From positions 1 through 64,000 of the forward strand of contig NZ_JAVBHX010000012.1 of NCBI RefSeq assembly GCF_030732065.1: a DNA stretch of 64,000 nt, written 5' to 3'. The translations under genes were made by a program, and so were the position numbers. The stretch is from Oceanimonas aquatica. GTDB lineage: Bacteria; Pseudomonadota; Gammaproteobacteria; Enterobacterales; Aeromonadaceae. Positions 1 to 64,000 of the stretch are shown here, one piece after another (the stretch's first letter is position 1; each line of letters begins with the position of its first letter). Below the pieces are notes generated by a model that ran no database searches, was not told the DNA's origin, and worked only from the letters and a program-made list of their open reading frames with translations.

Positions 1-141
1 AAGAGCGTTGACCGCTTTCGCTGGTCAGGGCTGCGTATTCTACGCAATCCTTGGTGTTCGTCAAGCGTTGATTTGAACTTTGTTTGGTTCGCTTTCAACC
101 CTTGTGACCGTTGGCGTGTTGCCTCGTGTCAGTGGATGCGC
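1..141 (-). other. Leader of an rRNA operon running left out of the window
   Basis: Read on the minus strand, this is the transcribed leader after the P1 promoter. It contains P2 and ends at the window edge with CAACGCTCTT, which matches the start of the boxA antitermination element (TGCTCTTTAACA) known before 16S rRNA in enterics. The 16S gene itself would lie to the left and is not visible. The call rests on this partial boxA and on the two promoters. Confidence 0.8.
37..64 (-). promoter_or_regulatory. rRNA operon P2 promoter
   Basis: Minus strand: -35 TTGACG (59-64) and -10 TAGAAT (37-42) separated by 16 bases, followed by the GC-rich CGCAGCCC discriminator. It lies about 100 bases downstream of P1, the usual tandem arrangement of rrn operons. 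Confidence 0.8.
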
Positions 142-169
142 ATTATAGGGAGCCGCGATTTTTGCGCAA
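142..169 (-). promoter_or_regulatory. rRNA operon P1 promoter
   Basis: Minus strand: TTGCGC (164-169), 16-base spacer, TATAAT (142-147), then GCGCATCCACTGACACG. The stretch CTCCCTATAATGCGC followed by CCACTGACACG is almost identical to E. coli rrnB P1. A/T-rich sequence upstream (about 174-200) would serve as an UP element. The GC-rich discriminator predicts stringent and growth-rate control. Confidence 0.88.
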
Positions 170-335
170 GGGCTTTTTTGACAAAAACATGACCTTCAGG
201 ACTGAATGTTCATTAACCCAGCAAAAGCACATGTTAACCACAGAGTTATTCACAAAGCATGTGCTTTGGCAGTCGTTCAAGTAACATAAAGGCCCGGTTT
301 AGCCCCCCATTATCAGTTAGAGATGAGACTGCATC

Positions 336-872
336 ATGAGTTCATTAAATGCCTACAAGAATATTTACCCCACCCTGGATGCCCGCGTGTTTGTGGAAGA
401 CTCCGCCGTACTGTACGGCGACATTCACCTGGGAGAAGACAGCAGCATCTGGCCCCTGGTTGCCGCCCGTGGTGATGTGAACCACATTCGCATTGGCGCC
501 CGTACCAATATTCAGGACGGCACCGTGCTGCATGTCACCCGTAAAAGTGCGTCACGCCCCGATGGTCTGCCGCTGCTGATCGGCGATGATGTCACCATTG
601 GTCACAAGGCCATGCTGCACGCCTGCACCATAGGTAACCGGGTGCTGGTGGGGATGGGCGCCATTATTCTGGATGGTGCCGTGGTAGAGGATGATGTGAT
701 TATCGGCGCAGGTACTCTGGTGCCACCGGGCAAACGACTGGAAGAGGGATTTCTGTACGTCGGCTCGCCGGTGCGTCAGGCCCGCCCACTGACGGATGAA
801 GAAAAGGCATTTCTGCCCGAATCGGCCGACAACTACGTACGCCTTAAGGATGAATATCTGCAGCAAGACTGA
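336..872 (+). CDS. yrdA: Gamma-carbonic-anhydrase-like hexapeptide protein YrdA
   Basis: A 178-residue left-handed beta-helix protein of the YrdA/PaaY group. Hexapeptide repeats run through about residues 20-140. The three metal-ligand histidines of gamma-class carbonic anhydrases are present (His66, His90, His95), with RGDVN at 45-49. Family members bind zinc; carbonic anhydrase activity has been hard to demonstrate for many, so the enzymatic role is inference. It is transcribed away from the rRNA promoters, on the other side of the shared 170-335 interval, and is followed by a perfect 12-bp hairpin. It is convergent with yrdB-aroE. Cytoplasmic, full length. Confidence 0.88.
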   Translation: MSSLNAYKNIYPTLDARVFVEDSAVLYGDIHLGEDSSIWPLVAARGDVNHIRIGARTNIQDGTVLHVTRKSASRPDGLPLLIGDDVTIGHKAMLHACTIGNRVLVGMGAIILDGAVVEDDVIIGAGTLVPPGKRLEEGFLYVGSPVRQARPLTDEEKAFLPESADNYVRLKDEYLQQD

Positions 873-876
873 AGCA

Positions 877-910
877 TGAGGTGTGAGGTATCATTTCTCC
901 TCACACCTCA
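877..910. terminator. Inverted repeat between convergent yrdA and yrdB
   Basis: A perfect 12-bp inverted repeat, TGAGGTGTGAGG (877-888) and CCTCACACCTCA (899-910), with a 10-base loop, sits 4 bases after the yrdA stop. There is no strong T-run, so it is either a weak bidirectional terminator or an mRNA 3'-end stabiliser for both converging transcripts. Confidence 0.5.
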
Positions 911-930
911 CCTAGTTCCCCTCACCAGGG

Positions 931-1191
931 TCAGAGGCTGATGCTGCCGTCCGGGGCAAAGGCTTCTTCTTCGATGCGCTCGCACACCAGCTCTTCAATA
1001 TCAAACCGCACCTGCTCAAAGGCAAGGATCACATTGGCTTCATCAGCCAGTTGCTGACCGGAAAGATGCTCCAGCCGGTGCAGAGTGATAAAGCAGGGCA
1101 CCTGTCGCCCCTGCCAGTGCGTGCTGAAGGCAACCCGTTGTTCATCGGGTTGCCAGTAAATTTCGTCTCCGACGATGATGTCCTGATTCAT
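931..1191 (-). CDS. yrdB: DUF1488 family protein YrdB
   Basis: An 86-residue acidic cytoplasmic protein that matches the YrdB/DUF1488 family in length and in position directly after aroE. Its ATG (1189-1191) overlaps the aroE stop in an ATGA junction, so the two are translationally coupled; the longer open frame upstream is only an overlap with aroE. Function is unknown in the family. No catalytic motif or membrane segment is visible. The conserved pairing with aroE suggests a housekeeping role. Confidence 0.8.
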   Translation of the reverse strand: MNQDIIVGDEIYWQPDEQRVAFSTHWQGRQVPCFITLHRLEHLSGQQLADEANVILAFEQVRFDIEELVCERIEEEAFAPDGSISL

Positions 1192-2012
1192 TGCGCCTGC
1201 TCCAGCCTGGCCCTGAGCGCCTGCAACACCGGCTCCATGTCGGGGCGAACACCACGCCAGAGGTAAAAACTCTCCGCCGCCTGCCCCACCAGCATGCCCA
1301 GGCCATCGTAACGTTTGCTGACCCCCTGCTCTGCCGCCCAGCACAAAAAGGGAGTATCTTCCCGTCCATACATCATATCGTAGACGTGAGTGCCGGAATG
1401 ACAAAGGCTGGCGGGCAAGGTCAGCCGCTCTCCCTGCAGGCTGGCAGAGGTACTGTTGATAATGAGATCAAAGGCGCCTTGCAGGTCATCGAGCGGTTGA
1501 TGAGTCACCGGCCCCAACGCCGCAAAACGGCTTGCCAGCGCCGCGGCACGGGCCTCGGTGCGGTTGGCCACCACCAGGGTCGCCGGTTGTTCGGCCAGCA
1601 GCGGGCCCATCACACCCCGGGCCGCCCCGCCCGCCCCCAGCAACAAAATGCGCTGGCCGGCCAGGGGCACACCCAGCCGCTTCAAATCCATCACCAGGCC
1701 GGCCCCGTCAGTGTTGTCGGCAAACAGACGACCGTCCTTCAGCACCTTAAGGGTATTGACCGCTTCCGCCAGGGTAGCCCGCTCGCTCAGTTCATCGGCC
1801 ACCGCCAGAGCGTCGGTCTTGAACGGCACCGTGATATTGCAGCCACGGCCGCCAGCCTGCACAAAGTTGCCCAGCCCCCCTTCGAAATTATCCAGCGACA
1901 GCAGCAGGCGTTCATAGTCCATGGTTTGCCCGGTTTGTTCGGCAAAAGCCTGATGAATAAAGGGAGACTGGCTGTGGGCAATGGGGTTACCGATAACGAC
2001 GTATCTGTCCAT
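1188..2012 (-). CDS. aroE: Shikimate 5-dehydrogenase
   Basis: A 274-residue NADPH-dependent enzyme that reduces 3-dehydroshikimate to shikimate in aromatic amino acid synthesis. The N-terminal substrate domain has SQSP (14-17) and the catalytic lysine Lys65 in TVPFK, then NTDG (100-103); the C-terminal Rossmann domain has GAGGA. The start at MDRYVVIGNP aligns with the family; an in-frame ATG 20 codons upstream is less likely because it adds unconserved residues. It overlaps yrdB by 4 bases and is divergent from hdfR across about 160 bases. Confidence 0.95.
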   Translation of the reverse strand: MDRYVVIGNPIAHSQSPFIHQAFAEQTGQTMDYERLLLSLDNFEGGLGNFVQAGGRGCNITVPFKTDALAVADELSERATLAEAVNTLKVLKDGRLFADNTDGAGLVMDLKRLGVPLAGQRILLLGAGGAARGVMGPLLAEQPATLVVANRTEARAAALASRFAALGPVTHQPLDDLQGAFDLIINSTSASLQGERLTLPASLCHSGTHVYDMMYGREDTPFLCWAAEQGVSKRYDGLGMLVGQAAESFYLWRGVRPDMEPVLQALRARLEQAQ

Positions 2013-2173
2013 GATGGTTCTCGCTGCTCGTCGGAGGGCCGCCTGCTGTCGGTGGCTGACCGAGATGTTCAAAGGGATTGGAATTATATTGCCATGAATG
2101 GCATTTTTTTGATTGCATTAGCCGCCAAAACGAATAGATTTTGCGCTAATGAACAAAATAATTGTGGTTGGCC

Positions 2174-4523
<2,350 letters not shown>

Positions 4524-4556
4524 TGAAACTTAATGTCCTTCTTGAATAAAAGCCGC

Positions 4557-5099
4557 TTACTGCTGGTAACCGCAGCCCTTTTTCGGGCAATACAGGTGCC
4601 CCTTGCGCTCGGCCAGAATACCAAACCCGCACTCGGGACAGCGCTGGGCCATCGGCTTGTCATTGATGATATAGCGACAGCCAGGATAGGCATCGCAGGC
4701 ATAAAAGCGTTTGCCGTAGCGGGAGGTACGGGCCACCAGGTGGCCCTTTTCGCATACCGGGCAGGCCGGATCACTGTTGCCCTGATCGTTGATGTCGGCC
4801 ACATAGTGGCAGGCCGGGTAGTGAGAGCAGCCGATAAAGAGCCCGTAGCGCCCCTTGCGAATGGCCAGGGTATGGTCGCACAGCGGGCAGACACTGCCTT
4901 CCAGCGGCTTTTCAACGTCTTCATCGTGTTCGATAACTTTCAGCGGGCGCAGGTAGTCACAGTCGGGATAGGCGGAACAGCCAAGAAAGGCGCCATGCTT
5001 GCCATGGCGCAGTTGCAGGGGCTGGCCACATTCCGGGCAGGCCTCATCGGGCCGGGCCGTTGGCTTGCCACTGAACAGACTGGAATCGATTTTCGACAT
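4557..5099 (-). CDS. yrdD: Topoisomerase-type zinc-finger DNA-binding protein YrdD
   Basis: A 180-residue protein built almost entirely of four C4 zinc fingers like those at the C-terminus of topoisomerase I. The fingers begin with CPEC (20-23), CPLC, CPVC and CPEC, each closed by a second cysteine pair such as CSAYPDC. It probably binds single-stranded DNA or contacts RNA polymerase, as topoisomerase I fingers do; that is inference. The context dprA-smg-yrdD-tsaC is conserved in gammaproteobacteria. Confidence 0.87.
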   Translation of the reverse strand: MSKIDSSLFSGKPTARPDEACPECGQPLQLRHGKHGAFLGCSAYPDCDYLRPLKVIEHDEDVEKPLEGSVCPLCDHTLAIRKGRYGLFIGCSHYPACHYVADINDQGNSDPACPVCEKGHLVARTSRYGKRFYACDAYPGCRYIINDKPMAQRCPECGFGILAERKGHLYCPKKGCGYQQ

Positions 5100-5147
5100 G
5101 CCGCGCCTCCGAATTCAATGATTCGAATTCTACCAGCGCGGCCGGGT

Positions 5148-5621
5148 TCAGTGAACCGCTCCGTCGGGCTGCTCAAACAACAGCTCTTCCAGCTGGTGAT
5201 AGGCCGACTCGCTGCCAGGTACATTGAACAGCACCATCAGCACTACCCACTTGAGATCGTCGAGTTCGATCACCGGCGAGTCCAGCTCCATCACCCGTTC
5301 GATAACGATCTCTCGAGTATCGGCGTTAAGCACCTTGATCTGCTCAAGAAACAGCAGAAAGCCACGGCCCTCGGTGTCGAGCTTGTACAGCTCTTCGGGG
5401 GTGTAAATACGAAATGAATCAGGAGCAGAACGCGCCCAGGCAGGGGGTTCATCCGCTTCCTGCAGCTCGGCCAGACGCTCCAGCCAGGCCAGCGCCTTGA
5501 GGATCTCTTCCTTGTTGAAGCCCGCTTCGGTCAGTTCTTCAGCGAGTTCATCCTGATCCACCATGGTGTCTACATCCGTATGAATGTAGGTCTCGAACAA
5601 GTACATCAGTACTTCGAACAT
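5148..5621 (-). CDS. smg: Smg family protein (DUF494)
   Basis: A 157-residue acidic protein of the Smg/DUF494 family, always near dprA and of unknown function. The start [14 protein letters not shown] matches the family and has a strong GGAGGAG ribosome binding site; the longer frame upstream lies inside dprA. It starts 2 bases after the dprA stop, so the genes are almost certainly co-translated. No enzyme motif is visible; the sequence is helical and leucine/glutamate rich. Confidence 0.9.
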
Positions 5622-5623
5622 GA

Positions 5624-6721
5624 TCAGCTCCTCCTCGCTCTGACATAACCTCCGGGCACGGATTCCACCCAACCGGCCAGTTCCAGCTCGACCAACCGGG
5701 TTAACACCTCATGCACCGGCTGCCGGCAACGATCCGCGATAACATCCAGCGCTGTTGCCTCTAAACCTACGGTATCCAACAAGTCCGGATAAGGCAATGA
5801 TTGCTCCGTGGCGGTATCGTGAATTTTGAGCGCCGCCGCAGAGAACCCGGCCAGCTCTTCCAGCACGTCGTTCGGCTCACACACCAGCTTGGCCCCTTGC
5901 CGAATGAGGTGATTACAGCCGGTCGCCTGAAGATTCTGCCGGGCGCCGGGCACGGCAAACACCTCCCGGTTCTGCTCCAGGGCAAAACGGGCGGTAATCA
6001 GCGAGCCGCTGCGTTTGGCGGCCTCCATCACCAGCACGCCCAGACTGAGACCGCTGATAATACGGTTACGGCGGGGAAACTGAAACGCCTGGGGTTTTTC
6101 CCAGGGATAACATTCCGACAGCAATGCGCCGCCGGCCTCGATAATGTGCCGGGCCAGGCGAGCATGACGCTTGGGATGGCACTGAGCCAGCCCGGAGCCG
6201 AACACCGCCAGGGTAATACCGCCCGCGTCCAGCGTGGCCTGATGGGCCAGACCATCAATGCCCATGGCCAGCCCCGAGGTAATGGCCAGCCCCGCCTGCA
6301 CCAGCGGCGGTAACAAGGTGCGCGTGTTTTCCTTGCCCACGTAGGACGGATGCCGGCTGCCCACCACAGCCAGCTGGGGCAGGTTCAGCACCTCAAGACG
6401 GCCTTCCACGAACAACAACAGGGGCGCGCCGGGCAGGCGGTTAAGCAGCGCCGGGTAGGCGTTATCGGCGCGCGTCAGTATATGGCGCTCGGGGCCGGCA
6501 TGAAGCCACTCCAGCAGACGCGCCAACAGGTCGTGCTGAGGCGCAAGCAGTGATGTTCGTAATTCCTCATCAATGCTGGCTTCACCCAGGCGAACGGCCT
6601 GCTGCCAGTCGGGCCCCAGCCGCTGCCGCAGTTTCCAGCCGCGCACCGGGCCCAGCCCCGGCGCCTGCTGCAAGGCCAGCCAGGGCAACAGAGGATGAGC
6701 GTCAGAGGCCGTGCTCGTCAT
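5624..6721 (-). CDS. dprA: DNA-processing protein DprA (Smf)
   Basis: A 365-residue protein that in naturally transformable bacteria binds incoming single-stranded DNA and loads RecA. An N-terminal helical region (about 10-80) precedes the Rossmann-like DprA core with the signatures [39 protein letters not shown] and RSGSLITA, and a C-terminal winged-helix-like domain (about 310-365). The start [12 protein letters not shown] lies 20 bases inside the end of the LysM gene, so the two overlap. Full length; whether the organism is competent cannot be told from this window. Confidence 0.93.
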
Positions 6722-7736
6722 ACTCCGGCTCGCCCAACTGGTAATGAGACTGTACCGGCTCCCGGCTGTCGAGCACCAGGGCCGCGCTGGCGTGATCATA
6801 GGTCTGAAACACCATCACTCGGGCCACCGGCAACGACGGCAGGGTGATCCCCTCTTCAGCCAGCGGTGAAGCGGGGCGGTACACACCGTAAAGATGGCCC
6901 GCGTGCAGGCCGTCATCATGGCCCCTGTTCAGCAACACCACATCATGGCGGGCCGCCACCGCACCCTGGTGTCCCATGGCCAGCACCCGGCCGTCGTTCA
7001 GGCCCGGTCCCGGGGCCGGCTGGTAAAACGCCGCCAGCGCCCGCTCGGACGCCAGTGGCAGCAGCACATCCCCCGGCCGCATCTCCCGGCTCAGGCTGCT
7101 GATGTGCACGCTGGCAAGACTTGGCTCCGGTTGGGCTCGCGCACTCACCGCTCCAGTCAGTACCGCCCGACGGCCGTAGGATGCGTGAGTACGCTCATCG
7201 GTCAGCTCCCCCATGTCCCGGTACACGCCATATAACTGGCCGGGTACCAATCGCCCCTCCACATAGGCCAGCTCGCCCTTGCGCAACAGGTCCCGGCCAT
7301 GCCGGTCGCCCAGCAGCACAGGTGCCGCGTCCAGCTCGGCGGAAGCAAGCAACCGGTGGCCCCGGGTATAGTTCATGATCGCGGCCAGTGGCACTGTGGC
7401 CACCGCCGCTTCGGCTCGTACCCGTGGCGAGAGCTTCACCACCCCCGCTTGTTCCTCGCCCTGACGCACCAGCCGGGGCTCACCGTTTACCCAGACAAGG
7501 GTAAGCCGGTCACCGGGATAGATAAGATGCGGGTTGGCCACCTGAGGGTTGGCCCGCCACAGTCGGGGCCAGCGCCAGGGGGACTTGAGGAACTGGGCGG
7601 AAATGTCCCAAAGGGTATCGCCCTTGCGCACCGTGTAGCTGGTGGGGTGATTGTCTTTCAGCGCCAGTGCCTGGGCCTGAACGGTGCCGGACAGCAAAAG
7701 CATGCCGGCCAAAATCAGTGCTCTCGGTTTTATCAT
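6702..7736 (-). CDS. LysM-domain secreted protein
   Basis: A 344-residue protein with a signal peptide (about 1-23, cut near VQAQA) and one LysM peptidoglycan-binding domain (about 33-80, YTVRKGDTLWDIS). The remaining 260 residues match the conserved C-terminal region of the LysM protein that sits next to dprA in many gammaproteobacteria; no catalytic motif is visible. It is likely periplasmic and cell-wall associated. The start follows GAGCAGGG. Its gene overlaps dprA and diverges from def-fmt-rsmB-trkA. Confidence 0.85.
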   Translation of the reverse strand: MIKPRALILAGMLLLSGTVQAQALALKDNHPTSYTVRKGDTLWDISAQFLKSPWRWPRLWRANPQVANPHLIYPGDRLTLVWVNGEPRLVRQGEEQAGVVKLSPRVRAEAAVATVPLAAIMNYTRGHRLLASAELDAAPVLLGDRHGRDLLRKGELAYVEGRLVPGQLYGVYRDMGELTDERTHASYGRRAVLTGAVSARAQPEPSLASVHISSLSREMRPGDVLLPLASERALAAFYQPAPGPGLNDGRVLAMGHQGAVAARHDVVLLNRGHDDGLHAGHLYGVYRPASPLAEEGITLPSLPVARVMVFQTYDHASAALVLDSREPVQSHYQLGEPEYDEHGL

Positions 7737-7878
7737 CCCTGCTCGCCTTGATGGAATCTGCTTTCGGTTGATGGGGTCGCAACCTGCCGCCATGCTGCTG
7801 GCGGCCAACTATTGCTGATCTTTGAGTTGCAAATGGCTAAAATACTGACAGAACCGAATACAGGAAAACACCGTTGTT

Positions 7879-8388
7879 ATGGCAAAAGTATTAGAAGTAT
7901 TGCGCTTTCCCGATGAACGCCTGCGTACCGTGGCCAAGCCGGTTGAGACCTTCAATCCGGAATTACAGACCATTGTAGATGATATGTTTGAGACCATGTA
8001 TGCCGAAGAAGGCATCGGTCTGGCCGCCACTCAGGTCGACATTCATCAGCGTTTAATCGTGATTGACGTGTCCGAAGATCGCCAGCACCCGCTGGTGCTG
8101 ATCAATCCGGAAATTCTGGAAGAACGCGGCAGCACCGGCATTGAGGAAGGCTGCCTGTCGGTGCCCGGCGCCCGCGCCCTGGTGCCCCGCGCCGAGTGGG
8201 TCAAGATCCGCGCCCAGGACCGCCACGGCGAGACCTTTGAGCTGGAAGCCGACGATCTGCTGGCCATCTGCATTCAGCACGAGATGGATCACCTGATGGG
8301 CAAGCTGTTTGTCGACTACCTGTCGCCGCTCAAACGCCAGCGCATTCGCCAGAAAATGGAAAAAATGGCCCGCCAGGAACAACGCTGA
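7879..8388 (+). CDS. def: Peptide deformylase
   Basis: A 169-residue metalloenzyme that removes the formyl group from nascent protein N-termini. All three motifs are present: GIGLAATQ (45-52), EGCLS (90-94; metal ligand Cys92) and HEMDH (134-138; ligands His134 and His138, catalytic Glu135). It is first in the def-fmt-rsmB-trkA-trkH run, 20 bases before fmt, which makes its substrate. Confidence 0.97.
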
Positions 8389-8408
8389 TTCGTCACTAAG
8401 GACCCCTC

Positions 8409-9353
8409 TTGAGCAAACTCAACCTCGTTTTTGCCGGCACCCCCGACTTCGCCGCCCGCCATCTGCAGGCGCTGCTGGATGCCGGCCACAATGTCATTGC
8501 CGTTTACACTCAGCCCGACCGCCCCGCCGGTCGCGGTAAAAAGCTCACCCCCAGCCCGGTGAAAGTAACCGCCGAGCAGGCCGGCCTGCCGGTGTACCAG
8601 CCCCAGAGCCTGCGCAATGAAGAGGCCCAGGACGAGCTGGCCGCCCTGGGTGCCGACCTCATGGTGGTGGTGGCCTATGGCCTGATTTTGCCTCAGGCGG
8701 TACTTGATACCCCGCGTCTGGGCTGCATTAACGTGCACGGCTCCCTGTTGCCCCGCTGGCGGGGAGCCGCCCCCATTCAGCGCGCCATCTGGGCCGGCGA
8801 TGCCGACACCGGCGTGACCATAATGCAAATGGACAAGGGCCTGGACACCGGCGCCATGCTGCACAAGGCCAGCCTGCCCATAGAGGCCGGCGACACCTCC
8901 GCCAGCCTCTATGAAAAACTGGCCGGGCTGGGCCCTCAGGCGCTGCTGCATACCCTTGACCAGCTCGCCGACGGCAGCGCCGTGGCCGAGCCTCAGAACG
9001 ACGCCGAGGCCAACTATGCCGAGAAGCTCAGCAAGGAAGAGGCCCGCATCGACTGGACCCTGCCCGCCGACCAGCTGGAGCGCTGCGTACGCGCCTTCAA
9101 TCCCTGGCCGGTGAGTTACTTCATGGTCGCGGAGCACAACATCAAGCTGTGGCAGACCGAGGTGCTGGGTGAAACCACCACTGCCGCCCCGGGCACTATC
9201 ATCGCCGCCGCCAAGGCCGGCATCGACGTGGCCACCGGCAACGGCGTGCTGCGCCTGCTCAGCCTGCAGCCCCCGGGCAAAAAGGCCATGAGCTGCCAGG
9301 ATCTGCTCAACGCCCGCAAGGACTGGTTCACCCCCGGCAGCCAACTGCCCTGA
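8409..9353 (+). CDS. fmt: Methionyl-tRNA formyltransferase
   Basis: A 314-residue enzyme that formylates initiator Met-tRNA with 10-formyl-tetrahydrofolate. The N-terminal formyltransferase fold has FAGTPDFAA and the [16 protein letters not shown] block (Asn108, His110), with the catalytic Asp146; the C-terminal OB-like domain binds tRNA. The gene uses a TTG start (8409) after AAGGAC, the only start that keeps the family N-terminus. Co-transcribed with def upstream and rsmB downstream (25-base gap). Confidence 0.96.
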
Positions 9354-9378
9354 TCACCGCTCACATTAAGAGAACGCC

Positions 9379-10674
9379 ATGAAAACTCGCGCCGCCGCGG
9401 CCAATATTGTTCACCGGGTGATCAACCAGGGCCAGTCCCTGTCCGCCCTGCTGCCCCGCTACCAGCAGGAGGTGGCCGCCAAGGATCGCGCCCTGCTGCA
9501 GGAGTTGTGCTTTGGCACCTTGCGCTGGTACAGCCGGCTCGACGCCATGGCCAAGCAGTTGCTCGACAAGCCGCTCAAGGGCAAATACCAGCCGGTGCAT
9601 GCCCTGCTGCTGGTGGGTCTGTATCAGCTGCTTTATACCCGCATTCCGCCCCACGCCGCCCTGGCCGAAACCGTGGCCGCCTGCAAGCGGCTCAAGGCCG
9701 AGCCCTTCAAGGGCCTGGTGAACGGCGTGCTGCGCAATGTGCAGCGCCAGCAGCAGGAGCTGGAAGAAAAGGCCGACGCCCTGCCCCAGCTGCGCCTGGC
9801 CCACCCCAACTGGCTGATGAAACGGCTGCAACGGGCCTACCCCGATCAGTGGGAGGCCATCATGGCCGCCAACAACCGGCATCCGCCCATGTGGATTCGG
9901 GTGAACGAAACCCACCACAGCCGTGAACAATACGCGGCGCTGCTGGCGGAGCAGGGCATTGAGGCAAGTGCAGATCCACTGGCTGTCCAGGCGCTGCGGC
10001 TGGCGCGTCCGGCGGACGTTACCACCCTGCCCGGCTTTGACCAGGGCCACTGTTCGGTGCAGGATGCCGCCGCCCAGATGGCGGCCCGGCTGCTGGACCC
10101 GCAACCCAATGAGCTGGTGCTCGATGCCTGCGCCGCCCCCGGCGGCAAGACCGCCCATCTTCTTGAGCGTCAGCCGGCGCTGAGCCAGCTGGTGGCCATC
10201 GACATGGACCCCGACCGGCTTGAACGGGTACACCAGAACCTGGAGCGCATCGGCCTTGAGGCCACCGTGCTGCAGGGTGACGCCGCCCAACCCCGGGACT
10301 GGTGGCAGGGCCCGCAGTTCGATCGCATTCTGCTCGACGCTCCCTGCTCCGCTACCGGGGTGATCCGTCGTCATCCCGACATCAAGTGGCTGCGCCGGCC
10401 CGAAGACATTGCCCAGCTGGCCGCCCTGCAGTCGCAAATTCTTGATGCCCTGTGGCAACAACTGAAACCCGGCGGTATGCTGCTGTACGCCACCTGCTCC
10501 ATTTTGCCCGACGAAAACCGGGAGCAGATCAAGGCCTTTCTGGCCCGCACACCCGATGCCGTGCACCAGCCCCTGCATGCCGGCGACACGCCGGTGCAGC
10601 CGGGCTGGCAGCTGCTGCCGGGTATTGATGAGCGGGACGGTTTCTATTACGCCAGCATAGCGAAACAGGCATGA
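9379..10674 (+). CDS. rsmB: 16S rRNA m5C967 methyltransferase RsmB (Sun)
   Basis: A 431-residue SAM-dependent enzyme that methylates C967 of 16S rRNA. An N-terminal NusB-like RNA-binding domain (about 1-130) is followed by the methyltransferase domain with [13 protein letters not shown] (SAM binding), the catalytic motif LDAPCSATG and the second conserved cysteine in LYATCSI. Its stop overlaps the trkA start in ATGA, so the two are translationally coupled. Confidence 0.95.
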
Positions 10675-12047
10675 AAATCATCATTCTGGGAGCCGGCCAG
10701 GTAGGCGGCACCCTGGCGGAAAACCTGGTCGGTGAAAACAACGACATCACCATAGTCGACACCAACACCGAGCGCCTGCGCGAACTGCAGGACAAATACG
10801 ATCTGCGCGTGGTCACCGGCCACGGCGCCTATCCGGCGGTGCTGCGCGAGGCCGGCGCCCAGGACGCCGACATGCTGGTGGCGGTGACCAACAGCGACGA
10901 AACCAACATGATCGCCTGCCAGGTGGCCTACTCCCTGTTCAACACCCCCAACAAGGTGGCCCGAATCCGCTCGCCGGAATTCCTGGCCGAGCGGGAACGG
11001 TTGTTTCTGAACGAGGCCATTCCGGTAGACAACCTGATCGCCCCCGAGCAGCTGGTCACCGAATACATCTACCGGCTGGTGCAGTATCCGGGTGCCCTGC
11101 AGGTGGTGGACTTTGCCGAGGGCAAGGTCGGCCTGGTGGCGATCAAGGCCTATTACGGCGGCCCCCTGGTGGGCAACGCCCTGTCCACCCTGCGGGATCA
11201 CATGCCCAGCATCGACACCCGGGTGGCGGCCATCTTTCGCCAGGACAGGCCCATTCGCCCTCAAGGGACCACCATTATCGAGGCGGACGACGAGGTGTTT
11301 TTTGTGGCCGCGAGCGGCCATATTCGCGCCGTGATGTCGGAGCTGCAGCGACTCGAAAACGACTACAAGCGCATCATGATCGTGGGCGGCGGCAATATCG
11401 GCGCCGGCCTGGCCAGCCGGCTGGAGCGGCGCTACTCGGTCAAGCTGATTGAGCATAACCCCAAGCGGGCCGAGCAACTCTCGGAGTTGCTGGAGCACAC
11501 CATGGTGTTCTGTGGCGATGCCTCGGATCAAGAGTTGCTGATTGAGGAGCACATCGATCAGGTGGACGTGTTTATCGCGGTCACCAACCAGGACGAGGCC
11601 AACATCATGTCGGCCATGCTCGCCAAGAAGATGGGCGCGCGCAAGGTAATGGTGCTCATTCAGCGCGGTGCCTATGTCGATCTGGTGCAGGGCGGCACCA
11701 TAGACGTGGCCATCTCGCCCCAGCAGGCCACCATTTCGGCGCTGCTGACCCATGTGCGCCGGGCCGATATCGTCAACGTCTATTCCCTGCGCCGGGGCGC
11801 GGCCGAAGCCATTGAGGCCATCGCCCACGGCGACAGCACCACCTCTCGAGTGGTGGGCCGCAAGGTCGGTGAGCTCAAGCTGCCGCCGGGCACCACCATC
11901 GGCGCCATCGTGCGCGGCGAAGAAGTGCTGATCGCCCACGATAAAACCGTGATCGAGCAAAATGATCACGTGGTAATGTTTCTGGTCGACAAGAAGTTTA
12001 TTCCCGAGGTGGAGCGGCTGTTTCAGCCCAGTCCCTTCTTTTTATAA
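10671..12047 (+). CDS. trkA: Trk potassium uptake regulatory protein TrkA
   Basis: A 458-residue cytoplasmic, membrane-attached NAD(H)-binding subunit that gates the Trk potassium channel. It has two RCK modules, each a Rossmann TrkA-N domain ([13 protein letters not shown] at 3-15; [12 protein letters not shown] near 236) plus a TrkA-C domain. It overlaps rsmB by 4 bases and is followed 11 bases later by trkH, its channel partner, so gate and pore are made together. Confidence 0.97.
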
Positions 12048-12058
12048 ACGAGGCCGCC

Positions 12059-13504
12059 ATGTTCAACCTGCGCCCCATCGCCTTTATTCTCGGCATGGCG
12101 TTGTCCAAGCTGGCGCTGTTTATGTGGCTGCCCACCCTGCTGGCGTTCACTGGCCGCAGCCGGGGCTTTGAAGAGTTTCTGCAGGCCACCCTGCTCACCC
12201 ATGGCGCGGCGCTGTGGTTGCTGGCCTGGGGCCGGCGCGCGCAGATCCGGCTCAGGGTCAAGGAGATGTTCCTGCTCACCACCCTGGTGTGGACCACGGT
12301 GTGCGTGTTTGGTGCCCTGCCCTTTGTGTTCATCAGCCACATCAGCTTTACCGACGCCTTTTTCGAGACCATGTCGGGGGTCACCACCACCGGCTCCACC
12401 GTGCTCTCGGGGCTCGACACCATGCCCGCCGACATTCTGCTGTGGCGCTCCATATTGCAGTGGCTGGGCGGGGTCGGCTTTATCGTGGCGGCGGTGGCCG
12501 TGCTGCCCTACCTCAACGTGGGCGGCATGAAGCTGTTCCAGACCGAGTCGTCAGACTGGTCCGACAAAAGCGCCCCCCGGGCCGCCACCATGGCCAAGCG
12601 CATTCTGTTGCTTTACGGGCTGCTCACGGCCCTGTGCAGCCTAGGCTATTACGCCCTGTCGGACATGAACGCCTTTGAGGCGGTGAACCACGCCATGACC
12701 ACCCTGAGCACCGGGGGCTATTCCACTTCCGACGGCTCCATGAACCACTTTACCCCGGCGGCTCACTGGATTGGCACCCTGTTCATGTTCATCGGCGGCC
12801 TGCCCTTTCTGCTGATGGTCTATAGCCTGCGCCATCGCAACCTGGAGCTGTTCCGGGATGCCCAGGTACGGGGGTTTTTCTGGCTGGTGCTGGCCACCGG
12901 GCTGATATTAAGCCTGTATTTATGGGCCACGGGCCGCTATCCGCTGGTGGATGCCATACGCATCAGCCTGTTCAACCTGGTGTCGGTGATCACCACGACC
13001 GGCTTCGGGCTGGAAGACTTCGGCACCTGGGGCGCCTTTCCGCTGGTGCTGTTCGCCCTGCTGATGCTGTGCGGCGCCTGCTCCGGCTCCACCGCCGGCG
13101 GTTTCAAGATCTTTCGGCTGCAGGTGGGCATGGCGCTGTTCCGCCGCCAGCTGTACCAGCTGATGCATCCCCAGGCGGTGCTGCCGCAGCGTTACAATGG
13201 CCGGACCGTGACCGACGATATCGTGCGTTCGCTGATCACCTTTATTTTTGGCTATTTCGCCACCATGGTGTTGCTGGCATTGGCGCTGAGTCTGATGTCG
13301 CTGTCGCCCCAGGTGGCCATTACCGCGGCGGTCACCGCGGTGGCCAACGTGGGGCCGGGCATTGGCGAGCTTATCGGCCCCAGCGGCAATTTCGCCACCC
13401 TGCCCGATGCCGCCAAGTGGCTGCTGGCGCTGGGCATGCTGATGGGCCGGCTGGAAATTTTGACGGTGGCGGTGCTGTTTATTCCGGGCTTCTGGCGCCA
13501 TTGA
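12059..13504 (+). CDS. trkH: Trk potassium channel subunit TrkH/TrkG
   Basis: A 481-residue inner-membrane K+ channel with the four pore-loop repeats of the TrkH/KtrB family. Filter segments are visible as TTTGST, STGGYSTSD, TTTGFG, and the later VANVGPGIG; GACSGSTAGG is the conserved block after the third repeat. It is the partner of TrkA immediately upstream. Its 3' end overlaps the convergent rmuC by 26 bases, with no room for a separate terminator. Confidence 0.95.
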   Translation: MFNLRPIAFILGMALSKLALFMWLPTLLAFTGRSRGFEEFLQATLLTHGAALWLLAWGRRAQIRLRVKEMFLLTTLVWTTVCVFGALPFVFISHISFTDAFFETMSGVTTTGSTVLSGLDTMPADILLWRSILQWLGGVGFIVAAVAVLPYLNVGGMKLFQTESSDWSDKSAPRAATMAKRILLLYGLLTALCSLGYYALSDMNAFEAVNHAMTTLSTGGYSTSDGSMNHFTPAAHWIGTLFMFIGGLPFLLMVYSLRHRNLELFRDAQVRGFFWLVLATGLILSLYLWATGRYPLVDAIRISLFNLVSVITTTGFGLEDFGTWGAFPLVLFALLMLCGACSGSTAGGFKIFRLQVGMALFRRQLYQLMHPQAVLPQRYNGRTVTDDIVRSLITFIFGYFATMVLLALALSLMSLSPQVAITAAVTAVANVGPGIGELIGPSGNFATLPDAAKWLLALGMLMGRLEILTVAVLFIPGFWRH

Positions 13505-14855
13505 GCTTTGTCGGGGCCTCGGCATCCGCCAGCGCCTGCTCCAGAGCCCGTTCCCGCAAATGCTCGGGCAGCGGCTTGGCCACCTCCACTCCCAGCTCGC
13601 GAAAAGCCTCGGCCTGGCGCACCAGGTTGCCCCGCCCCTGACTGAGCCGCTTCATGGCCCGCTGGTAGCTGTCGTCGGCACGGCGCAATGATGCTCCCAC
13701 CGCCTCCATGTCTTCGGTAAACAGCCGCAGCTTTTCATAGATTTTGCCCGCCGACTCGGCAATGCGCCGGGCGTTCTGATTTTGCCGTTCCACCCGCCAC
13801 AGATTTTCAATGGTGCGCAGCGCCACCAGCAGGTTGGTGGGGCTCACCAGCAGAATATTGTGGTCGAGGGCGTATTTCACCAGCCCGGGCTCGGCTTCAA
13901 CCGCCACCAGAAAGGCCGGCTCCACCGCCACGAACATCAGTACATAGTCCAGGGTACGTACGCCCTGCAACTGGTGGTAATCCTTGCGCCCCAGCTCGCG
14001 AATATGACCCCGCACCGAGGTTACGTGCTCGCGCAGCGCCTGCTCGCGCTCGGCCTGAGTGTCACCGTTAAAGTAACGCTCGTAGGCGGTGAGCGAGACC
14101 TTGGCGTCGATGATGATGTCCTTGTCCTGAGGCAGGTGCACAATCACGTCCGGCTGGTAACGCTTGCCCTCGGCGTTGCTCAGGCTTTGCTGAGTGCTGT
14201 ACTCGTGGCCTTCACGCAGGCCCGACTCGGACAGCACTCTTGAGAGCACCACTTCGCCCCAGTTGCCCTGCTGCTTGCTGTCCCCCTTCAGGGCCCGGGT
14301 CAGAGCGTTGGTGTCGGCGCTCATCTGCCGGTGCAGCTCGGCCAGCCGCTCGATTTCAAACTTCAGGCTGTGACGCTGGCGGCTTTCGTCGGCGTAGGTT
14401 TCCTGCATATTGCGGCGAAAGCCTTCCAGCTGTTCGCGCAACGGGCCCAGCAGGGCATCCAGGCTGGTCTGATTCAGCTCGCGCAGATTATGGGTTTTCT
14501 GCTCAAAGATACGCTGGGCCAGGTTTTCGAACTGCTGCTGCAGGCGGATTTCACTGGCCTCGAACTGAGCCTGCTTTTCCGCCGCCCACTGCCGCTCCTG
14601 GCGCAGCAGGGTTTCGTATTCCTTGAGCCGGCCATTCATTTTCAGCACCAGCTGCTGTTGCTGTTCCAACCGCTGGCGAGTGTCCTGCAGCTCGGCATTG
14701 CGTTCTTCCAGCGCCTGCTGCCAGTGCGCGCCCTGCTGGGCCGCGAGTTGCAGGCGTACGCCCATGGCGAGCCGGGTCAGGCCCCAGCCGGCCAGGCCGG
14801 ACAGGGCGGCCAGACCCAGAGGCCAGTAGTGAGGCAACCAGTCCGTCATGCTCAT
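13479..14855 (-). CDS. rmuC: RmuC family DNA recombination protein
   Basis: A 458-residue protein with one N-terminal membrane segment (about 12-32), a long coiled coil (about 40-130) and the RmuC nuclease-like domain (about 160-390), with GNWGEVVLSRVL and PDVIVHLPQDKDIIIDAKVSL, the last resembling a PD-(D/E)xK core. E. coli RmuC limits recombination at inverted repeats. The ATG overlaps the stop of the 77-residue protein upstream in ATGA. The 3' ends of rmuC and trkH overlap by 26 bases. Confidence 0.93.
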   Translation of the reverse strand: MSMTDWLPHYWPLGLAALSGLAGWGLTRLAMGVRLQLAAQQGAHWQQALEERNAELQDTRQRLEQQQQLVLKMNGRLKEYETLLRQERQWAAEKQAQFEASEIRLQQQFENLAQRIFEQKTHNLRELNQTSLDALLGPLREQLEGFRRNMQETYADESRQRHSLKFEIERLAELHRQMSADTNALTRALKGDSKQQGNWGEVVLSRVLSESGLREGHEYSTQQSLSNAEGKRYQPDVIVHLPQDKDIIIDAKVSLTAYERYFNGDTQAEREQALREHVTSVRGHIRELGRKDYHQLQGVRTLDYVLMFVAVEPAFLVAVEAEPGLVKYALDHNILLVSPTNLLVALRTIENLWRVERQNQNARRIAESAGKIYEKLRLFTEDMEAVGASLRRADDSYQRAMKRLSQGRGNLVRQAEAFRELGVEVAKPLPEHLRERALEQALADAEAPTKLNGARSPE

Positions 14856-15085
14856 CTCCGCCGTGTGATCAGCGCCAGTACCCGGCGGTTAAGCCGCCAC
14901 CACAGCAGTACGTAAAGCAGGTAAAAAGCCACCAGCAGCCATTTGTGATGATTGACGCCGTTGTCGAACTCGGCGAGAGGCACGCCCAGTATTTCCACAT
15001 AGCCGAACACCAGCAGGGGAAACATCAGAAACACCGACCAGCGCCAGCACAGCACCAGGGCGGAAGTCAGTACATTGTCATTCAC
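14852..15085 (-). CDS. Small membrane protein of unknown function
   Basis: A 77-residue protein with two predicted membrane helices (about 8-30 and 48-66) and a basic C-terminus ending RRVLALITRRR, suggesting a hairpin with both ends in the cytoplasm. I do not recognise the family. It uses a GTG start that overlaps the kinase stop (GTGA), and its stop overlaps the rmuC start (ATGA), so it is translationally locked between the two genes and is a real gene. Confidence 0.75.
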   Translation of the reverse strand: MNDNVLTSALVLCWRWSVFLMFPLLVFGYVEILGVPLAEFDNGVNHHKWLLVAFYLLYVLLWWRLNRRVLALITRRR

Positions 15086-16002
15086 GAATGATCGTCTCCA
15101 CGCACTTCATCTGCCACGAGCTTAACAGTGTCGGTGGGGGAATTCAGCTCGCCCGCCAGATAGCGTTGCAGCCGCACCGACGGAATGGAAGACGCCGACG
15201 CCAGGGTACAGGCGGCCCACTGGCCGGCTTCGGCCAGGGCATCGGCCATGGAAGCCCCTGTCACCAGGGCGTGAACAAGACCACCGGCAAAGGCGTCTCC
15301 GGCGCCGGTGGCGTCCACCACCTGCACCACCGGCGCCGGCACGCAAATGCGCCGGCCGGCGGAGATCGCCTCGGCACCGCGCTCGCCGTGGGTCAATACC
15401 AACCATTCCAGGCCGTTGCCGGCCAGCTCTTTTGCCTGTTGCCAGGGATCATCAACCTCCCCCATGTCGGCGGCGGAGGCGATCATGACCCGGCAGGGCC
15501 GGGCCCAGCGACCACCTTGAGGATACTGACTGACCACCAGACTGTGGCTCTTCATGGCCTCCATGTAGGCGGCCACCTCGGCGCCCTCGGTGTTGACATA
15601 GAGGCAGTCCACCGGCCCCTTGGGAAGGTTGGCCGGCAACGCCGGTGTGCGGGCCTGACGCAGTATGGTGCGCTCCCCCCGGCTGTCCACCAGCACCAGC
15701 AACTCGCCGGTGGCGCCGTCAACGCGCTCCACATAATCCAGATTGAAGCCAAGGCCGGCGGCCTGCTGCAACAGCCAGTCGCCGGTGTCGTCCCGGCCCA
15801 CCCGCGTGGCCAGCGCCACCCGGTGCCCGGCCCAGCACAGGCCGGTACCGGTATTGGCCGCACCGCCGCCGAGCCGGCGGCCGCCGTCCCGGTAATACAG
15901 CCGGTGACCGGCTTCAAGCGGCGCCTCCAGCTGCAGCACATGATCACAATTCAGATTAGCCAGCAGCGTGATGTTCTTTTTAATAATGTTGGCTCCCGGC
16001 AT
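15082..16002 (-). CDS. PfkB/ribokinase-family carbohydrate kinase
   Basis: A 306-residue sugar kinase of the PfkB family. The glycine-rich GGGAAN block (45-50) binds substrate, and DATGAGDAF (230-238) gives the anion hole and catalytic base Asp236. The specific sugar cannot be assigned. The start at 16002 is chosen for the GGGAGA ribosome binding site 8 bases upstream; an ATG 10 codons earlier has none. It heads a three-gene unit with the 77-residue membrane protein and rmuC, joined by 4-base overlaps. Confidence 0.85.
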   Translation of the reverse strand: MPGANIIKKNITLLANLNCDHVLQLEAPLEAGHRLYYRDGGRRLGGGAANTGTGLCWAGHRVALATRVGRDDTGDWLLQQAAGLGFNLDYVERVDGATGELLVLVDSRGERTILRQARTPALPANLPKGPVDCLYVNTEGAEVAAYMEAMKSHSLVVSQYPQGGRWARPCRVMIASAADMGEVDDPWQQAKELAGNGLEWLVLTHGERGAEAISAGRRICVPAPVVQVVDATGAGDAFAGGLVHALVTGASMADALAEAGQWAACTLASASSIPSVRLQRYLAGELNSPTDTVKLVADEVRGDDHS

Positions 16003-16210
16003 GGCGAGTCTCCCGTTATATAGGGGCAGCATCTTACCGCCCGCCTCCCCCCCGGCACCAGACCCTGTTTGCCCCCGGCTTGATGCAGGTCAAACCAAAA
16101 GGACTCACAAGACTACCTTTTGTACCGACAGTACTGCTATGCTGCTTCGGCGGCCCCGTCGGTCGCCAATGACTCAAATACCAACAAGCATGGGATGCTT
16201 CAGCCTGCGG

Positions 16211-16243
16211 TCTGGCAAGCGCTTTGCCAGAGGCTTTAAAGCC
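16211..16243 (+). repeat. Two adjacent hairpins in the chemoreceptor leader
   Basis: TCTGGCAA (16211-16218) pairs with TTGCCAGA (16224-16231), followed at once by the palindrome GGCTTTAAAGCC (16232-16243). They lie 25-58 bases before the chemoreceptor start. There is no T-run, so they look like leader structure or an operator, not a terminator. The rest of the 266-base gap (16003-16268) shows nothing convincing. Confidence 0.5.
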
Positions 16244-16268
16244 ACCCTCAACCCGCTCGAGGATGGAT

Positions 16269-17951
16269 ATGCAATTTTTCAATAACCTCAGTCTGCGCAA
16301 CAAGCTGATGCTGATGGTCGCCACCCTGTTTATTGGCCTGCTGCTGGTACAGGCCTCGGCCATGAACGGTCTGCACCAGGAGCTGCTCAGTGCCCGCAAG
16401 GAAAAGGTGCGCGAACAGGTGGAAACCACGGTTTCCCTGATCAATCACTTTTATGAGCAGCGCCAGCAGCTGGGCGACAGCCAGAGTCGTGAACTGGCGC
16501 TGGAGGCGGTGCGCGCCCTGCGCTACGGCGACGGTGGCTACATGTGGATCAACGACATGCAGCACCGGCTGGTGATGCACCCGATGAAGCCGGGCAATGA
16601 AGGCAACGACATGACCCGGGTCACCGACGCCGACGGCAAACACCACTGGCAGGCCATGGTCACCACGGTCAACAACAGCGGTGCCGGCTTCGTGGATTAC
16701 AGCTATATCGGTCCCCAGTTCGACCGCCCCCAGCAAAAGGTGTCTTACGTACAGGGCTTTGCGCCCTGGGGCTGGGTGATTGGCAGCGGCGTTTACCTCA
16801 GCGACGTTAATGACCTGTTCTGGCAGCAGGCGGGCAAATCCCTGGGGCTGCTGGTACTGGTCACCCTGCTGGCACTGGCGCTGATCGTCACCATCACCCG
16901 TTCCCTGACCTTTTCGGTGACCCGGGTACAGGAAGTGATCGCCCGCTTTGGCCAGGGCGATCTCGGCGCCCGCACCGGGGCCACCCGCAGCGATGAAATC
17001 GGCCAGCTGTCCCGGGGGGTGGATGCCATGGGCGAGCAGCTCTGTGGCCTGCTGGCCCAGGTGCGCGAAGCCGCCACCCTGCTCGACGGCGAAGCCGAGG
17101 GCCTGAGTGTGAAAAGCAAACAGACCCGCGCCAGTATGCAGAGCCAGTTCAACGAGGTGGATCAGGTGGCCACCGCCATGAACGAGATGAACGCCACCGT
17201 GCACGAAGTGGCCCGCCACGCCAACGACGCCTCGGCGGCGGCGGAAAAGGCCAATCAGGAAGCCAACATGGGCCACGACGACGTGAACCGCAGTATCGAC
17301 AGCATGCAGCAGCTGGCCGACTCGGTGGGCGAAGCGGGTCAGGCCATGCAGGAACTGGAAAGCCAGACCCGGCAGATCGACTCCGTGGTAGAGGTGATTC
17401 GCAATATCTCGGAGCAGACCAACCTGCTGGCGCTCAACGCCGCCATCGAGGCAGCCCGGGCCGGCGAGTCGGGCCGGGGCTTTGCGGTGGTGGCCGATGA
17501 AGTGCGCTCCCTGGCGATGCGCACCCAGGAGTCGACCGGCGAAATCCAGCGCATGATCCAGCAGCTGCAAAGCCACGCCGGCACCGTAGCGGAGCACATG
17601 ACCAACAGCCAGGAGCAGGCAGCCATCAGCATGGACGTGGTGCGCGCCGCCGGCCGGGATCTGGAGCAAATCCTCAACGAGGTGCAGAGCATCAACGACA
17701 TGAACGCCCAGATCGCCACCGCCTCGGAGGAGCAGTCGGCGGTAGCCGAAGAGATCAACCGCAACCTGATCAACATCAACGAGGGTGCCCAGGAAGCCCT
17801 GCAGGTGGCAGATCTGATCTCCGACAGCAGCCAGCGGGTGTACCAGTCCTCCCATGAACTGGCCCGGCAGATAGCCCACTTCAAGCTGCAGGAAGGCGCA
17901 CCCCCGGCAGTGAATGCCAGGGTGACCGATTCCCGCCCGCAACCTGCCTGA
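16269..17951 (+). CDS. Methyl-accepting chemotaxis protein with single Cache domain
   Basis: A 560-residue transmembrane chemoreceptor. TM1 is at about 12-33, a periplasmic sCache_2 sensor at about 40-185 ([19 protein letters not shown], then [10 protein letters not shown]), TM2 at about 190-212, HAMP to about 265, and a methyl-accepting signalling domain whose tip has the [19 protein letters not shown] block. The start at 16269 follows GAGGA; an ATG two codons earlier is too close to it. The ligand is unknown; sCache_2 sensors often bind small organic acids. It stands alone and ends in a strong terminator. Confidence 0.92.
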
Positions 17952-17956
17952 TCGAC

Positions 17957-17982
17957 AAGGCCACCGCAAGGGTGGCCTTTTT
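17957..17982 (+). terminator. Rho-independent terminator after the chemoreceptor gene
   Basis: A 9-bp stem, AAGGCCACC (17957-17965) and GGTGGCCTT (17971-17979), with loop GCAAG and TTTTT at 17978-17982. It starts 5 bases after the stop and separates the chemoreceptor from the convergent phnP. Confidence 0.88.
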
Positions 17983-18005
17983 ACCGCCTGAGCCGGGTGC
18001 CGCTG

Positions 18006-18758
18006 TTACTCGGTGATGATAACCATATTGTCGTGCCCGGCCTCTATTCCCCCTGGCAGTGAATGCGTCCGCAGCCAACGGTGAAACTCATGGCCAATGT
18101 GGGTCAGCACCGTTCTGGCCGGCTGCAACTGCGTACACATGGCCATGACCTGCTCCAGCCCGTTGTGGTTACGGCCTTCGGCACCGGGCGGAAAACTGCA
18201 GTCCACCACCAGCACATCCAGCGCCGGCCCTGCCTGCAACAGCGCCAGACTGTGTGCCGGCAGCCCTTGAGTATCGGTGAGATAGGCCAGCCGGCGACCG
18301 CCGTGTTCAAACAGGTAGCCCAGGGTCGGCCGGGAATGCACCATGTCCAGTGGCGTAATGTGCAGACCATGCCGTTGCCAGGCCCGGCCATGGGCCATTT
18401 CCGGCCGAAAGTCCAGGCAACCGGGGTGCTTCAGCAGATCGGCGCAACCCGCCGGGTCATCAGGGCACCACACCGGCACCGGTGCCGCCGGCCCCCAACG
18501 CAGGTGAAACAGCCCCTGCACGTGATCCACATGAAAATGGGTCAGCAAAATGCCATCCAGCACGCCGGGGGCAAAACGCCGGTGCAGATCCATCAGGCCG
18601 GCGTCCAGCAACAGCCGGTGTTCCCCCCACTCCAGCAGGGCCGAGCAGGGCGCCCGTTCCTGCGCCAGGTTGGCAAGAGCTTGCCGGCAGTCACGACAAT
18701 CACAGCCATACAGGGGAATACCACCGGCCGCCCCCGTGCCCAGCAGGGTCAGACGCAT
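18006..18758 (-). CDS. phnP: Phosphoribosyl 1,2-cyclic phosphate phosphodiesterase PhnP
   Basis: A 250-residue metallo-beta-lactamase-fold enzyme that opens 5-phosphoribosyl 1,2-cyclic phosphate to ribose 1,5-bisphosphate at the end of the C-P lyase pathway. The metal site is THFHVDH (73-79); an N-terminal CDCRDC cluster matches the structural zinc site of PhnP. It is last in the phn operon and overlaps phnN by 10 bases. phnO, the aminoalkylphosphonate acetyltransferase that lies between phnN and phnP in E. coli, is absent. Confidence 0.92.
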   Translation of the reverse strand: MRLTLLGTGAAGGIPLYGCDCRDCRQALANLAQERAPCSALLEWGEHRLLLDAGLMDLHRRFAPGVLDGILLTHFHVDHVQGLFHLRWGPAAPVPVWCPDDPAGCADLLKHPGCLDFRPEMAHGRAWQRHGLHITPLDMVHSRPTLGYLFEHGGRRLAYLTDTQGLPAHSLALLQAGPALDVLVVDCSFPPGAEGRNHNGLEQVMAMCTQLQPARTVLTHIGHEFHRWLRTHSLPGGIEAGHDNMVIITE

Positions 18759-19315
18759 GCTTTGTCTCCCTGCCGGTAACGCTCGAACTGCTGCAGGGTC
18801 TGCTGCAGCGAGCCGGAGTTGTCCAGTTGCCAGACCGAAGCCGGCAGCCCCTGGCTGTGGGCCTGGGCCCGAGCCAACCGCAGCCGAATCTCGTCCTCGC
18901 TTTCCCGCCCCCGGGCCCGCAACCGCTGGCCAAGAGTATCGGCGTCAACGGTCACCATCACCGGCACCAGCGGCTCGCCAAAGCGGGCCTGAGCTCGAGG
19001 CAGGCAGGCCCGGGAGCCGTTGACCATGACATCGAGCCCCGAGGCCAGCCAGCGCTCCAGCTCACAGCCCAGGGCATAGCAATGCCCGTTTGCCTGCCAG
19101 TCGAGGGCAAACAGGCCCAGCTCGCGACGCACATGAAACTCGGGCAGGGACAGCTCGACATGGTTTTCGCCGCCAGCAAAGGCGGCCCGGGTAATGTAGC
19201 GATGGGCCACCAGCAACTCGGTACCGAGCCGGCGACGCACCAGCTGCATAAAGCTGTCCTTGCCGGCGCCGGAAGGCCCCATCACATAAAACAGTCTGCC
19301 GGACTGGCGGATCAT
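18749..19315 (-). CDS. phnN: Ribose 1,5-bisphosphate phosphokinase PhnN
   Basis: A 188-residue guanylate-kinase-like P-loop enzyme that phosphorylates ribose 1,5-bisphosphate to PRPP, feeding C-P lyase products into nucleotide synthesis. The Walker A loop GPSGAGKDS is near residues 14-22. It lies 15 bases after phnM and overlaps phnP by 10 bases. Confidence 0.93.
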   Translation of the reverse strand: MIRQSGRLFYVMGPSGAGKDSFMQLVRRRLGTELLVAHRYITRAAFAGGENHVELSLPEFHVRRELGLFALDWQANGHCYALGCELERWLASGLDVMVNGSRACLPRAQARFGEPLVPVMVTVDADTLGQRLRARGRESEDEIRLRLARAQAHSQGLPASVWQLDNSGSLQQTLQQFERYRQGDKACV

Positions 19316-19330
19316 GGTGCTGCCTCCCTG

Positions 19331-20467
19331 TTAATACGCCAGTTCGCCCCGGCACCAGACCCGGGCCGGATACACCTGGTCGTCATGCTGCCGGGCCAGC
19401 ACCAGGTCGGCCCGTTTGCCTTCGGCCAGCACGCCGCGATCCTCCAGACCCAGGCTGATCGCCGGGTTGCGCGTGGCCAGGCGCACGGCGTCGGCCAGCC
19501 GCAGCTCGTTGCGCTCATCCGCAGCCAGGTGAAAGACCGCATCAAGCAGGCTGCCCGGGTAATAGTCCGACGACAGCACATCCAGCACACCCAGGGCGGC
19601 CAGCTCATGGGCGGCCACATTGCCGGAGTGAGAGCCACCGCGTACCACATTGGGCGCGCCCATCATCACCATCAGGCCCTGCTGGTGGGATTCCCGGGCC
19701 GCCTCGACCGTGGTCGGAAACTCGGCGAGCACCATGCCCAGCCGGTGGGATTCCTGCACATGGGCCAGGGTGGCGTCATCGTGGCTGGCCAGGGAAATCC
19801 CCCGCTCCCGGCACTGGCGGGCAATTTCCGTCCGGTTGGGCAACGACCAGCGCGCCGACAGCGCCAGCTGGTGCTGCTCGTATTCATCCATCTGCCGGTC
19901 GCTGAGCCGGTACTTGCCCTGATAATACTCCCGGTATTTCTCCGGGTTGACGAACTGGCGCTGACCGGGAGAGTGATCCATCAGCGACACCAGCTGCACT
20001 TCCGGCATGCCGACATAGTGCTCAAACAGCGGCACCGTGGTTTCGTGGGGCAGCTCGCAGCGCAGATGCAGCAGGTGCTGGGCCCGGTTAAGGCCGCGGC
20101 GCTCACTGTCTGCCACCGTGTGGATCATGCGATCCAGGTTGTCCCGGCGAGTGCCACCGTCACGCTCGTCGCCGATGGCCACCGCATCCAGCACAGTGGT
20201 GATGCCGGCCGCCACCACCTGAGCATCGTGGGCCCGCATGGCCGGCAGTGCCGGCCAGTTCACCTTGGGCCGGGGCGTAAAATGCTTGTCCAGGTTGTCG
20301 GTATGCAGCTCCACCAGGCCGGGCAGCAACCAGCCGCCCTCGCCGTCAATGGCGCCGGGCTGCTGGCTGGAGCTATCGGCCAGGGCGCGGATCACACCGT
20401 CATGCACCTCCACCGAGCCGTTGACCACCTCGTTTTCCAGCACCAGTTTCACATTGGTAATAATCAT
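19331..20467 (-). CDS. phnM: RPnTP diphosphatase PhnM
   Basis: A 378-residue amidohydrolase-fold enzyme that removes diphosphate from alpha-D-ribose 1-methylphosphonate 5-triphosphate to give the 5-phosphate that PhnJ cleaves. Close match to E. coli PhnM over its full length, including LHTDNLDKHFTPRP, TTVLDAVAIGD, LMDHSPGQRQF, SHDDAT and GGSHSGNVAAHELA. The ATG at 20467 has GGGGAG upstream and matches the E. coli start; an in-frame GTG two codons earlier is too close to that site. Confidence 0.95.
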   Translation of the reverse strand: MIITNVKLVLENEVVNGSVEVHDGVIRALADSSSQQPGAIDGEGGWLLPGLVELHTDNLDKHFTPRPKVNWPALPAMRAHDAQVVAAGITTVLDAVAIGDERDGGTRRDNLDRMIHTVADSERRGLNRAQHLLHLRCELPHETTVPLFEHYVGMPEVQLVSLMDHSPGQRQFVNPEKYREYYQGKYRLSDRQMDEYEQHQLALSARWSLPNRTEIARQCRERGISLASHDDATLAHVQESHRLGMVLAEFPTTVEAARESHQQGLMVMMGAPNVVRGGSHSGNVAAHELAALGVLDVLSSDYYPGSLLDAVFHLAADERNELRLADAVRLATRNPAISLGLEDRGVLAEGKRADLVLARQHDDQVYPARVWCRGELAY

Positions 20468-20480
20468 GCTCACGCTCCCC

Positions 20481-21191
20481 TTACTGCATTACCGGCCGGG
20501 CATCGGCACGGGACTGAATGTCATACAAACGATCGGCAACCTGCTCACGCACGTCCTCATCGTGAAAAATGCCGACGATGGCGGCGCCCCGGGCCTTGGC
20601 TTCGTGGATCAGCTCCACCACCACCGCCCGGTTGGCGGCGTCAAGCGAGGCGGTCGGCTCATCGAGCAACAGCACCGGGTAGTCGGCGACAAAGCCCCGG
20701 GCGATGTTCACCCGCTGCTGCTCGCCGCCGGAAAAGGTAGCCGGTGCCAGTTGCCACAGATGCTCCGGCACATTGAGCCGGGTCAGCAGGTGTTCGGCCC
20801 TCTGCCTGGCCTCGGCCCGGTCCCCACCCTGCTCAATCATCGGCTGCATCACCACCTCCAGAGCGCTGATGCGGGGGATCACCCGCAAAAACTGACTGAC
20901 CCAGCCAATGGTCTGCCGGCGCACGTTCACCAGGGTGCGGGGACTGGCCTGGGTCATGTCCAGCCACTGGCCCTGATGGCGCACCTCGATATGACCGCAG
21001 TCGGTGAGGTAGTTGCCGTACAGGGTGCGCAGCAGGGTCGACTTGCCGCTGCCGGAGCGGCCGTGCAGCACCACACATTCTCCCGCCGCCACGCTGAGAG
21101 AAGCGCCGGACAGCACCGGCAGACGAATGCCGCTCTGGTTGTGCAGAACAAAGGTCTTGTGAACATCGGAAACTTTCAGTGCGAAGGTCAT
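20481..21191 (-). CDS. phnL: C-P lyase complex ABC-type ATPase PhnL
   Basis: A 236-residue ABC ATPase with Walker [10 protein letters not shown], signature [14 protein letters not shown] and Walker [11 protein letters not shown]. PhnL is needed in vivo, and with PhnG, H and I takes part in the nucleotide-dependent step that attaches phosphonate to ribose. It is not a transporter subunit: no permease is next to it, and it sits between phnK and phnM, 8 and 13 bases away. Confidence 0.94.
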
Positions 21192-21199
21192 GGCGGCTC

Positions 21200-22057
21200 C
21201 TAGCTTTGCAATACGGAAGACACGAGTAACTGGGTATAGGGGTGCTGGGGATCGTCCAGCACCTGGTCGGTCAGCCCGGTTTCCACCACCCGGCTCTGTT
21301 TCATTACCATCAGCCGGTGGGACAACAGCCGGGCCACCGCCAGATCGTGGGTCACGATAATGACCGCCAGCCCCAGCTCGGACACCAGCCGGCGCAGCAG
21401 GTCCAGCAGCCGGGCCTGCACCGACACATCCAGGCCGCCGGTCGGCTCGTCCATGAAAATCAGTTTGGGATGAGTCACCAGATTGCGGGCGATCTGCAGC
21501 CGCTGCTGCATACCGCCGGAAAAGGTCACTGGCATGTCGTCAATGCGATCCGCGGGAATCTCCACATCCTGCAGCCATTGCAGCGCCTGTTCACGAATGT
21601 TGCCGTAATGACGCTGGCCCACCGCCATCAACCGCTCGCCGATATTACCGCCGGCCGACACCCGCGGGCGCAGGCCGTCGAGGGGGTGCTGGTGCACCAC
21701 GCCCCAGTCGGTGCGCAGCAACTGGCGACGCTGGCTTTCGGCCATTTGATACAGGCTGACCACCTGTTCCAGCTGGCTGCCGGCGCTGCCGCGCAGGTAC
21801 AGCACCTCCCCCTCGTCCGGCGCCAGCCGGCCGGAAATGGCCCGCAACAGGGTACTTTTACCGGAGCCGGATTCCCCGACGATGCCCAGCACTTCGCCGG
21901 CATAGAGCTCAAAGGAGACATCGGCAAAGCCCTTGCCCGGCGCATACAGTTTGGTCAGATTACGGACCGACAGCAGCGCCTGCTCCGGCAGCTGAACGGT
22001 GGTCTCTTGCGCTGTCATGCGAGTTTCTCCCGCCATGGATAAGGTGTCTTGGTTCAT
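21200..22057 (-). CDS. phnK: C-P lyase complex ABC-type ATPase PhnK
   Basis: A 285-residue ABC ATPase that docks on the PhnGHIJ core. Walker [10 protein letters not shown], signature [14 protein letters not shown], Walker [11 protein letters not shown]; the C-terminus [15 protein letters not shown]-like ending (here [15 protein letters not shown]) is typical. Compared with the 252-residue E. coli protein it has about 27 extra N-terminal residues. The chosen ATG overlaps the phnJ stop in ATGA; two internal methionines in the extension are alternative starts. Confidence 0.94.
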
Positions 22058-22929
22058 GCCTGTTGCTCCAGTTGCTGACGGCAGTAATCGGTATCCGAGC
22101 AGATAAACACCCGGCTGCCCTGATCGTCGGTCACCACTTCGTCAAGGAAGCTTTCGGTGGCACCGCAGATATCGCAGGGCTCGTCCCACTGCTGCACTTC
22201 AAACGGATGGTCTTCAAAGTCCAGGCTGGTCACCCGGGTATAAGGCGGAATGGCGTAGATGCGTTTTTCCCGCCCGGCACCAAACAGCTGCAGGGCCGGC
22301 ATCATGTCCATCTTGGGGTTGTCGAACTTGGGGATCGGCGAGGGATCCATGATGTAACGGTCATTGACCCGCACCGGATAGGCATAGGCGGTGGCGATGT
22401 GACCGTAGCGGGCGATGTCTTCGTAGAGTTTGACGTGCATGATGCCGTACTCCTCCAGCGCGTGCATCTTGCGGGTCTCGGTTTCCCGCGGCTCGATAAA
22501 ACGCAGCGGCTCCGGAATCGGTACCTGATACACCAGGATCTGCCCCGGCTGCAATGCCGTTTCCGGAATCCGGTGGCGGGTCTGGATCAGGCTGGCGTTG
22601 GTGGTGACTTCGGTGGTAGCCACATCGGCCACCTTCTGAAAGAAGGCACGGATGGACACGGCGTTGGTGGTGTCGTCGGCGCCCTGATCGATCACCTTGA
22701 GGGTGTCGTCCCGGCCGATCACCGCCGCCGTCAGCTGCACGCCGCCGGTGCCCCAGCCATAGGGCATGGGCATTTCCCGGCCGCCAAAGGGCACCTGATA
22801 GCCAGGAATGGCCACCGCCTTGAGCAGCGCCCGCCGAATCATGCGTTTGGTCTGTTCATCCAGGTAGGCATAGTTGTAGCCCTGGTGCTCGGCGCCGCCG
22901 GCGCTGTGGTTGCTGTGGCTGTTCATCAT
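22054..22929 (-). CDS. phnJ: Carbon-phosphorus lyase catalytic subunit PhnJ
   Basis: A 291-residue radical-SAM enzyme that breaks the C-P bond of ribose 1-phosphonate 5-phosphate, releasing the alkane (methane from methylphosphonate). The four functional cysteines are Cys252, Cys255, Cys277 and Cys283, with the same 3/22/6 spacing as E. coli Cys241, 244, 266 and 272, and the radical glycine corresponds to Gly43. All residues needed for activity are therefore in place. Overlaps phnI and phnK by 4 bases each. Confidence 0.96.
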   Translation of the reverse strand: MMNSHSNHSAGGAEHQGYNYAYLDEQTKRMIRRALLKAVAIPGYQVPFGGREMPMPYGWGTGGVQLTAAVIGRDDTLKVIDQGADDTTNAVSIRAFFQKVADVATTEVTTNASLIQTRHRIPETALQPGQILVYQVPIPEPLRFIEPRETETRKMHALEEYGIMHVKLYEDIARYGHIATAYAYPVRVNDRYIMDPSPIPKFDNPKMDMMPALQLFGAGREKRIYAIPPYTRVTSLDFEDHPFEVQQWDEPCDICGATESFLDEVVTDDQGSRVFICSDTDYCRQQLEQQA

Positions 22930-24026
22930 GCCTGCTCCCCTTGCTTGCTGGCGTTCGCGCCATGCTGTTGGTCATATTCCCCGCGCATGCGGCGCAGCAG
23001 TTCCAGTTCGGCCTGAAAGTCCACGTAATGAGGCAGTTTCAGGTGGGACACAAAGCCGGAGGCCTCCACGTTGTCCGCATGGGCCAGCACGAACTCCTCG
23101 TCCTGGGCCGGACCGGCTACCTGCTCGTCGTAGTCAGGGGCCTGCAAGGCCCTGTCCACCAGCGCCATCGACATCGCCTTGCGTTCGCCGAAACCAAAGG
23201 TCAGACCATAACCGCGGGTAAAGGCCGGTTTTTGCTGCTTGCCGCCGGTAAAGCCGTTGATCATCTGGCATTCGGTCAGCTCGATATCACCGATCTCGAT
23301 GGCAAAGCCCAGCTCCTCGGGCACCAGCTCCAGGGTCACCTCGCCGGAGCGAATTTCGCCGGCAAAGGGATGGTTGCGGCCATAACCGCGCTGGGTGGAA
23401 TACCCCAGTGCCAGCAAAAAGCCCTCGTCACCACGCACCAGCTGCTGCAGCCGGGCCGAGCGATCGCAGGGGTAGGTCACCGGCGTCATGGTGACATCCG
23501 CGGGCTCGTCACCGCTGTCGGTTTCCGCCACCATCAGCTCCAGTTTTTCCAGAATGCCCGCAACCTGAGGGCAGGCTTGCGCCTCGCTCACCACCGGTTC
23601 CGGGCCGGTATGCTCGCCCTCGGCCAGCAGGGCAAAGTCCAGCAAGCGGTGGGTATAGTCATAAGTGGGGCCCAGCACCTGGCCACCGGGCAGATCCTTG
23701 TAGGTGGCCGAAATACGGCGTTCGATACGCATGCCGGCGGTGTCGACCGGCTCGGTCACCGCCAGCCGCGGCAAGGTGGTGCGGTAGGCCCGCAGCAGGA
23801 AAATAGCCTCCACCAGATCGCCGCCGGCCTGCTTCACCGCCAGTGCCGCCAGCTCCTTGTCGTAGATGCCGCCTTCGGTCATCACCCGGTCCACGGCACC
23901 GGCCAGCTGCTGCTCCACCTGCGCCACACTGAGCTCCGGCAGGCTGGTGTCGCCGCGACGTTTCCGGGCCTGCAACTGGTGTGCGGCGGCAATGGCTTTT
24001 TCGCCGCCCTTGACTGCTACATACAT
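22926..24026 (-). CDS. phnI: C-P lyase core complex subunit PhnI
   Basis: A 366-residue subunit of the PhnGHIJ core. PhnI with G, H and L displaces adenine from MgATP with phosphonate to form ribose 1-phosphonate 5-triphosphate. The start MYVAVKGGEKAIAAAH is the family start. It lies 3 bases after phnH and overlaps phnJ by 4 bases, so the core subunits are made in stoichiometric fashion. Confidence 0.95.
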   Translation of the reverse strand: MYVAVKGGEKAIAAAHQLQARKRRGDTSLPELSVAQVEQQLAGAVDRVMTEGGIYDKELAALAVKQAGGDLVEAIFLLRAYRTTLPRLAVTEPVDTAGMRIERRISATYKDLPGGQVLGPTYDYTHRLLDFALLAEGEHTGPEPVVSEAQACPQVAGILEKLELMVAETDSGDEPADVTMTPVTYPCDRSARLQQLVRGDEGFLLALGYSTQRGYGRNHPFAGEIRSGEVTLELVPEELGFAIEIGDIELTECQMINGFTGGKQQKPAFTRGYGLTFGFGERKAMSMALVDRALQAPDYDEQVAGPAQDEEFVLAHADNVEASGFVSHLKLPHYVDFQAELELLRRMRGEYDQQHGANASKQGEQA

Positions 24027-24029
24027 GGC

Positions 24030-24626
24030 TTATACCTCCACTCGGGTAGAACGCGGAATTGCGATCAGGTCACGGTCACAGACCAACATCAGATCGATGC
24101 CCAGGGGCGAGGACAAATCCCGCTCACTCAGCCAGCGCATCAGCGCCGACGGCAGGCTGCCCAGGCGGACGCTGCGCACCCCGGCAATGCCCGGCCCCGA
24201 CAGGGTTACCGGCATGCCGTCGTCAAAGGCGTCGGTTTCGATCACCAGGGTCGCACCCCGATCCGGGTATTCCTCTGTGCCCTTTGGCAAGGCCTGCAGC
24301 AGCGCCTCAGCGGCGTCCGAATCGCGCTGCGACAGCACCGCGAAGTCGGCCGTTGCGGCCTGCTCGGTCAGCGGTGCCGCCACATGAAAACGCAGGTTAT
24401 CCAGTACCGCCTCGTCCTCTTTCAGGCTGGCCGACAGCCAGATTCGGGTGCCGTTGTCTGCCAGGGTCAGCAGCACCTGGGCGCCGCCGGCGCTCAGTCC
24501 GCCAAAGGCACCGGCTCGGTCCAGCGTCACCCGGGTGCCCGGCTCCGACATGGCGGTGAGCAGGCGACGAAAACAGGCCTGGCTGTCGTGGATGGCATCC
24601 GCAAATGCCGTGGTAATCGCTGTCAT
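24030..24626 (-). CDS. phnH: C-P lyase core complex subunit PhnH
   Basis: A 198-residue PLP-transferase-fold protein without PLP chemistry, a core subunit that dimerises with PhnJ in the complex. The length and the N-terminal pattern FADAIHDSQACFRRLLTAMS match the family. Its ATG overlaps the phnG stop by one base (TGATG). Confidence 0.93.
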   Translation of the reverse strand: MTAITTAFADAIHDSQACFRRLLTAMSEPGTRVTLDRAGAFGGLSAGGAQVLLTLADNGTRIWLSASLKEDEAVLDNLRFHVAAPLTEQAATADFAVLSQRDSDAAEALLQALPKGTEEYPDRGATLVIETDAFDDGMPVTLSGPGIAGVRSVRLGSLPSALMRWLSERDLSSPLGIDLMLVCDRDLIAIPRSTRVEV

Positions 24627-25069
24627 CAGTCTTCTCCCCGCACCATGGTAAAAAAGTCCACCTTGCTGGACGCCACTTCCCGGCGACGCCGCTCTTCCTG
24701 CTCAGCCCTGAGTGCCGCCAGCGGCGCGATAAGCCCCACCTGCAGCAGCTCATAAGCTTCCCGGGTCTGCATCAGCGCATCGATCACCGCCGCCAGCTCC
24801 GCATGGCGTTTGTTGCGGCCGCGCACATAGCTGTAACCGAGTTCACCGCTTTCCAGCCGGATCACTGCCCGGGTGATGGTGGTGTCGCCCAGGTTGAACA
24901 GGCTGCCGGTGGCGCCCATCCGCGCCCGGACCTGAGCCAGGCCGACTTCCGGTGCCCGTATCAGCTGATATTCGGGGGCCAGTGCCAGCGCCTGCCAGTG
25001 GGCCTCCAGCTCGGCCCCGGATGCCCGGGCCAATACCGACATCCATTGTTTGCGTTGTGGTGTATTCAT
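24626..25069 (-). CDS. phnG: C-P lyase core complex subunit PhnG
   Basis: A 147-residue small core subunit. The N-terminus (RKQWMSVLARA) and the central TMVR-type conserved stretch RAVIRLESGELGYSYVRGR follow the family. It begins immediately after the phnF stop, with no bases between, and overlaps phnH by one base. Confidence 0.93.
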   Translation of the reverse strand: MNTPQRKQWMSVLARASGAELEAHWQALALAPEYQLIRAPEVGLAQVRARMGATGSLFNLGDTTITRAVIRLESGELGYSYVRGRNKRHAELAAVIDALMQTREAYELLQVGLIAPLAALRAEQEERRRREVASSKVDFFTMVRGED

Positions 25070-25765
25070 TCAGTGCTCCACGACATATTCAATTAAATCG
25101 GAACGGGATGAACTCACGGAAAATTCCGCAATCTGATTCGACCCCTTGAGCTGATTCCTGGTTTTAATACGCATAACCGGAACCGACTTGTTTATTTGCA
25201 AAAGGCGACACTCTTCATTTGAGGGCGCCCGGGCACTCAGCCTGGTGGATTCCCTTTTCAATTCCAGTTCAAGTGTTTTTCTTAAAAACTCGTGCAATGA
25301 CCCCTGACGAAAATGCTTTAATACCGGCCACCATTCCGGGTCACTCAGATAATGGTTGATCACGCAACGCGGGATCCCTTCCGTTGTTCTCAGCGTTTGT
25401 ATATGAACAATCTTTTGCTCGGGTTCGATATTTAATTCCACGGCCAGCTTGCCGGTCACCGCCATCAGCCGGGAGCCGACCACCTGGCAACTGGGCAGCG
25501 ACCCCTGTTCCAGCAGGTTGCCGGTAAAGTGCGCCCCGTCATGCAGCCGGTAAAGGTGGGGCTGGCGCAATACCATGTTGCCCTTGCCCTGATGGCGCTG
25601 CACCAGGCCGTTGGCGACCAGCTCGTCGATGGCGCGCCGCACCGTATGGCGATTAACCTGAAAGCGCTCGGCCAGTTGCATTTCCGGCGGCAGATAATCT
25701 CCCGGCCTGAAATACTGCCTGATGTCCGATTCCAACTGCCTGCTGATTTTCAGATATATACGCAT
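25070..25765 (-). CDS. phnF: GntR-family phosphonate regulator PhnF
   Basis: A 231-residue regulator with an N-terminal GntR winged helix (about 8-75; LAERFQVNRHTVRRAIDEL) and a UTRA ligand-binding domain (about 90-230), HutC subfamily. It sits between phnE and phnG as in E. coli. A perfect TTGTCTAGACAA palindrome 79 bases upstream of its start, and a related site before phnC, make an autoregulated repressor likely. Adenine and thymine content of the gene is higher than in its neighbours in the central part. Confidence 0.92.
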   Translation of the reverse strand: MRIYLKISRQLESDIRQYFRPGDYLPPEMQLAERFQVNRHTVRRAIDELVANGLVQRHQGKGNMVLRQPHLYRLHDGAHFTGNLLEQGSLPSCQVVGSRLMAVTGKLAVELNIEPEQKIVHIQTLRTTEGIPRCVINHYLSDPEWWPVLKHFRQGSLHEFLRKTLELELKRESTRLSARAPSNEECRLLQINKSVPVMRIKTRNQLKGSNQIAEFSVSSSRSDLIEYVVEH

Positions 25766-25843
25766 GCTGCTGCTCCGCCAGTTAACCAGGACACCATTGA
25801 GGAAACTTTTACACCGCCATTCCCCCCAACCATTAATTTATTG

Positions 25844-25855
25844 TTGTCTAGACAA
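25844..25855. promoter_or_regulatory. Candidate PhnF operator between phnE and phnF
   Basis: A perfect 12-bp palindrome, TTGTCTAGACAA, in the 105-base gap between phnE and phnF. GntR regulators of the HutC type commonly bind TGT-N-TAGACA-like palindromes. The first nine bases recur at 28725-28733 before phnC. It suggests a second, internal control point for phnF-phnP. Confidence 0.65.
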
Positions 25856-25870
25856 GTCCATTCAAATAAA

Positions 25871-26656
25871 TCAGATGTATTTCTTGCGAATAAACTGGGA
25901 GGCGACATCAAGCAGACTTACGGTGACAATCACCACCAGCATAATGGCCGCCGTCTGTTCAAACTGGAAACTGCGAATCGCTTCCCACAGCAGCACGCCA
26001 ATGCCGCCGGCCCCTACCATGCCAACCACGGTGGCGGAGCGGACATTGGATTCAAACCGATAGAGCGAATAGGAAATCCACAACGGCATCACCTGAGGCA
26101 ATACTCCGTAGAGAATCTCTTCCAGCTTGCTGGCGCCGGTGGCGCGCACCCCTTCGATGGGGCCCGGCTCAATGGCTTCCACCGCCTCGGAAAACAGCTT
26201 GGACAGGACCCCGGTGGTATGGACGAACAGTGCCAGCACCCCGGCGAAAGGCCCCAGCCCCACCGCCACGACAAACAGCATGGCGAACACCATTTCATTG
26301 ATGGCCCGGGCCGCATCCATCAGTCGCCGCACCGGTTGACACACCCACTGGGGAAACAGGTTTTCGGCGCACAGCAAGCCAAACGGAATCGACAGCACTA
26401 TGGCCAGCAGGGTGCCCCACAGTGCCACCTGCAGGGTGACCAAGGTCTCTTTCAGGTACAGCTGCCAGTGCGTAAAGTCCGGCGGAAAAAAACCGGCGCC
26501 CAGCTCGGCCATGTTGCCGGCATCCCGCACCAGTGCCGCGGGATCCATCTCGGCTCCCTGCCAGGCCCAGGCCAGCACCAGGGCCAGCACTATCCACTTG
26601 AGCAGTTGCCACAAACGCAGGCCCGGGCCCGGCGGTGTCACGACATCAGTATTCAT
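25871..26656 (-). CDS. phnE: Phosphonate ABC transporter permease PhnE
   Basis: A 261-residue inner-membrane permease with about six helices and the binding-protein-dependent transport signature ([20 protein letters not shown] region). It completes the PhnCDE importer. The start at 26656 follows GGAG with 9-base spacing; the upstream ATG at 26692 has no site. It is separated from phnD by a strong hairpin and from phnF by a gap that holds a candidate operator. Confidence 0.94.
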
Positions 26657-26676
26657 TGTCACAGTCTCCGATGACC

Positions 26677-26705
26677 GTGAAAGGCCGGCCATGCCGGCCT
26701 TTCAC
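26677..26705 (-). other. Strong hairpin in the phnD-phnE gap
   Basis: A perfect 13-bp stem, GTGAAAGGCCGGC (26677-26689) and GCCGGCCTTTCAC (26693-26705), with a 3-base loop, fills most of the 55-base gap. No T-run follows on the minus strand, so it is probably a processing or mRNA-stabilising element that lets the binding protein be made in excess over the permease, as in the malE-malF gap. Confidence 0.7.
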
Positions 26706-26711
26706 CGGTAC

Positions 26712-27701
26712 TTAGTTGGTCATGGCCGAGAGGGCAGACATCTGACGGTTCAGCGCCGCCAGCTGCATTTTCACCTGAGCGATGTCGTCGCCGCCGGCCT
26801 GGTTGTTTTCCAGCTCTTTCAGCTCCTTGAACAGTTGCAGCTGACGAATGGGCAGCAACTGCAGGTTGCTGGACGGGCTGAACGAAGCCCACTCCATCGA
26901 CGCCAGGATCTCCCGTTGCCGGGGGTCACCGTCACGGCCGTAATCCATAAAGAAGTCGTATACCACCTGCTTGGTGGTTTCCGGCAGGTTCTCGCGCCAG
27001 ACGATGGGATCGGCAGGGATCAGCGGCGACTTCCACAACACCTTGATATTCTTGGCTTTCTCCGGCTCGCGCTCGGCAAATCGCGCCAGGCTTTCGGTAT
27101 TGTTGGTGGCCACATCCACCTGCTTGTTGAGCACGGCGAACACATTGACCTCGTGGCTGGAGTTCAGGGTCTGCCTGAACTCCTGGGGAGAAACATCGTT
27201 CTGGGCAAACACATAATAGGAGGGCACCAGAAAGCCGGAGGTCGAGTTGGGATCGCCGTTGCCGAACACCAGTTCATCACGCTGTGCCAGCACGTCCTTC
27301 ACAGAGGTGAGCGGGCTGTCCTGATGTGCAATCAGCAGGCTCCAGTAACCGGGCTGGCCATCGGCGCGCACGGTCTGGGCGAAGATTTCACCGCCGGCGC
27401 GGTCCACGGCTTCCATCGCCGACTTGTTGCCCAGCCAGGCGATATCGACCTTGTCGAAGCGCATGCCCTGAATGATGCCGGCGTAGTCGGGCGCGAAGAA
27501 GGCCTCGACTTCCACCCCCAGCTGCTTTTCCATGTCGGCCAGGAAGGGTTCCCAGCTCTGCTTGAGGTTCTGCTGGGACTCGGTGGAAATAATGCCGAAG
27601 TTGATGGTCGACAGTGGCGCTTCATCCGCCAGCACAGGCGCCGAGAGCACGGTGCTCAGCAGCGCCACGCCACCCACGAGTTTTTTCAGTGCATGCTTCA
27701 T
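26712..27701 (-). CDS. phnD: Phosphonate ABC transporter periplasmic binding protein PhnD
   Basis: A 329-residue secreted protein with a signal peptide (1-25, cut at VLA-DE) and the PhnD binding fold (STINFGIISTESQQNLKQSWEPF near 32-54; DVATNNTESL). It captures phosphonates in the periplasm for PhnCE. The start MKHALKKLVGG lies 64 codons inside a longer frame; it overlaps the phnC stop (ATGA) and has AAGGAC upstream. Confidence 0.95.
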   Translation of the reverse strand: MKHALKKLVGGVALLSTVLSAPVLADEAPLSTINFGIISTESQQNLKQSWEPFLADMEKQLGVEVEAFFAPDYAGIIQGMRFDKVDIAWLGNKSAMEAVDRAGGEIFAQTVRADGQPGYWSLLIAHQDSPLTSVKDVLAQRDELVFGNGDPNSTSGFLVPSYYVFAQNDVSPQEFRQTLNSSHEVNVFAVLNKQVDVATNNTESLARFAEREPEKAKNIKVLWKSPLIPADPIVWRENLPETTKQVVYDFFMDYGRDGDPRQREILASMEWASFSPSSNLQLLPIRQLQLFKELKELENNQAGGDDIAQVKMQLAALNRQMSALSAMTN

Positions 27702-28552
27702 GACAGTTGTCCTTGAATGGAACCAGGTAGAAAGGAAGGGTTGGCCGGTAAGGGGCCGACACCGGGTGTTGCTGATGCTTTGGCCGCCGGGCGCGATCTG
27801 GTGTAAAGCGCCGCCAGTTCCTGCTCCGAAATGGCGCAGGAGGCGCCCTGATAAAAGACTTCCCCTTCCCGCAGGGCAACCAGCTGCTGACAATATTTCA
27901 GCGCATAATCAACCTGATGCAGGGTCACCACTACCGGAATGCCTTCCCGCTCATTGATGTCTCTGAGTAGCTCCATGACGGTGCGTGCCGATTCGGGATC
28001 GAGCGAGGCAATGGGTTCGTCAGCGAAGATGATGCTCGCCTGCTGCATCAGCGAACGGGCAATGGCCACCCGCTGTTGCTGGCCGCCGGAGAGGGTGGAC
28101 ACTCGCTGCCCGGCAAAGGCCGCCATGCCCACCCGCTCCAGTGCCTGCATCGCCTGCTCACGCTGAGCCTGGGTAAAACGACCGGTCAGGGTGCGCCAGC
28201 GGGCGGTGCTGCCGAGGGCGCCAATCAGCACATTGGTCAGCACACTCAGACGATTAACCAGATTGAACTGCTGGAAGATGTAACCGGCCTGCGCCCGGCA
28301 GCAACGCACGCGCGGGGCCGCCTTGCCCCGGGCCTGCACCAGCTCGCCCATGACCCGGACTTCGGTGCCTTCCCGCTTGTCGGAAAACACCAGCCCGCTC
28401 AGGTGCCGCAGCAGCGTGGACTTGCCCGAACCGGAGGGGCCCAGCAGCGCGGTAATGCCCGAGTGAGCAATGTCCAGGTTGATCTCTTTCAGCGCTTTCT
28501 TGTTGTCAAAGGTCTTGCTCAGACGCCTGACCTCAATGATCTTGTTGTTCAT
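27698..28552 (-). CDS. phnC: Phosphonate ABC transporter ATPase PhnC
   Basis: A 284-residue ABC ATPase: Walker A GPSGSGKST, signature LSGGQQQRVAIARS, Walker B IIFADEPIAS. It powers phosphonate import with PhnD and PhnE. The start MNNKIIEVRRLSKTF matches the family; an ATG 11 codons upstream is possible. The last 25 or so residues, rich in Ala, Pro and Gly, extend beyond the E. coli protein. First gene of the operon, preceded by a candidate operator and a partial Pho box. Confidence 0.94.
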   Translation of the reverse strand: MNNKIIEVRRLSKTFDNKKALKEINLDIAHSGITALLGPSGSGKSTLLRHLSGLVFSDKREGTEVRVMGELVQARGKAAPRVRCCRAQAGYIFQQFNLVNRLSVLTNVLIGALGSTARWRTLTGRFTQAQREQAMQALERVGMAAFAGQRVSTLSGGQQQRVAIARSLMQQASIIFADEPIASLDPESARTVMELLRDINEREGIPVVVTLHQVDYALKYCQQLVALREGEVFYQGASCAISEQELAALYTRSRPAAKASATPGVGPLPANPSFLPGSIQGQLS

Positions 28553-28599
28553 TGCCAGCAGCCTCACGTTGGATTCGCGAGCCATGTTGCGGAGGATAG

Positions 28600-28617
28600 A
28601 TGACAGTTTTATTGAGG
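28600..28617 (-). promoter_or_regulatory. Weak Pho-box-like sequence upstream of phnC
   Basis: Minus strand: one perfect half-site CTGTCAT (28600-28606), a 4-base AAAA spacer and a poor first half CCTCAAT (28611-28617). CAACAT (28584-28589) lies 10 bases downstream as a possible -10. E. coli phn is PhoB-controlled, which makes the site worth noting, but only one half fits. Confidence 0.3.
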
Positions 28618-28724
28618 AATTAAGTCAGCGAAGTGTCGGCGACAAACTTGTTGCAGCGGGAGAGAATATGGTAAGAGATTGTTATTTAAGGGATTAATTT
28701 TTTCATCCCGACCGGAATGTCAAC

Positions 28725-28740
28725 TTGTCTAGAACAGACA
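28725..28740. promoter_or_regulatory. Candidate PhnF operator upstream of phnC
   Basis: TTGTCTAGAACAGACA: the first nine bases repeat the palindrome found before phnF, and TGTCT-N5-AGACA forms a second inverted repeat. It lies about 175 bases upstream of the phnC start in the 291-base gap 28553-28843, which otherwise holds the weak Pho box and the terminator of the upstream aminotransferase gene. Confidence 0.6.
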
Positions 28741-28791
28741 TTCAAAAAAGCTTCACCTGAGCGCCAGTGGTTGCGTCAGGTAACGGCGCAC

Positions 28792-28816
28792 AAAAAAAGC
28801 CGCCCCTTGGGGCGGC
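28792..28816 (-). terminator. Rho-independent terminator of the aminotransferase gene
   Basis: Minus strand: GCCGCCCC (28809-28816), a short AA loop, GGGGCGGC (28799-28806), then seven T. It ends the aminotransferase transcript and isolates it from the phn operon that follows in the same direction. Confidence 0.85.
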
Positions 28817-28843
28817 CTGGCTGGCTGTCATGTCCGTGCGGAC

Positions 28844-29977
28844 TCAGCCTTTCAGCACCTTGTCCAGGGCGGCTTCAAAGGTGGCCACAGTGCGGTCCAC
28901 GTTCTTCAGCTTGTCGAGGCCGAACAGGCCCAGGCGGAAGGTCTGGAAGTCGGCGGGCTCGTCGCAGGCCAGGGGCACGCCAGCGGCGATCTGCAGGCCC
29001 TCGGCGGCGAACTTGCTGCCGCTCTTGATGCCGGCGTCGTCGGTATGGCACACCACCACGCCCGGCGCGGCAAAGCCGTCGGCGGCCACGCTTTTGATGC
29101 CCCTGGCCGCCAGCGCGGCCCGCACCCGATCGCCCAGCTCTTGCTGACGTGCTTTCATCACCTCAAAGCCCATTTCACGGCTCTCGACAATGGTGTCGCG
29201 GAACGCGGTGAGGGCATCGGTGGGCATGGTGGCGTGGTAGGCGTGACCACCCTGCTCATAGGTTTCCATGATCTGCAGCCACTTTTTCAGATCAATGGCA
29301 AAACTGGAGCTCTGGGTGCTGTCGATACGCTCGCGGGCCAGTTTGCTCAGCATCACCAGGCCGCAGCAGGGTGAGCTGCTCCAGCCTTTTTGCGGGGCGC
29401 TCAGCAGAATGTCGACCCCGCAGGCTTCCATGTCCACCCAGATGGTGCCGGAAGCGATGCAGTCGATCACCAGCAGACCGCCCACTTCGTGCACGGCGTC
29501 GGCCATGGCACGAATGTAGTCGTCGGGCAGTATCATGCCAGCGGCGGTTTCCACGTGAGCGGCAAACACCAGATCGGGCTTTTGTTCGCGAATGGCGGCC
29601 ACTACTTCCTCGATGGGGGCCGGCGCCATGGCGGCCTGAGGACCGTCTTCAATGGTGCGGGCCTTGAGCACGGTTTCGGAGGCCGGAATCTTGCCGGCTT
29701 CAAAAATCTGGCTCCAGCGATAACTGAACCAGCCGTTGCGTACCACCAGGCAGTGCTTGTCGGTAGCGAACTGGCGGGCCACGGCTTCCATGCCAAAGGT
29801 GCCGCTGCCGGGCACGATCACAGCAGAGTGTGCGTGATAAAGCTCTTTCAGGCTGGCGGAAATGTCCTTCATGACCTGCTGAAAGCGCGCGGACATGTGG
29901 TTAAGCGCGCGGTCGGTGTAAACCACGGAGTATTCCAGCAGACCATCGGGGTCGATATTGGGCAGCAATCCGGACAT
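28844..29977 (-). CDS. Class V aminotransferase (alanine-glyoxylate / serine-pyruvate type)
   Basis: A 377-residue PLP enzyme of the AGXT-like class V group. The PLP lysine is Lys197 in SAPQKGW, with Asp172 in VIDCIAS contacting the ring and GSGTFGMEA (57-65) binding phosphate. The start MSGLLPNIDPDG follows AAGAGGTG. Similar proteins are common in Vibrio and relatives without assigned substrate. A 2-aminoethylphosphonate transaminase (PhnW) role is tempting because of the phn operon, but a terminator separates them and the sequence looks AGXT-like. Confidence 0.85.
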   Translation of the reverse strand: MSGLLPNIDPDGLLEYSVVYTDRALNHMSARFQQVMKDISASLKELYHAHSAVIVPGSGTFGMEAVARQFATDKHCLVVRNGWFSYRWSQIFEAGKIPASETVLKARTIEDGPQAAMAPAPIEEVVAAIREQKPDLVFAAHVETAAGMILPDDYIRAMADAVHEVGGLLVIDCIASGTIWVDMEACGVDILLSAPQKGWSSSPCCGLVMLSKLARERIDSTQSSSFAIDLKKWLQIMETYEQGGHAYHATMPTDALTAFRDTIVESREMGFEVMKARQQELGDRVRAALAARGIKSVAADGFAAPGVVVCHTDDAGIKSGSKFAAEGLQIAAGVPLACDEPADFQTFRLGLFGLDKLKNVDRTVATFEAALDKVLKG

Positions 29978-30258
29978 AATCACCTCTTGATAACGTAACT
30001 GATACTGTAAACAGGGCCGCGAGCGCGCCGCCGCACACATTCAAGAATGACACAGTCTCCCTGAACAGGACTACCTTCCAGGTGAGTCTTGTGAAGTGAA
30101 TGCATGAAACGCGGCCGGGGCTGAATCATTCATAATGCCCAAGATTTCGAAAAACAGCAAAGAAACAATCAACAAGACTGCACCTTAAGCAAAAGTGTAA
30201 AACTTAAAACTATTTTTATGTTTTTAAGCAAATTAAATCACCACCCAAGAGAGCATTC

Positions 30259-30474
30259 ATGAACGAAACATTCAGCCTGGAAGGCAACGACTTCATTCCC
30301 CTGTGCAACCTGCTGAAGGTGCTGGGCTGGTGCGACTCGGGCGCCATGGCCAAGGCGGTAATCGACGAGGGTGCCGTGACCGTGAACGGCCAGGTGGAAG
30401 TGCGCAAGCGCTGCAAGATAGTGGCGGGGCAGGAAGTTCACTTTAACGGCCAGACTGTCACCGTCAGCGAGTAA
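30259..30474 (+). CDS. ybcJ: S4-domain RNA-binding protein YbcJ
   Basis: A 71-residue protein that is essentially one S4 RNA-binding domain: [31 protein letters not shown] followed by VRKRCKI. E. coli YbcJ is associated with ribosomal RNA binding. The start follows AAGAGAG. It stands alone in an A/T-rich stretch; the 281-base gap upstream (29978-30258) contains the divergent promoters but no motif I can name with confidence. Confidence 0.9.
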
Positions 30475-30478
30475 TCAA

Positions 30479-30507
30479 AAAGAGGCCGCACGGCCTCTTT
30501 GTTTTTT
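30479..30507 (+). terminator. Rho-independent terminator of ybcJ
   Basis: A 10-bp stem, AAAGAGGCCG (30479-30488) and CGGCCTCTTT (30491-30500), followed by GTTTTTT. It begins 4 bases after the ybcJ stop. Confidence 0.87.
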
Positions 30508-30517
30508 ATGCACAAAC

Positions 30518-30548
30518 AAAAAAGCCTCGCATTGCTGCGAGGCTTTTT
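30518..30548 (-). terminator. Terminator of the tRNA-Pro gene
   Basis: A 13-bp stem, AAAAAGCCTCGCA (30519-30531) and TGCGAGGCTTTTT (30536-30548), with loop TTGC. The A/T flanks give T-runs on both strands, so it can work in both directions; on the minus strand it lies 8 bases after the tRNA. Confidence 0.87.
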
Positions 30549-30556
30549 CGAGAATC

Positions 30557-30633
<77 letters not shown>

Positions 30634-30646
30634 TTAACGGGGCGAG

Positions 30647-30675
30647 AATTTACAGAAACACCGGCCCCCTTGCAA
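30647..30675 (-). promoter_or_regulatory. Promoter of tRNA-Pro
   Basis: Minus strand: -35 TTGCAA (30670-30675), 17-base spacer, -10 TAAATT (30647-30652), then the GC-rich discriminator CTCGCCCCG typical of stringently controlled stable-RNA promoters. Transcription would start about 6-10 bases before the tRNA. Confidence 0.78.
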
Positions 30676-30689
30676 GCCCTTTTTCATCA

Positions 30690-31385
30690 TTAATCCGCTT
30701 TTGGACCCAATAATCGCATGGTCCAGTCATTCACCCGGCCGGCAGCCGAATAATCCGCCGCTTTTTTGCGCCAACTGGCGGATAATTGTTCGGTGGCAGC
30801 CAGCTCACGCAAGCCATCGGCATCATAGCCGCGGTTGAACATGATATCGCCGGCCCGCTTGACCGGCATGCCTGCACAGGGCCGCTCCACCAGCTCAAGT
30901 AAGGCGGTTGGCGTTACCCTGCCTTCTTCCAGCACCCGCAGCAACCAGCCGGTGCGGCCATTGGCCTGCACCAGCACCGAGAAAAAGTCGTGGCCAAAGC
31001 GGGCATTGAGCTTGTGGCAAGGTGAACGGGGCTGGCTTATCTGCACCAGTGCCTCTCCCAGCCGGAACACATCGCCTATGCAGGCGTCTGCTTCCGTCAA
31101 CCCGGTGCCGGACAGGTTTTCGCCAAAGGCACCGGGCACCAGCTGCTCGCTGTTATCCGTCAGCCCCATGCCATCAAACCACTGGCGCCATACCGGATAA
31201 TGCTCCGCCGGGTAGTAATGCAGCGCCCGCTCCGGTCCACCGTGGAAATGGCTGGCGACCTGAACATCCCCTTCCAGCCCGGTGTGGCTGCAGAACAGCA
31301 TCTCGCTGACGGGCTGTTTGTCGATGGCGCTGTCGATGCCCGGCGCCAGCGGTTTTGCCTGTCCGGTAAGAAGGATAACTTGCAT
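30690..31385 (-). CDS. yiiM: MOSC-domain protein YiiM
   Basis: A 231-residue MOSC-domain protein with the YiiM C-terminal extension (3-alpha domain). The conserved MOSC elements are GLEGDVQVASHFHGGPERALHYYP (near 36-59), FGENL and the predicted molybdenum-ligand cysteine in QPRSPCHKLNARF. E. coli YiiM helps detoxify N-hydroxylated bases using molybdenum cofactor. The promoter region carries three 12-base tandem repeats. Confidence 0.9.
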   Translation of the reverse strand: MQVILLTGQAKPLAPGIDSAIDKQPVSEMLFCSHTGLEGDVQVASHFHGGPERALHYYPAEHYPVWRQWFDGMGLTDNSEQLVPGAFGENLSGTGLTEADACIGDVFRLGEALVQISQPRSPCHKLNARFGHDFFSVLVQANGRTGWLLRVLEEGRVTPTALLELVERPCAGMPVKRAGDIMFNRGYDADGLRELAATEQLSASWRKKAADYSAAGRVNDWTMRLLGPKAD

Positions 31386-31403
31386 GGACGACTCCTTTGA
31401 TTT

Positions 31404-31439
31404 GATGACATCCGTGATGACATCCGTGACTACATCCGT
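31404..31439. repeat. Three 12-bp tandem repeats upstream of yiiM
   Basis: GATGACATCCGT at 31404-31415 and 31416-31427 and GACTACATCCGT at 31428-31439, just before the yiiM start (31385) on its upstream side. The unit spacing is close to one helical turn plus, so the repeats could be binding sites for one regulator on the same DNA face, or simple slippage. The rest of the gap to ldhA (31440-31612) is A/T-rich promoter DNA without a clear motif. Confidence 0.85.
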
Positions 31440-31612
31440 GATTTAAATACCTTCACATAAAAACACTATTTATCATAGTTGAGCAAGCCGCGTGCCGGTC
31501 CGACTCAAGTCAGTCTCATTCGGACAAACTCCTCCGCCCCACAGCTTGAAAAAGCCACCGGCCAAGCCCAATAATCCTTACATCCCCACCGGCAAACGGA
31601 GCCGCCCTTTTC

Positions 31613-32602
31613 ATGAACATCGCCTTTTTCAGTACCCGTCCCTACATGCAGCAACACTTTACCGAGCAAAACCGCCACCACGGTTTTGATATCACCTGGT
31701 TCGATGCCGGGCTGAACCCCGACACTGCGCTACTGGGCCGAGGCTTTGATGCCGTGTGCGTGTTCGTGAACGACAAGCTGGATGCGGAGGTGATCAACAT
31801 TCTGGCCGCAGGCGGCGTGAAGTGCATCGCCCTGCGCTGCGCCGGTTACAACAATGTCGACCTGCAGGCCGCCCGCAAGGCCGGCATTGATGTGGTGCGG
31901 GTGCCCGCCTACTCTCCCGAAGCGGTGGCCGAGCACACGGTCGGCCTGATGCTGACCCTCAACCGCCATATTCACAAGGCCTACCAGCGCACCCGGGACG
32001 CCAACTTTTCCCTTAACGGCATGGTCGGCTTTAACATGTACGGTAAAACCGCCGGCATTATCGGCGCCGGAAAAATCGGCCTGGCCACCCTGCGTATTCT
32101 CAAGGGGCTGGGCATGCAGTTGCTGGTGCACGATCCGTTTCGGGACGAACAGGTGCTGGCACTGGGCGCCCGCTACGTGGAGCTTGACCAGTTGTTTGCC
32201 GAGTCGGACGTGATCAGCCTGCACTGCCCGCTGACCCCGGACAACCATCATCTGCTCAACCGCCACAGCTTTGCGCAAATGAAGAACGGCGTCATGATCA
32301 TCAACACCAGCCGGGGCGGTTTGCTCAATGCAAGGGATGCCATTGAAGCCATCAACAGCGGTAAGATCGGTCATCTGGGGCTGGACGTCTATGAGGAGGA
32401 AGAGCATCTTTTCTTTGAAGACAAATCCTGTCAGATCATTCAGGATGAGACCTTTCACTTGCTTTCCGCCTACCCTAACGTCATTCTCACTGGCCACCAG
32501 GCATTTTTAACAAATGAAGCACTGTCTGCCATTGCCCAGGTCACCCTCGACAACCTGCAACGTCTGGCCGACGATCAGCCCTGCGATAACAAAATCAATT
32601 AA
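31613..32602 (+). CDS. ldhA: Fermentative D-lactate dehydrogenase
   Basis: A 329-residue NAD-dependent 2-hydroxyacid dehydrogenase that reduces pyruvate to D-lactate. NAD motif GIIGAGKIG (148-156); catalytic Arg234 (TSRGG), Glu263 and His295 (TGHQAFLT). It closely follows E. coli LdhA. The next gene is hslJ, as in E. coli, where the two are also neighbours. Confidence 0.94.
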   Translation: MNIAFFSTRPYMQQHFTEQNRHHGFDITWFDAGLNPDTALLGRGFDAVCVFVNDKLDAEVINILAAGGVKCIALRCAGYNNVDLQAARKAGIDVVRVPAYSPEAVAEHTVGLMLTLNRHIHKAYQRTRDANFSLNGMVGFNMYGKTAGIIGAGKIGLATLRILKGLGMQLLVHDPFRDEQVLALGARYVELDQLFAESDVISLHCPLTPDNHHLLNRHSFAQMKNGVMIINTSRGGLLNARDAIEAINSGKIGHLGLDVYEEEEHLFFEDKSCQIIQDETFHLLSAYPNVILTGHQAFLTNEALSAIAQVTLDNLQRLADDQPCDNKIN

Positions 32603-32611
32603 GGAGCACTT

Positions 32612-33022
32612 ATGAAACTCGCCCTTGCAGCCACCACCGCCCTGTTGCTGACCGCCTGCAGCGGTGGCCTGAAGGTGGTTGAATCGGATCTGCAGCATCA
32701 TCACTGGAACCTGACCGCCATCGACGGTGTGGCCGTAAATGCCGACATTAAATCCGAACTGGAAATCGGCGAACACTTTTCCATTAATGGCCGGGCCGGC
32801 TGCAACAACTTTTTTGGCAGTGCCACCCTGGAGCAGGGCGTGCTCAAAGCCGAACCTCTTGGGGTTACCCAGATGGCCTGTGCGCCGGAAGCACAAACAG
32901 TGGAAACCGCCGTGCTCAACACCCTCACCAAGGGCGCCGTGGTCAGCCACGATAACCAGCAACTGGAGCTGAAAGGCGAGCAACACACGCTGACCTACGA
33001 ACTGGCCGACTGGATGAAGTAA
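32612..33022 (+). CDS. hslJ: META-domain lipoprotein HslJ
   Basis: A 136-residue lipoprotein with a signal peptide and lipobox LTAC (Cys16) followed by one META domain (about 28-132; NGRAGCNNFFGSA and the TQMACA motif). E. coli HslJ is a heat-induced envelope protein linked to novobiocin resistance. RBS AAGGAG is strong. It is 9 bases after ldhA and overlaps trxC by one base (TAATG), so the three form an operon. Confidence 0.88.
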   Translation: MKLALAATTALLLTACSGGLKVVESDLQHHHWNLTAIDGVAVNADIKSELEIGEHFSINGRAGCNNFFGSATLEQGVLKAEPLGVTQMACAPEAQTVETAVLNTLTKGAVVSHDNQQLELKGEQHTLTYELADWMK

Positions 33023-33453
33023 TGAGCGAACACTACCTTGTGTGCCCGGCCTGTCAGGCCCGCAACCGGGTGCCTTCCGAGCGACTTCAGCAGGGCCCCA
33101 AATGTGGCAAATGCAAGGCGGCGCTGACGCCCGCCACAGCCCAGGAGCTGGACGGCCCCATGCTTGACCGGCTGCTGGCCAACGAGAGCCTGCCGCTGGT
33201 GCTCGACTTCTGGGCGCCCTGGTGTGGCCCCTGCAAGATGATGGCGCCGGTGTTTGAGGCCGCCGCCGGCGAGCACGCCGGCCGGCTGCGTCTGGCCAAG
33301 CTCAATACCGAGGCTCACCAGCAGGCGGCAGCCCGCTTTGGCATTCGCTCCATCCCTACCCTGATCGTATTCAAAGACGGAAAGGAAATCGCCCGCCAGT
33401 CCGGCGCCCTGCCCGCCGGCCAGCTAGACCAGTGGCTGCGTCAGTTTTACTGA
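33022..33453 (+). CDS. trxC: Thioredoxin 2
   Basis: A 143-residue thioredoxin with the N-terminal zinc module typical of TrxC (Cys8, Cys11, Cys28, Cys31) and the active site WCGPC (Cys68, Cys71) in a normal thioredoxin fold with cis-proline SIPT. It reduces protein disulfides in the cytoplasm and in E. coli is OxyR-controlled. Coupled to hslJ, and ended by a strong terminator. Confidence 0.95.
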   Translation: MSEHYLVCPACQARNRVPSERLQQGPKCGKCKAALTPATAQELDGPMLDRLLANESLPLVLDFWAPWCGPCKMMAPVFEAAAGEHAGRLRLAKLNTEAHQQAAARFGIRSIPTLIVFKDGKEIARQSGALPAGQLDQWLRQFY

Positions 33454-33460
33454 TGATATC

Positions 33461-33492
33461 AACGAGCACCTTGCCCAAAGGTGCTCGTTTTT
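33461..33492 (+). terminator. Rho-independent terminator of the ldhA-hslJ-trxC operon
   Basis: A 12-bp stem, AACGAGCACCTT (33461-33472) and AAGGTGCTCGTT (33478-33489), loop GCCCA, followed by a T-run ending at 33492. Confidence 0.9.
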
Positions 33493-33614
33493 CTTGAAAT
33501 AGAAAGAACACGCACCTTCATATTTTTTGAATGGCTGGCTCGAATATTCCCGCTTTATGGCGATGGCCACGGCTTCCATACTGACATCAGGTTCATTCAT
33601 GATGGGAGCAGGCC

Positions 33615-34616
33615 ATGGGCAAGCTGATCGAGGGCGTCTGGCACGACGTCTGGTACGACACCGACAAGAACGAGGGCCGGTTTGAGCGCAGCGAGAGCCG
33701 CTACCGCCACTGGATCACGGCAGACGGCAGCCCCGGCCCCACCGGCGCAGGTAACTTTGCCGCAGAGCCGGGCCGCTATCATCTTTATGTGTCCCTCGCC
33801 TGCCCCTGGGCCCACCGCACCCTGATATTGCGCCGGCTGAAAGGCCTGGAAAACGCGGTGTCGGTGTCGGTGGTACACCCGCTGATGAAAGATCACGGCT
33901 GGACCTTTGCCACCGACTTCAACGGCACCACCGGCGATCAATTGTACGGACACGACTACCTGCACCAGCTCTACACACGGGCCGATCCGAACTACACGGG
34001 CAGGGTCACTGTCCCCCTGCTGTGGGACAAACAGCGCCAGACCATCGTCAGCAACGAGTCGGCGGACATAGTGCGCATGTTCAACAACGCCTTTGATAAT
34101 GCGGGTGCCAACGCCGGCGATTACTACCCCGTGACGCTCAGGGATCAAATAGACGAGCTCAACCTTACCATCTACCACAATGTGAATAACGGCGTGTACA
34201 AGGCCGGCTTTGCCACCAGCCAGGACGCCTATGACGAAGCCGTTGATCCCCTGTTTGCCACCCTCGGCGATCTGGAGCTGCGCCTCGGCCGCCAGCGCTG
34301 GCTGCTGGGTAACCGGCTGACCGAAGCCGACATTCGGCTGTGGACTACCCTGGCCCGCTTTGATGCGGTGTATCATACTCATTTCAAGTGTGATCGCGGC
34401 CGTATCAGTGATTATCCCAACCTGTATGGTTTTTTACGGGATCTTTACCAGCAGCCCGGGGTGGCCGATACCCTCGACATGGCGCACATTCGCCATCACT
34501 ATTTTCGCAGCCACACCACCATCAACCCCCACGGCATTATTTCCACCGGCCCCCGGCAGGACTGGTGGCAGGCCCACGACCGGGCCGAACGGTTTCAACA
34601 GGGAGCGACATCATGA
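33615..34616 (+). CDS. yqjG: Glutathionyl-hydroquinone reductase YqjG
   Basis: A 333-residue Xi-class glutathione transferase that reduces glutathionyl-hydroquinones with glutathione. The N-terminal thioredoxin-like domain carries the CPWAHR motif with catalytic Cys63; the C-terminal helical domain begins near 170. RBS GGGAG. It starts a three-gene group with a pirin (4-base overlap) and a CoA-binding protein. Confidence 0.93.
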   Translation: MGKLIEGVWHDVWYDTDKNEGRFERSESRYRHWITADGSPGPTGAGNFAAEPGRYHLYVSLACPWAHRTLILRRLKGLENAVSVSVVHPLMKDHGWTFATDFNGTTGDQLYGHDYLHQLYTRADPNYTGRVTVPLLWDKQRQTIVSNESADIVRMFNNAFDNAGANAGDYYPVTLRDQIDELNLTIYHNVNNGVYKAGFATSQDAYDEAVDPLFATLGDLELRLGRQRWLLGNRLTEADIRLWTTLARFDAVYHTHFKCDRGRISDYPNLYGFLRDLYQQPGVADTLDMAHIRHHYFRSHTTINPHGIISTGPRQDWWQAHDRAERFQQGATS

Positions 34617-35458
34617 CAGCGCGATCCATCTTGACCACTTACCCGGCCCTGGACACCCGGGACGGTGCCGGCGTGCGCCTGCGCCGGGTGCTTGGGCAGC
34701 GCCAGGAGCAGCGCATGGATCCCTTTCTGATGATGGATCACTTCGCCTCGGATGAGGCCGCTGACTATATCGCCGGCTTTCCCGACCATCCGCACCGGGG
34801 CTTTGAAACCATCACCTACATGCTCGACGGCCACATGCTGCACCGGGATCATATGGGCAATGAAGGCCACCTGCGCCCCGGTGATGTGCAATGGATGACC
34901 GCCGGCCGGGGCGTGATCCACTCGGAAATGCCCCAGCAGGAAGCCGGCCGCATGCAGGGCTTTCAGATCTGGCTCAATCTGCCGGCGACACTCAAGATGC
35001 AGCCGGCCCGTTACCGGGACATTGCCGCCGCCGAGCTGCCACATATTTCCCTGGACGGCGGCGGCGAGCTGGTGCTGCTGGCAGGAGAACTGAGCCTGGC
35101 CGGCCGGCAATGGCAAGGCCCTATCGGCAGCGATCATACCCGGCCATTAATCGCTGATATTCAATTGGCAGCCAATGCTGAACTGACCCTGCCCTTGGCC
35201 GCGGAGCTGCACGCCATGCTGTATGCCTTTGAAGGCAATATCAAGGTGAATGGGCAGACCCAGCCAAATGGCCAAAGCGCCCTGCTCGGCGATGGCGACA
35301 CCCTGGCCCTCGCCGCCGGCGACAAGTGCGGCCGGCTGTTATTGCTGGCCGGACGACCGATCAATGAGCCGGTAGTGCAGTACGGCCCTTTTGTGATGAA
35401 CACACAAGCGGAAATCGAGCGGGCGATCATGGATTACCGGGCCGGCAAGCTGGTATAA
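34613..35458 (+). CDS. Pirin family protein
   Basis: A 281-residue bicupin protein. The N-terminal cupin has all four pirin metal ligands: His59, His61, His103 and Glu105 (HPHRGFET and HSEMP). E. coli YhhW of this family has quercetinase activity. The start MTARSILTT follows GGGAGC and overlaps the yqjG stop in ATGA; the longer frame upstream is inside yqjG. The pairing with a glutathionyl-quinone reductase suggests shared quinone or phenolic detoxification, which is inference. Confidence 0.9.
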   Translation: MTARSILTTYPALDTRDGAGVRLRRVLGQRQEQRMDPFLMMDHFASDEAADYIAGFPDHPHRGFETITYMLDGHMLHRDHMGNEGHLRPGDVQWMTAGRGVIHSEMPQQEAGRMQGFQIWLNLPATLKMQPARYRDIAAAELPHISLDGGGELVLLAGELSLAGRQWQGPIGSDHTRPLIADIQLAANAELTLPLAAELHAMLYAFEGNIKVNGQTQPNGQSALLGDGDTLALAAGDKCGRLLLLAGRPINEPVVQYGPFVMNTQAEIERAIMDYRAGKLV

Positions 35459-35487
35459 CGGAGTTTTTCAGTCAGCAGGAAGACATC

Positions 35488-35904
35488 ATGGACGCGCCCG
35501 AGCAGCAACGCCTGAAACGTATTCTTTCCGACACACGCAACATTGCCCTGGTGGGCGCTTCAAACCGCTCCGAGCGGGCCAGCTATCAGGTGATGGAGTA
35601 CCTGCAGCAACAGGGCTACCGGGTCTTTCCGGTTAATCCTCAGCTGGCCGGCGCCATCATCCTGGGGGAAACCTGCGTGGCCGGGCTGGAGGATCTGGAT
35701 CAGCCGGTACAGCTGGTGAACGTGTTTCGCCGGGGCGAGTTTGCCGCCGATATCGCCCTTGATGCCATTGAACACGAAGCGCTGTGCCTGTGGCTGCAGG
35801 AAGGCATCACCAGCCAGACCGCGGCCGACGCCGCCGACGAGGCCGAGCTGGAATATGTGGAAGACTGCTGCATCAAGGTAATACACCGGGAATTGATGGA
35901 GTGA
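35488..35904 (+). CDS. CoA-binding domain protein (YccU-like)
   Basis: A 138-residue protein consisting of one Rossmann-type CoA-binding domain related to succinyl-CoA synthetase alpha: NIALVGASNRSERASYQV (18-35), FPVNP and the LQEGI element. Homologues such as E. coli YccU have no firm function. RBS AGGAAG. It is 29 bases after the pirin gene. Confidence 0.88.
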   Translation: MDAPEQQRLKRILSDTRNIALVGASNRSERASYQVMEYLQQQGYRVFPVNPQLAGAIILGETCVAGLEDLDQPVQLVNVFRRGEFAADIALDAIEHEALCLWLQEGITSQTAADAADEAELEYVEDCCIKVIHRELME

Positions 35905-35925
35905 TGATAAGCGTTTTTCTGTCGT

Positions 35926-35985
35926 CATTCGGTGAGAGCGGGGACTCGGTGCAATATGCACTGGATCTCCGCTTTCTCGGATATA
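35926..35985. repeat. Degenerate interspersed palindromic repeat
   Basis: CGTCATTCGGTGAGAGCGG, a GTGCAATATGCAC palindrome core and GGATCTCCGCTTTCTCGG resemble two head-to-head copies of the GTCATTCCCGCGAAAGCGGGAATCC-type repeat found in many proteobacteria. It sits between the CoA-binding gene and its terminator. Related fragments lie at 54177 and 63744. Confidence 0.5.
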
Positions 35986-36006
35986 ACGGCATTTAAACAA
36001 TAAAAT

Positions 36007-36028
36007 AAGGGGCCTTCCGGCCCCTTTT
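36007..36028. terminator. Bidirectional terminator between convergent genes
   Basis: AAGGGGCC (36007-36014), loop TTCC, GGCCCCTT (36019-36026) followed by TT; A/T tracts on both sides. It can end both the yqjG-pirin-CoA-binding transcript and the PCu(A)C transcript. Confidence 0.8.
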
Positions 36029-36033
36029 AACGG

Positions 36034-36519
36034 TCAGTGATGATGGCCGTCGTCGGACGCCTTTTCCTCCGGCCTGGCATGGTCCGCATCCACCGACACT
36101 TCCACGGCAACCTCGCCCGCCTGCTCAAAATGCAGAGTCAGGGGAAAACGCTCACCTTCCCTGGGAGCCTGCTTCAAGCCGAACAGCATCAGGTGATGGC
36201 CGCCCGGCGCCAGAGTCACCGCCTCACCCGCCGGCACCGGCAGTTGCTCAAGCTGGCGCATTTTCATCATGTCGCCATCCATCATATGGGTGTGGATCTC
36301 CACCCGCTCGGCCACCGGGCTCTCGGCGCTAAGCAGCACATCATCGACATGACCGTGATTATTGATCACCAGGTAGGCGCTGCCGTTGGCCGCCATGGGC
36401 GGGGCCGGTCGGCTCCAGGGATGAGCTATCTGCAGACTGCCCTGTTCATATTCGTGGGCCACCGCGCCGGTGGCGCTCAGCAGCAACAGGGAAGCAATGG
36501 CACTGCGCATTTTGTTCAT
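36034..36519 (-). CDS. Periplasmic copper chaperone PCu(A)C
   Basis: A 161-residue secreted protein (signal peptide 1-21, cut at VAH/EY region) with the PCu(A)C copper motif H-X10-M-X21-H-X-M: His76, Met87, His109, Met111. The C-terminus ends in DDGHHH. The family delivers copper(I) to the CuA or CuB site of haem-copper oxidases. The start MNKMRSAIAS follows AGGAG. It lies downstream of regBA, a redox pair that controls respiratory genes, which fits the oxidase-assembly role. Confidence 0.9.
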   Translation of the reverse strand: MNKMRSAIASLLLLSATGAVAHEYEQGSLQIAHPWSRPAPPMAANGSAYLVINNHGHVDDVLLSAESPVAERVEIHTHMMDGDMMKMRQLEQLPVPAGEAVTLAPGGHHLMLFGLKQAPREGERFPLTLHFEQAGEVAVEVSVDADHARPEEKASDDGHHH

Positions 36520-36530
36520 GTTTTCACTCC

Positions 36531-36564
36531 TAAAAATAAAAAGTGCGGCGCCGATAAGCGCCGC
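36531..36564 (-). terminator. Terminator or attenuator just upstream of the PCu(A)C gene
   Basis: Minus strand: GCGGCGC (36558-36564), loop TTATCG, GCGCCGC (36545-36551), then ACTTTTTATTTTT (36531-36543). It ends only 12 bases before the PCu(A)C start, in its leader. It may end the regBA transcript, or act as an attenuator for a promoter between regA and this gene. Confidence 0.75.
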
Positions 36565-36654
36565 CGGAATCCTTTGCACGGGTAGTGAAAGATGAGTCCC
36601 GTTCATGGTAGAAAAAATCACATCGCGGCACCATGCGGCACATTGTCGCAGCCC

Positions 36655-37185
36655 TCAACGACTGACCGCATGCTTTTGCAGCATGCGCTGCAGGGTACGT
36701 CGATGCATGCCCAGGGCCCGAGCCGTGGCCGAGATATTGCCCTCATGCTGCTGCTGCACAAACTGCACGTATTCCCACTGATGGCGCCTGAGTGAGGGCG
36801 ACTCTTCCTCGATGTTCAGGCCCGCGGTCTGCTCGGCGTCTTCTTCCTCAAAGGCGGCGAGAATGGCGTCGATCTCCGCCGGTTTGGGCAGGTACTGCAG
36901 CGCCCCTAGCTTGATGGCGGCAATGGCGGTACTGATACTGGCGTAGCCGGTCAGCACCACAATGCGCGCCTGAGGCTGGGCCGCCACCAGCTCGGGCAGC
37001 AGTTGCAGGCCGCTTTCTCCGTCCAGGTTCAGATCCAGCAGAATGCCCTGATAGCGGGCCGGCAGCGCCAGCGCCGCGTCGCCGGTTTGCGCCCATTCCA
37101 GGTTCAGGCCCCGGCGCTTGAAGCCCCGGCACAGCAGGCGGGCAAAGGTCTCGTTATCATCCACCAGCAGAAAATCGGTCATCAT
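36655..37185 (-). CDS. regA: Redox response regulator RegA/ActR/PrrA
   Basis: A 176-residue two-domain regulator. The receiver has acidic Asp9/Asp10, phosphoacceptor Asp51, Thr79 and Lys101; the C-terminal Fis-type HTH (about 148-172, NISATARALGMHRRTLQRML) is the near-invariant RegA recognition helix. With RegB it controls respiration, redox balance and, in alphaproteobacteria, photosynthesis and nitrogen fixation genes. It overlaps regB by 4 bases. Confidence 0.93.
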   Translation of the reverse strand: MMTDFLLVDDNETFARLLCRGFKRRGLNLEWAQTGDAALALPARYQGILLDLNLDGESGLQLLPELVAAQPQARIVVLTGYASISTAIAAIKLGALQYLPKPAEIDAILAAFEEEDAEQTAGLNIEEESPSLRRHQWEYVQFVQQQHEGNISATARALGMHRRTLQRMLQKHAVSR

Positions 37186-38453
37186 GGCGTTGGCTCCAGC
37201 GGCAGCAGAATGCGGGCATAGACCCCACCCTCGGCATGGTTGCCGAGCTCCAGCCGGCCGTTCAGGCGCGACAGGGTAGCGTGAGACAACCAGACTCCCA
37301 GTCCCAGCCCGGCGGGTTTGCCCGAGTCGAACTGATCCAGTCCGGCCCGGCGCAGCTGGGCCTCGCTCAGCACGCCGCTGCGATTATGCACGCCCAGCTC
37401 CCAGTCGCCGTTGTCGTGCAGCCTGGTGAGCAGCTCAATGCGCCCTTCTCCGGCGTCGGCGGCATTATTGAGAATATTGAACAGCGCCGGCCAGAACAGC
37501 GGGCTGAGCCGCACTTCCCGGTCCTGTGCATCAGCGGGCCGCTGCCAGTCCACCCGCACCTCCGGGCGCAGGTTCTGCCACTGGGCCAGCCGCTCGCTCA
37601 GCGTACGGTATAGCTGCACCGGCTCCTGCTCCGCCTGACTCTGGTGCTTGAGCCGGCTCAGGATGTCAGCGCACTGCTTCAGTTGAGTGTGGGCCAGTTG
37701 CAGATCCTCCTGAACCTCCTCGGGCAGATTGGGGGTTTCGCGCAGCTCTTCGTTCAGCAGAAACAGATTATTGAGCGGCGTGGACAGCTGGTGGGTCAGG
37801 CTCGCCGCTTCCATCGCCAGCACCAGCAGCCGTTCATCGGTGTCCTGACGCTGGTAGGCCTGGTTCAGGCGCCGTTCCCGCTCGCCCAGAATGCGCACCA
37901 GCCGCGACACACAAGCGGTGATCAGCCCCGCCGACAGCGCAAAGGTCAGCCACATGCCGGTGAGATGCAGGTTGAACAAGGCTTCGTGGCTGCCATGACC
38001 CGCGTGCTCTCCCGCCGGCAGCGGTATATGCCAGAAAAACAGCAGCAGGTAGAGGCCGGTGGCAAGGGCGGTCAGCCACCAGGCAAAGCGGGGCGAACAC
38101 ACCAGCGCCGCCATCACCAATGGCAGCAGAAACAGCACCGCCAGCGGATTACTGGCGCCGCCGGTCAGGCCCAGCACCAGCCCCAGCGCCAGCACATCCA
38201 GCAGCAGGCCAAACGCCAGCAATCGCTGTGCCGGCCAGCCACTGCGCCCGGCGCGGGTCAGCCACAGGTTCAGCCCGGCCATGCCGAGCGCCACCGCAGC
38301 CAGTGGCAGCAGCGGCAGGCTCGGTTTCAGCCAGTAAAAAATCAGGGTACTGGTGCCGAGCACGGCCACAAACACCCAGCGGCTGTACAGGCTGAAGCGA
38401 AGCACGCGATCCAAATCGAGCAATGGCAGGGTGGCAGAAGCAGATCGAGTCAT
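37182..38453 (-). CDS. regB: Redox sensor histidine kinase RegB/ActS/PrrB
   Basis: A 423-residue kinase with six membrane helices (about 20-185). It has the RegB quinone-sensing motif as GGASNP (98-103), the H-box histidine His221 (LTHQLSTPLNN) and the redox-sensitive cysteine Cys261 in LKQCADIL, followed by a GHKL ATPase domain (GLGLGVWLS). So both known redox inputs, membrane quinone and cysteine, appear to be retained. The pair faces left and is followed by the PCu(A)C gene. Confidence 0.92.
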   Translation of the reverse strand: MTRSASATLPLLDLDRVLRFSLYSRWVFVAVLGTSTLIFYWLKPSLPLLPLAAVALGMAGLNLWLTRAGRSGWPAQRLLAFGLLLDVLALGLVLGLTGGASNPLAVLFLLPLVMAALVCSPRFAWWLTALATGLYLLLFFWHIPLPAGEHAGHGSHEALFNLHLTGMWLTFALSAGLITACVSRLVRILGERERRLNQAYQRQDTDERLLVLAMEAASLTHQLSTPLNNLFLLNEELRETPNLPEEVQEDLQLAHTQLKQCADILSRLKHQSQAEQEPVQLYRTLSERLAQWQNLRPEVRVDWQRPADAQDREVRLSPLFWPALFNILNNAADAGEGRIELLTRLHDNGDWELGVHNRSGVLSEAQLRRAGLDQFDSGKPAGLGLGVWLSHATLSRLNGRLELGNHAEGGVYARILLPLEPTP

Positions 38454-38498
38454 GATGGCGCTGAATAAAACTCAAACAAAACGCCATGTTAACACGAA

Positions 38499-38541
38499 TA
38501 AAAACGCCGGGAGTGCGGCGAAATGTCGCACTCCCGGCGTT
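38499..38541 (-). terminator. Strong terminator of the puuA-nhaC transcript
   Basis: A perfect 15-bp stem, AACGCCGGGAGTGCG (38503-38517) and CGCACTCCCGGCGTT (38527-38541), 9-base loop; on the minus strand it runs into TTTTTATT. It separates nhaC from regB, which follows in the same direction. Confidence 0.88.
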
Positions 38542-38624
38542 CTCAGTTACGTATTTTTAGCGCTTGTCGGACCGTGCAAACTGTCGGCCAAAGCGCAACT
38601 CTGCTGCTTCGCATTGCCAAATCT

Positions 38625-40577
38625 TCAGGAAGGTGTTTTGGCTGCCTCAACAGGCTCAACAGTGACCGGCTCACTTTCCTCGGCGTCGGCACGCTTGCCC
38701 AGCAGCCGCAGGCCGGCGGCCATGGCCAGGGAACAGATGATGATACCCAGCCACCAGGGCATGCCGTAGGCCACGGGCACAATGCCGAACAGGGTGGCAA
38801 TCACGCCCACAAACAGCGCATAGGGCAACTGAGTACGCACATGCTCTACCAGGCCGCAGCCCGAGGTCATGGCCGCCAGCAGGGTGGTTTCGGCCAGGGG
38901 AGAACAATGGTCGCCCCATACCGCCCCCGCCAGCACCGCCGCTACCGAGGCGTAGAACAGGTGCATGGCCTCCGGATCGCCGGCCAGGCCGTGGTGCTGC
39001 AGCACCGCCCAGGCCAGGGGCACCACCAGGGGCATCATGATACCCATCACGCCCCAGGAAGAGCCGGTGGCAAAGGCGGTAAAGGCCGACAGTACAAACA
39101 CGCTTACCGGGATCAGCTCCGGCTGCAGGCTGTCGCTGAGCACGCTTACCAGGTAATCGCTGGTGTTCAGGGTCTCGTTCACCGACGACAGCGACCAGGC
39201 CATCATCAGAATGGTGATGGGCAGCAGCATCGACTTCACGCCTTCAAACCAGTAATGAGCGGCCTCGTCCATGCTCAGCAGGCCCTGCAGGCGGGTCATC
39301 ACCAGCGCCACCAGAGTACTGAGCAGGGAGCCCCACATCATGGCGGTAAAGGAGTCGCTGTTACCGAACACCTCGCGCAGGCCGGCCTCGGCAGGAAAGC
39401 CCAGCTCGCTCATGCCGGTATACCAGATACCCCCAAGGGTAGTGAACACCAGTACCGTCATCGGAATAATGGCGTTCAGAGCCCGGTGGGGAATACCCGG
39501 TTTGGCGTCGATGCTGGCTTCCTCGGCAATGGCTTCCCGGTCGGTCAGTTCATCATCCGCCTCTGCCTGCCGGCGAACCGCCCGCTGCTCGGCCTTGAGC
39601 ATGGGGCCGAAATCCCGGCCGGAAAGGCTGATCATAAATACGAACACCAGTGCCAGTATGGGGTAGAAGCTGTAACTGATGGACGCCATAAACACGCCGT
39701 AGGCAGAGCCGTCAAAGCCGTCCACCAGACTGAGCGCCTCGTCAATCAAGCCTACCTGAAAGCCAATCCAGGTGGTTACCAGCAAAATGGCCGACACGGG
39801 TGCGGCGGTGGAGTCCACCAGATAGGCCAGCTTTTCCCGGGAGATACGCAGCCTGTCGGTAATGTTGCGCATGGTATTGCCCACGATCAGGGCATTGGCG
39901 TAGTCATCAAAGAAAATCGCGGTGCCCAGCAGACCGGTGGTGGTCTGGGCGCTGCGCCGGCCGCGCACGAAGCGGGTAATGTGCCGGGCAATGCCGACGG
40001 TGCCGCCGTTGCGGGAAATAATGCCCACCATGCCGCCGATCAGCAGACAGAACAGCACCACCGACATGTGCTCGGAGTCGCTGGCGGCCGTCAGTACATG
40101 CACGTTCACCGAGTCGAGCACGCTGTTGAGCAGCTTGTCGCCGGCCAGGCCATAACCCAGCCAGCCGCCACAGCAAATAGCCACGAACAGCGCCAGTATC
40201 ACCTGACGAAACGCCAGTGCCAGCACGATCGCCAGCAGCGCCGGCACCACCGACAGCCAGGCCGAAATGGCCGGACTGGCCGCTTCGGCCAGCACAGTGC
40301 CGGCCTCGTTCTGCAGGCTGAGCGCCAGGCTGTCGGCCTCGGTGACCAGCTCAGTGCTGGCATTGCCGTCCACCGGGGTCAGGGCATGACGACGCTCCCC
40401 CTGCACCAGCCACAGGGGCTGGTCGGTGGCACCGGTCACCGTCACCTCAAAGGGAATGCCCTTCAGTACCAGGGCCGGGGCTTCAAGAGCAGGACCATCG
40501 GCCCGGGTCAGCCCGGGCAGCAGTAAAACAAGGGTAAGCAGCGGCATCAGCCAGCGGCGAATATGACATCCTTCCAT
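38625..40577 (-). CDS. nhaC: NhaC-family antiporter with an extracytoplasmic N-terminal domain
   Basis: A 650-residue inner-membrane transporter of the NhaC (IT superfamily) type. It begins with a cleavable-looking signal (about 1-26), then a soluble domain of about 80 residues, then about 11-12 helices. NhaC blocks such as GTAIFFDDYANALIVG, TGSSWGVMGIMMPL and GDHCSPLAETT are clear. Only 14 bases separate it from puuA upstream, and RBS AGGAGA precedes the ATG, so it is the second gene of the puuA operon. A Na+/H+ antiporter is the family default; polyamine or product exchange is an inference from context. Confidence 0.85.
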   Translation of the reverse strand: MEGCHIRRWLMPLLTLVLLLPGLTRADGPALEAPALVLKGIPFEVTVTGATDQPLWLVQGERRHALTPVDGNASTELVTEADSLALSLQNEAGTVLAEAASPAISAWLSVVPALLAIVLALAFRQVILALFVAICCGGWLGYGLAGDKLLNSVLDSVNVHVLTAASDSEHMSVVLFCLLIGGMVGIISRNGGTVGIARHITRFVRGRRSAQTTTGLLGTAIFFDDYANALIVGNTMRNITDRLRISREKLAYLVDSTAAPVSAILLVTTWIGFQVGLIDEALSLVDGFDGSAYGVFMASISYSFYPILALVFVFMISLSGRDFGPMLKAEQRAVRRQAEADDELTDREAIAEEASIDAKPGIPHRALNAIIPMTVLVFTTLGGIWYTGMSELGFPAEAGLREVFGNSDSFTAMMWGSLLSTLVALVMTRLQGLLSMDEAAHYWFEGVKSMLLPITILMMAWSLSSVNETLNTSDYLVSVLSDSLQPELIPVSVFVLSAFTAFATGSSWGVMGIMMPLVVPLAWAVLQHHGLAGDPEAMHLFYASVAAVLAGAVWGDHCSPLAETTLLAAMTSGCGLVEHVRTQLPYALFVGVIATLFGIVPVAYGMPWWLGIIICSLAMAAGLRLLGKRADAEESEPVTVEPVEAAKTPS

Positions 40578-40591
40578 GGGACTTTCTCCTG

Positions 40592-41965
40592 TCAGACCGA
40601 ACGCAGATACCAGTCATACTCCTGCGAGCTGACATGGCGCATAAACAGTTGCCGCTCGCCATAGCGGTTGGCGTGGTACACCCGGCAGAACTCCTGACCC
40701 AGGTATTCCGGCAGGATCTCGTTGCGTTGCCACTGATCCAGGGCCTGGATCCAGCTGTTGGGCAGACTGGGCGGGTGGCTGGCATAGGCGTTGCCGGTCA
40801 CCGGCTCGGGGGCCTTCGGTTGGTGAGTCAGGCCATAGTGAATGCCGGCCAGAATGCTGGCCACCAGCAGATAGGGGTTGGCATCGGCGCCGGCCACACG
40901 GTGCTCCAGCCGGCGGGCGGCAGGGTTACCGCCGGGCACACGCACCGCCACGGTGCGGTTGTCGGCACCCCAGGTCTGGCTCATGGGCACATAGTAACCG
41001 GGCTGAAAACGGCGGTAGCTGTTGGCATTGGGCGCAAACACCACCATGGACTCGGGCATCAGCGCCAGCACCCCGGCCACCGCCTGTTGCAGCAGCTCGC
41101 TGCCCAGGGCCTGCTCATCGTTACCGCAGAAAAGGTTGTTGCCGTCGCGGTCCACCAGGCTCACGTGAATATGAGTGCCGCTGCCCGCCTCCTGGTTGTA
41201 GGGCTTGGCCATAAAGGTGGCTTCCATGCTGTGGCGCGCCGCCACCCCCTTGATCAGCCGCTTGAGCAATACCGCCTCGTCGCAGGCCTGCATGGCGTCG
41301 GGTCTGTGCTTGAGGTTGATCTCGAACTGGCCCGGGGCGCACTCGGCAATGGCGGTGTCCACCGGCAGGTTCTGGGTCAGGGCCGACTGCTGAATGCTTT
41401 CGAGAAAATCGCAGTAGTCATCAAGATCCGACAGCGAATACACCTGACACTGACGATCCCGCTTGCCGCTCACCGGCGACACCGGCGGCTGCAACTGGTG
41501 CTCATCATCCCGTTCCCGATCGATCACATAAAACTCGGTTTCCACCGCCACCACCGGCGTCAGGCCCAGATCGGAAAAACGATCCAGCACCCGCTGCAGC
41601 ACATGGCGGGGATCATACACAAAGGGGCTGTGATCGTTTTCATACATGCTCATCAGCAGCTGGGCACAGGGTCTGTCCTGCCAGGGCACCCGGCTCAGGG
41701 TGCCGGGTACCGGAAAGCACAACCGGTCGCCTTCGCCCTGATCCAGCCCCAGCCCGGTTTCCTCAATGGTGTTGCCGTTAATGTCGAGGGCAAACAGCGA
41801 GGCCGGCAGACAGACCCCTTCCTCATAGGCCTTGAGCAGGCTGTCCCGGGGAATACGCTTGCCGCGGATCACCCCGTTGATGTCGCCGATCATAAGATCG
41901 ATGGAATTGATATCCGGGTTTCGTTCCAGAAATTCCCGGGCCTCTTGCATGCCCTTGTCACTCAT
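40592..41965 (-). CDS. puuA: Gamma-glutamylpolyamine synthetase (PuuA/SpuB type)
   Basis: A 457-residue glutamine-synthetase-fold enzyme that ligates glutamate to putrescine or a related amine with ATP. An N-terminal beta-grasp domain carries GDINGVIRGKRIP; the catalytic domain has VETEFYVID, the glutamate-site block EINLKHRPD, and KPYNQEAGSGTHIHVS. The start MSDKGMQEA follows GGAGG; the longer frame runs into the promoter. Divergent from puuD across 263 bases that hold a PuuR-box match. Confidence 0.92.
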   Translation of the reverse strand: MSDKGMQEAREFLERNPDINSIDLMIGDINGVIRGKRIPRDSLLKAYEEGVCLPASLFALDINGNTIEETGLGLDQGEGDRLCFPVPGTLSRVPWQDRPCAQLLMSMYENDHSPFVYDPRHVLQRVLDRFSDLGLTPVVAVETEFYVIDRERDDEHQLQPPVSPVSGKRDRQCQVYSLSDLDDYCDFLESIQQSALTQNLPVDTAIAECAPGQFEINLKHRPDAMQACDEAVLLKRLIKGVAARHSMEATFMAKPYNQEAGSGTHIHVSLVDRDGNNLFCGNDEQALGSELLQQAVAGVLALMPESMVVFAPNANSYRRFQPGYYVPMSQTWGADNRTVAVRVPGGNPAARRLEHRVAGADANPYLLVASILAGIHYGLTHQPKAPEPVTGNAYASHPPSLPNSWIQALDQWQRNEILPEYLGQEFCRVYHANRYGERQLFMRHVSSQEYDWYLRSV

Positions 41966-42013
41966 GGTGACCTCCATGTTGCGTTTTAATAACCATCCAG
42001 AATGCCATTTGTT

Positions 42014-42028
42014 ATAGGATAATGAACA
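42014..42028. promoter_or_regulatory. PuuR-type operator upstream of puuA
   Basis: ATAGGATAATGAACA agrees at 12 of 15 positions with the E. coli PuuR box AAAATATAATGAACA, including the whole ATAATGAACA core except for flanking bases. It lies about 50 bases before the puuA start in the puuA-puuD gap, and a puuR homologue is at 46155-46730. The gap also has direct repeats AAAGGTTAA and AAGGGTTAA near 42056 and 42077 of unknown meaning. Confidence 0.72.
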
Positions 42029-42228
42029 ATTCAAGACAATCACCCGGCCACCAAAAAGGTTAAATGGTTGTAAAAAAGGGTTAACCTCGTCACACTATTT
42101 AAACCTAAATACCGTTTAATTACGCTTTCACGCTGGATTTTGCGTCATTAGCATGCTTCCATGACCCTATCAACCCGACGGTGAGATCCGTTGAATATAT
42201 AAACCAACCGGTTTGAGCAGGTGTAAGC

Positions 42229-42990
42229 ATGGAAAGAATAATGCACAAGCCCCTGATTGGCGTGACTGCCTGTCAGCGACAGATTGAAGGGCACCATTGC
42301 CACATGGTGGTGAACAAGTACGTGGACGCCCTGCGCCATTCGGCGAAGGTGGAAGTGGTGCTGCTGCCGGCCCTGGCCGAAGGCCTGAACGAAGGGATCC
42401 TTGAACGCCTCGACGGCCTTTGCCTCACCGGCAGCTACAGCAATGTGGATCCGCGCCATTACGCCGCCGATCAGGATCACACCGAGTGCCGGCTGGATCC
42501 GGATCGGGACGGATCCGCGCTGTCTTTGATCCGCGCCGCCCGCCGGCTGCAACTGCCGCTGCTGGGGATTTGCCGCGGCCTGCAGGAAATGAACGTGGCC
42601 TACGGCGGCAACCTGCGCCAGCCGCTGCAGGAACTGCCCGGCCTGATGGATCATCGCGAGCCGGATACCGTCGGCGTCAACAACCACTACGAGCCGGCCC
42701 ACGCCCTCAGTCTGAATCCGGACGGCCTGCTGCACCGGCTTACCGGTGAGCTGAACTTTGAGGTGAACTCATTGCACCAGCAGGGCATTGACCGCCTCGG
42801 CGAGGGCCTGGTGGCCGAGGCCCTGGCGCCGGACGGCCTGGTGGAAGCCATCAGTGATCCCACCCTGCCCTTTGCTCTGGGCGTGCAGTGGCACCCGGAG
42901 TGGCGCACCGATGAACACCCGCTCTACGCCGCCATCTTTACCGCCTTTGGCGCCGCCTGCGCGAACTACCGCCAGCGCGTCAACGCCTGA
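42229..42990 (+). CDS. puuD: Gamma-glutamyl-GABA hydrolase (PuuD/SpuA type)
   Basis: A 253-residue class I glutamine-amidotransferase-like hydrolase that releases GABA from gamma-glutamyl-GABA. The catalytic triad is Cys115 (GICRGLQE), His222 and Glu224 (VQWHPEW). The sequence tracks E. coli PuuD, including NSLHQQG and SPDGLVEA-like blocks. An ATG at codon 5 is an alternative start. It completes the gamma-glutamyl polyamine route with puuA, spuC and puuC. Confidence 0.92.
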   Translation: MERIMHKPLIGVTACQRQIEGHHCHMVVNKYVDALRHSAKVEVVLLPALAEGLNEGILERLDGLCLTGSYSNVDPRHYAADQDHTECRLDPDRDGSALSLIRAARRLQLPLLGICRGLQEMNVAYGGNLRQPLQELPGLMDHREPDTVGVNNHYEPAHALSLNPDGLLHRLTGELNFEVNSLHQQGIDRLGEGLVAEALAPDGLVEAISDPTLPFALGVQWHPEWRTDEHPLYAAIFTAFGAACANYRQRVNA

Positions 42991-43044
42991 AGAAACTCGC
43001 TCGAACAAGAGGGTACAGGCCGTTGCCATCGCCGAGCATACAGG

Positions 43045-43060
43045 GGCGAGCTTGCTCGCT
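43045..43060. repeat. REP-like short palindrome
   Basis: GGCGAGCTTGCTCGCT in the puuD-spuC gap resembles the palindromic core of Pseudomonas-type REP elements (GCGGGCAAGCCCGC). A related unit lies at 46076-46092 after puuC. Confidence 0.5.
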
Positions 43061-43073
43061 AGCACCGAGCTTA

Positions 43074-43112
43074 TTGACTGACCGAACTTCCAGTGAAAGT
43101 TCGCAGCAGTCA
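43074..43112. repeat. Long interrupted hairpin in the puuD-spuC gap
   Basis: Outer arms TTGACTG (43074-43080) and CAGTCAA (43106-43112), inner arms CGAACTT (43083-43089) and AAGTTCG (43097-43103). It lies 85-120 bases before the spuC start. No T-run follows on the plus strand, so it is leader structure or an operator pair, not a terminator. Confidence 0.6.
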
Positions 43113-43196
43113 AAAAGTGAAGGTGGCAATTTATGCTGCGTGTTGGCGTGGCAATGGTCTGTACCTAAGCAACAGATGAACGAAAAGGACACCATC

Positions 43197-44558
43197 ATGC
43201 ATCAGTACAACACTCAAGAATTGCGCCAGCAGGACGGCCAGCACCACCTGCATCCCTTTACCGATACCAAGGATCTGGGCAGCAACAGCCGCATCATCAC
43301 CAGTGCCGAGGGCATCTATATTGTTGATTCACAAGGCAACCGCATTCTCGATGCCATGGCCGGCCTCTGGTGCGTGAACCTGGGCTATGGCCGCCAGGAG
43401 CTAGTGGACGCCGCCGCCGCCCAGATGACCGAGCTGCCCTACTACAACAACTTCTTCAAGACCGCCCACCCACCGGCGATCAAACTGGCCAAAAAGCTCA
43501 CCGAGCTGGCCCCCGAGCACATCAACCATGTGTTCTTTACCGGCTCCGGCTCCGAGTCCAACGACACGGTCGTGCGCATGGTGCGCCGCTACTGGCAGCT
43601 CAAGGGCCAGCCGGAAAAAACCGTGATCATCGGCCGGCGCAACGGCTACCACGGCTCCACCGTGGCCGGCGCCAGCCTGGGCGGCATGGCCCCCATGCAC
43701 GAGCAGGGCGGCCCCATGCTGGCGGACGTGGAGCACATCGCTCAGCCCTACTGGTTTGGCGAAGGCCGGGAAATGAGCCCGGAAGAATTCGGTCTGCTGG
43801 CGGCGCGTTCTCTGGAGCAGAAGATCAAGGAACTGGGTGTGGACAGGGTGGCGGCCTTTATTGCCGAGCCGGTGCAGGGTGCCGGCGGCGTGATCATTCC
43901 GCCCGAAAGCTACTGGCCCGAAATTCAGCGCATCTGCGATCACTACGGCATTTTGCTGATTGCCGACGAGGTGATCTGCGGCTTTGGCCGGCTGGGCCAA
44001 TGGTTCGGCAGCCAGCATTTCAATATCAAGCCCGATCTCATGCCCATCGCCAAGGGGCTGTCTTCCGGCTATCTGCCCATCGGCGGCGTGCTGGTGGGTG
44101 ATCGGGTGGCCGAGACCCTGATCGAGCAGGGCGGCGAGTTCTACCACGGCTTTACCTATTCCGGTCACCCGGCCTGCGCCGCCGTGGCCCTGCGCAATCT
44201 GGAGCTGATGGAAGAAGACGGGGTGCTGGAGCACGTGCGCGAAGTGGCCGCGCCCTACTTTGCCGAACGCTGGGCCAGCCTGGCGGATCACCCGCTGGTG
44301 GGCGAGGCCCGCAGTCTGGGACTGCTGGGTGCGCTGGAGCTGGTGGCCGACAAAACCACCCTGGCCCGTTTTGAGCCGGGTATCGGCGGCCGCTGTCGGG
44401 ACAACTGCTTTAACACCGGCATCGTCATGCGCTCCGTGGGCGAAACCATGGTGGTGTCGCCGCCCCTGGTGATCACCAGGCCCGAAATTGACGAGCTGGT
44501 ACGCCTGGCCCGGGAAAGCCTGGACACCACAGCCCGCCAGCTCGGCATCATGGACTGA
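43197..44558 (+). CDS. spuC: Polyamine:pyruvate aminotransferase (SpuC-like)
   Basis: A 453-residue class III PLP aminotransferase. PLP lysine Lys286 (IAKGLSSGYLP), Asp257 in IADEV, phosphate-binding GSGSESND (116-123). It closely resembles Pseudomonas SpuC, which transaminates putrescine or its gamma-glutamyl derivative with pyruvate. Start 43197 has AAAAGGAC upstream; longer starts at 43176 and 43023 lack a site. No puuB oxidase is present in the window, so this enzyme probably performs that step. 10 bases before puuC. Confidence 0.91.
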   Translation: MHQYNTQELRQQDGQHHLHPFTDTKDLGSNSRIITSAEGIYIVDSQGNRILDAMAGLWCVNLGYGRQELVDAAAAQMTELPYYNNFFKTAHPPAIKLAKKLTELAPEHINHVFFTGSGSESNDTVVRMVRRYWQLKGQPEKTVIIGRRNGYHGSTVAGASLGGMAPMHEQGGPMLADVEHIAQPYWFGEGREMSPEEFGLLAARSLEQKIKELGVDRVAAFIAEPVQGAGGVIIPPESYWPEIQRICDHYGILLIADEVICGFGRLGQWFGSQHFNIKPDLMPIAKGLSSGYLPIGGVLVGDRVAETLIEQGGEFYHGFTYSGHPACAAVALRNLELMEEDGVLEHVREVAAPYFAERWASLADHPLVGEARSLGLLGALELVADKTTLARFEPGIGGRCRDNCFNTGIVMRSVGETMVVSPPLVITRPEIDELVRLARESLDTTARQLGIMD

Positions 44559-44568
44559 GGAGGCGACC

Positions 44569-46062
44569 ATGACGCAACACACCCTTGCCCACTGGCAAGC
44601 CCTGAGTGAAGGACTGCGGCCCGAGGGCCGCGCCTTTATCAACGGCCGCTACTGCGAAGCCATTTCCGGCGAACGCTTTGCCAGTGTTAACCCGGCTACC
44701 GGCGCCCAACTGGCCGAGGTGGCCAGCTGTGACGAGCAGGACGCCGACCTGGCGGTGACCCACGCGCGCACCGCCCTGCCCCACTGGGCCGACCTGGCCC
44801 CGGCGGAGCGCAAACGCATTCTGCTGCAGTTCGCCAGTCTGGTAGAGCAACACGCCGAGGAGCTGGCGCTGCTGGAAACCCTGGATATGGGCAAGCCCAT
44901 CTCCAACAGCCTGGAAGTGGACCTGCCCGCGGCGGTGCGCTGCCTGCGCTGGAACGCCGAGGCCATCGACAAGGTATATGGCGAAATCGCCCCCACCGCC
45001 GCCAGCAGCCTGGGACTGGTGATCCGGGAACCCCTGGGCGTGGTGGCCGCCATCGTGCCCTGGAACTTTCCGCTGATGATGGCCTGCTGGAAAATTGCCC
45101 CGGCCCTGGCCGCCGGCAATACCGTAATCCTGAAGCCGTCGGAGAAGTCTCCGCTGAGTGCGCTGCGGCTGGCGGCGCTGGCCGATGAGGCCGGCCTGCC
45201 TGCCGGCGTGTTGCAGGTGCTGCCCGGCTACGGTCATACCGTAGGCAAGGCCCTGGCCCTGCACATGGACGTCAATGCCCTGGCCTTTACCGGCTCCACC
45301 GGCGTGGGCAAGCTGCTGACCCAGTATGCGGGCGAGTCCAACATGAAGCGCACCTTTATGGAGTGCGGCGGCAAGAGCGCAAATATCGTGTTTGCCGACG
45401 CCGGCAATCTGGATCGCGTGGCAGAGCAAGCGGCCCAGGCCATTTTCTACAACCAGGGCGAGGTGTGCATCGCCGGATCCCGGCTGCTGGTGGAAAATTC
45501 CATTAAAGATGAGCTGGTGGAGCGCATCCTGCACTTTGCAAGCGCCTGGCAACCCGGCAATCCATTGGATCCGGCCACCGCCATGGGGGCCATCGTCGAT
45601 GCCACCCAGCTCGACGGCATTGCCGGCCACGTAGCCGCGGCACACAAACAGGGCGCGCGCCTGCGCACCGGCGGCGAGCCGGTGAACATGAACGGCGGCC
45701 TGTATTTTGCCCCCACGGTGTTTGACAAGGTGGACAACGGCATGGCCCTGGCGCGGGAAGAGGTGTTCGGCCCGGTGCTGGCGGTGATCGGCTTTGACAG
45801 CGCCGACGAGGCGGTGGCCATCGCCAACGACTCCCCATACGGTCTGGCGGCGGCGGTCTGGACTCAAAACCTGGATCGCGCCCTGACCACGGCACGGCGG
45901 CTGGAATCGGGCCAGGTGTTCGTCAACAACTACGCCGGCGGCGACATGACGGTGCCCTTTGGCGGCTATAAGCAGTCCGGCAACGGCCGCGACAAGTCGC
46001 TGCACTCCCTGGCCGAATACAGCCAGCTGAAAACCACCTGGATAGAGTTCGGGGTGGGCTGA
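44569..46062 (+). CDS. puuC: Gamma-glutamyl-gamma-aminobutyraldehyde dehydrogenase PuuC
   Basis: A 497-residue NAD(P)+ aldehyde dehydrogenase. Oxyanion Asn166 (PWNFPLM), general base Glu265 (MECGGKS), nucleophile Cys300 (GEVCIAG). The C-terminus (GDMTVPFGGYKQSGNGRDKS) is almost that of E. coli PuuC. It oxidises the aldehyde made by the aminotransferase; PuuD then releases GABA. RBS GGAGG. Followed by three hairpins, the last a terminator. Confidence 0.93.
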   Translation: MTQHTLAHWQALSEGLRPEGRAFINGRYCEAISGERFASVNPATGAQLAEVASCDEQDADLAVTHARTALPHWADLAPAERKRILLQFASLVEQHAEELALLETLDMGKPISNSLEVDLPAAVRCLRWNAEAIDKVYGEIAPTAASSLGLVIREPLGVVAAIVPWNFPLMMACWKIAPALAAGNTVILKPSEKSPLSALRLAALADEAGLPAGVLQVLPGYGHTVGKALALHMDVNALAFTGSTGVGKLLTQYAGESNMKRTFMECGGKSANIVFADAGNLDRVAEQAAQAIFYNQGEVCIAGSRLLVENSIKDELVERILHFASAWQPGNPLDPATAMGAIVDATQLDGIAGHVAAAHKQGARLRTGGEPVNMNGGLYFAPTVFDKVDNGMALAREEVFGPVLAVIGFDSADEAVAIANDSPYGLAAAVWTQNLDRALTTARRLESGQVFVNNYAGGDMTVPFGGYKQSGNGRDKSLHSLAEYSQLKTTWIEFGVG

Positions 46063-46075
46063 TTAGCCCTGGAGC

Positions 46076-46112
46076 GCGGGCGGCTCGCCCGCAATTTGCC
46101 GCAATGCGGCAA
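46076..46112. repeat. Two short palindromes after puuC, one REP-like
   Basis: GCGGGC (46076-46081) with GCCCGC (46087-46092), then TTGCCGC (46096-46102) with GCGGCAA (46106-46112). The first resembles the REP-like unit at 43045. They precede the terminator and may block 3' exonucleases. Confidence 0.55.
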
Positions 46113-46123
46113 GGTATTCACAC

Positions 46124-46155
46124 ACCAAGGGCGCCAAAAGGCGCCCTTGGTTTTT
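46124..46155. terminator. Bidirectional terminator between puuC and puuR
   Basis: A 12-bp stem, ACCAAGGGCGCC (46124-46135) and GGCGCCCTTGGT (46140-46151), loop AAAA, then TTTT on the plus strand. It ends the puuD-spuC-puuC transcript; it abuts the puuR stop. Confidence 0.88.
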
Positions 46156-46730
46156 CAGAAATGCTTGGCGGGGGTGGAGCAGCTGACGATACGGCAGGGT
46201 TGATCGCTGTTGTTGCGAAAGCGGTGAGGCTGAGTGGTGGAAAAATAGTAGCTGTCGCCTTCCTTCAGCAGCCGGTGCTGAGCGCCGATAGTGATCTCGA
46301 TTTCCCCTTCGATCACCACGCCGGCTTCTTCACCGTGGTAGGCCATCATATCGTGGCCGGTGTCCACGCCGGGCGGATAGGTCTCCACAATAAAGGACAT
46401 GGCCCGGTTCTTGCGGTTGTAACCCACCAGTTTCAGCGACAAATTGCCGCTGCCCACGTCCTGCAGTTCCTCGGGGCTGAAAAAAATTTGATCGGTGTTT
46501 TCCAGATCCAGGGTAAAAAACTCTCCCACCGTCATGGGAATGCCGTCGAGGATCTTCTTCAGCGAGCTCACCGACGGGCTGACCTTGCCCTGTTCGATCA
46601 GCGACAGGCTGGAGTGAGTCACGCCGGTGCGTTTGGCCAGCTCCCGCTGGGAAATATTGCGCATCAGGCGCACCGCCTTCAGGCGGGTGCCCACATCGTT
46701 ATTGTCGTCGCCCTGCTTCGCCGTTGTCAT
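46155..46730 (-). CDS. puuR: XRE-cupin regulator PuuR
   Basis: A 191-residue repressor with an N-terminal XRE helix-turn-helix (about 13-68; SQRELAKRTGVTHSSLSLIEQGKVSPS) and a C-terminal cupin sensor (about 110-185). It closely resembles E. coli PuuR, the putrescine-responsive repressor of puu genes. The likely target is the ATAATGAACA box between puuA and puuD. It is convergent with puuC. Confidence 0.92.
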   Translation of the reverse strand: MTTAKQGDDNNDVGTRLKAVRLMRNISQRELAKRTGVTHSSLSLIEQGKVSPSVSSLKKILDGIPMTVGEFFTLDLENTDQIFFSPEELQDVGSGNLSLKLVGYNRKNRAMSFIVETYPPGVDTGHDMMAYHGEEAGVVIEGEIEITIGAQHRLLKEGDSYYFSTTQPHRFRNNSDQPCRIVSCSTPAKHF

Positions 46731-46810
46731 GTTGCTCCGTTACACAAAAAAGAAAATCCTCGGCAAATTCTACTCAATGCCAAATCCGGCTGTAAATTGA
46801 ATTCCAGCCC

Positions 46811-47809
46811 TTACAGCCCGGCCCGCTCCAGCCGGGAGGCCATGTCACCCAGACCGTCCAGCCCCTGAATATCCGTGGGCTGCAAATACAGCGAATAACG
46901 GGACAAATCGGCAAAGACCCGTGCAATCTCGGCCAGGTGGTTTTTTTCCTGTTCGCGACGTTGGGCCAGAAAGGCGCCGTCGGCTTCATCGGGCAAAATG
47001 CGGTTCACCACCAGCCCGGCCAGGGGCAGCTTTTCGTCTTTCAGCGCCGCCACCGCCCGCTCGGTTTCCAGTATCGGCAGCTTCTCAGGAGTGAGCACAA
47101 ACAAGAGCGCGGTCTGTTCACCGTCGGTCAGCAGCCGGCGAGTGCGCTGAAACAGCCGCTGACGTGCCAGCAGGGTTTCGGTAATGGATTTGGTGCGCTC
47201 GTCCATGCCTGCGGTTTCGTGGGCTCGCGGGTCGCCAAAGGGGCTGTCCACGTCCTTGCCCGGGGTCAGGTGATCCAGCACTTCACCCAGTTTTTCCGAA
47301 CGCTGGTTGCTTTTGAGCATGCCTTGGGTCCAGGCGGCTATGGCCTCGGGCAGGCTAAGCAGGCGCAGGGTGTGGCCGGTGGGGGCGGTGTCGAAAATCA
47401 CCAGATCGTGGGTTTGCAGGCCCTCTTCCATCACTCGGGCCATGCGCTCCAGCAGGGCCGCTTCCTGGGCCCCCGGCGACTGGCGGGTGAGGCGCATTTG
47501 CCGCTCCACCTCGCCGTACATCTCGGGCCGGGTAAAGCGCTTGAGTTGTTCCAGCACCCGGGCCAGGTGTTGCTCCACCTCGTGATCCGGGTCCAGCTCC
47601 AGGCCGTCGAGGTTGGGGGCCAGCCGGGTAATGGTATCGCCGATTTCACGGCCAAAGGCGTCGGCCAGGCTGTGGGCGGGATCGGTCGACACCAGCAGGC
47701 AGCGCTTGCCCCGGCGGGCCGCCAGCAGCGCCAGCGACGATGACACAGTGGTCTTGCCCACGCCGCCCTTGCCGCCCACCAGCAACACGCGCTTGTCGGT
47801 CAGTAACAT
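46811..47809 (-). CDS. ArsA/GET3-family ATPase
   Basis: A 332-residue single-domain ATPase with deviant Walker A GGKGGVGKTT (12-21), STDPAHSLADAF (switch-I region) and switch II DTAPTGHTLR (140-149). It has only one cysteine (Cys37), so it lacks both the arsenite-binding cysteines of ArsA and the zinc CXXC of eukaryotic GET3; arsenical pumping is unlikely. It is third in the cstA - Cys-Cys-tailed protein - ATPase unit, 68 bases after the second gene. A chaperone-like or assembly role for its neighbours is inference. Confidence 0.85.
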   Translation of the reverse strand: MLLTDKRVLLVGGKGGVGKTTVSSSLALLAARRGKRCLLVSTDPAHSLADAFGREIGDTITRLAPNLDGLELDPDHEVEQHLARVLEQLKRFTRPEMYGEVERQMRLTRQSPGAQEAALLERMARVMEEGLQTHDLVIFDTAPTGHTLRLLSLPEAIAAWTQGMLKSNQRSEKLGEVLDHLTPGKDVDSPFGDPRAHETAGMDERTKSITETLLARQRLFQRTRRLLTDGEQTALLFVLTPEKLPILETERAVAALKDEKLPLAGLVVNRILPDEADGAFLAQRREQEKNHLAEIARVFADLSRYSLYLQPTDIQGLDGLGDMASRLERAGL

Positions 47810-47828
47810 TCAATATCTCCAAACAGTA

Positions 47829-47850
47829 AAGCCGGCATTACAGCCGGCTT
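47829..47850. other. Hairpin between the Cys-Cys-tailed protein and ATPase genes
   Basis: AAGCCGGC (47829-47836) pairs with GCCGGCTT (47843-47850), loop ATTACA. On the minus strand it is followed only by TTTA, so it is a weak attenuator or stability element 20 bases before the ATPase start. Confidence 0.55.
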
Positions 47851-47877
47851 CGGGCAAACCACATCATCTGCCCCAAA

Positions 47878-48150
47878 TTAACAGCAGCGGAAGTGATCCA
47901 GCGGCGAGTGCTCCATGCCCATGCGCTTGTGCCAGTCGTGAAACCGCTCCAGCAGCAGGGGTTGCAGTTCCAGGGTGTAATAGGAGGCCGGGTTCGGCAC
48001 GCCCATCATTTCCGAGAACACCAGCAGCATAAAGAGGTCGTCTTCCTCGCGCCGGGCCCGGGCAATGGCCGCCCGGTAGGGCGCGTTGTACACCTCTTCC
48101 GCATATTGGCTGGCCCGGTTTATCCAGGCCAGCACCCGCTTGATTTTCAC
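47878..48150 (-). CDS. Small protein with C-terminal Cys-Cys (cory-CC-star-like)
   Basis: A 90-residue basic, helical protein that ends DHFRCC directly before the stop. It has no membrane segment; a conserved-looking centre reads REEDDLFMLLVFSEMMGVPNP. I believe it belongs to the family named cory-CC-star in NCBI annotation, from memory. The GTG start overlaps the cstA stop in GTGA and replaces longer frames inside cstA. A terminal Cys-Cys pair suggests metal or thiol chemistry, or attachment to a partner. Confidence 0.72.
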   Translation of the reverse strand: MKIKRVLAWINRASQYAEEVYNAPYRAAIARARREEDDLFMLLVFSEMMGVPNPASYYTLELQPLLLERFHDWHKRMGMEHSPLDHFRCC

Positions 48151-49829
48151 GAGTTGTCCTCGATCCCTTCGACCTTGCCGCTGCGCAGTTTGGTCAGGGT
48201 TGAGCCGCACTCCAGCGCCACCAGAATGGCCGCGGCCAGCACCACCAGATCCAGCGCAAACAGGAACCAGTTGGCCTGATCGTAAAAGCCCTTGAGCTGG
48301 ATCAGCAGCGCCAGCACCGTCATCACCAGCAGGAACAACAGCGGGATCAGGGTCACGAACATAGGCCGGCCCAGACGCGCCAGCATCACGGTGATCACCA
48401 GCAGGGTCAGACCCGCCAGCAACTGGTTGGTGGTACCAAACAGCGGCCAGATCAGCAGACCGCCGGAGCCGTCACCGCCGGAGCCAAAGGCCAGCAGCAA
48501 ACATGAAGCCACCGCCAGCAGGGTGGCCGGGGCCGCTTTCTGCATCCAGTTGATTTTGTAGATAACGCCCCATTCCTGAAAGATGTAGCGCTGCAACCGC
48601 AGGCCGGTGTCCATGGTGGTGCCGGCAAACAGCACCGCCATCACGGTGAGGATGGTTTGCGACAGCTCGATATCAAAGCCCAGGCCGTTGCTCAGAATGT
48701 TGGCGCCGCCTTGCACAAAGGCGGCCACCCCGCCCTGACCAAAGCCACTGTAAGTGGCCTGCCAGTCGGCCAAAGTGGCAAAGCCGGCGGTGGCGGCAAT
48801 AATGGCGGCCAGCGCCAGACAGCCCTCACCAATGGCACCGAAATAGCCCACAAAACGCAGGTCGGTTTCCTTGTCGAGCTGCTTGGAAGTGGTACCGGAC
48901 GACACCAGACCATGAAAGCCGGAGATGGCACCACAGGCGATGGTCACAAACAGCAGCGGCACCAGCGAGGGCGTGCCTTCGGGCACATTCTCGTTAAACG
49001 CCGGCGCCACCACCTCCGGGGCCGACAGCAGCACGGCGCCATAGAGCAGGCCCAGGCCCACAAACAATTGCAGACCGTTGATGTAGTCCCGGGGTTGCAG
49101 CAGCATCCATACCGGCAGCAGCGAGGCGATGGCGGCATAAACAAACAGCAGAATGATCCACTGGGCCTTGTCGGTCATGCCCATAAACATCTCGGGCAGC
49201 GCCAGCGGCACAGAAGGGCCGGCCCAGATCAGGGCATAGAGGGCCACCACGCCCACCACGGAAACGGTGAGCAGGCCAATCATTTTGCGGTAAATCAGCT
49301 GACCGATGATCAACGCCACCACAATGGCGCCCCATACCGGCACCACCGAAGTCTGGAACTTGGTCAGCAGGCCGGCGATGACCACGGCAAACACGGCGTT
49401 CACCATCAGCAGTACCAGGAAAATAACGATCATGAAAATGCTGCGGGCGCGCTTGCCAACCACATCCCCGGTGAGCGCGCCCACCGATTTGGCCTTGTTG
49501 CGGTTACTGGCCCAGATAGCGCCCGCATCGTGCACGCCGGCAAAGAAGATGGTGCCGAACACCACCCACAAAAAGGCGGGCACCCAGCCCCAGATCACCG
49601 CGATGGCCGGACCCACAATGGGCGCCGCCCCGGCTACCGACGTAAAATGGTGACCCCAGAGCACAAACTTGTTGGTGGGCACATAGTCCACCCCGTCTTC
49701 AAATTCATGGGCCGGCGTGCGAAAGCCGGGGTCCAGCCGAAAGATTTTTTCGGCCACGAATTTTGAATAAACAAAATAGCCGAGCGCCATGGCACCCAGC
49801 CCACACAACATCAGGAATATGGCATTCAT
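48147..49829 (-). CDS. cstA: CstA-family pyruvate/peptide transporter
   Basis: A 560-residue inner-membrane protein of the carbon starvation CstA family with about 15 helices. Conserved blocks include HHFTSVAGAAPIVGPAIAV, GVHDAGAIWASNRN, FHGLVSSGTTSKQL and FGTTNQLLAGL. The family imports pyruvate or peptides during carbon limitation. It is shorter than E. coli CstA (701) and BtsT (716). The start MNAIFLMLCG follows GAGAG. The 283 bases upstream (49830-50112) are A/T-rich promoter DNA with no motif I can name. It is first in the three-gene operon. Confidence 0.9.
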   Translation of the reverse strand: MNAIFLMLCGLGAMALGYFVYSKFVAEKIFRLDPGFRTPAHEFEDGVDYVPTNKFVLWGHHFTSVAGAAPIVGPAIAVIWGWVPAFLWVVFGTIFFAGVHDAGAIWASNRNKAKSVGALTGDVVGKRARSIFMIVIFLVLLMVNAVFAVVIAGLLTKFQTSVVPVWGAIVVALIIGQLIYRKMIGLLTVSVVGVVALYALIWAGPSVPLALPEMFMGMTDKAQWIILLFVYAAIASLLPVWMLLQPRDYINGLQLFVGLGLLYGAVLLSAPEVVAPAFNENVPEGTPSLVPLLFVTIACGAISGFHGLVSSGTTSKQLDKETDLRFVGYFGAIGEGCLALAAIIAATAGFATLADWQATYSGFGQGGVAAFVQGGANILSNGLGFDIELSQTILTVMAVLFAGTTMDTGLRLQRYIFQEWGVIYKINWMQKAAPATLLAVASCLLLAFGSGGDGSGGLLIWPLFGTTNQLLAGLTLLVITVMLARLGRPMFVTLIPLLFLLVMTVLALLIQLKGFYDQANWFLFALDLVVLAAAILVALECGSTLTKLRSGKVEGIEDNS

Positions 49830-50112
49830 TGCACCGCTCTCCCGTAAAGAGTTTTTCTTATCATTGTTAGCATTCCCGGCATCGTCAAACCGGGTTCCGA
49901 AAGGCACCAATAAAAAGGAAAAACCCTCCGGAATCAATACGGTAGCAATAAATTCAAATGAAACTCAAACAGTCAGGAGCGACGAAAAAAGGAAATAACC
50001 ACCCAACGCAAACAAAGCCACCAAAATAAAAGGGGAAGGGCAGCCTGTTACACTGCCAGGGCTTGGTTAAAAAGAATAATAAACAAGTTGAGTCACGTCG
50101 TATTCTAGCGGC

Positions 50113-50358
50113 TTATTCATCCCGGAAAATGGTGATCTGGCTGAAGCCCAGCTTACAGAAGTATTCTTCCCGAAATTCCTTCATGGTTTTGCGATCGTTG
50201 CGGCTGATATTGGCCAGCTGATCTTCCATGCGACGAAATTCCGCCAGATCCAGGCCCTCGGCGGCAGCAATGGCATCGTAAATGCTGTGGTGCTTGTCGT
50301 TGGCGTAGCCGATTTCCTTTTGCTGCTTGCGGTAGTGGTAACGAATGCGAAAGGCCAT
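50113..50358 (-). CDS. Small conserved-looking protein of unknown function
   Basis: An 81-residue, charged, soluble protein starting MAFRIRYHYRKQQKEIGYAND and rich in Arg, Lys and Glu, ending FSQITIFRDE. I do not recognise the family. RBS GGAGC with correct spacing supports 50358 over longer frames. It is divergent from dctB, 96 bases away, and transcribed towards cstA; the gap to cstA is 283 bases, so it is probably monocistronic. Confidence 0.7.
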   Translation of the reverse strand: MAFRIRYHYRKQQKEIGYANDKHHSIYDAIAAAEGLDLAEFRRMEDQLANISRNDRKTMKEFREEYFCKLGFSQITIFRDE

Positions 50359-50454
50359 GGAAAGCTCCGTAAAAGGCGCCATTGTCGCTGCAAACCCCAC
50401 TCACACTCAAGAGTGCGGGAAACATCACGCCAATTCGAGTCCGCAAGGCGCATA

Positions 50455-52302
50455 ATGCCGCCCATCATGAGACGGAACTCCTTTGTCACTTTCACGCCGT
50501 TGCGCCGCCTTGCCCTGCCCTTGCTGTTGCTGCTCGGCACCCTGCTGGTAACCACCGGCCTGTTCTGGCACGCCAGAGAGCAGGGACTGGCGCAAATTCG
50601 TCAGGACGCCGAGGCCAGCCTGGGCCGCTACATCATCAACCTGCGCCATCAGCTGGCCCGGCACCGGGACCTGCCACGGCTGCTGGCGGCCCAGCAACAG
50701 CTGAAAGCCCTGCTCACCGACCCTCACAACCCACGCAAGACCGACGCCGCCAACCGCTACCTGTCCTGGGTCAACGCCATCATGGGCGCCACCGACAGCT
50801 ACCTGATTAACAGCAACGGCCTCACCCTGGCCGCCAGCAACTGGGATCAGCCTTTGCCCTTTATCGGCAACGACTACAGTTTCCGCCCCTATTTTCAGCA
50901 GGCCATGGAAGGTGGCCAGGGCCGCTATTTTGCGCTGGGCAACACCTCAAGGGTGCGGGGCTATTTCTTTTCTTCGCCGGTGCGCGAGGCCGATCAGATT
51001 ATCGGCGTGACCGTGGTCAAGGTGGATCTGGAAGACATAGAAGACAGCTGGAACGATGCCCTGCAGGACATTCTGGTGATGGACGAAGACGGGGTCATTT
51101 TTATCTCCACCCGTCATGACTGGCGCTTTCGCCTGCTGCCCCGCCCCGGTGCCCTGACGCCGGATGACCAGTTGCTGGCCCGCATTGCCGCCAGCCGCCG
51201 CTACGAAAATGCCGAGGTAAGGCCCCTGCCCTTGCAACACAGGGATACCACAACACACGGTAACCAGCTGCTGACCCTGGACGGGAATGAGGCCGCCGGC
51301 CATTACCTGCTGGTGAGCGAACTGCTGCCGGAAGCAGGCATGCGGGTGGCGGTGCTGGCCAATCTGAGCCCGCTCAAGGCTCGCATTGCCCGCACTCTGA
51401 TCACCGGCCTGGGCGCCTTCTGGGCCTCGGCCGCGCTGCTGCTGTTTTTACGCGCCCGCCACCGCATGAAACAACGCCACGAGCATGAGCTGCAACAGGC
51501 TCACGAGGCCCTGGAGCGTCGGGTGGCGCAGCGTACACGCCAGCTCACCGACAGCAACCAGCGGCTCAAGCAGGAAGTGGAGCAGCACCAGCAGACCCAG
51601 AACCAGCTGGTACAGGCCGCCAAGCTGGCGGTGCTGGGCCAGCTCTCGGCGGGCATCAACCACGAGCTGAACCAGCCGCTGACCGCCATTCGCCAGTTCG
51701 CCGACAACGGTCGCAAGCTGCTGGCGCGGGGGCGTACCGAGGCGGTGGACGGCAACCTGGCAGAAATCGGCGGACTGGCCGGGCGCATGGCCGCCATTTT
51801 GCAGCCGCTTCGGGAATTTGCCCGCCAGCGCGATGCCGGCGGCGCCCAAACCCGGGTGGCCCAGTTGCGCCAGGGCGTACTGGTGCTGATGGGAGCCGAG
51901 CTGGAAAAACACCACGCTACCCTGCACTGGCCCGATGACCGGGATGATATTGTCGTGGCCGGCGATGCGGGCCGGCTGGAGCAGGTGCTGGTCAACCTGA
52001 TTGGCAACGCCCTGCAGGCCATGGCCAACCAGCCGGCACCGCGCATCGACATTAACATCACCACCGACGATGCCCGCGTCATCCTTGCCGTGCGCGATCA
52101 TGGCCCCGGTCTCAGCGAGCGAGCGCTGGCACACATTTTTGAGCCCTTTTTCACCACCAAATCCACCGGCCTGGGGCTGGGGCTGTCCATTTCCCACCGT
52201 ATTGCGGAAAGCCTGGGAGGCGAGCTGAGCGCCGCCAACCACCCCGGGGGTGGCGCCATCTTCACGCTGGTATTGAACCGAGCCCACAAGGAGCCCGCAT
52301 GA
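50455..52302 (+). CDS. dctB: C4-dicarboxylate-type sensor histidine kinase DctB
   Basis: A 615-residue kinase with TM1 (about 19-37), a periplasmic double-Cache sensor (about 40-310; GNDYSFRPYFQQAM, then SSPVREADQIIGVTVVKVDL), TM2 (about 313-333), a coiled coil and HisKA with His403 (INHELNQPLTAIRQF), then the ATPase domain. The Cache tyrosine/arginine block resembles dicarboxylate-binding DctB. AAGG precedes 50455; 50467 is an alternative. It overlaps dctD by 4 bases. Confidence 0.92.
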   Translation: MPPIMRRNSFVTFTPLRRLALPLLLLLGTLLVTTGLFWHAREQGLAQIRQDAEASLGRYIINLRHQLARHRDLPRLLAAQQQLKALLTDPHNPRKTDAANRYLSWVNAIMGATDSYLINSNGLTLAASNWDQPLPFIGNDYSFRPYFQQAMEGGQGRYFALGNTSRVRGYFFSSPVREADQIIGVTVVKVDLEDIEDSWNDALQDILVMDEDGVIFISTRHDWRFRLLPRPGALTPDDQLLARIAASRRYENAEVRPLPLQHRDTTTHGNQLLTLDGNEAAGHYLLVSELLPEAGMRVAVLANLSPLKARIARTLITGLGAFWASAALLLFLRARHRMKQRHEHELQQAHEALERRVAQRTRQLTDSNQRLKQEVEQHQQTQNQLVQAAKLAVLGQLSAGINHELNQPLTAIRQFADNGRKLLARGRTEAVDGNLAEIGGLAGRMAAILQPLREFARQRDAGGAQTRVAQLRQGVLVLMGAELEKHHATLHWPDDRDDIVVAGDAGRLEQVLVNLIGNALQAMANQPAPRIDINITTDDARVILAVRDHGPGLSERALAHIFEPFFTTKSTGLGLGLSISHRIAESLGGELSAANHPGGGAIFTLVLNRAHKEPA

Positions 52303-53654
52303 CCTCGCCCCATATTCTGCTGATCGACGACGATGCCGCCATTCGGCGCTCCGCCGGCCAGACCCTGGAGCTGGAAGATTACGACGTCTGCGCCCTGGAC
52401 AGTGCCGACAAGGCGCTGCCGCTGATCGATGAAGACTTCACCGGTATCGTGATCACCGACATCAACATGCCGGGCACCACCGGGCTGGAACTGCTGGAGC
52501 GGGTCAAGGCGGTCGACCGCGACATTCCGGTCATTTTGATCACCGGCTTTGGTGATATTTCCATGGCGGTCAGCGCCATTCGTAGCGGTGCCTATGACTT
52601 TATCGAAAAGCCGTTTTCCTCGGATCTGCTGCTCGACGTGGTACACCGTGCCCTGGAAAAACGCGCCCTGACCCTGGACAACCGCCGCCTGCGCCGGGAA
52701 TTACAGGCCCAGAGCGCCCCCGGCCCGCGCATTATCGGCAGCTCGCCGGCGGTACAGGAGCTGCGCCGGCTGGTACAGACGGTGGCCTCCAGCCCGGCGG
52801 ACATTTTGCTGATGGGGGAAACCGGTTCGGGCAAGGATCTGCTGGCCCGCTACATTCACGAGCACAGCCCGCGCCGTGAACAAAACTTTGTGGCTATCAA
52901 CTGCGGCGGCATGCCCGAAAGCCTGATCGAATCCGAGCTGTTCGGCCACGAAAAGGGCGCCTTTACCGACGCCAAGGAAAAACGCATCGGCAAGTTTGAG
53001 CATGCCCATGGCGGCACCCTGTTTCTCGATGAAATTGAAAGCATGCCCATGAGCCTGCAGATAAAACTACTACGGGTACTGGAAGAGCGCGCCATTGAGC
53101 GGCTCGGCTCCAACCGGCTTATTCCACTCGACATTCGCATTGTCGCCGCCACCAAGGCGGATCTGCGCGCCCTGGCCGACGCCGGCGAGTTCCGGGAAGA
53201 TCTCTATTACCGGCTCAACGTGGTACGCATCGACATTCCGCCCCTGCGCGCCCGCCCGGAAGATATTCCCCTGCTGTTTCAGCACTTTGCACTGCTGGCC
53301 TCGGCCCAGTACGAGCGGGAGATACCGCCCTTGTCGGCCGAGCGGCTGCATCAACTGCTGAGCCACAGCTGGCCGGGCAACGTGCGCGAGTTGCGCAACC
53401 TGGCGGAGCGTTACGTGTTGCTGGGCGAAGCCTGCTCCTTTGATCTGGGAGATGAAACCAATCTCGCCAACCCCGCCACCGGCCAGGGGCTGGCCGCCCG
53501 GGTGGATCAGTTCGAGAAAACCCTGATCCAGACCGAACTGGCCCGCCATGGCGGCTCCATCAAGCACACCCAGGAGAGCCTGCAACTGCCGCGCAAGACC
53601 CTGTACGACAAGATGAAAAAACACGGCCTCGATAAGAACGACTACAAGGGGTGA
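52299..53654 (+). CDS. dctD: Sigma-54-dependent response regulator DctD
   Basis: A 451-residue enhancer-binding protein: receiver (1-120; Asp54 phosphoacceptor, Lys104), AAA+ domain (about 145-380; Walker A GETGSGKD 173-180, Walker B FLDEIE 242-247) and Fis-type HTH (about 405-448; KHTQESLQLPRKTLYDKMKK). The sigma-54 contact loop reads GAFTDA (220-225) where nearly all relatives have GAFTGA. The likely target is the sigma-54 promoter at 54444 before the TRAP transporter. Confidence 0.93.
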   Translation: MTSPHILLIDDDAAIRRSAGQTLELEDYDVCALDSADKALPLIDEDFTGIVITDINMPGTTGLELLERVKAVDRDIPVILITGFGDISMAVSAIRSGAYDFIEKPFSSDLLLDVVHRALEKRALTLDNRRLRRELQAQSAPGPRIIGSSPAVQELRRLVQTVASSPADILLMGETGSGKDLLARYIHEHSPRREQNFVAINCGGMPESLIESELFGHEKGAFTDAKEKRIGKFEHAHGGTLFLDEIESMPMSLQIKLLRVLEERAIERLGSNRLIPLDIRIVAATKADLRALADAGEFREDLYYRLNVVRIDIPPLRARPEDIPLLFQHFALLASAQYEREIPPLSAERLHQLLSHSWPGNVRELRNLAERYVLLGEACSFDLGDETNLANPATGQGLAARVDQFEKTLIQTELARHGGSIKHTQESLQLPRKTLYDKMKKHGLDKNDYKG

Positions 53655-53716
53655 GTGCCCTATTGCTTTTAACGCCGTCGGCCTTAATATAAGGAAAAAC
53701 TAAATTAGAGGTATTT

Positions 53717-54142
53717 ATGGCAACCAAGACTTACCGGGTTACTTCCGAAATGACCAGCGGCTGGCAGGTACGGGCCGAAGTGGGCCAGCATCGAATGATC
53801 ATCGACCAGGCATCCGCCGGCGATACCGGCCCCAACCCCCTCGATACCTTTCTGTTTGCCTTGGCCGGCTGTGTGTCCACCATCGCCAAAATGACCGCCC
53901 GGGAGCAGGGTTTTGAACTGCGCGGCATTCGCGTGGACGTCAGCGGTGAACTCAATCCGGCAGGGCTGGCCGGCAAGCCGAGCGAAGACCCGGTGGGCTT
54001 CAAGCACATCGACATTCAGGCCGACATCGACGCCGATCTCGACGAGGCCGCCAAGCAGGCCTTTCTCGAGCTGGTGTGCGCCCGTTGCCCGGTGCACGAC
54101 AACCTGCTGCGCGCCACCCCGGTCAGCCACCAGGGCCGTTAA
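53717..54142 (+). CDS. OsmC family protein
   Basis: A 141-residue OsmC/Ohr-like thiol protein. Cys52 (ALAGCVSTIAK) and the Cys121/Cys124 pair (VCARCPVHDN) are in the positions of the peroxidatic and resolving cysteines, with one extra cysteine. Peroxide or organic hydroperoxide reduction is the family role; many paralogues are uncharacterised. RBS AGAGG. It lies 62 bases after dctD and ends in a terminator. Confidence 0.87.
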   Translation: MATKTYRVTSEMTSGWQVRAEVGQHRMIIDQASAGDTGPNPLDTFLFALAGCVSTIAKMTAREQGFELRGIRVDVSGELNPAGLAGKPSEDPVGFKHIDIQADIDADLDEAAKQAFLELVCARCPVHDNLLRATPVSHQGR

Positions 54143-54148
54143 CCCTTC

Positions 54149-54176
54149 AATGGGTGGAGTTCCACCCATTCTTTTT
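54149..54176 (+). terminator. Rho-independent terminator of osmC
   Basis: AATGGGTGGA (54149-54158) pairs with TCCACCCATT (54161-54170), followed by CTTTTT. The stem motif is repeated imperfectly twice downstream (54306-54325, 54338-54359). Confidence 0.85.
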
Positions 54177-54278
54177 GTCACTCCTGGCTTCGCGGGAGTC
54201 CAAGCGTACCTTCAGCTCTGTCGCCGTTATCCAGCCAAGCGCACCATGCTCTGAATGCCCGTCTGCACGGGCATGACA
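54177..54278. repeat. Degenerate interspersed palindromic repeat
   Basis: GTCACTCCTGGCTTCGCGGGAGTCC-type sequence (54177-54201) and, at the other end, CACGGGCATGAC (54267-54278) with a small palindrome TGCCCGTCTGCACGGGCA. The same two motifs occur close together at 63744-63786. Confidence 0.5.
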
Positions 54279-54412
54279 GGACCGGGCATCACTTTTTCTC
54301 TCACCAATGGGTGGGAATCCGCCCAACCCCCAACTTGAGTGGGTGAGTTTCCACCCATTTTCGTGCACCTTGTTGGTCATGCACTCACCTTGATCCTGCC
54401 CAAGCCCCCTTC

Positions 54413-54439
54413 TGGTGCGGGTTTCCTCGGCTTGCACCA
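54413..54439. promoter_or_regulatory. Candidate DctD upstream activating sequence
   Basis: Inverted arms TGGTGC (54413-54418) and GCACCA (54434-54439), 15 bases apart, with further TGCACC (54364-54369) and TGCACT (54380-54385) half-sites upstream. Placement ahead of the sigma-54 promoter fits an enhancer-binding protein, although the nearest arm is only 5 bases from the -24 element. Confidence 0.4.
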
Positions 54440-54443
54440 AAGT

Positions 54444-54459
54444 TGGCCTCGCTTTTGCT
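54444..54459 (+). promoter_or_regulatory. Sigma-54 (-24/-12) promoter of the TRAP operon
   Basis: TGGCCTCGCTTTTGCT: the invariant GG (54445-54446) and GC (54457-54458) are exactly 10 bases apart, and the -12 block TTGCT is perfect. Start of transcription would be near 54470, 50 bases before the permease start. The DctD regulator 800 bases upstream supplies the required activator class. Confidence 0.75.
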
Positions 54460-54519
54460 AATAACCTGTTAACGAAAACGGCGGCCTGTTACCAGCCGAT
54501 GGAAAAACGAGGTTAAGGA

Positions 54520-56724
54520 ATGTCACAGCAGCAACAACAACAGCTCGACGAGCTCAGCCCCGAGGAGCAGAAAAAGCTTCAGGAGCTGATGGAAAAGGAC
54601 GCCAAGACCGAGCGCAAGCTCACCGGGCCCTGGGCCTGGCTGGTGGCGGGTCTGGCCGCGGCCATGGTGGCCCTCTACTTCTACGGCGCCGGCGTGGCCG
54701 CACTCAGCACTCAGTATCATCTCGGTATTTATGTGCTGATCACCTTTGTGCTGGTGTTTTTGCTCTACCCCGCCGGCGGCCGTACCGCCCACGCCGGCCT
54801 CTCAATAGTGAGCGCCGCCCTGCTGGCACTGCTGGCCGGGTGTTTTGTCATTTACGACTCGCCCACTGCCTTTTACCAGCAGATCACTCTGTTTCGGGAA
54901 ACCTGGGAATACGACGGCCTGAGCCTGGCCATGGAGCAGGATGCCGACAAGCTGCACTATGTGTTGCTACTTACCCTGCCCTTTGCCGCCCTGATGATTC
55001 CACTGGATCAGTGGCTGAGCCGGCGCAATGGCCACAGCCCCACCGCCAGCGACGTGGTGCTGGCACTGATGGTGGCGGGTACCGTGCTCTACTGGATCAG
55101 TCAATTTGAAGCCCTCAACTACCGGGCCGGGGCCGAGAACGAGGTGGACATGCTGGTAAGCGTGGTGGGCCTGCTGCTGTCGCTGGAAATCTGCCGCCGA
55201 GTGCTGGGCTGGTCCATTACCCTGATCGGCGTGGGCATGATCGCCTTTGCCCTGTTCGGGCCTTATCTGCCGGATCTGTTCGCTCACCGGGGTTTTCGCT
55301 TTGAGCGGCTGGCCACCGCCCTGTTCCTGACCACCAATGGCGTGTTCGGGGTCATGGCCAACGTGCTGGCGACCTATGTGATTTTGTTTATCTTCTTTGG
55401 CGCCTTCTTGCAGAAGTCCGGCGCCGGCAAGTTCTTTATCGACTTACCCCTGGCCCTCGCCGGCCGCTCCACCGGCGGCCCCGCCAAGGTGGCGGTGATC
55501 TCCTCTGCCCTGTTCGGCTCGGTATCCGGCTCCGCCATTGCCAACACCGTGTCGTCCGGCGCCTTTACCATTCCCATGATGAAACGGGCCGGCTTCAAGC
55601 CCCACGTGGCCGGCGCCATCGAGCCCGCCGCCTCCATCGGCGGCATGTTCCTGCCCCCCATTATGGGCGCGGGCGGCTTTCTGATGGCCGAGCTCACCGG
55701 CACCCCCTATTCCACCATCATGATTTTGTCCATCGGACCGGCCATTCTGTATTTTCTGGCGGTGTACTGCATGGTGCACTTCGAGGCCAAGAAACACGGC
55801 CTGGTGGGCGTGCAGGGCGAAGAGATCCCCCACTGGAAAACCGTGTTCAAGAGCGGCTGGTACTACGCCCTGCCGCTGGTGATCATTACCGTGCTGCTGC
55901 TGGCCGGGCGCTCCGCCGGTAACTCGGCATTCTGGGCCACGCTGTCGTGCATTGCGGTCAGCTGGGTCAGCAAGGAAACCCGCATGGGGCCGAAGCAAAT
56001 CTGGGAGGCCATTCAGGTGGGCGCACGCAACACCCTGATCGTGGGCGCCACCATAGGCGTGATCGGCGTGATTGTCGGCACCATTTCCCTCACCGGCATG
56101 GGCCTCAAGTTCTCGGATCTGATCATCTCCATGGCCGGCGACAGCCTGCTGCTGGCGCTGGTGCTGGTGGCCATTGCGTCACTGGTGCTGGGCATGGGTG
56201 TGCCGGTCACCGCCGCCTACCTGATCGTCGCCGTGCTGGCGGTGCCCGCCCTGGGCGAGTTCGGGGTGTCGGCCATTGCCGCCCACATGATCGTGTACTG
56301 GCTGTCTCAGGACTCCAACATCACACCGCCGGTGTGCGTGGCCGCCTATGCCGGCGCCGCCATTGCCGGCTCGGATCCGTGGAAAACCGGCTGGACCTCG
56401 TTCAAGTTCGCCAAAATGCTGTACGTGATGCCGCTGCTGTTCGCCTATGTACCGGCCATGCTGCTTGACGGCACCCTGCTTGAAATCATCACCGCCTTTG
56501 TCTCGGCCACTCTGGGCACCCTGGCCTTTGGTGCCTTTGCCATGGGCTACCTGCGCCGCAAGACCAGACTGCACGAATGGCTGCTGCTGGGTGCCGGCAC
56601 CCTGCTGCTGTACTGGCCCACCCTGGTGTCGGACATCGCCGGCCTGGCGCTGGTGGCCCTGGTGTGGTGGCTGCAGCGCGAAGGCAGCGCCACTCACGCA
56701 GTTAATCATTCCAACGCCCATTAA
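54520..56724 (+). CDS. TRAP transporter fused permease (TAXI type, DctQM fusion)
   Basis: A 734-residue inner-membrane protein with the small (DctQ-like, about 4 helices) and large (DctM-like, about 12 helices) TRAP subunits fused, the form used with TAXI binding proteins. A charged, glutamine-rich N-terminal tail (1-40) precedes TM1. The large-subunit core includes GSVSGSAIANTVSSGAFTIPMMKR-like sequence and PAASIGGMFLPPIMGAGGF. It uses a cation gradient for import. The substrate is unknown; dctBD next door suggests a carboxylate. Confidence 0.92.
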   Translation: MSQQQQQQLDELSPEEQKKLQELMEKDAKTERKLTGPWAWLVAGLAAAMVALYFYGAGVAALSTQYHLGIYVLITFVLVFLLYPAGGRTAHAGLSIVSAALLALLAGCFVIYDSPTAFYQQITLFRETWEYDGLSLAMEQDADKLHYVLLLTLPFAALMIPLDQWLSRRNGHSPTASDVVLALMVAGTVLYWISQFEALNYRAGAENEVDMLVSVVGLLLSLEICRRVLGWSITLIGVGMIAFALFGPYLPDLFAHRGFRFERLATALFLTTNGVFGVMANVLATYVILFIFFGAFLQKSGAGKFFIDLPLALAGRSTGGPAKVAVISSALFGSVSGSAIANTVSSGAFTIPMMKRAGFKPHVAGAIEPAASIGGMFLPPIMGAGGFLMAELTGTPYSTIMILSIGPAILYFLAVYCMVHFEAKKHGLVGVQGEEIPHWKTVFKSGWYYALPLVIITVLLLAGRSAGNSAFWATLSCIAVSWVSKETRMGPKQIWEAIQVGARNTLIVGATIGVIGVIVGTISLTGMGLKFSDLIISMAGDSLLLALVLVAIASLVLGMGVPVTAAYLIVAVLAVPALGEFGVSAIAAHMIVYWLSQDSNITPPVCVAAYAGAAIAGSDPWKTGWTSFKFAKMLYVMPLLFAYVPAMLLDGTLLEIITAFVSATLGTLAFGAFAMGYLRRKTRLHEWLLLGAGTLLLYWPTLVSDIAGLALVALVWWLQREGSATHAVNHSNAH

Positions 56725-56733
56725 GGAGAGTCC

Positions 56734-57183
56734 ATGTCACGGATTAACCACATTCTTCATGCCACCGACTTCTCCGACGGGGCCGCCGAGGCGGCGGCCC
56801 TGGCCCGGGAGCTGGCCGAAGCCCACGGTGCCCGGTTACACCTGCTGCACGTGATCACCGAGCTGGACGACCGCCATCGTCGCGGCATTCCCGCCAGCGT
56901 GATGGAAGCCTTTGTCAAGGAAGTGAAAACCCAGGCTATGACCGATCTGCACGCCTTTACAGCGCGTTATTTCAACGGGTTTGAGGGTGAGCTGACCACC
57001 GAAATCCGGCTGGGCCGGGGGGCCGAAGAAATTCTGGCCGGGGCCAATGCGCTCAAGGCCGATCTGATTGTGCTCGGCACCCACGGTCGGCGCGGCATGG
57101 AAAAATGGCTGCTCGGCTCCACAGCCGAGCGGGTACTGCGCCAGTCGGCCATTCCCGTGCTCACCGTGCCCGAGCGCGGCTGA
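56734..57183 (+). CDS. Universal stress protein (UspA family)
   Basis: A 149-residue UspA-fold protein with the ATP-binding pattern GTHGRRG...GST near the C-terminus (about 121-136). It lies 9 bases after the permease gene and before the binding-protein gene, so it is part of the transporter operon. In Halomonas the TRAP-associated TeaD is such a protein and tunes transport by binding ATP; a similar role here is inference. Confidence 0.88.
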   Translation: MSRINHILHATDFSDGAAEAAALARELAEAHGARLHLLHVITELDDRHRRGIPASVMEAFVKEVKTQAMTDLHAFTARYFNGFEGELTTEIRLGRGAEEILAGANALKADLIVLGTHGRRGMEKWLLGSTAERVLRQSAIPVLTVPERG

Positions 57184-57232
57184 AATTCATTCATCGGAAG
57201 ACCATAAACGTAACGACAACGAGGACATCATC

Positions 57233-58225
57233 ATGACCAAGCACACCAACTCCTTTCGCGTGTTAACCACCCTGGCCGTGGCCACCGTCGCCAGCCTGGG
57301 CACCACCGCCGCCCAGGCTCAGACCGAGCGCCTGGCCTTTTCCGGCGGTCCCGACGGCGGCACCTTTCAGTATTTCTCCAACGGCATTTCCACCCGGCTG
57401 TCCCGCACCCTGGACGGCGTAGATGTGTCCAACATGGCCTCTGCCGGCTCGGTGGAGAACCTGCGCCGGGTCAACTCCCGGGACGCCGACTTTGGCATCG
57501 TCTATTCCGGCGACATGTTCCTGGGCCTGAACGGCCAGCTGACCAACGACACCCGCAAATACCGCAACGCCAAGGCGGTGTCCTACCTCTACGGTGCCCC
57601 CGCCCATCTGATTGTGCTCGATGGTGCCGGCATTACCGAGGTGTCCCAGCTTGAAGGCAAGAGCGTGGCGGTCGGTCCGGCCGGCTCCGGTGCCGCCGCC
57701 TCGGCCCAACGCTTTTTTGAAAGCGTTGGGCTGTGGGACAAGATCACCCCGCAATACATCGGCTACAACCAGGGGGCCTCGGCCCTGGGGGATCGCCAGA
57801 TCGATGCCCTCTGGGTATTTGCCGGCTTCCCCAACGCCTCGGTGATCCAGGCCGCCTCCAGCAACGACATTCGCCTGCTGCAGGTGCATGAAGCCGCCAG
57901 TGCCGGCACCCTGTTCCAGGATCACCCCTACTACGCCGAAGTGACCATTCCCGCCGGCACCTACCCGGGCGTGGACTACGACGTGGTAACCGTGCAGGAC
58001 TCCGCCCTGTGGATAGCCGGCCGGCACCTGTCCGCCGATCAGGTGGCCGCCAGCCTGCAGCAAATCTACTCCGAAGAAGGCCTGACCTTTATGCAGTCGG
58101 TGTCCCAGGCCGCCGCCTCCATGAGCATCGACAGCGGCACCATGGGCATAGTGACCCCGCTGCACGATGGCGCCAAGGCGTTCTGGACCGAGCAGGGCAA
58201 AACCCTGACCGACCAGCAGCAGTAA
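57233..58225 (+). CDS. TAXI-family TRAP solute-binding protein
   Basis: A 330-residue periplasmic binding protein with signal peptide (about 1-29, cut after AQA). The TAXI pattern is visible: SGGPDGGTFQYFSNGIS near 38-54, AGSVENLRRVNS, VGPAGSGAAASAQRFFES and the GALWVFAGFP-like DALWVFAGFPNA. It captures the substrate for the fused permease. RBS GAGGAC. 49 bases after the stress-protein gene, ended by a terminator. Confidence 0.92.
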   Translation: MTKHTNSFRVLTTLAVATVASLGTTAAQAQTERLAFSGGPDGGTFQYFSNGISTRLSRTLDGVDVSNMASAGSVENLRRVNSRDADFGIVYSGDMFLGLNGQLTNDTRKYRNAKAVSYLYGAPAHLIVLDGAGITEVSQLEGKSVAVGPAGSGAAASAQRFFESVGLWDKITPQYIGYNQGASALGDRQIDALWVFAGFPNASVIQAASSNDIRLLQVHEAASAGTLFQDHPYYAEVTIPAGTYPGVDYDVVTVQDSALWIAGRHLSADQVAASLQQIYSEEGLTFMQSVSQAAASMSIDSGTMGIVTPLHDGAKAFWTEQGKTLTDQQQ

Positions 58226-58251
58226 TACTTGTTCTGCACAGACCGAGAATA

Positions 58252-58280
58252 AAAACGGGCCCATCGCGGTCCGTTTTCTC
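58252..58280 (+). terminator. Terminator of the TRAP operon
   Basis: AAAACGGGCC (58252-58261) pairs with GGTCCGTTTT (58268-58277) with one G-T pair, loop CATCGC, ending in TTTTC. Confidence 0.78.
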
Positions 58281-58328
58281 GTTACCAGCCTTCTATACTG
58301 AACAACAGTCTGTCAGCCGGAGTTCACC

Positions 58329-58889
58329 ATGACCCACCTCAGCGCCGAACGGGATGCCATTCTCGACACCGCCCTGCATCTGGCCCTGCACCGGGGCTGG
58401 CACGGTTTCAGTCTGCGCGAGCTGGCCGAGGTCCGAGAGCTGAGCCTGGCGGATCTGAGCCGGCATTTTCGATCCCGGGATGACCTGGCCGAAGCCCTGT
58501 TCGACCGGGCCGACGATGCCCTGCTCAGCCTGCCACTGGATCCGCAGGAGCCCATGCACGAGCGGCTGCTCACCGGCATCATGGTCTGGCTCGACTATCT
58601 AGCGCCCTACCGCAACCAGGTGAAAGAGATGCTCGGTTACAAGCTGGAGCCCGGCCATTGTCATCTGCAGGCCCACGGCATTACCCGCATCAGCCGCACC
58701 GTACAGTGGCTGCTGGAATCTGCCGACTGGCAGGCCAGCGGTCTGCGCCGCTCGGCGGGCGAAGTGGCCCTGACCGGCATTTACCTTACCGCCGTGGCCA
58801 GCTTTATGGTGGATGCCAGCGACAACCTCAATACCACCCGCACCCTGGTGCACGGCCTGCTGACCCGCTCCGGCCGGCTGCTGCAATAA
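58329..58889 (+). CDS. TetR-like regulator
   Basis: A 186-residue protein with an N-terminal TetR-type helix-turn-helix (about 8-50; FSLRELAEVRELSLADLSRHFRSRDDLAEALF) and a helical C-terminal domain that resembles the COQ9-like group of TetR proteins. RBS GGAG. The ligand is unknown. It is 72 bases before the 452-residue membrane protein gene in the same direction, so they may be one transcript. Confidence 0.82.
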   Translation: MTHLSAERDAILDTALHLALHRGWHGFSLRELAEVRELSLADLSRHFRSRDDLAEALFDRADDALLSLPLDPQEPMHERLLTGIMVWLDYLAPYRNQVKEMLGYKLEPGHCHLQAHGITRISRTVQWLLESADWQASGLRRSAGEVALTGIYLTAVASFMVDASDNLNTTRTLVHGLLTRSGRLLQ

Positions 58890-58961
58890 ATGCTTTCTAC
58901 ACCCGGCCGGCGGGAGTAGCATAACCACAACACCCTGTTTTAACTGGAAAAGCGATATTCC

Positions 58962-60320
58962 GTGATCACCGCTGAACGCAAGGACGGCCACGCGCTCAGG
59001 CTCTCGCGTATTTTGCGGGAAGCCACCGAGCACCGGCTGGATCTCTACCTGTTCGTGCCCGGCGAGCTGGGGCTGAACAGCCACGCGGTGCCGGAAGAGG
59101 GCTTTTATCACAACGCCATTCACACCAGCCGCACCTATTTCAGCGATCGGCCCCACCTGCCGCTGGTACACAGCCGGCTGGCCGAGCGCGGCAAGCTCAC
59201 TCCCGAACAATACCGGTTAAGCCTGAGTCTCTATGGCTATCAGTACGTGGTGGGGCTGGAGCAGTCTTGCCACGATTTGCGCAATCACATGGACGAGGTG
59301 GATCAGGCCGAGGTGGAAGAGGTGGTGGCCCTGGCCCAGGACATTCTCAGCCGGCTGCGCCGCCGGGTGCCCAGCGACGAGACCCTGCGCAAGTACTACG
59401 CCAATATCGACAACTATGTGTCCTGGTTTACCGAGCAGCGGCTGCTGTCGCTGGTGGCTCACCTGCCCCGCAACGGCGACTACAAGAACGTCAAGTCGCT
59501 GCTGCTGGAAGTGGGTCGGATCGAGCGTCAGCACCGTATCGACAACGAATACAACACCGCCCACACCGATGACTCCTTGTCACGCATTTCCAACAAGATG
59601 CGGCTGCTGCGCCGGCTGATTGAGTACCCGGTAACCCTCAAGGAGAAAACCCGGGAGCTGGGAGGCGGCGAGCAGAAGCTGCTCAAGGCGGTGGTTACCG
59701 CCGTGGTGATGACCACGGTCTCGCTGGCCGCCTACGAGGTGCGGGAAACCCTGGGCGGTATTTCCATGCTGGTGATCTTTGCCCTGGCGGTGCTCTACGC
59801 CCTGCGCGAGCTGTTCAAGGACGATCTGCGCAACACCCTGTGGCGCTGGCTGCGCAAGGGGCGGCCCAAGTGGCGAAGGCAGTACTTTGACGTGCACAGC
59901 AGCCAGCCGGTAGGGCGGCAGCTGGAATGGTTCGACTATCAGCGCCCCTCCCGGGTGCCCGACGACGTGCGTGCCGTCCGCCGGGCCAGCATCAGCCAGC
60001 GGGAAGAAGTGGTGATGCACTACGGCAGCCACTCCCGCATGCTGCCTACCCGCTTTCTCACCGGCTATGAGCAGACCCGGGAAAGCCTGCAACTGGATCT
60101 GGCCATGCTGGCCCGCCTGATGGAAAAAGGCTCTCACCACGTGTACCAGCTGAAAGACAACCAGGTCTCGCGCCAGCCGGTGGAAAAGCGCTACCTGCTC
60201 AACCTGGTCACCCGCGAAGTACAGGGCCAGAAGCCGCCAGTGCTGCAACGTTGGAAGGTGGTGGTGAGCCGCTCCAAGATTGTGGAAATTGAAGAAATTC
60301 CCCAGAAAACAAAAACCTGA
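58962..60320 (+). CDS. Membrane protein of unknown function, 452 residues
   Basis: I do not recognise the family. Residues 1-238 are soluble and helical with a possible coiled coil (100-135); two helices follow (about 240-259 and 265-283); residues 284-452 are basic and soluble (RKGRPKWRRQYFD). The hairpin would place both large domains in the cytoplasm. It starts with GTG and a weak site. A TetR-like gene precedes it and the bufferin operon follows, with its own promoter, so the link to either is uncertain. Confidence 0.78.
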   Translation: MITAERKDGHALRLSRILREATEHRLDLYLFVPGELGLNSHAVPEEGFYHNAIHTSRTYFSDRPHLPLVHSRLAERGKLTPEQYRLSLSLYGYQYVVGLEQSCHDLRNHMDEVDQAEVEEVVALAQDILSRLRRRVPSDETLRKYYANIDNYVSWFTEQRLLSLVAHLPRNGDYKNVKSLLLEVGRIERQHRIDNEYNTAHTDDSLSRISNKMRLLRRLIEYPVTLKEKTRELGGGEQKLLKAVVTAVVMTTVSLAAYEVRETLGGISMLVIFALAVLYALRELFKDDLRNTLWRWLRKGRPKWRRQYFDVHSSQPVGRQLEWFDYQRPSRVPDDVRAVRRASISQREEVVMHYGSHSRMLPTRFLTGYEQTRESLQLDLAMLARLMEKGSHHVYQLKDNQVSRQPVEKRYLLNLVTREVQGQKPPVLQRWKVVVSRSKIVEIEEIPQKTKT

Positions 60321-60328
60321 AAAAAAGC

Positions 60329-60356
60329 TGTAAGAAATTCACTGCGTCCTTCGACC
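60329..60356 (+). promoter_or_regulatory. Candidate ECF-sigma promoter of the bufferin operon
   Basis: TGTAAG (60329-60334), 16-base spacer, TCGACC (60351-60356), about 60 bases before the DUF2282 gene. ECF promoters typically combine a GTAA/GAAC-like -35 with a CGT/CGA-like -10. The operon encodes its own ECF factor, so autoregulation is expected. The match is judged by eye only. Confidence 0.35.
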
Positions 60357-60418
60357 AACAAGTGAAAAGACGGTGATGCACCGCCTTTCGTCACATGAAC
60401 CACAGAAGGATGCCAATC

Positions 60419-60727
60419 ATGAACAAGGTCAACACCGCCACCACCCTCGCCTTTGCCCTGAGCACCGCCCTGGCCGCCTCCGGCCCGGCCATGGCCGACA
60501 GCCATGAAGGCAAAAAGGGCGAGATGGAAAAATGCTTCGGCGTGGCCCTTGCCGGCCAGAATGACTGCGCCGCCGGCCCCGGTACCACCTGTGCCGGCAC
60601 CTCCAACCACGATTATCAGGGTAACTCCTGGAAACTGGTGCCTGCCGGTACCTGCCTGGAAACCGACTCGCCCACCTCGCCCACCGGCAAGGGTCAGCTG
60701 AACGCCTTTGAAGAAGTCAAGGCCTGA
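60419..60727 (+). CDS. bufA: Bufferin-type metallophore precursor (DUF2282, BufA)
   Basis: A 102-residue secreted peptide with a signal sequence (1-26, cut at AMA-DS) and four cysteines, Cys39, Cys50, Cys58 and Cys79, in the [14 protein letters not shown] ... CAG ... GTC pattern of DUF2282. Bufferins are ribosomally made peptides whose cysteines are modified by the neighbouring DUF692 oxidase and which sequester copper in the periplasm. RBS AAGGA. First of the operon. Confidence 0.9.
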
Positions 60728-60743
60728 GCCCAGGGGAGGCACC

Positions 60744-61631
60744 ATGACCACAGCGCTTAACACCGCCGGCACCGGTGCCTCCCGGCTGCCGGCCACCGCC
60801 GGGCTGGGGCTCAAGCTGCAGCACGCCGATGACATTCTTGCCACGCGCCCGGAGCTGGGCTTTGTGGAAATTCACGCGGAAAACTTCATGGTGGATGGTG
60901 GCCCCCGCCATCACTACCTGAGCCGCATTCGCGAGCAGTTCGCCCTGTCGGTGCACGGCGTGGGCCTGTCACTGGGCGGTGCCGAGCCGCTCGACGAAAC
61001 CCACCTGACGCGGCTGGCCCGGCTGGTACAGCGTTACCAGCCCGAGGCGGTGTCGGAGCATATTGCCTGGGCCGGATTCGGCGGTCGCTATGCCAATGAC
61101 CTGCTGCCCCTGCCCTATACCCCCGCCAGCCTGCAACGGCTGTGCGATCACGTGGACCGGGTGCAGCAGGTGCTGGGACGCCCCATTCTGCTGGAAAACC
61201 CCGCCACCTATCTGCGCTTTGCCGGCTCCACCCTGGACGAGCCCGACTTTATCGGCGAGGCGGTGCGCCGTACCGGCTGCGGCCTGCTGCTGGATGTGAA
61301 CAATGTGTATGTAACGGCGGTCAATCACGGCCATGATGCCGAAGATTATATGAAGGCCCTGCCTCTTGAGCGGGTGGGCGAAGTACACCTGGCGGGCTTT
61401 GACGAACAGGCCGACGACAGCGGTGCCCCCCTGCTTATCGACAGCCACGGCAGTCCGGTCGCCGGGCCGGTGTGGGCACTGTACCAGTGGCTGCTGGCAC
61501 GCACCGGGCCCCTGCCGACCCTGCTGGAGCGGGACAATAACGTGCCCGCCCTTGACGAACTGCTGACAGAAACGAAGCATATTAAGCGCTTGCTCAACGA
61601 GGCGCATCTCAAGGAGCGCCGTCATGCTTGA
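60744..61631 (+). CDS. bufB: MNIO-family multinuclear iron oxidase (DUF692, BufB)
   Basis: A 295-residue TIM-barrel enzyme of the DUF692/MNIO family that modifies cysteines of the precursor peptide using two or three irons. Predicted iron ligands are spread through EIHAENF, SVHGVGLSLG, SEHIAW, LLENPATY, LLLDVNNVYV, EVHLAGF and IDSHG. The start at 60744 has GGGGAGG; the longer frame overlaps bufA. It overlaps bufC by 8 bases. Confidence 0.93.
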   Translation: MTTALNTAGTGASRLPATAGLGLKLQHADDILATRPELGFVEIHAENFMVDGGPRHHYLSRIREQFALSVHGVGLSLGGAEPLDETHLTRLARLVQRYQPEAVSEHIAWAGFGGRYANDLLPLPYTPASLQRLCDHVDRVQQVLGRPILLENPATYLRFAGSTLDEPDFIGEAVRRTGCGLLLDVNNVYVTAVNHGHDAEDYMKALPLERVGEVHLAGFDEQADDSGAPLLIDSHGSPVAGPVWALYQWLLARTGPLPTLLERDNNVPALDELLTETKHIKRLLNEAHLKERRHA

Positions 61632-62382
61632 TGCCTTTCTCGATGCCCTGCTGCATGCCAGCCAACCGGTGCCCGACGAGGTTGCCCCTCACCCCGGCCG
61701 GCGAGCCCGCTTCAACGTCTATCGCAACAATGTACGAGTGTCGCTGACCGACGCCCTGGCGGCCCTGTTTCCGGTGTGCCGGCAATTGGTGGGCGAGGAC
61801 TTTTTTAACGCCATGGCGGGTATTTATATCGAACAGTCACCGCCCGCCTCCCCCCTGCTCACCGACTACGGCACCGGCCTGCCGGCGTTTATCGACGACT
61901 TTGCGCCTGCCGCCAGCGTACCCTACCTGGCGGACATGGCGCGGCTGGAACTGCTGGTACAGCGAGTGCAGCATGCTGCCGATGCCACGCCGGTGGCTTC
62001 CGAGGCGCTGCAGGCGCTACTGGCCGATCCGGCACGCCTGACCAGCCACGGCCTGCAACTGAGCCCCGCCTGCGCCCTGCTGCACTCCTCTTTTGCGGTG
62101 GGCTCAATCTGGCTGGCTCACCATGGTGACGGCCGGCTGGGCGACATTCAGCCTGCCCGCGCGGAGAATCTGCTGTTGTTGCGCTCAAGGCTGTCGGTGA
62201 AGGTACTGTGCCTTAACGAAGCCGATGCCGCCTTTATGGCCGCGCTCATGGCCGGCCAGTCACTGGGAAGCGCCCTGGAGCATACCGCTCAAGGGCATGC
62301 CGGTTTTAACCCCGCCACCCTGCTGCAGTGCCTGCTGGCCCATCAGGCGATTACCGGCGTCGACTTCAAGGGAGAAGCATAA
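61624..62382 (+). CDS. bufC: Bufferin maturation partner (DUF2063, BufC/HvfC)
   Basis: A 252-residue protein with the DUF2063 N-terminal domain (about 1-95; RRARFNVYRNNVRVSLTDALAALFPV). Such proteins bind the precursor peptide and bring it to the DUF692 oxidase. It overlaps bufB by 8 bases and the DoxX gene by one base (TAATG), which couples their synthesis. Confidence 0.9.
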   Translation: MLDAFLDALLHASQPVPDEVAPHPGRRARFNVYRNNVRVSLTDALAALFPVCRQLVGEDFFNAMAGIYIEQSPPASPLLTDYGTGLPAFIDDFAPAASVPYLADMARLELLVQRVQHAADATPVASEALQALLADPARLTSHGLQLSPACALLHSSFAVGSIWLAHHGDGRLGDIQPARAENLLLLRSRLSVKVLCLNEADAAFMAALMAGQSLGSALEHTAQGHAGFNPATLLQCLLAHQAITGVDFKGEA

Positions 62383-62864
62383 TGAATGTCACTCACACCC
62401 TGTGCGCCTGGCGCGGGCGACTGAACCGCCTGCCTCATTCACTGATCGCCCTGCTGGGCCGGTTTTCCATCGCCGCCGTGTTCTGGCGCTCGGGCCAGAC
62501 CAAGGTAGACAACTTCAGCCTCGACATCGTCAGCGGCGAGTTCAGCCTGGGCTGGCCCAGCCTGAATGCGTCGGCGGTGTTTCTGTTTCGGGAAGAATAC
62601 CGGCTGCCGCTGATCTCCCCCGAGCTGGGGGCGCTGCTGGCGGCCACCGCCGAGCACCTCTTTCCGCTGCTGCTGTTGCTGGGTCTGGCCACAAGGCTGT
62701 CGGCGCTGGCGCTGCTGGGCATGACCGGGGTAATTCAGGTGCTGGTCTACCCCGGGGCCTGGCCGCTGCACGGCCTGTGGGCCACTGTGTTGCTGTTGCT
62801 GGCGGCACGGGGGCCGGGAATGGTGTCGCTGGATCATTGGCTAATGCGAAAACGTTGTGATTAA
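62382..62864 (+). CDS. DoxX-family membrane protein
   Basis: A 160-residue inner-membrane protein with about four helices and DoxX features (FSIAAVFWRSGQTKVDNF near 35-52; AEHLFPLLLLLGLATRLSAL). DoxX proteins are standard members of bufferin-type operons, possibly for redox supply or peptide handling; the exact role is not established. The start uses the TAATG overlap with bufC. Confidence 0.88.
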   Translation: MNVTHTLCAWRGRLNRLPHSLIALLGRFSIAAVFWRSGQTKVDNFSLDIVSGEFSLGWPSLNASAVFLFREEYRLPLISPELGALLAATAEHLFPLLLLLGLATRLSALALLGMTGVIQVLVYPGAWPLHGLWATVLLLLAARGPGMVSLDHWLMRKRCD

Positions 62865-62904
62865 CTGGCAGGCACATCATCAGACTCTACCGACAAGGAA
62901 TGTC

Positions 62905-63504
62905 ATGGCTGAATCGTCGGAGTTTTCGTCCGGGCTTTCACCCGAGCTGAACGAGCAATTGCGGCTGCAAATGCTGAAGTTTGCCACTCTGCAACTGCGC
63001 GACCCGCACCTGGCGGAAGACGCGGTGCAAGAAGCCATGCTGGGCGCCTTTCGCTACGCCGACTCCTTTAACGGCCGCTCCGCCTACAAGACCTGGGTGT
63101 TTGCCATTCTCAAGCACAAGATCGCCGATCAGATCCGCAAGCGCCAGCGCCTGACCACGGTCAGCGAGCTGAGCACCGACGACGATCAGCAATTTGAAGA
63201 CACCCTGTTTAACGACAATGGCCGCTGGCACAAGCAGGAGCGGCCGGTGCGCTGGAGCTCCCCCGATGACAGCCTGGAAGACGAGCGCTTCTGGCACATT
63301 TTTGAAGCCTGCCTCGATGGCCTGCCCGCCCGTCAGGGCCGAGTATTCATGATGCGGGAATTTGTGGGCCTGGAAAGTCCGGAAATCTGCGCCGAGCTGG
63401 CGCTCACCGTCAGCAACCTAAATGTGTTGTTGTACCGGGCCAGGCTCAGACTGCGCGAATGCCTGGAAAACCGCTGGCAACGGCAAGGAGACTGCTCATG
63501 CTGA
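62905..63504 (+). CDS. ECF-type RNA polymerase sigma factor
   Basis: A 199-residue sigma factor. Region 2 (about 25-82) has LAEDAVQEAMLGAF and YKTWVFAILKHKIADQIRK; region 4 (about 140-190) has LPARQGRVFMMREFVGLESPEICAEL. RBS AAGGA before 62905. It is fifth in the bufferin operon and overlaps its zinc-type anti-sigma. The same gene set with rpoE and mseR is known in Neisseria, from memory. It probably controls its own operon. Confidence 0.92.
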   Translation: MAESSEFSSGLSPELNEQLRLQMLKFATLQLRDPHLAEDAVQEAMLGAFRYADSFNGRSAYKTWVFAILKHKIADQIRKRQRLTTVSELSTDDDQQFEDTLFNDNGRWHKQERPVRWSSPDDSLEDERFWHIFEACLDGLPARQGRVFMMREFVGLESPEICAELALTVSNLNVLLYRARLRLRECLENRWQRQGDCSC

Positions 63505-63683
63505 AGTGCCGCCAGGCCACCCGGCTGATGTCAGAAAGTCAGGAACGGCCCCTCACCCCCCGGGAAAGACTGTCGCTCAGGCTGCACACCCTGATGTGCC
63601 GCGCCTGCCACAACTTTCAGCAGCAGTTGCCGGTGCTGCGCCGGCTCAGCCGCAGCTATGCCAGGCGCAAGGACAACTGGTGA
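63498..63683 (+). CDS. Zinc-type anti-sigma factor (ZAS/zf-HC2)
   Basis: A 61-residue soluble protein with the ZAS zinc motif His30-X3-Cys34-X2-Cys37 and an extra Cys4 as possible fourth ligand. It has no membrane segment, so it would release its sigma in the cytoplasm in response to zinc loss, thiol oxidation or copper. It overlaps the sigma gene by 7 bases, which is the usual sign of a cognate pair. Confidence 0.85.
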   Translation: MLKCRQATRLMSESQERPLTPRERLSLRLHTLMCRACHNFQQQLPVLRRLSRSYARRKDNW

Positions 63684-63743
63684 TGTCTGCCGTTTTGTCG
63701 CCGTTGTTCCAGAGAGTGCAACATGTACTGGGTGCTCACTTCA

Positions 63744-63786
63744 CGGGCATGACGACACTTAACGTCACTCCGCGAAGGAGCGCCAG
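63744..63786. repeat. Degenerate interspersed palindromic repeat
   Basis: CACGGGCATGAC (63743-63754) and CGTCACTCCGCGAAGGAGCG (63763-63782) in the 114-base gap between the bufferin operon and the converging chemoreceptor. Both motifs recur at 54177-54278. No T-rich terminator is seen in this gap. Confidence 0.5.
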
Positions 63787-63797
63787 CCCGATTGGCC

Positions 63798-64000
63798 TCA
63801 GCGCTTTAGCCGCACCACCAGATCGTGCAGCTCGGTGGCTACCGACTGCAGGCCGGCCATACTGCCGGCGGCGGAGTCGGCCTGCTTCAGGCCCGAGTCC
63901 GACAGGCTGGCCATGTTCACCGCCTGCTGGTTGATGTCTTCCGCCACCCGCGCCTGTTGTTCCACCGCCGTGGCCATTTGCAGCGACATATCGGCAATGC
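63798..64000 (-). CDS. C-terminal end of a methyl-accepting chemotaxis protein (partial)
   Basis: Only the last 66 or so residues are in the window; the gene continues past 64000. The sequence ADMSLQMATAVEQQARVAEDINQQ is the conserved C-terminal part of the chemoreceptor signalling domain, and the frame ends LHDLVVRLKR. It is convergent with the sigma/anti-sigma genes. The sensor domain is outside the window. Confidence 0.85.
   Translation of the reverse strand, partial: IADMSLQMATAVEQQARVAEDINQQAVNMASLSDSGLKQADSAAGSMAGLQSVATELHDLVVRLKR

Follow-up and report, generated by a model that had tools for sequence, protein, structure and literature searches.

A CstA-CstX-ArsA operon in Oceanimonas aquatica: a CstA-family carrier encoded with a Cys-Cys-tailed small protein and a single-domain ArsA/GET3-type ATPase

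The window (the whole 64,000-nucleotide stretch of Oceanimonas aquatica DNA analysed) harbors a three-gene locus that belongs to the CstA-CstX-ArsA operon type; the identity of its three parts, a CstA-family carrier, a 90-residue protein with a Cys-Cys tail (NCBIfam cory-CC-star, hereafter Cory) and a single-domain ATPase of the TRC40/GET3/ArsA superfamily, is secure. The functional reading preferred here, tentative and held with slightly less than even confidence, is that of a LeuT-fold carrier with Cory as its CC-tailed subunit and an ATPase that would act on Cory, either alone or in complex with CstA.

Organization of the locus and prior description of the operon

The cstA gene (49829-48147, minus strand) codes for a CstA-family transporter of the short subtype (560 aa; PF02554) and is followed by cory-CC-star/cstX (48150-47878, minus strand; 90 aa, GTG start, RCC directly before the stop codon; NF041419). 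As read from the sequence, the start codon of cory overlaps with the TGA stop codon of cstA in the tetranucleotide GTGA (48150-48147, minus strand). A gap of 68 bp (47810..47877, minus strand), in which a weak hairpin is located at 47845-47830, separates cory from the arsA-like gene (47809-46811, minus strand) for the single-domain TRC40/GET3/ArsA-family ATPase (332 aa; TIGR00345); the number of such hairpins in the scanned stretch was not in excess of expectation (8 found versus 6.0 expected from shuffled sequences). Adjacent genes for CstA, a CstX of approximately 90 aa and a single-domain ArsA of approximately 330 aa characterize the operon type, and products of 560, 90 and 332 aa are encoded here in this order. 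The sequence-only reading had recognized the three genes and the GTGA overlap correctly; its designation of the locus as a candidate undescribed system did not hold, as the operon was described in 2010 by Castillo and Saier (PMC2963123) and the small protein family has been named by NCBIfam. The small protein of the 2010 operon (CstX) goes today by the NCBIfam name cory-CC-star (NF041419).

According to the operon passages of PMC2963123, CstA is accompanied by an ArsA homologue in 26 cases, in 24 of which CstX (approximately 90 aa) is present as well; the ArsA is a single-domain protein of approximately 330 aa devoid of the arsenite-pump cysteines, and CstA, CstX and ArsA have co-evolved with few exceptions. 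The composition (CstA, a partner of approximately 90 aa and a single-domain ArsA of approximately 330 aa in one operon) is shared by the window locus. Cluster 18 of that study includes Idiomarina baltica OS145, whose ArsA is given there as 338 aa long (PMC2963123); the same strain was recovered in the present comparison (locus L018), where a 90-aa cory stands beside an arsA whose product likewise has 338 aa, and the window ArsA matched this protein pairwise with 413 bits. The archaeal Cluster 14 passage of PMC2963123 ascribes a single transmembrane segment to CstX, whereas such a segment was present in none of the 94 Cory proteins compared here; since this trait is stated there for the archaeal cluster, it was not taken as defining. 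The 2010 study does not mention YbdD in its main text, and the passages on cysteines deal with ArsA and arsenite, not with the CC tail of CstX (PMC2963123). Among the matches listed from the open-licence literature, neither a laboratory study nor any study of the CstA-CstX-ArsA trio after 2010 was found, and a full-text search of the open-licence literature for "cory-CC-star" returned no paper.

Conservation of gene order

A collection scan with the window Cory yielded 330 relatives; the 80 best of these were retained, a choice skewed to close relatives. Together with the window, five class-sample and five phylum-sample genomes and three plasmid records (three of six plasmid matches; the other three were from Pseudochrobactrum and had the same identity), these constituted a set of 94 loci that extends to Alphaproteobacteria and one Bacillota plasmid; the match in Haloferax volcanii was under the cut-off. 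In all of the best 80 of the 330 relatives, Cory was preceded by a CstA frame and followed by an ArsA frame, and the order cstA-cory-arsA was kept in 93 of the 94 loci, which places the arrangement well past chance; the co-occurrence survey proposed in the sequence-only reading thus showed families that are not confined to this genome and stand together as a conserved three-gene unit. With frame starts picked by script and some loci cut by contig ends, cstA and cory overlapped in 41/94 and cory and arsA in 32/93 loci. CstA was split across two frames in L032, and ArsA was split across two frames in L039. In the evenly drawn samples Cory was uncommon (6/274 class genomes, 7/398 phylum genomes). 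Genome G171 is an exception in that it contains Cory and CstA without a full-length single-domain ArsA; the ATPase is therefore not strictly required.

A PuuR-like regulator gene follows arsA in the same orientation after 80 bp (46155..46730, minus strand; NF007408: 173.2 bits, below the cut-off of 211). A regulator common to the module was considered and rejected: the PuuR-like gene was present in 4/88 loci (close relatives only), an adjacent kinase gene was matched in 7/88 (six close relatives and one Pseudochrobactrum plasmid) and an adjacent regulator gene in 22/88, mostly weakly. The PuuR-like regulator is a neighbor outside of the conserved module. Sigma-54 patterns were not above chance level (49 found versus 55.9 expected).

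The ArsA/GET3-type ATPase

The window ATPase matched the superfamily profile TIGR00345 with 268.6 bits (cut-off 135) and the arsenical pump ArsA profile TIGR04291 with 149.9 bits (cut-off 650). It retains the P-loop, DPAHS and DTAPTGHT stretches and contains a single cysteine at residue 37, a position mostly occupied by valine in its relatives; the nucleotide motifs and the lone cysteine had been noted in the sequence-only reading. In the alignment of 93 ATPases, both P-loop lysines were conserved in 92 rows (the remaining row does not cover this end), the switch I aspartate was conserved in 92 rows, and the DTAP...GHT residues were invariant except for one position. Cysteine-free proteins accounted for 49 of the 93 sequences, and the zinc-binding CxxC motif of GET3 was found in none (0/93); 70 rows possessed DG-x-F-L at the position where two solved archaeal chains, which we take to be Get3, carry CEFC or CDFC. 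In consequence of the missing conserved cysteine and CxxC motif, the ATPase belongs neither to the thiol-activated arsenite ATPases nor to the zinc-bridged GET3 proteins, and both exclusions made in the sequence-only reading are upheld. With the GET3/TRC40 proteins it has the fold family and the ATPase motifs in common; it differs from them by the absent CxxC, by an operon tied to a carrier and by a neighboring Cory protein without membrane tail. With the arsenical pump ATPase it shares the superfamily and the genetic linkage to a transporter, in contrast to which stand its single domain, its score far under the TIGR04291 cut-off and the lack of conserved cysteines.

The distribution of the ATPase was analyzed in 26 genomes with CstA, comprising the six with Cory, 14 of the 22 with DUF466 (the family of E. 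coli YbdD) and six of the 14 with neither partner. For an ArsA to be counted as full-length and single-domain, a single match had to span almost the entire profile within a reading frame of approximately 330-380 aa; shorter P-loop matches occurred in each of the 26 genomes and were disregarded. Such an ArsA was present in five of the six Cory genomes, each time beside cory, and in none of the 14 tested DUF466 genomes and the six tested genomes with neither partner. According to this sample, the ATPase accompanies Cory rather than CstA per se. Three of the 26 genomes contained longer ArsA proteins with repeated matches elsewhere.

The CstA carrier

The window CstA belongs to the CstA family (PF02554: 463.7 bits, cut-off 27) but scores far under the equivalog cut-off of NF011590 for the E. 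coli CstA (233.7 bits, cut-off 1188). No solved structure matched it by sequence at E up to 1. The structural model was weak (pLDDT 60.6); its best matches were carriers of the APC/LeuT fold, among them ApcT, AdiC and NKCC1 (best E 6e-5; TM-scores between about 0.35 and 0.5 for the upper rows), and were taken solely as agreement with the APC/LeuT-type fold already predicted for CstA (PMC10862720). Most likely, the protein is a carrier of the LeuT fold that is coupled to ions and transports a small carboxylate or a peptide; pyruvate may be its substrate by analogy.

A cysteine of the CstA sequence, Cys299 (in ACGAISGFH), was conserved in all 93 Cory-type and all 22 DUF466-type rows. It was also kept in seven of ten CstA proteins without a CC partner alongside, and the three divergent ones possessed serine or glycine; at these ten loci without adjacent Cory or DUF466, no CC-tailed open reading frame was detected in the fetched stretch. 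Neither the CC partner nor Cys299 thus defines the other. The residue is compatible with a role as candidate thiol contact for the tail; its conservation across the alignment is not evidence of such a contact.

Cory and its comparison with YbdD

The window Cory matched NF041419 with 140.9 bits (cut-off 80) over profile positions 2-80 of 80, and it had no match to any Pfam family at E up to 1, including DUF466 (PF04328). The Cys-Cys tail, which the sequence-only reading had pointed out, proved to be invariant (94/94 Cory proteins); its residues were the sole cysteines in 88 of the 94 proteins, and the last three positions were RCC in 50, KCC in 40, GCC in three and VCC in one (the alignment consists of 80 rows once sequences with identical ends are dropped). 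A hydropathy of at least 1.6 over 19 residues, used as indicator of a transmembrane segment, was reached in 0/94 (window maximum 1.02); as a result of this missing hydrophobic stretch, Cory itself is unlikely to be a tail-anchored client of the GET3-like ATPase. The model of Cory is helical with a loose end and weak (mean pLDDT 72, pTM 0.37), and Foldseek with this weak model returned no match at E 0.001.

Among the known systems of closest resemblance is CstA-YbdD (DUF466, PF04328; the selenocysteine form KCU-star, NF033934), in which a small CC-ended protein is likewise encoded near cstA. YbdD is required for the pyruvate uptake of E. coli by CstA, which dropped to 13% in a cstA mutant and to 20% in a ybdD mutant (PMC5847655); in the passages concerned, the authors consider indirect effects of ybdD possible, and a CstA-YbdD contact was left untested by them. 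For DUF466 forms with terminal Cys-Sec, redox activity has been inferred by the authors who published them (PMC4607533), and a 2026 review terms this form KCU-star.

Within the class sample of 274 genomes, 42 contained CstA, 22 of them with DUF466, six with Cory and 14 with neither; both partners together occurred in none (hypergeometric chance of no overlap 0.007, assuming independent genomes and ignoring kinship). In 12 further Cory genomes CstA was present and DUF466 absent, with the result that DUF466 was found in 0/18 Cory genomes. All 22 DUF466 genomes of the class sample possessed the long CstA and all six Cory genomes the short one. In the tree of 54 CstA proteins, which covers 22 of the 94 Cory-type proteins and for which the tree tool issued a long-branch warning, one branch with support of 100/100 had all 22 DUF466-type proteins on the same side, and a second, weakly supported branch (92/42) did so for the 22 Cory-type proteins; the type of the small partner tracks the CstA subtype in this tree. 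The DUF466 gene was located within 1 kb of cstA in 20 of the 22 genomes, and its product ended with RCC in 21 and with CPC in one.

Homology of Cory and DUF466 was considered and rejected: hhalign gave probabilities of 0.0 to 1.5% under five settings, with the last four residues (FRCC) as best local match, and one forced setting with 49 aligned columns likewise resulted in 1.2%. Since both profiles have little depth (Neff of about 2.3 and 3.9), distant kinship could escape hhalign. The CstA-YbdD system differs from the present one by its long CstA subtype, by a small partner detectably homologous to Cory nowhere beyond the last four residues, and by the lack of a single-domain ArsA in the 14 tested of its 22 genomes. 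By analogy, Cory seems to stand in for YbdD as the partner of CstA; the statement that Cory does the job of YbdD is to be understood as analogy because the two families are without detectable homology.

Proposed function and alternative explanations

In the mechanism tentatively proposed, Cory would be the cytosolic partner of CstA with a role analogous to that of YbdD for the E. coli CstA; its invariant Cys-Cys tail would be the working part of the protein, probably through redox or thiol contact. The ATPase, with GET3/ArsA fold and presumably a homodimer, would act on Cory or the Cory-CstA complex instead of arsenite, and its nucleotide cycle would drive loading, release or gating. Docking of the tail on CstA and its handling by the ATPase, as already suggested in the sequence-only reading, are plausible, and we infer them together with the substrate, the redox role and the action of the ATPase.

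The conserved gene order, the non-co-occurrence of Cory and DUF466 in the tested genomes and the absence of metal-binding cysteines are established by the comparison. The same data also fit an ATPase that energizes CstA. ArsB is functional with or without ArsA, and an ATPase that is optional in this manner would also suit G171, which lacks ArsA. The energizer model of Castillo and Saier, in which ArsA turns CstA into an ATP-driven transporter as it does with ArsB and CstX (Cory) serves as linker, is further consistent with the conserved operon, the co-evolution with few exceptions in the trees reported there (PMC2963123) and the retained ATPase motifs. Against it stands the lack of a single-domain ArsA in all 14 tested DUF466 genomes, which, if the CC-tailed partners are alike, rules out ATPase coupling as their general job. 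To our knowledge, E. coli has no single-domain ArsA beside cstA-ybdD either. The predicted resemblance of CstA to LeuT-fold carriers also speaks against ATP-driven transport, as we know of this fold only in gradient-driven or exchange carriers. The model of 2010 is thus a live rival that we consider rather unlikely, and the CC-tailed-subunit reading is favored over it.

An improbable alternative is a purely biogenetic function, in which the ATPase would escort Cory or the nascent CstA to the membrane in the manner of GET3. The nearest solved chain by sequence is 3zq6 (E 6.5e-56), presumably an archaeal Get3, in agreement with such targeting; the zinc motif is absent, although absence of CxxC is tolerated in some Get3 proteins, which are still functional according to the relevant part of PMC10248533. 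The targeting model is at odds with the lack of a transmembrane tail in all 94 Cory proteins and with the helical stretch that aligned to the client region of the two archaeal chains, as this stretch is less hydrophobic (ILMFVW 23% on average versus 28% and 34%; hand-cut boundaries).

Soft metals are bound by vicinal cysteines, and ArsD passes As(III) to ArsA via cysteines. A trio that handles metal or arsenite through the vicinal cysteines of the tail, for which this hand-over would be a precedent, is very improbable in view of the 49/93 cysteine-free ATPases, which cannot take thiol-bound metal as ArsA does, of operons in whose description neither arsR nor arsenic resistance genes are recorded (operon passages of PMC2963123), and of the DUF466 counterpart that acts in pyruvate uptake (PMC5847655).

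Implications

A more general, doubtful possibility is that DUF466 and Cory, without detectable kinship and with the same Arg/Lys-Cys-Cys-stop tail, which ends with Cys-Sec in some DUF466 proteins, would both provide a redox-active docking gate on different CstA subtypes, perhaps against Cys299, and that the Cory branch would have added a GET3-fold ATPase to load, reset or release the tail. If true, a secondary transporter would in this way be switched under the control of ATP and thiols. The trio was published in 2010 and occurs in numerous bacteria; it is a clean setting for the role of a GET3/ArsA-fold ATPase beside a secondary carrier and bears on the question why CstA carriers use small partners with Cys-Cys (or Cys-Sec) ends, which can be approached directly by the comparison with DUF466, where a transporter of the same kind operates without the ATPase found in the Cory branch.

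CstA proteins without a Cys-Cys-tailed partner, and an apparent cstA pseudogene

Three divergent CstA proteins (loci L146, L147 and L148 of genomes G082, G110 and G227) were encoded without a small partner ending in Cys-Cys, such as Cory or DUF466/YbdD, and had lost Cys299, a residue otherwise conserved among the CstA proteins, which was replaced by Ser or Gly. In all three loci, a glutamyl-tRNA reductase gene adjoined the divergent cstA. The genome of the window itself encodes a second CstA-family protein of 522 aa (contig C19, positions 71940-73217; L149) that is adjoined by a LytTR response regulator; no reading frame for a CC-tailed protein was present beside it within the stretch fetched. 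In genome G251 (L153), the CstA matches were split among several frames, with in-frame stops in two of them, and this cstA is apparently a pseudogene.

Departures from the cstA-cory-arsA order and neighbouring genes

In genome G171 (L158), CstA was accompanied by a divergent Cory terminating in VCC; ArsA, the single-domain ATPase, neither adjoined cstA/cory nor gave a full single-domain match elsewhere in this genome. On a Cytobacillus plasmid (L164), an additional hypothetical gene of 95 aa (4672-4959) lay between cstA and cory.

In the window, the operon is adjoined by putrescine-utilisation-like genes (40592-46730): glutamine synthetase-like, glutamine amidotransferase-like, aminotransferase, aldehyde dehydrogenase and a PuuR-like regulator, all named, PuuR excepted, by reading the sequence. 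The PuuR-like gene has the orientation of arsA and lies 80 bp downstream of it; PuuR was matched in 4 of 88 loci.

In two Natronospirillum loci (L052 and L066), arsA was directly followed by a second CstA frame (about 6400-8100); two carriers may thus share one Cory and one ATPase.
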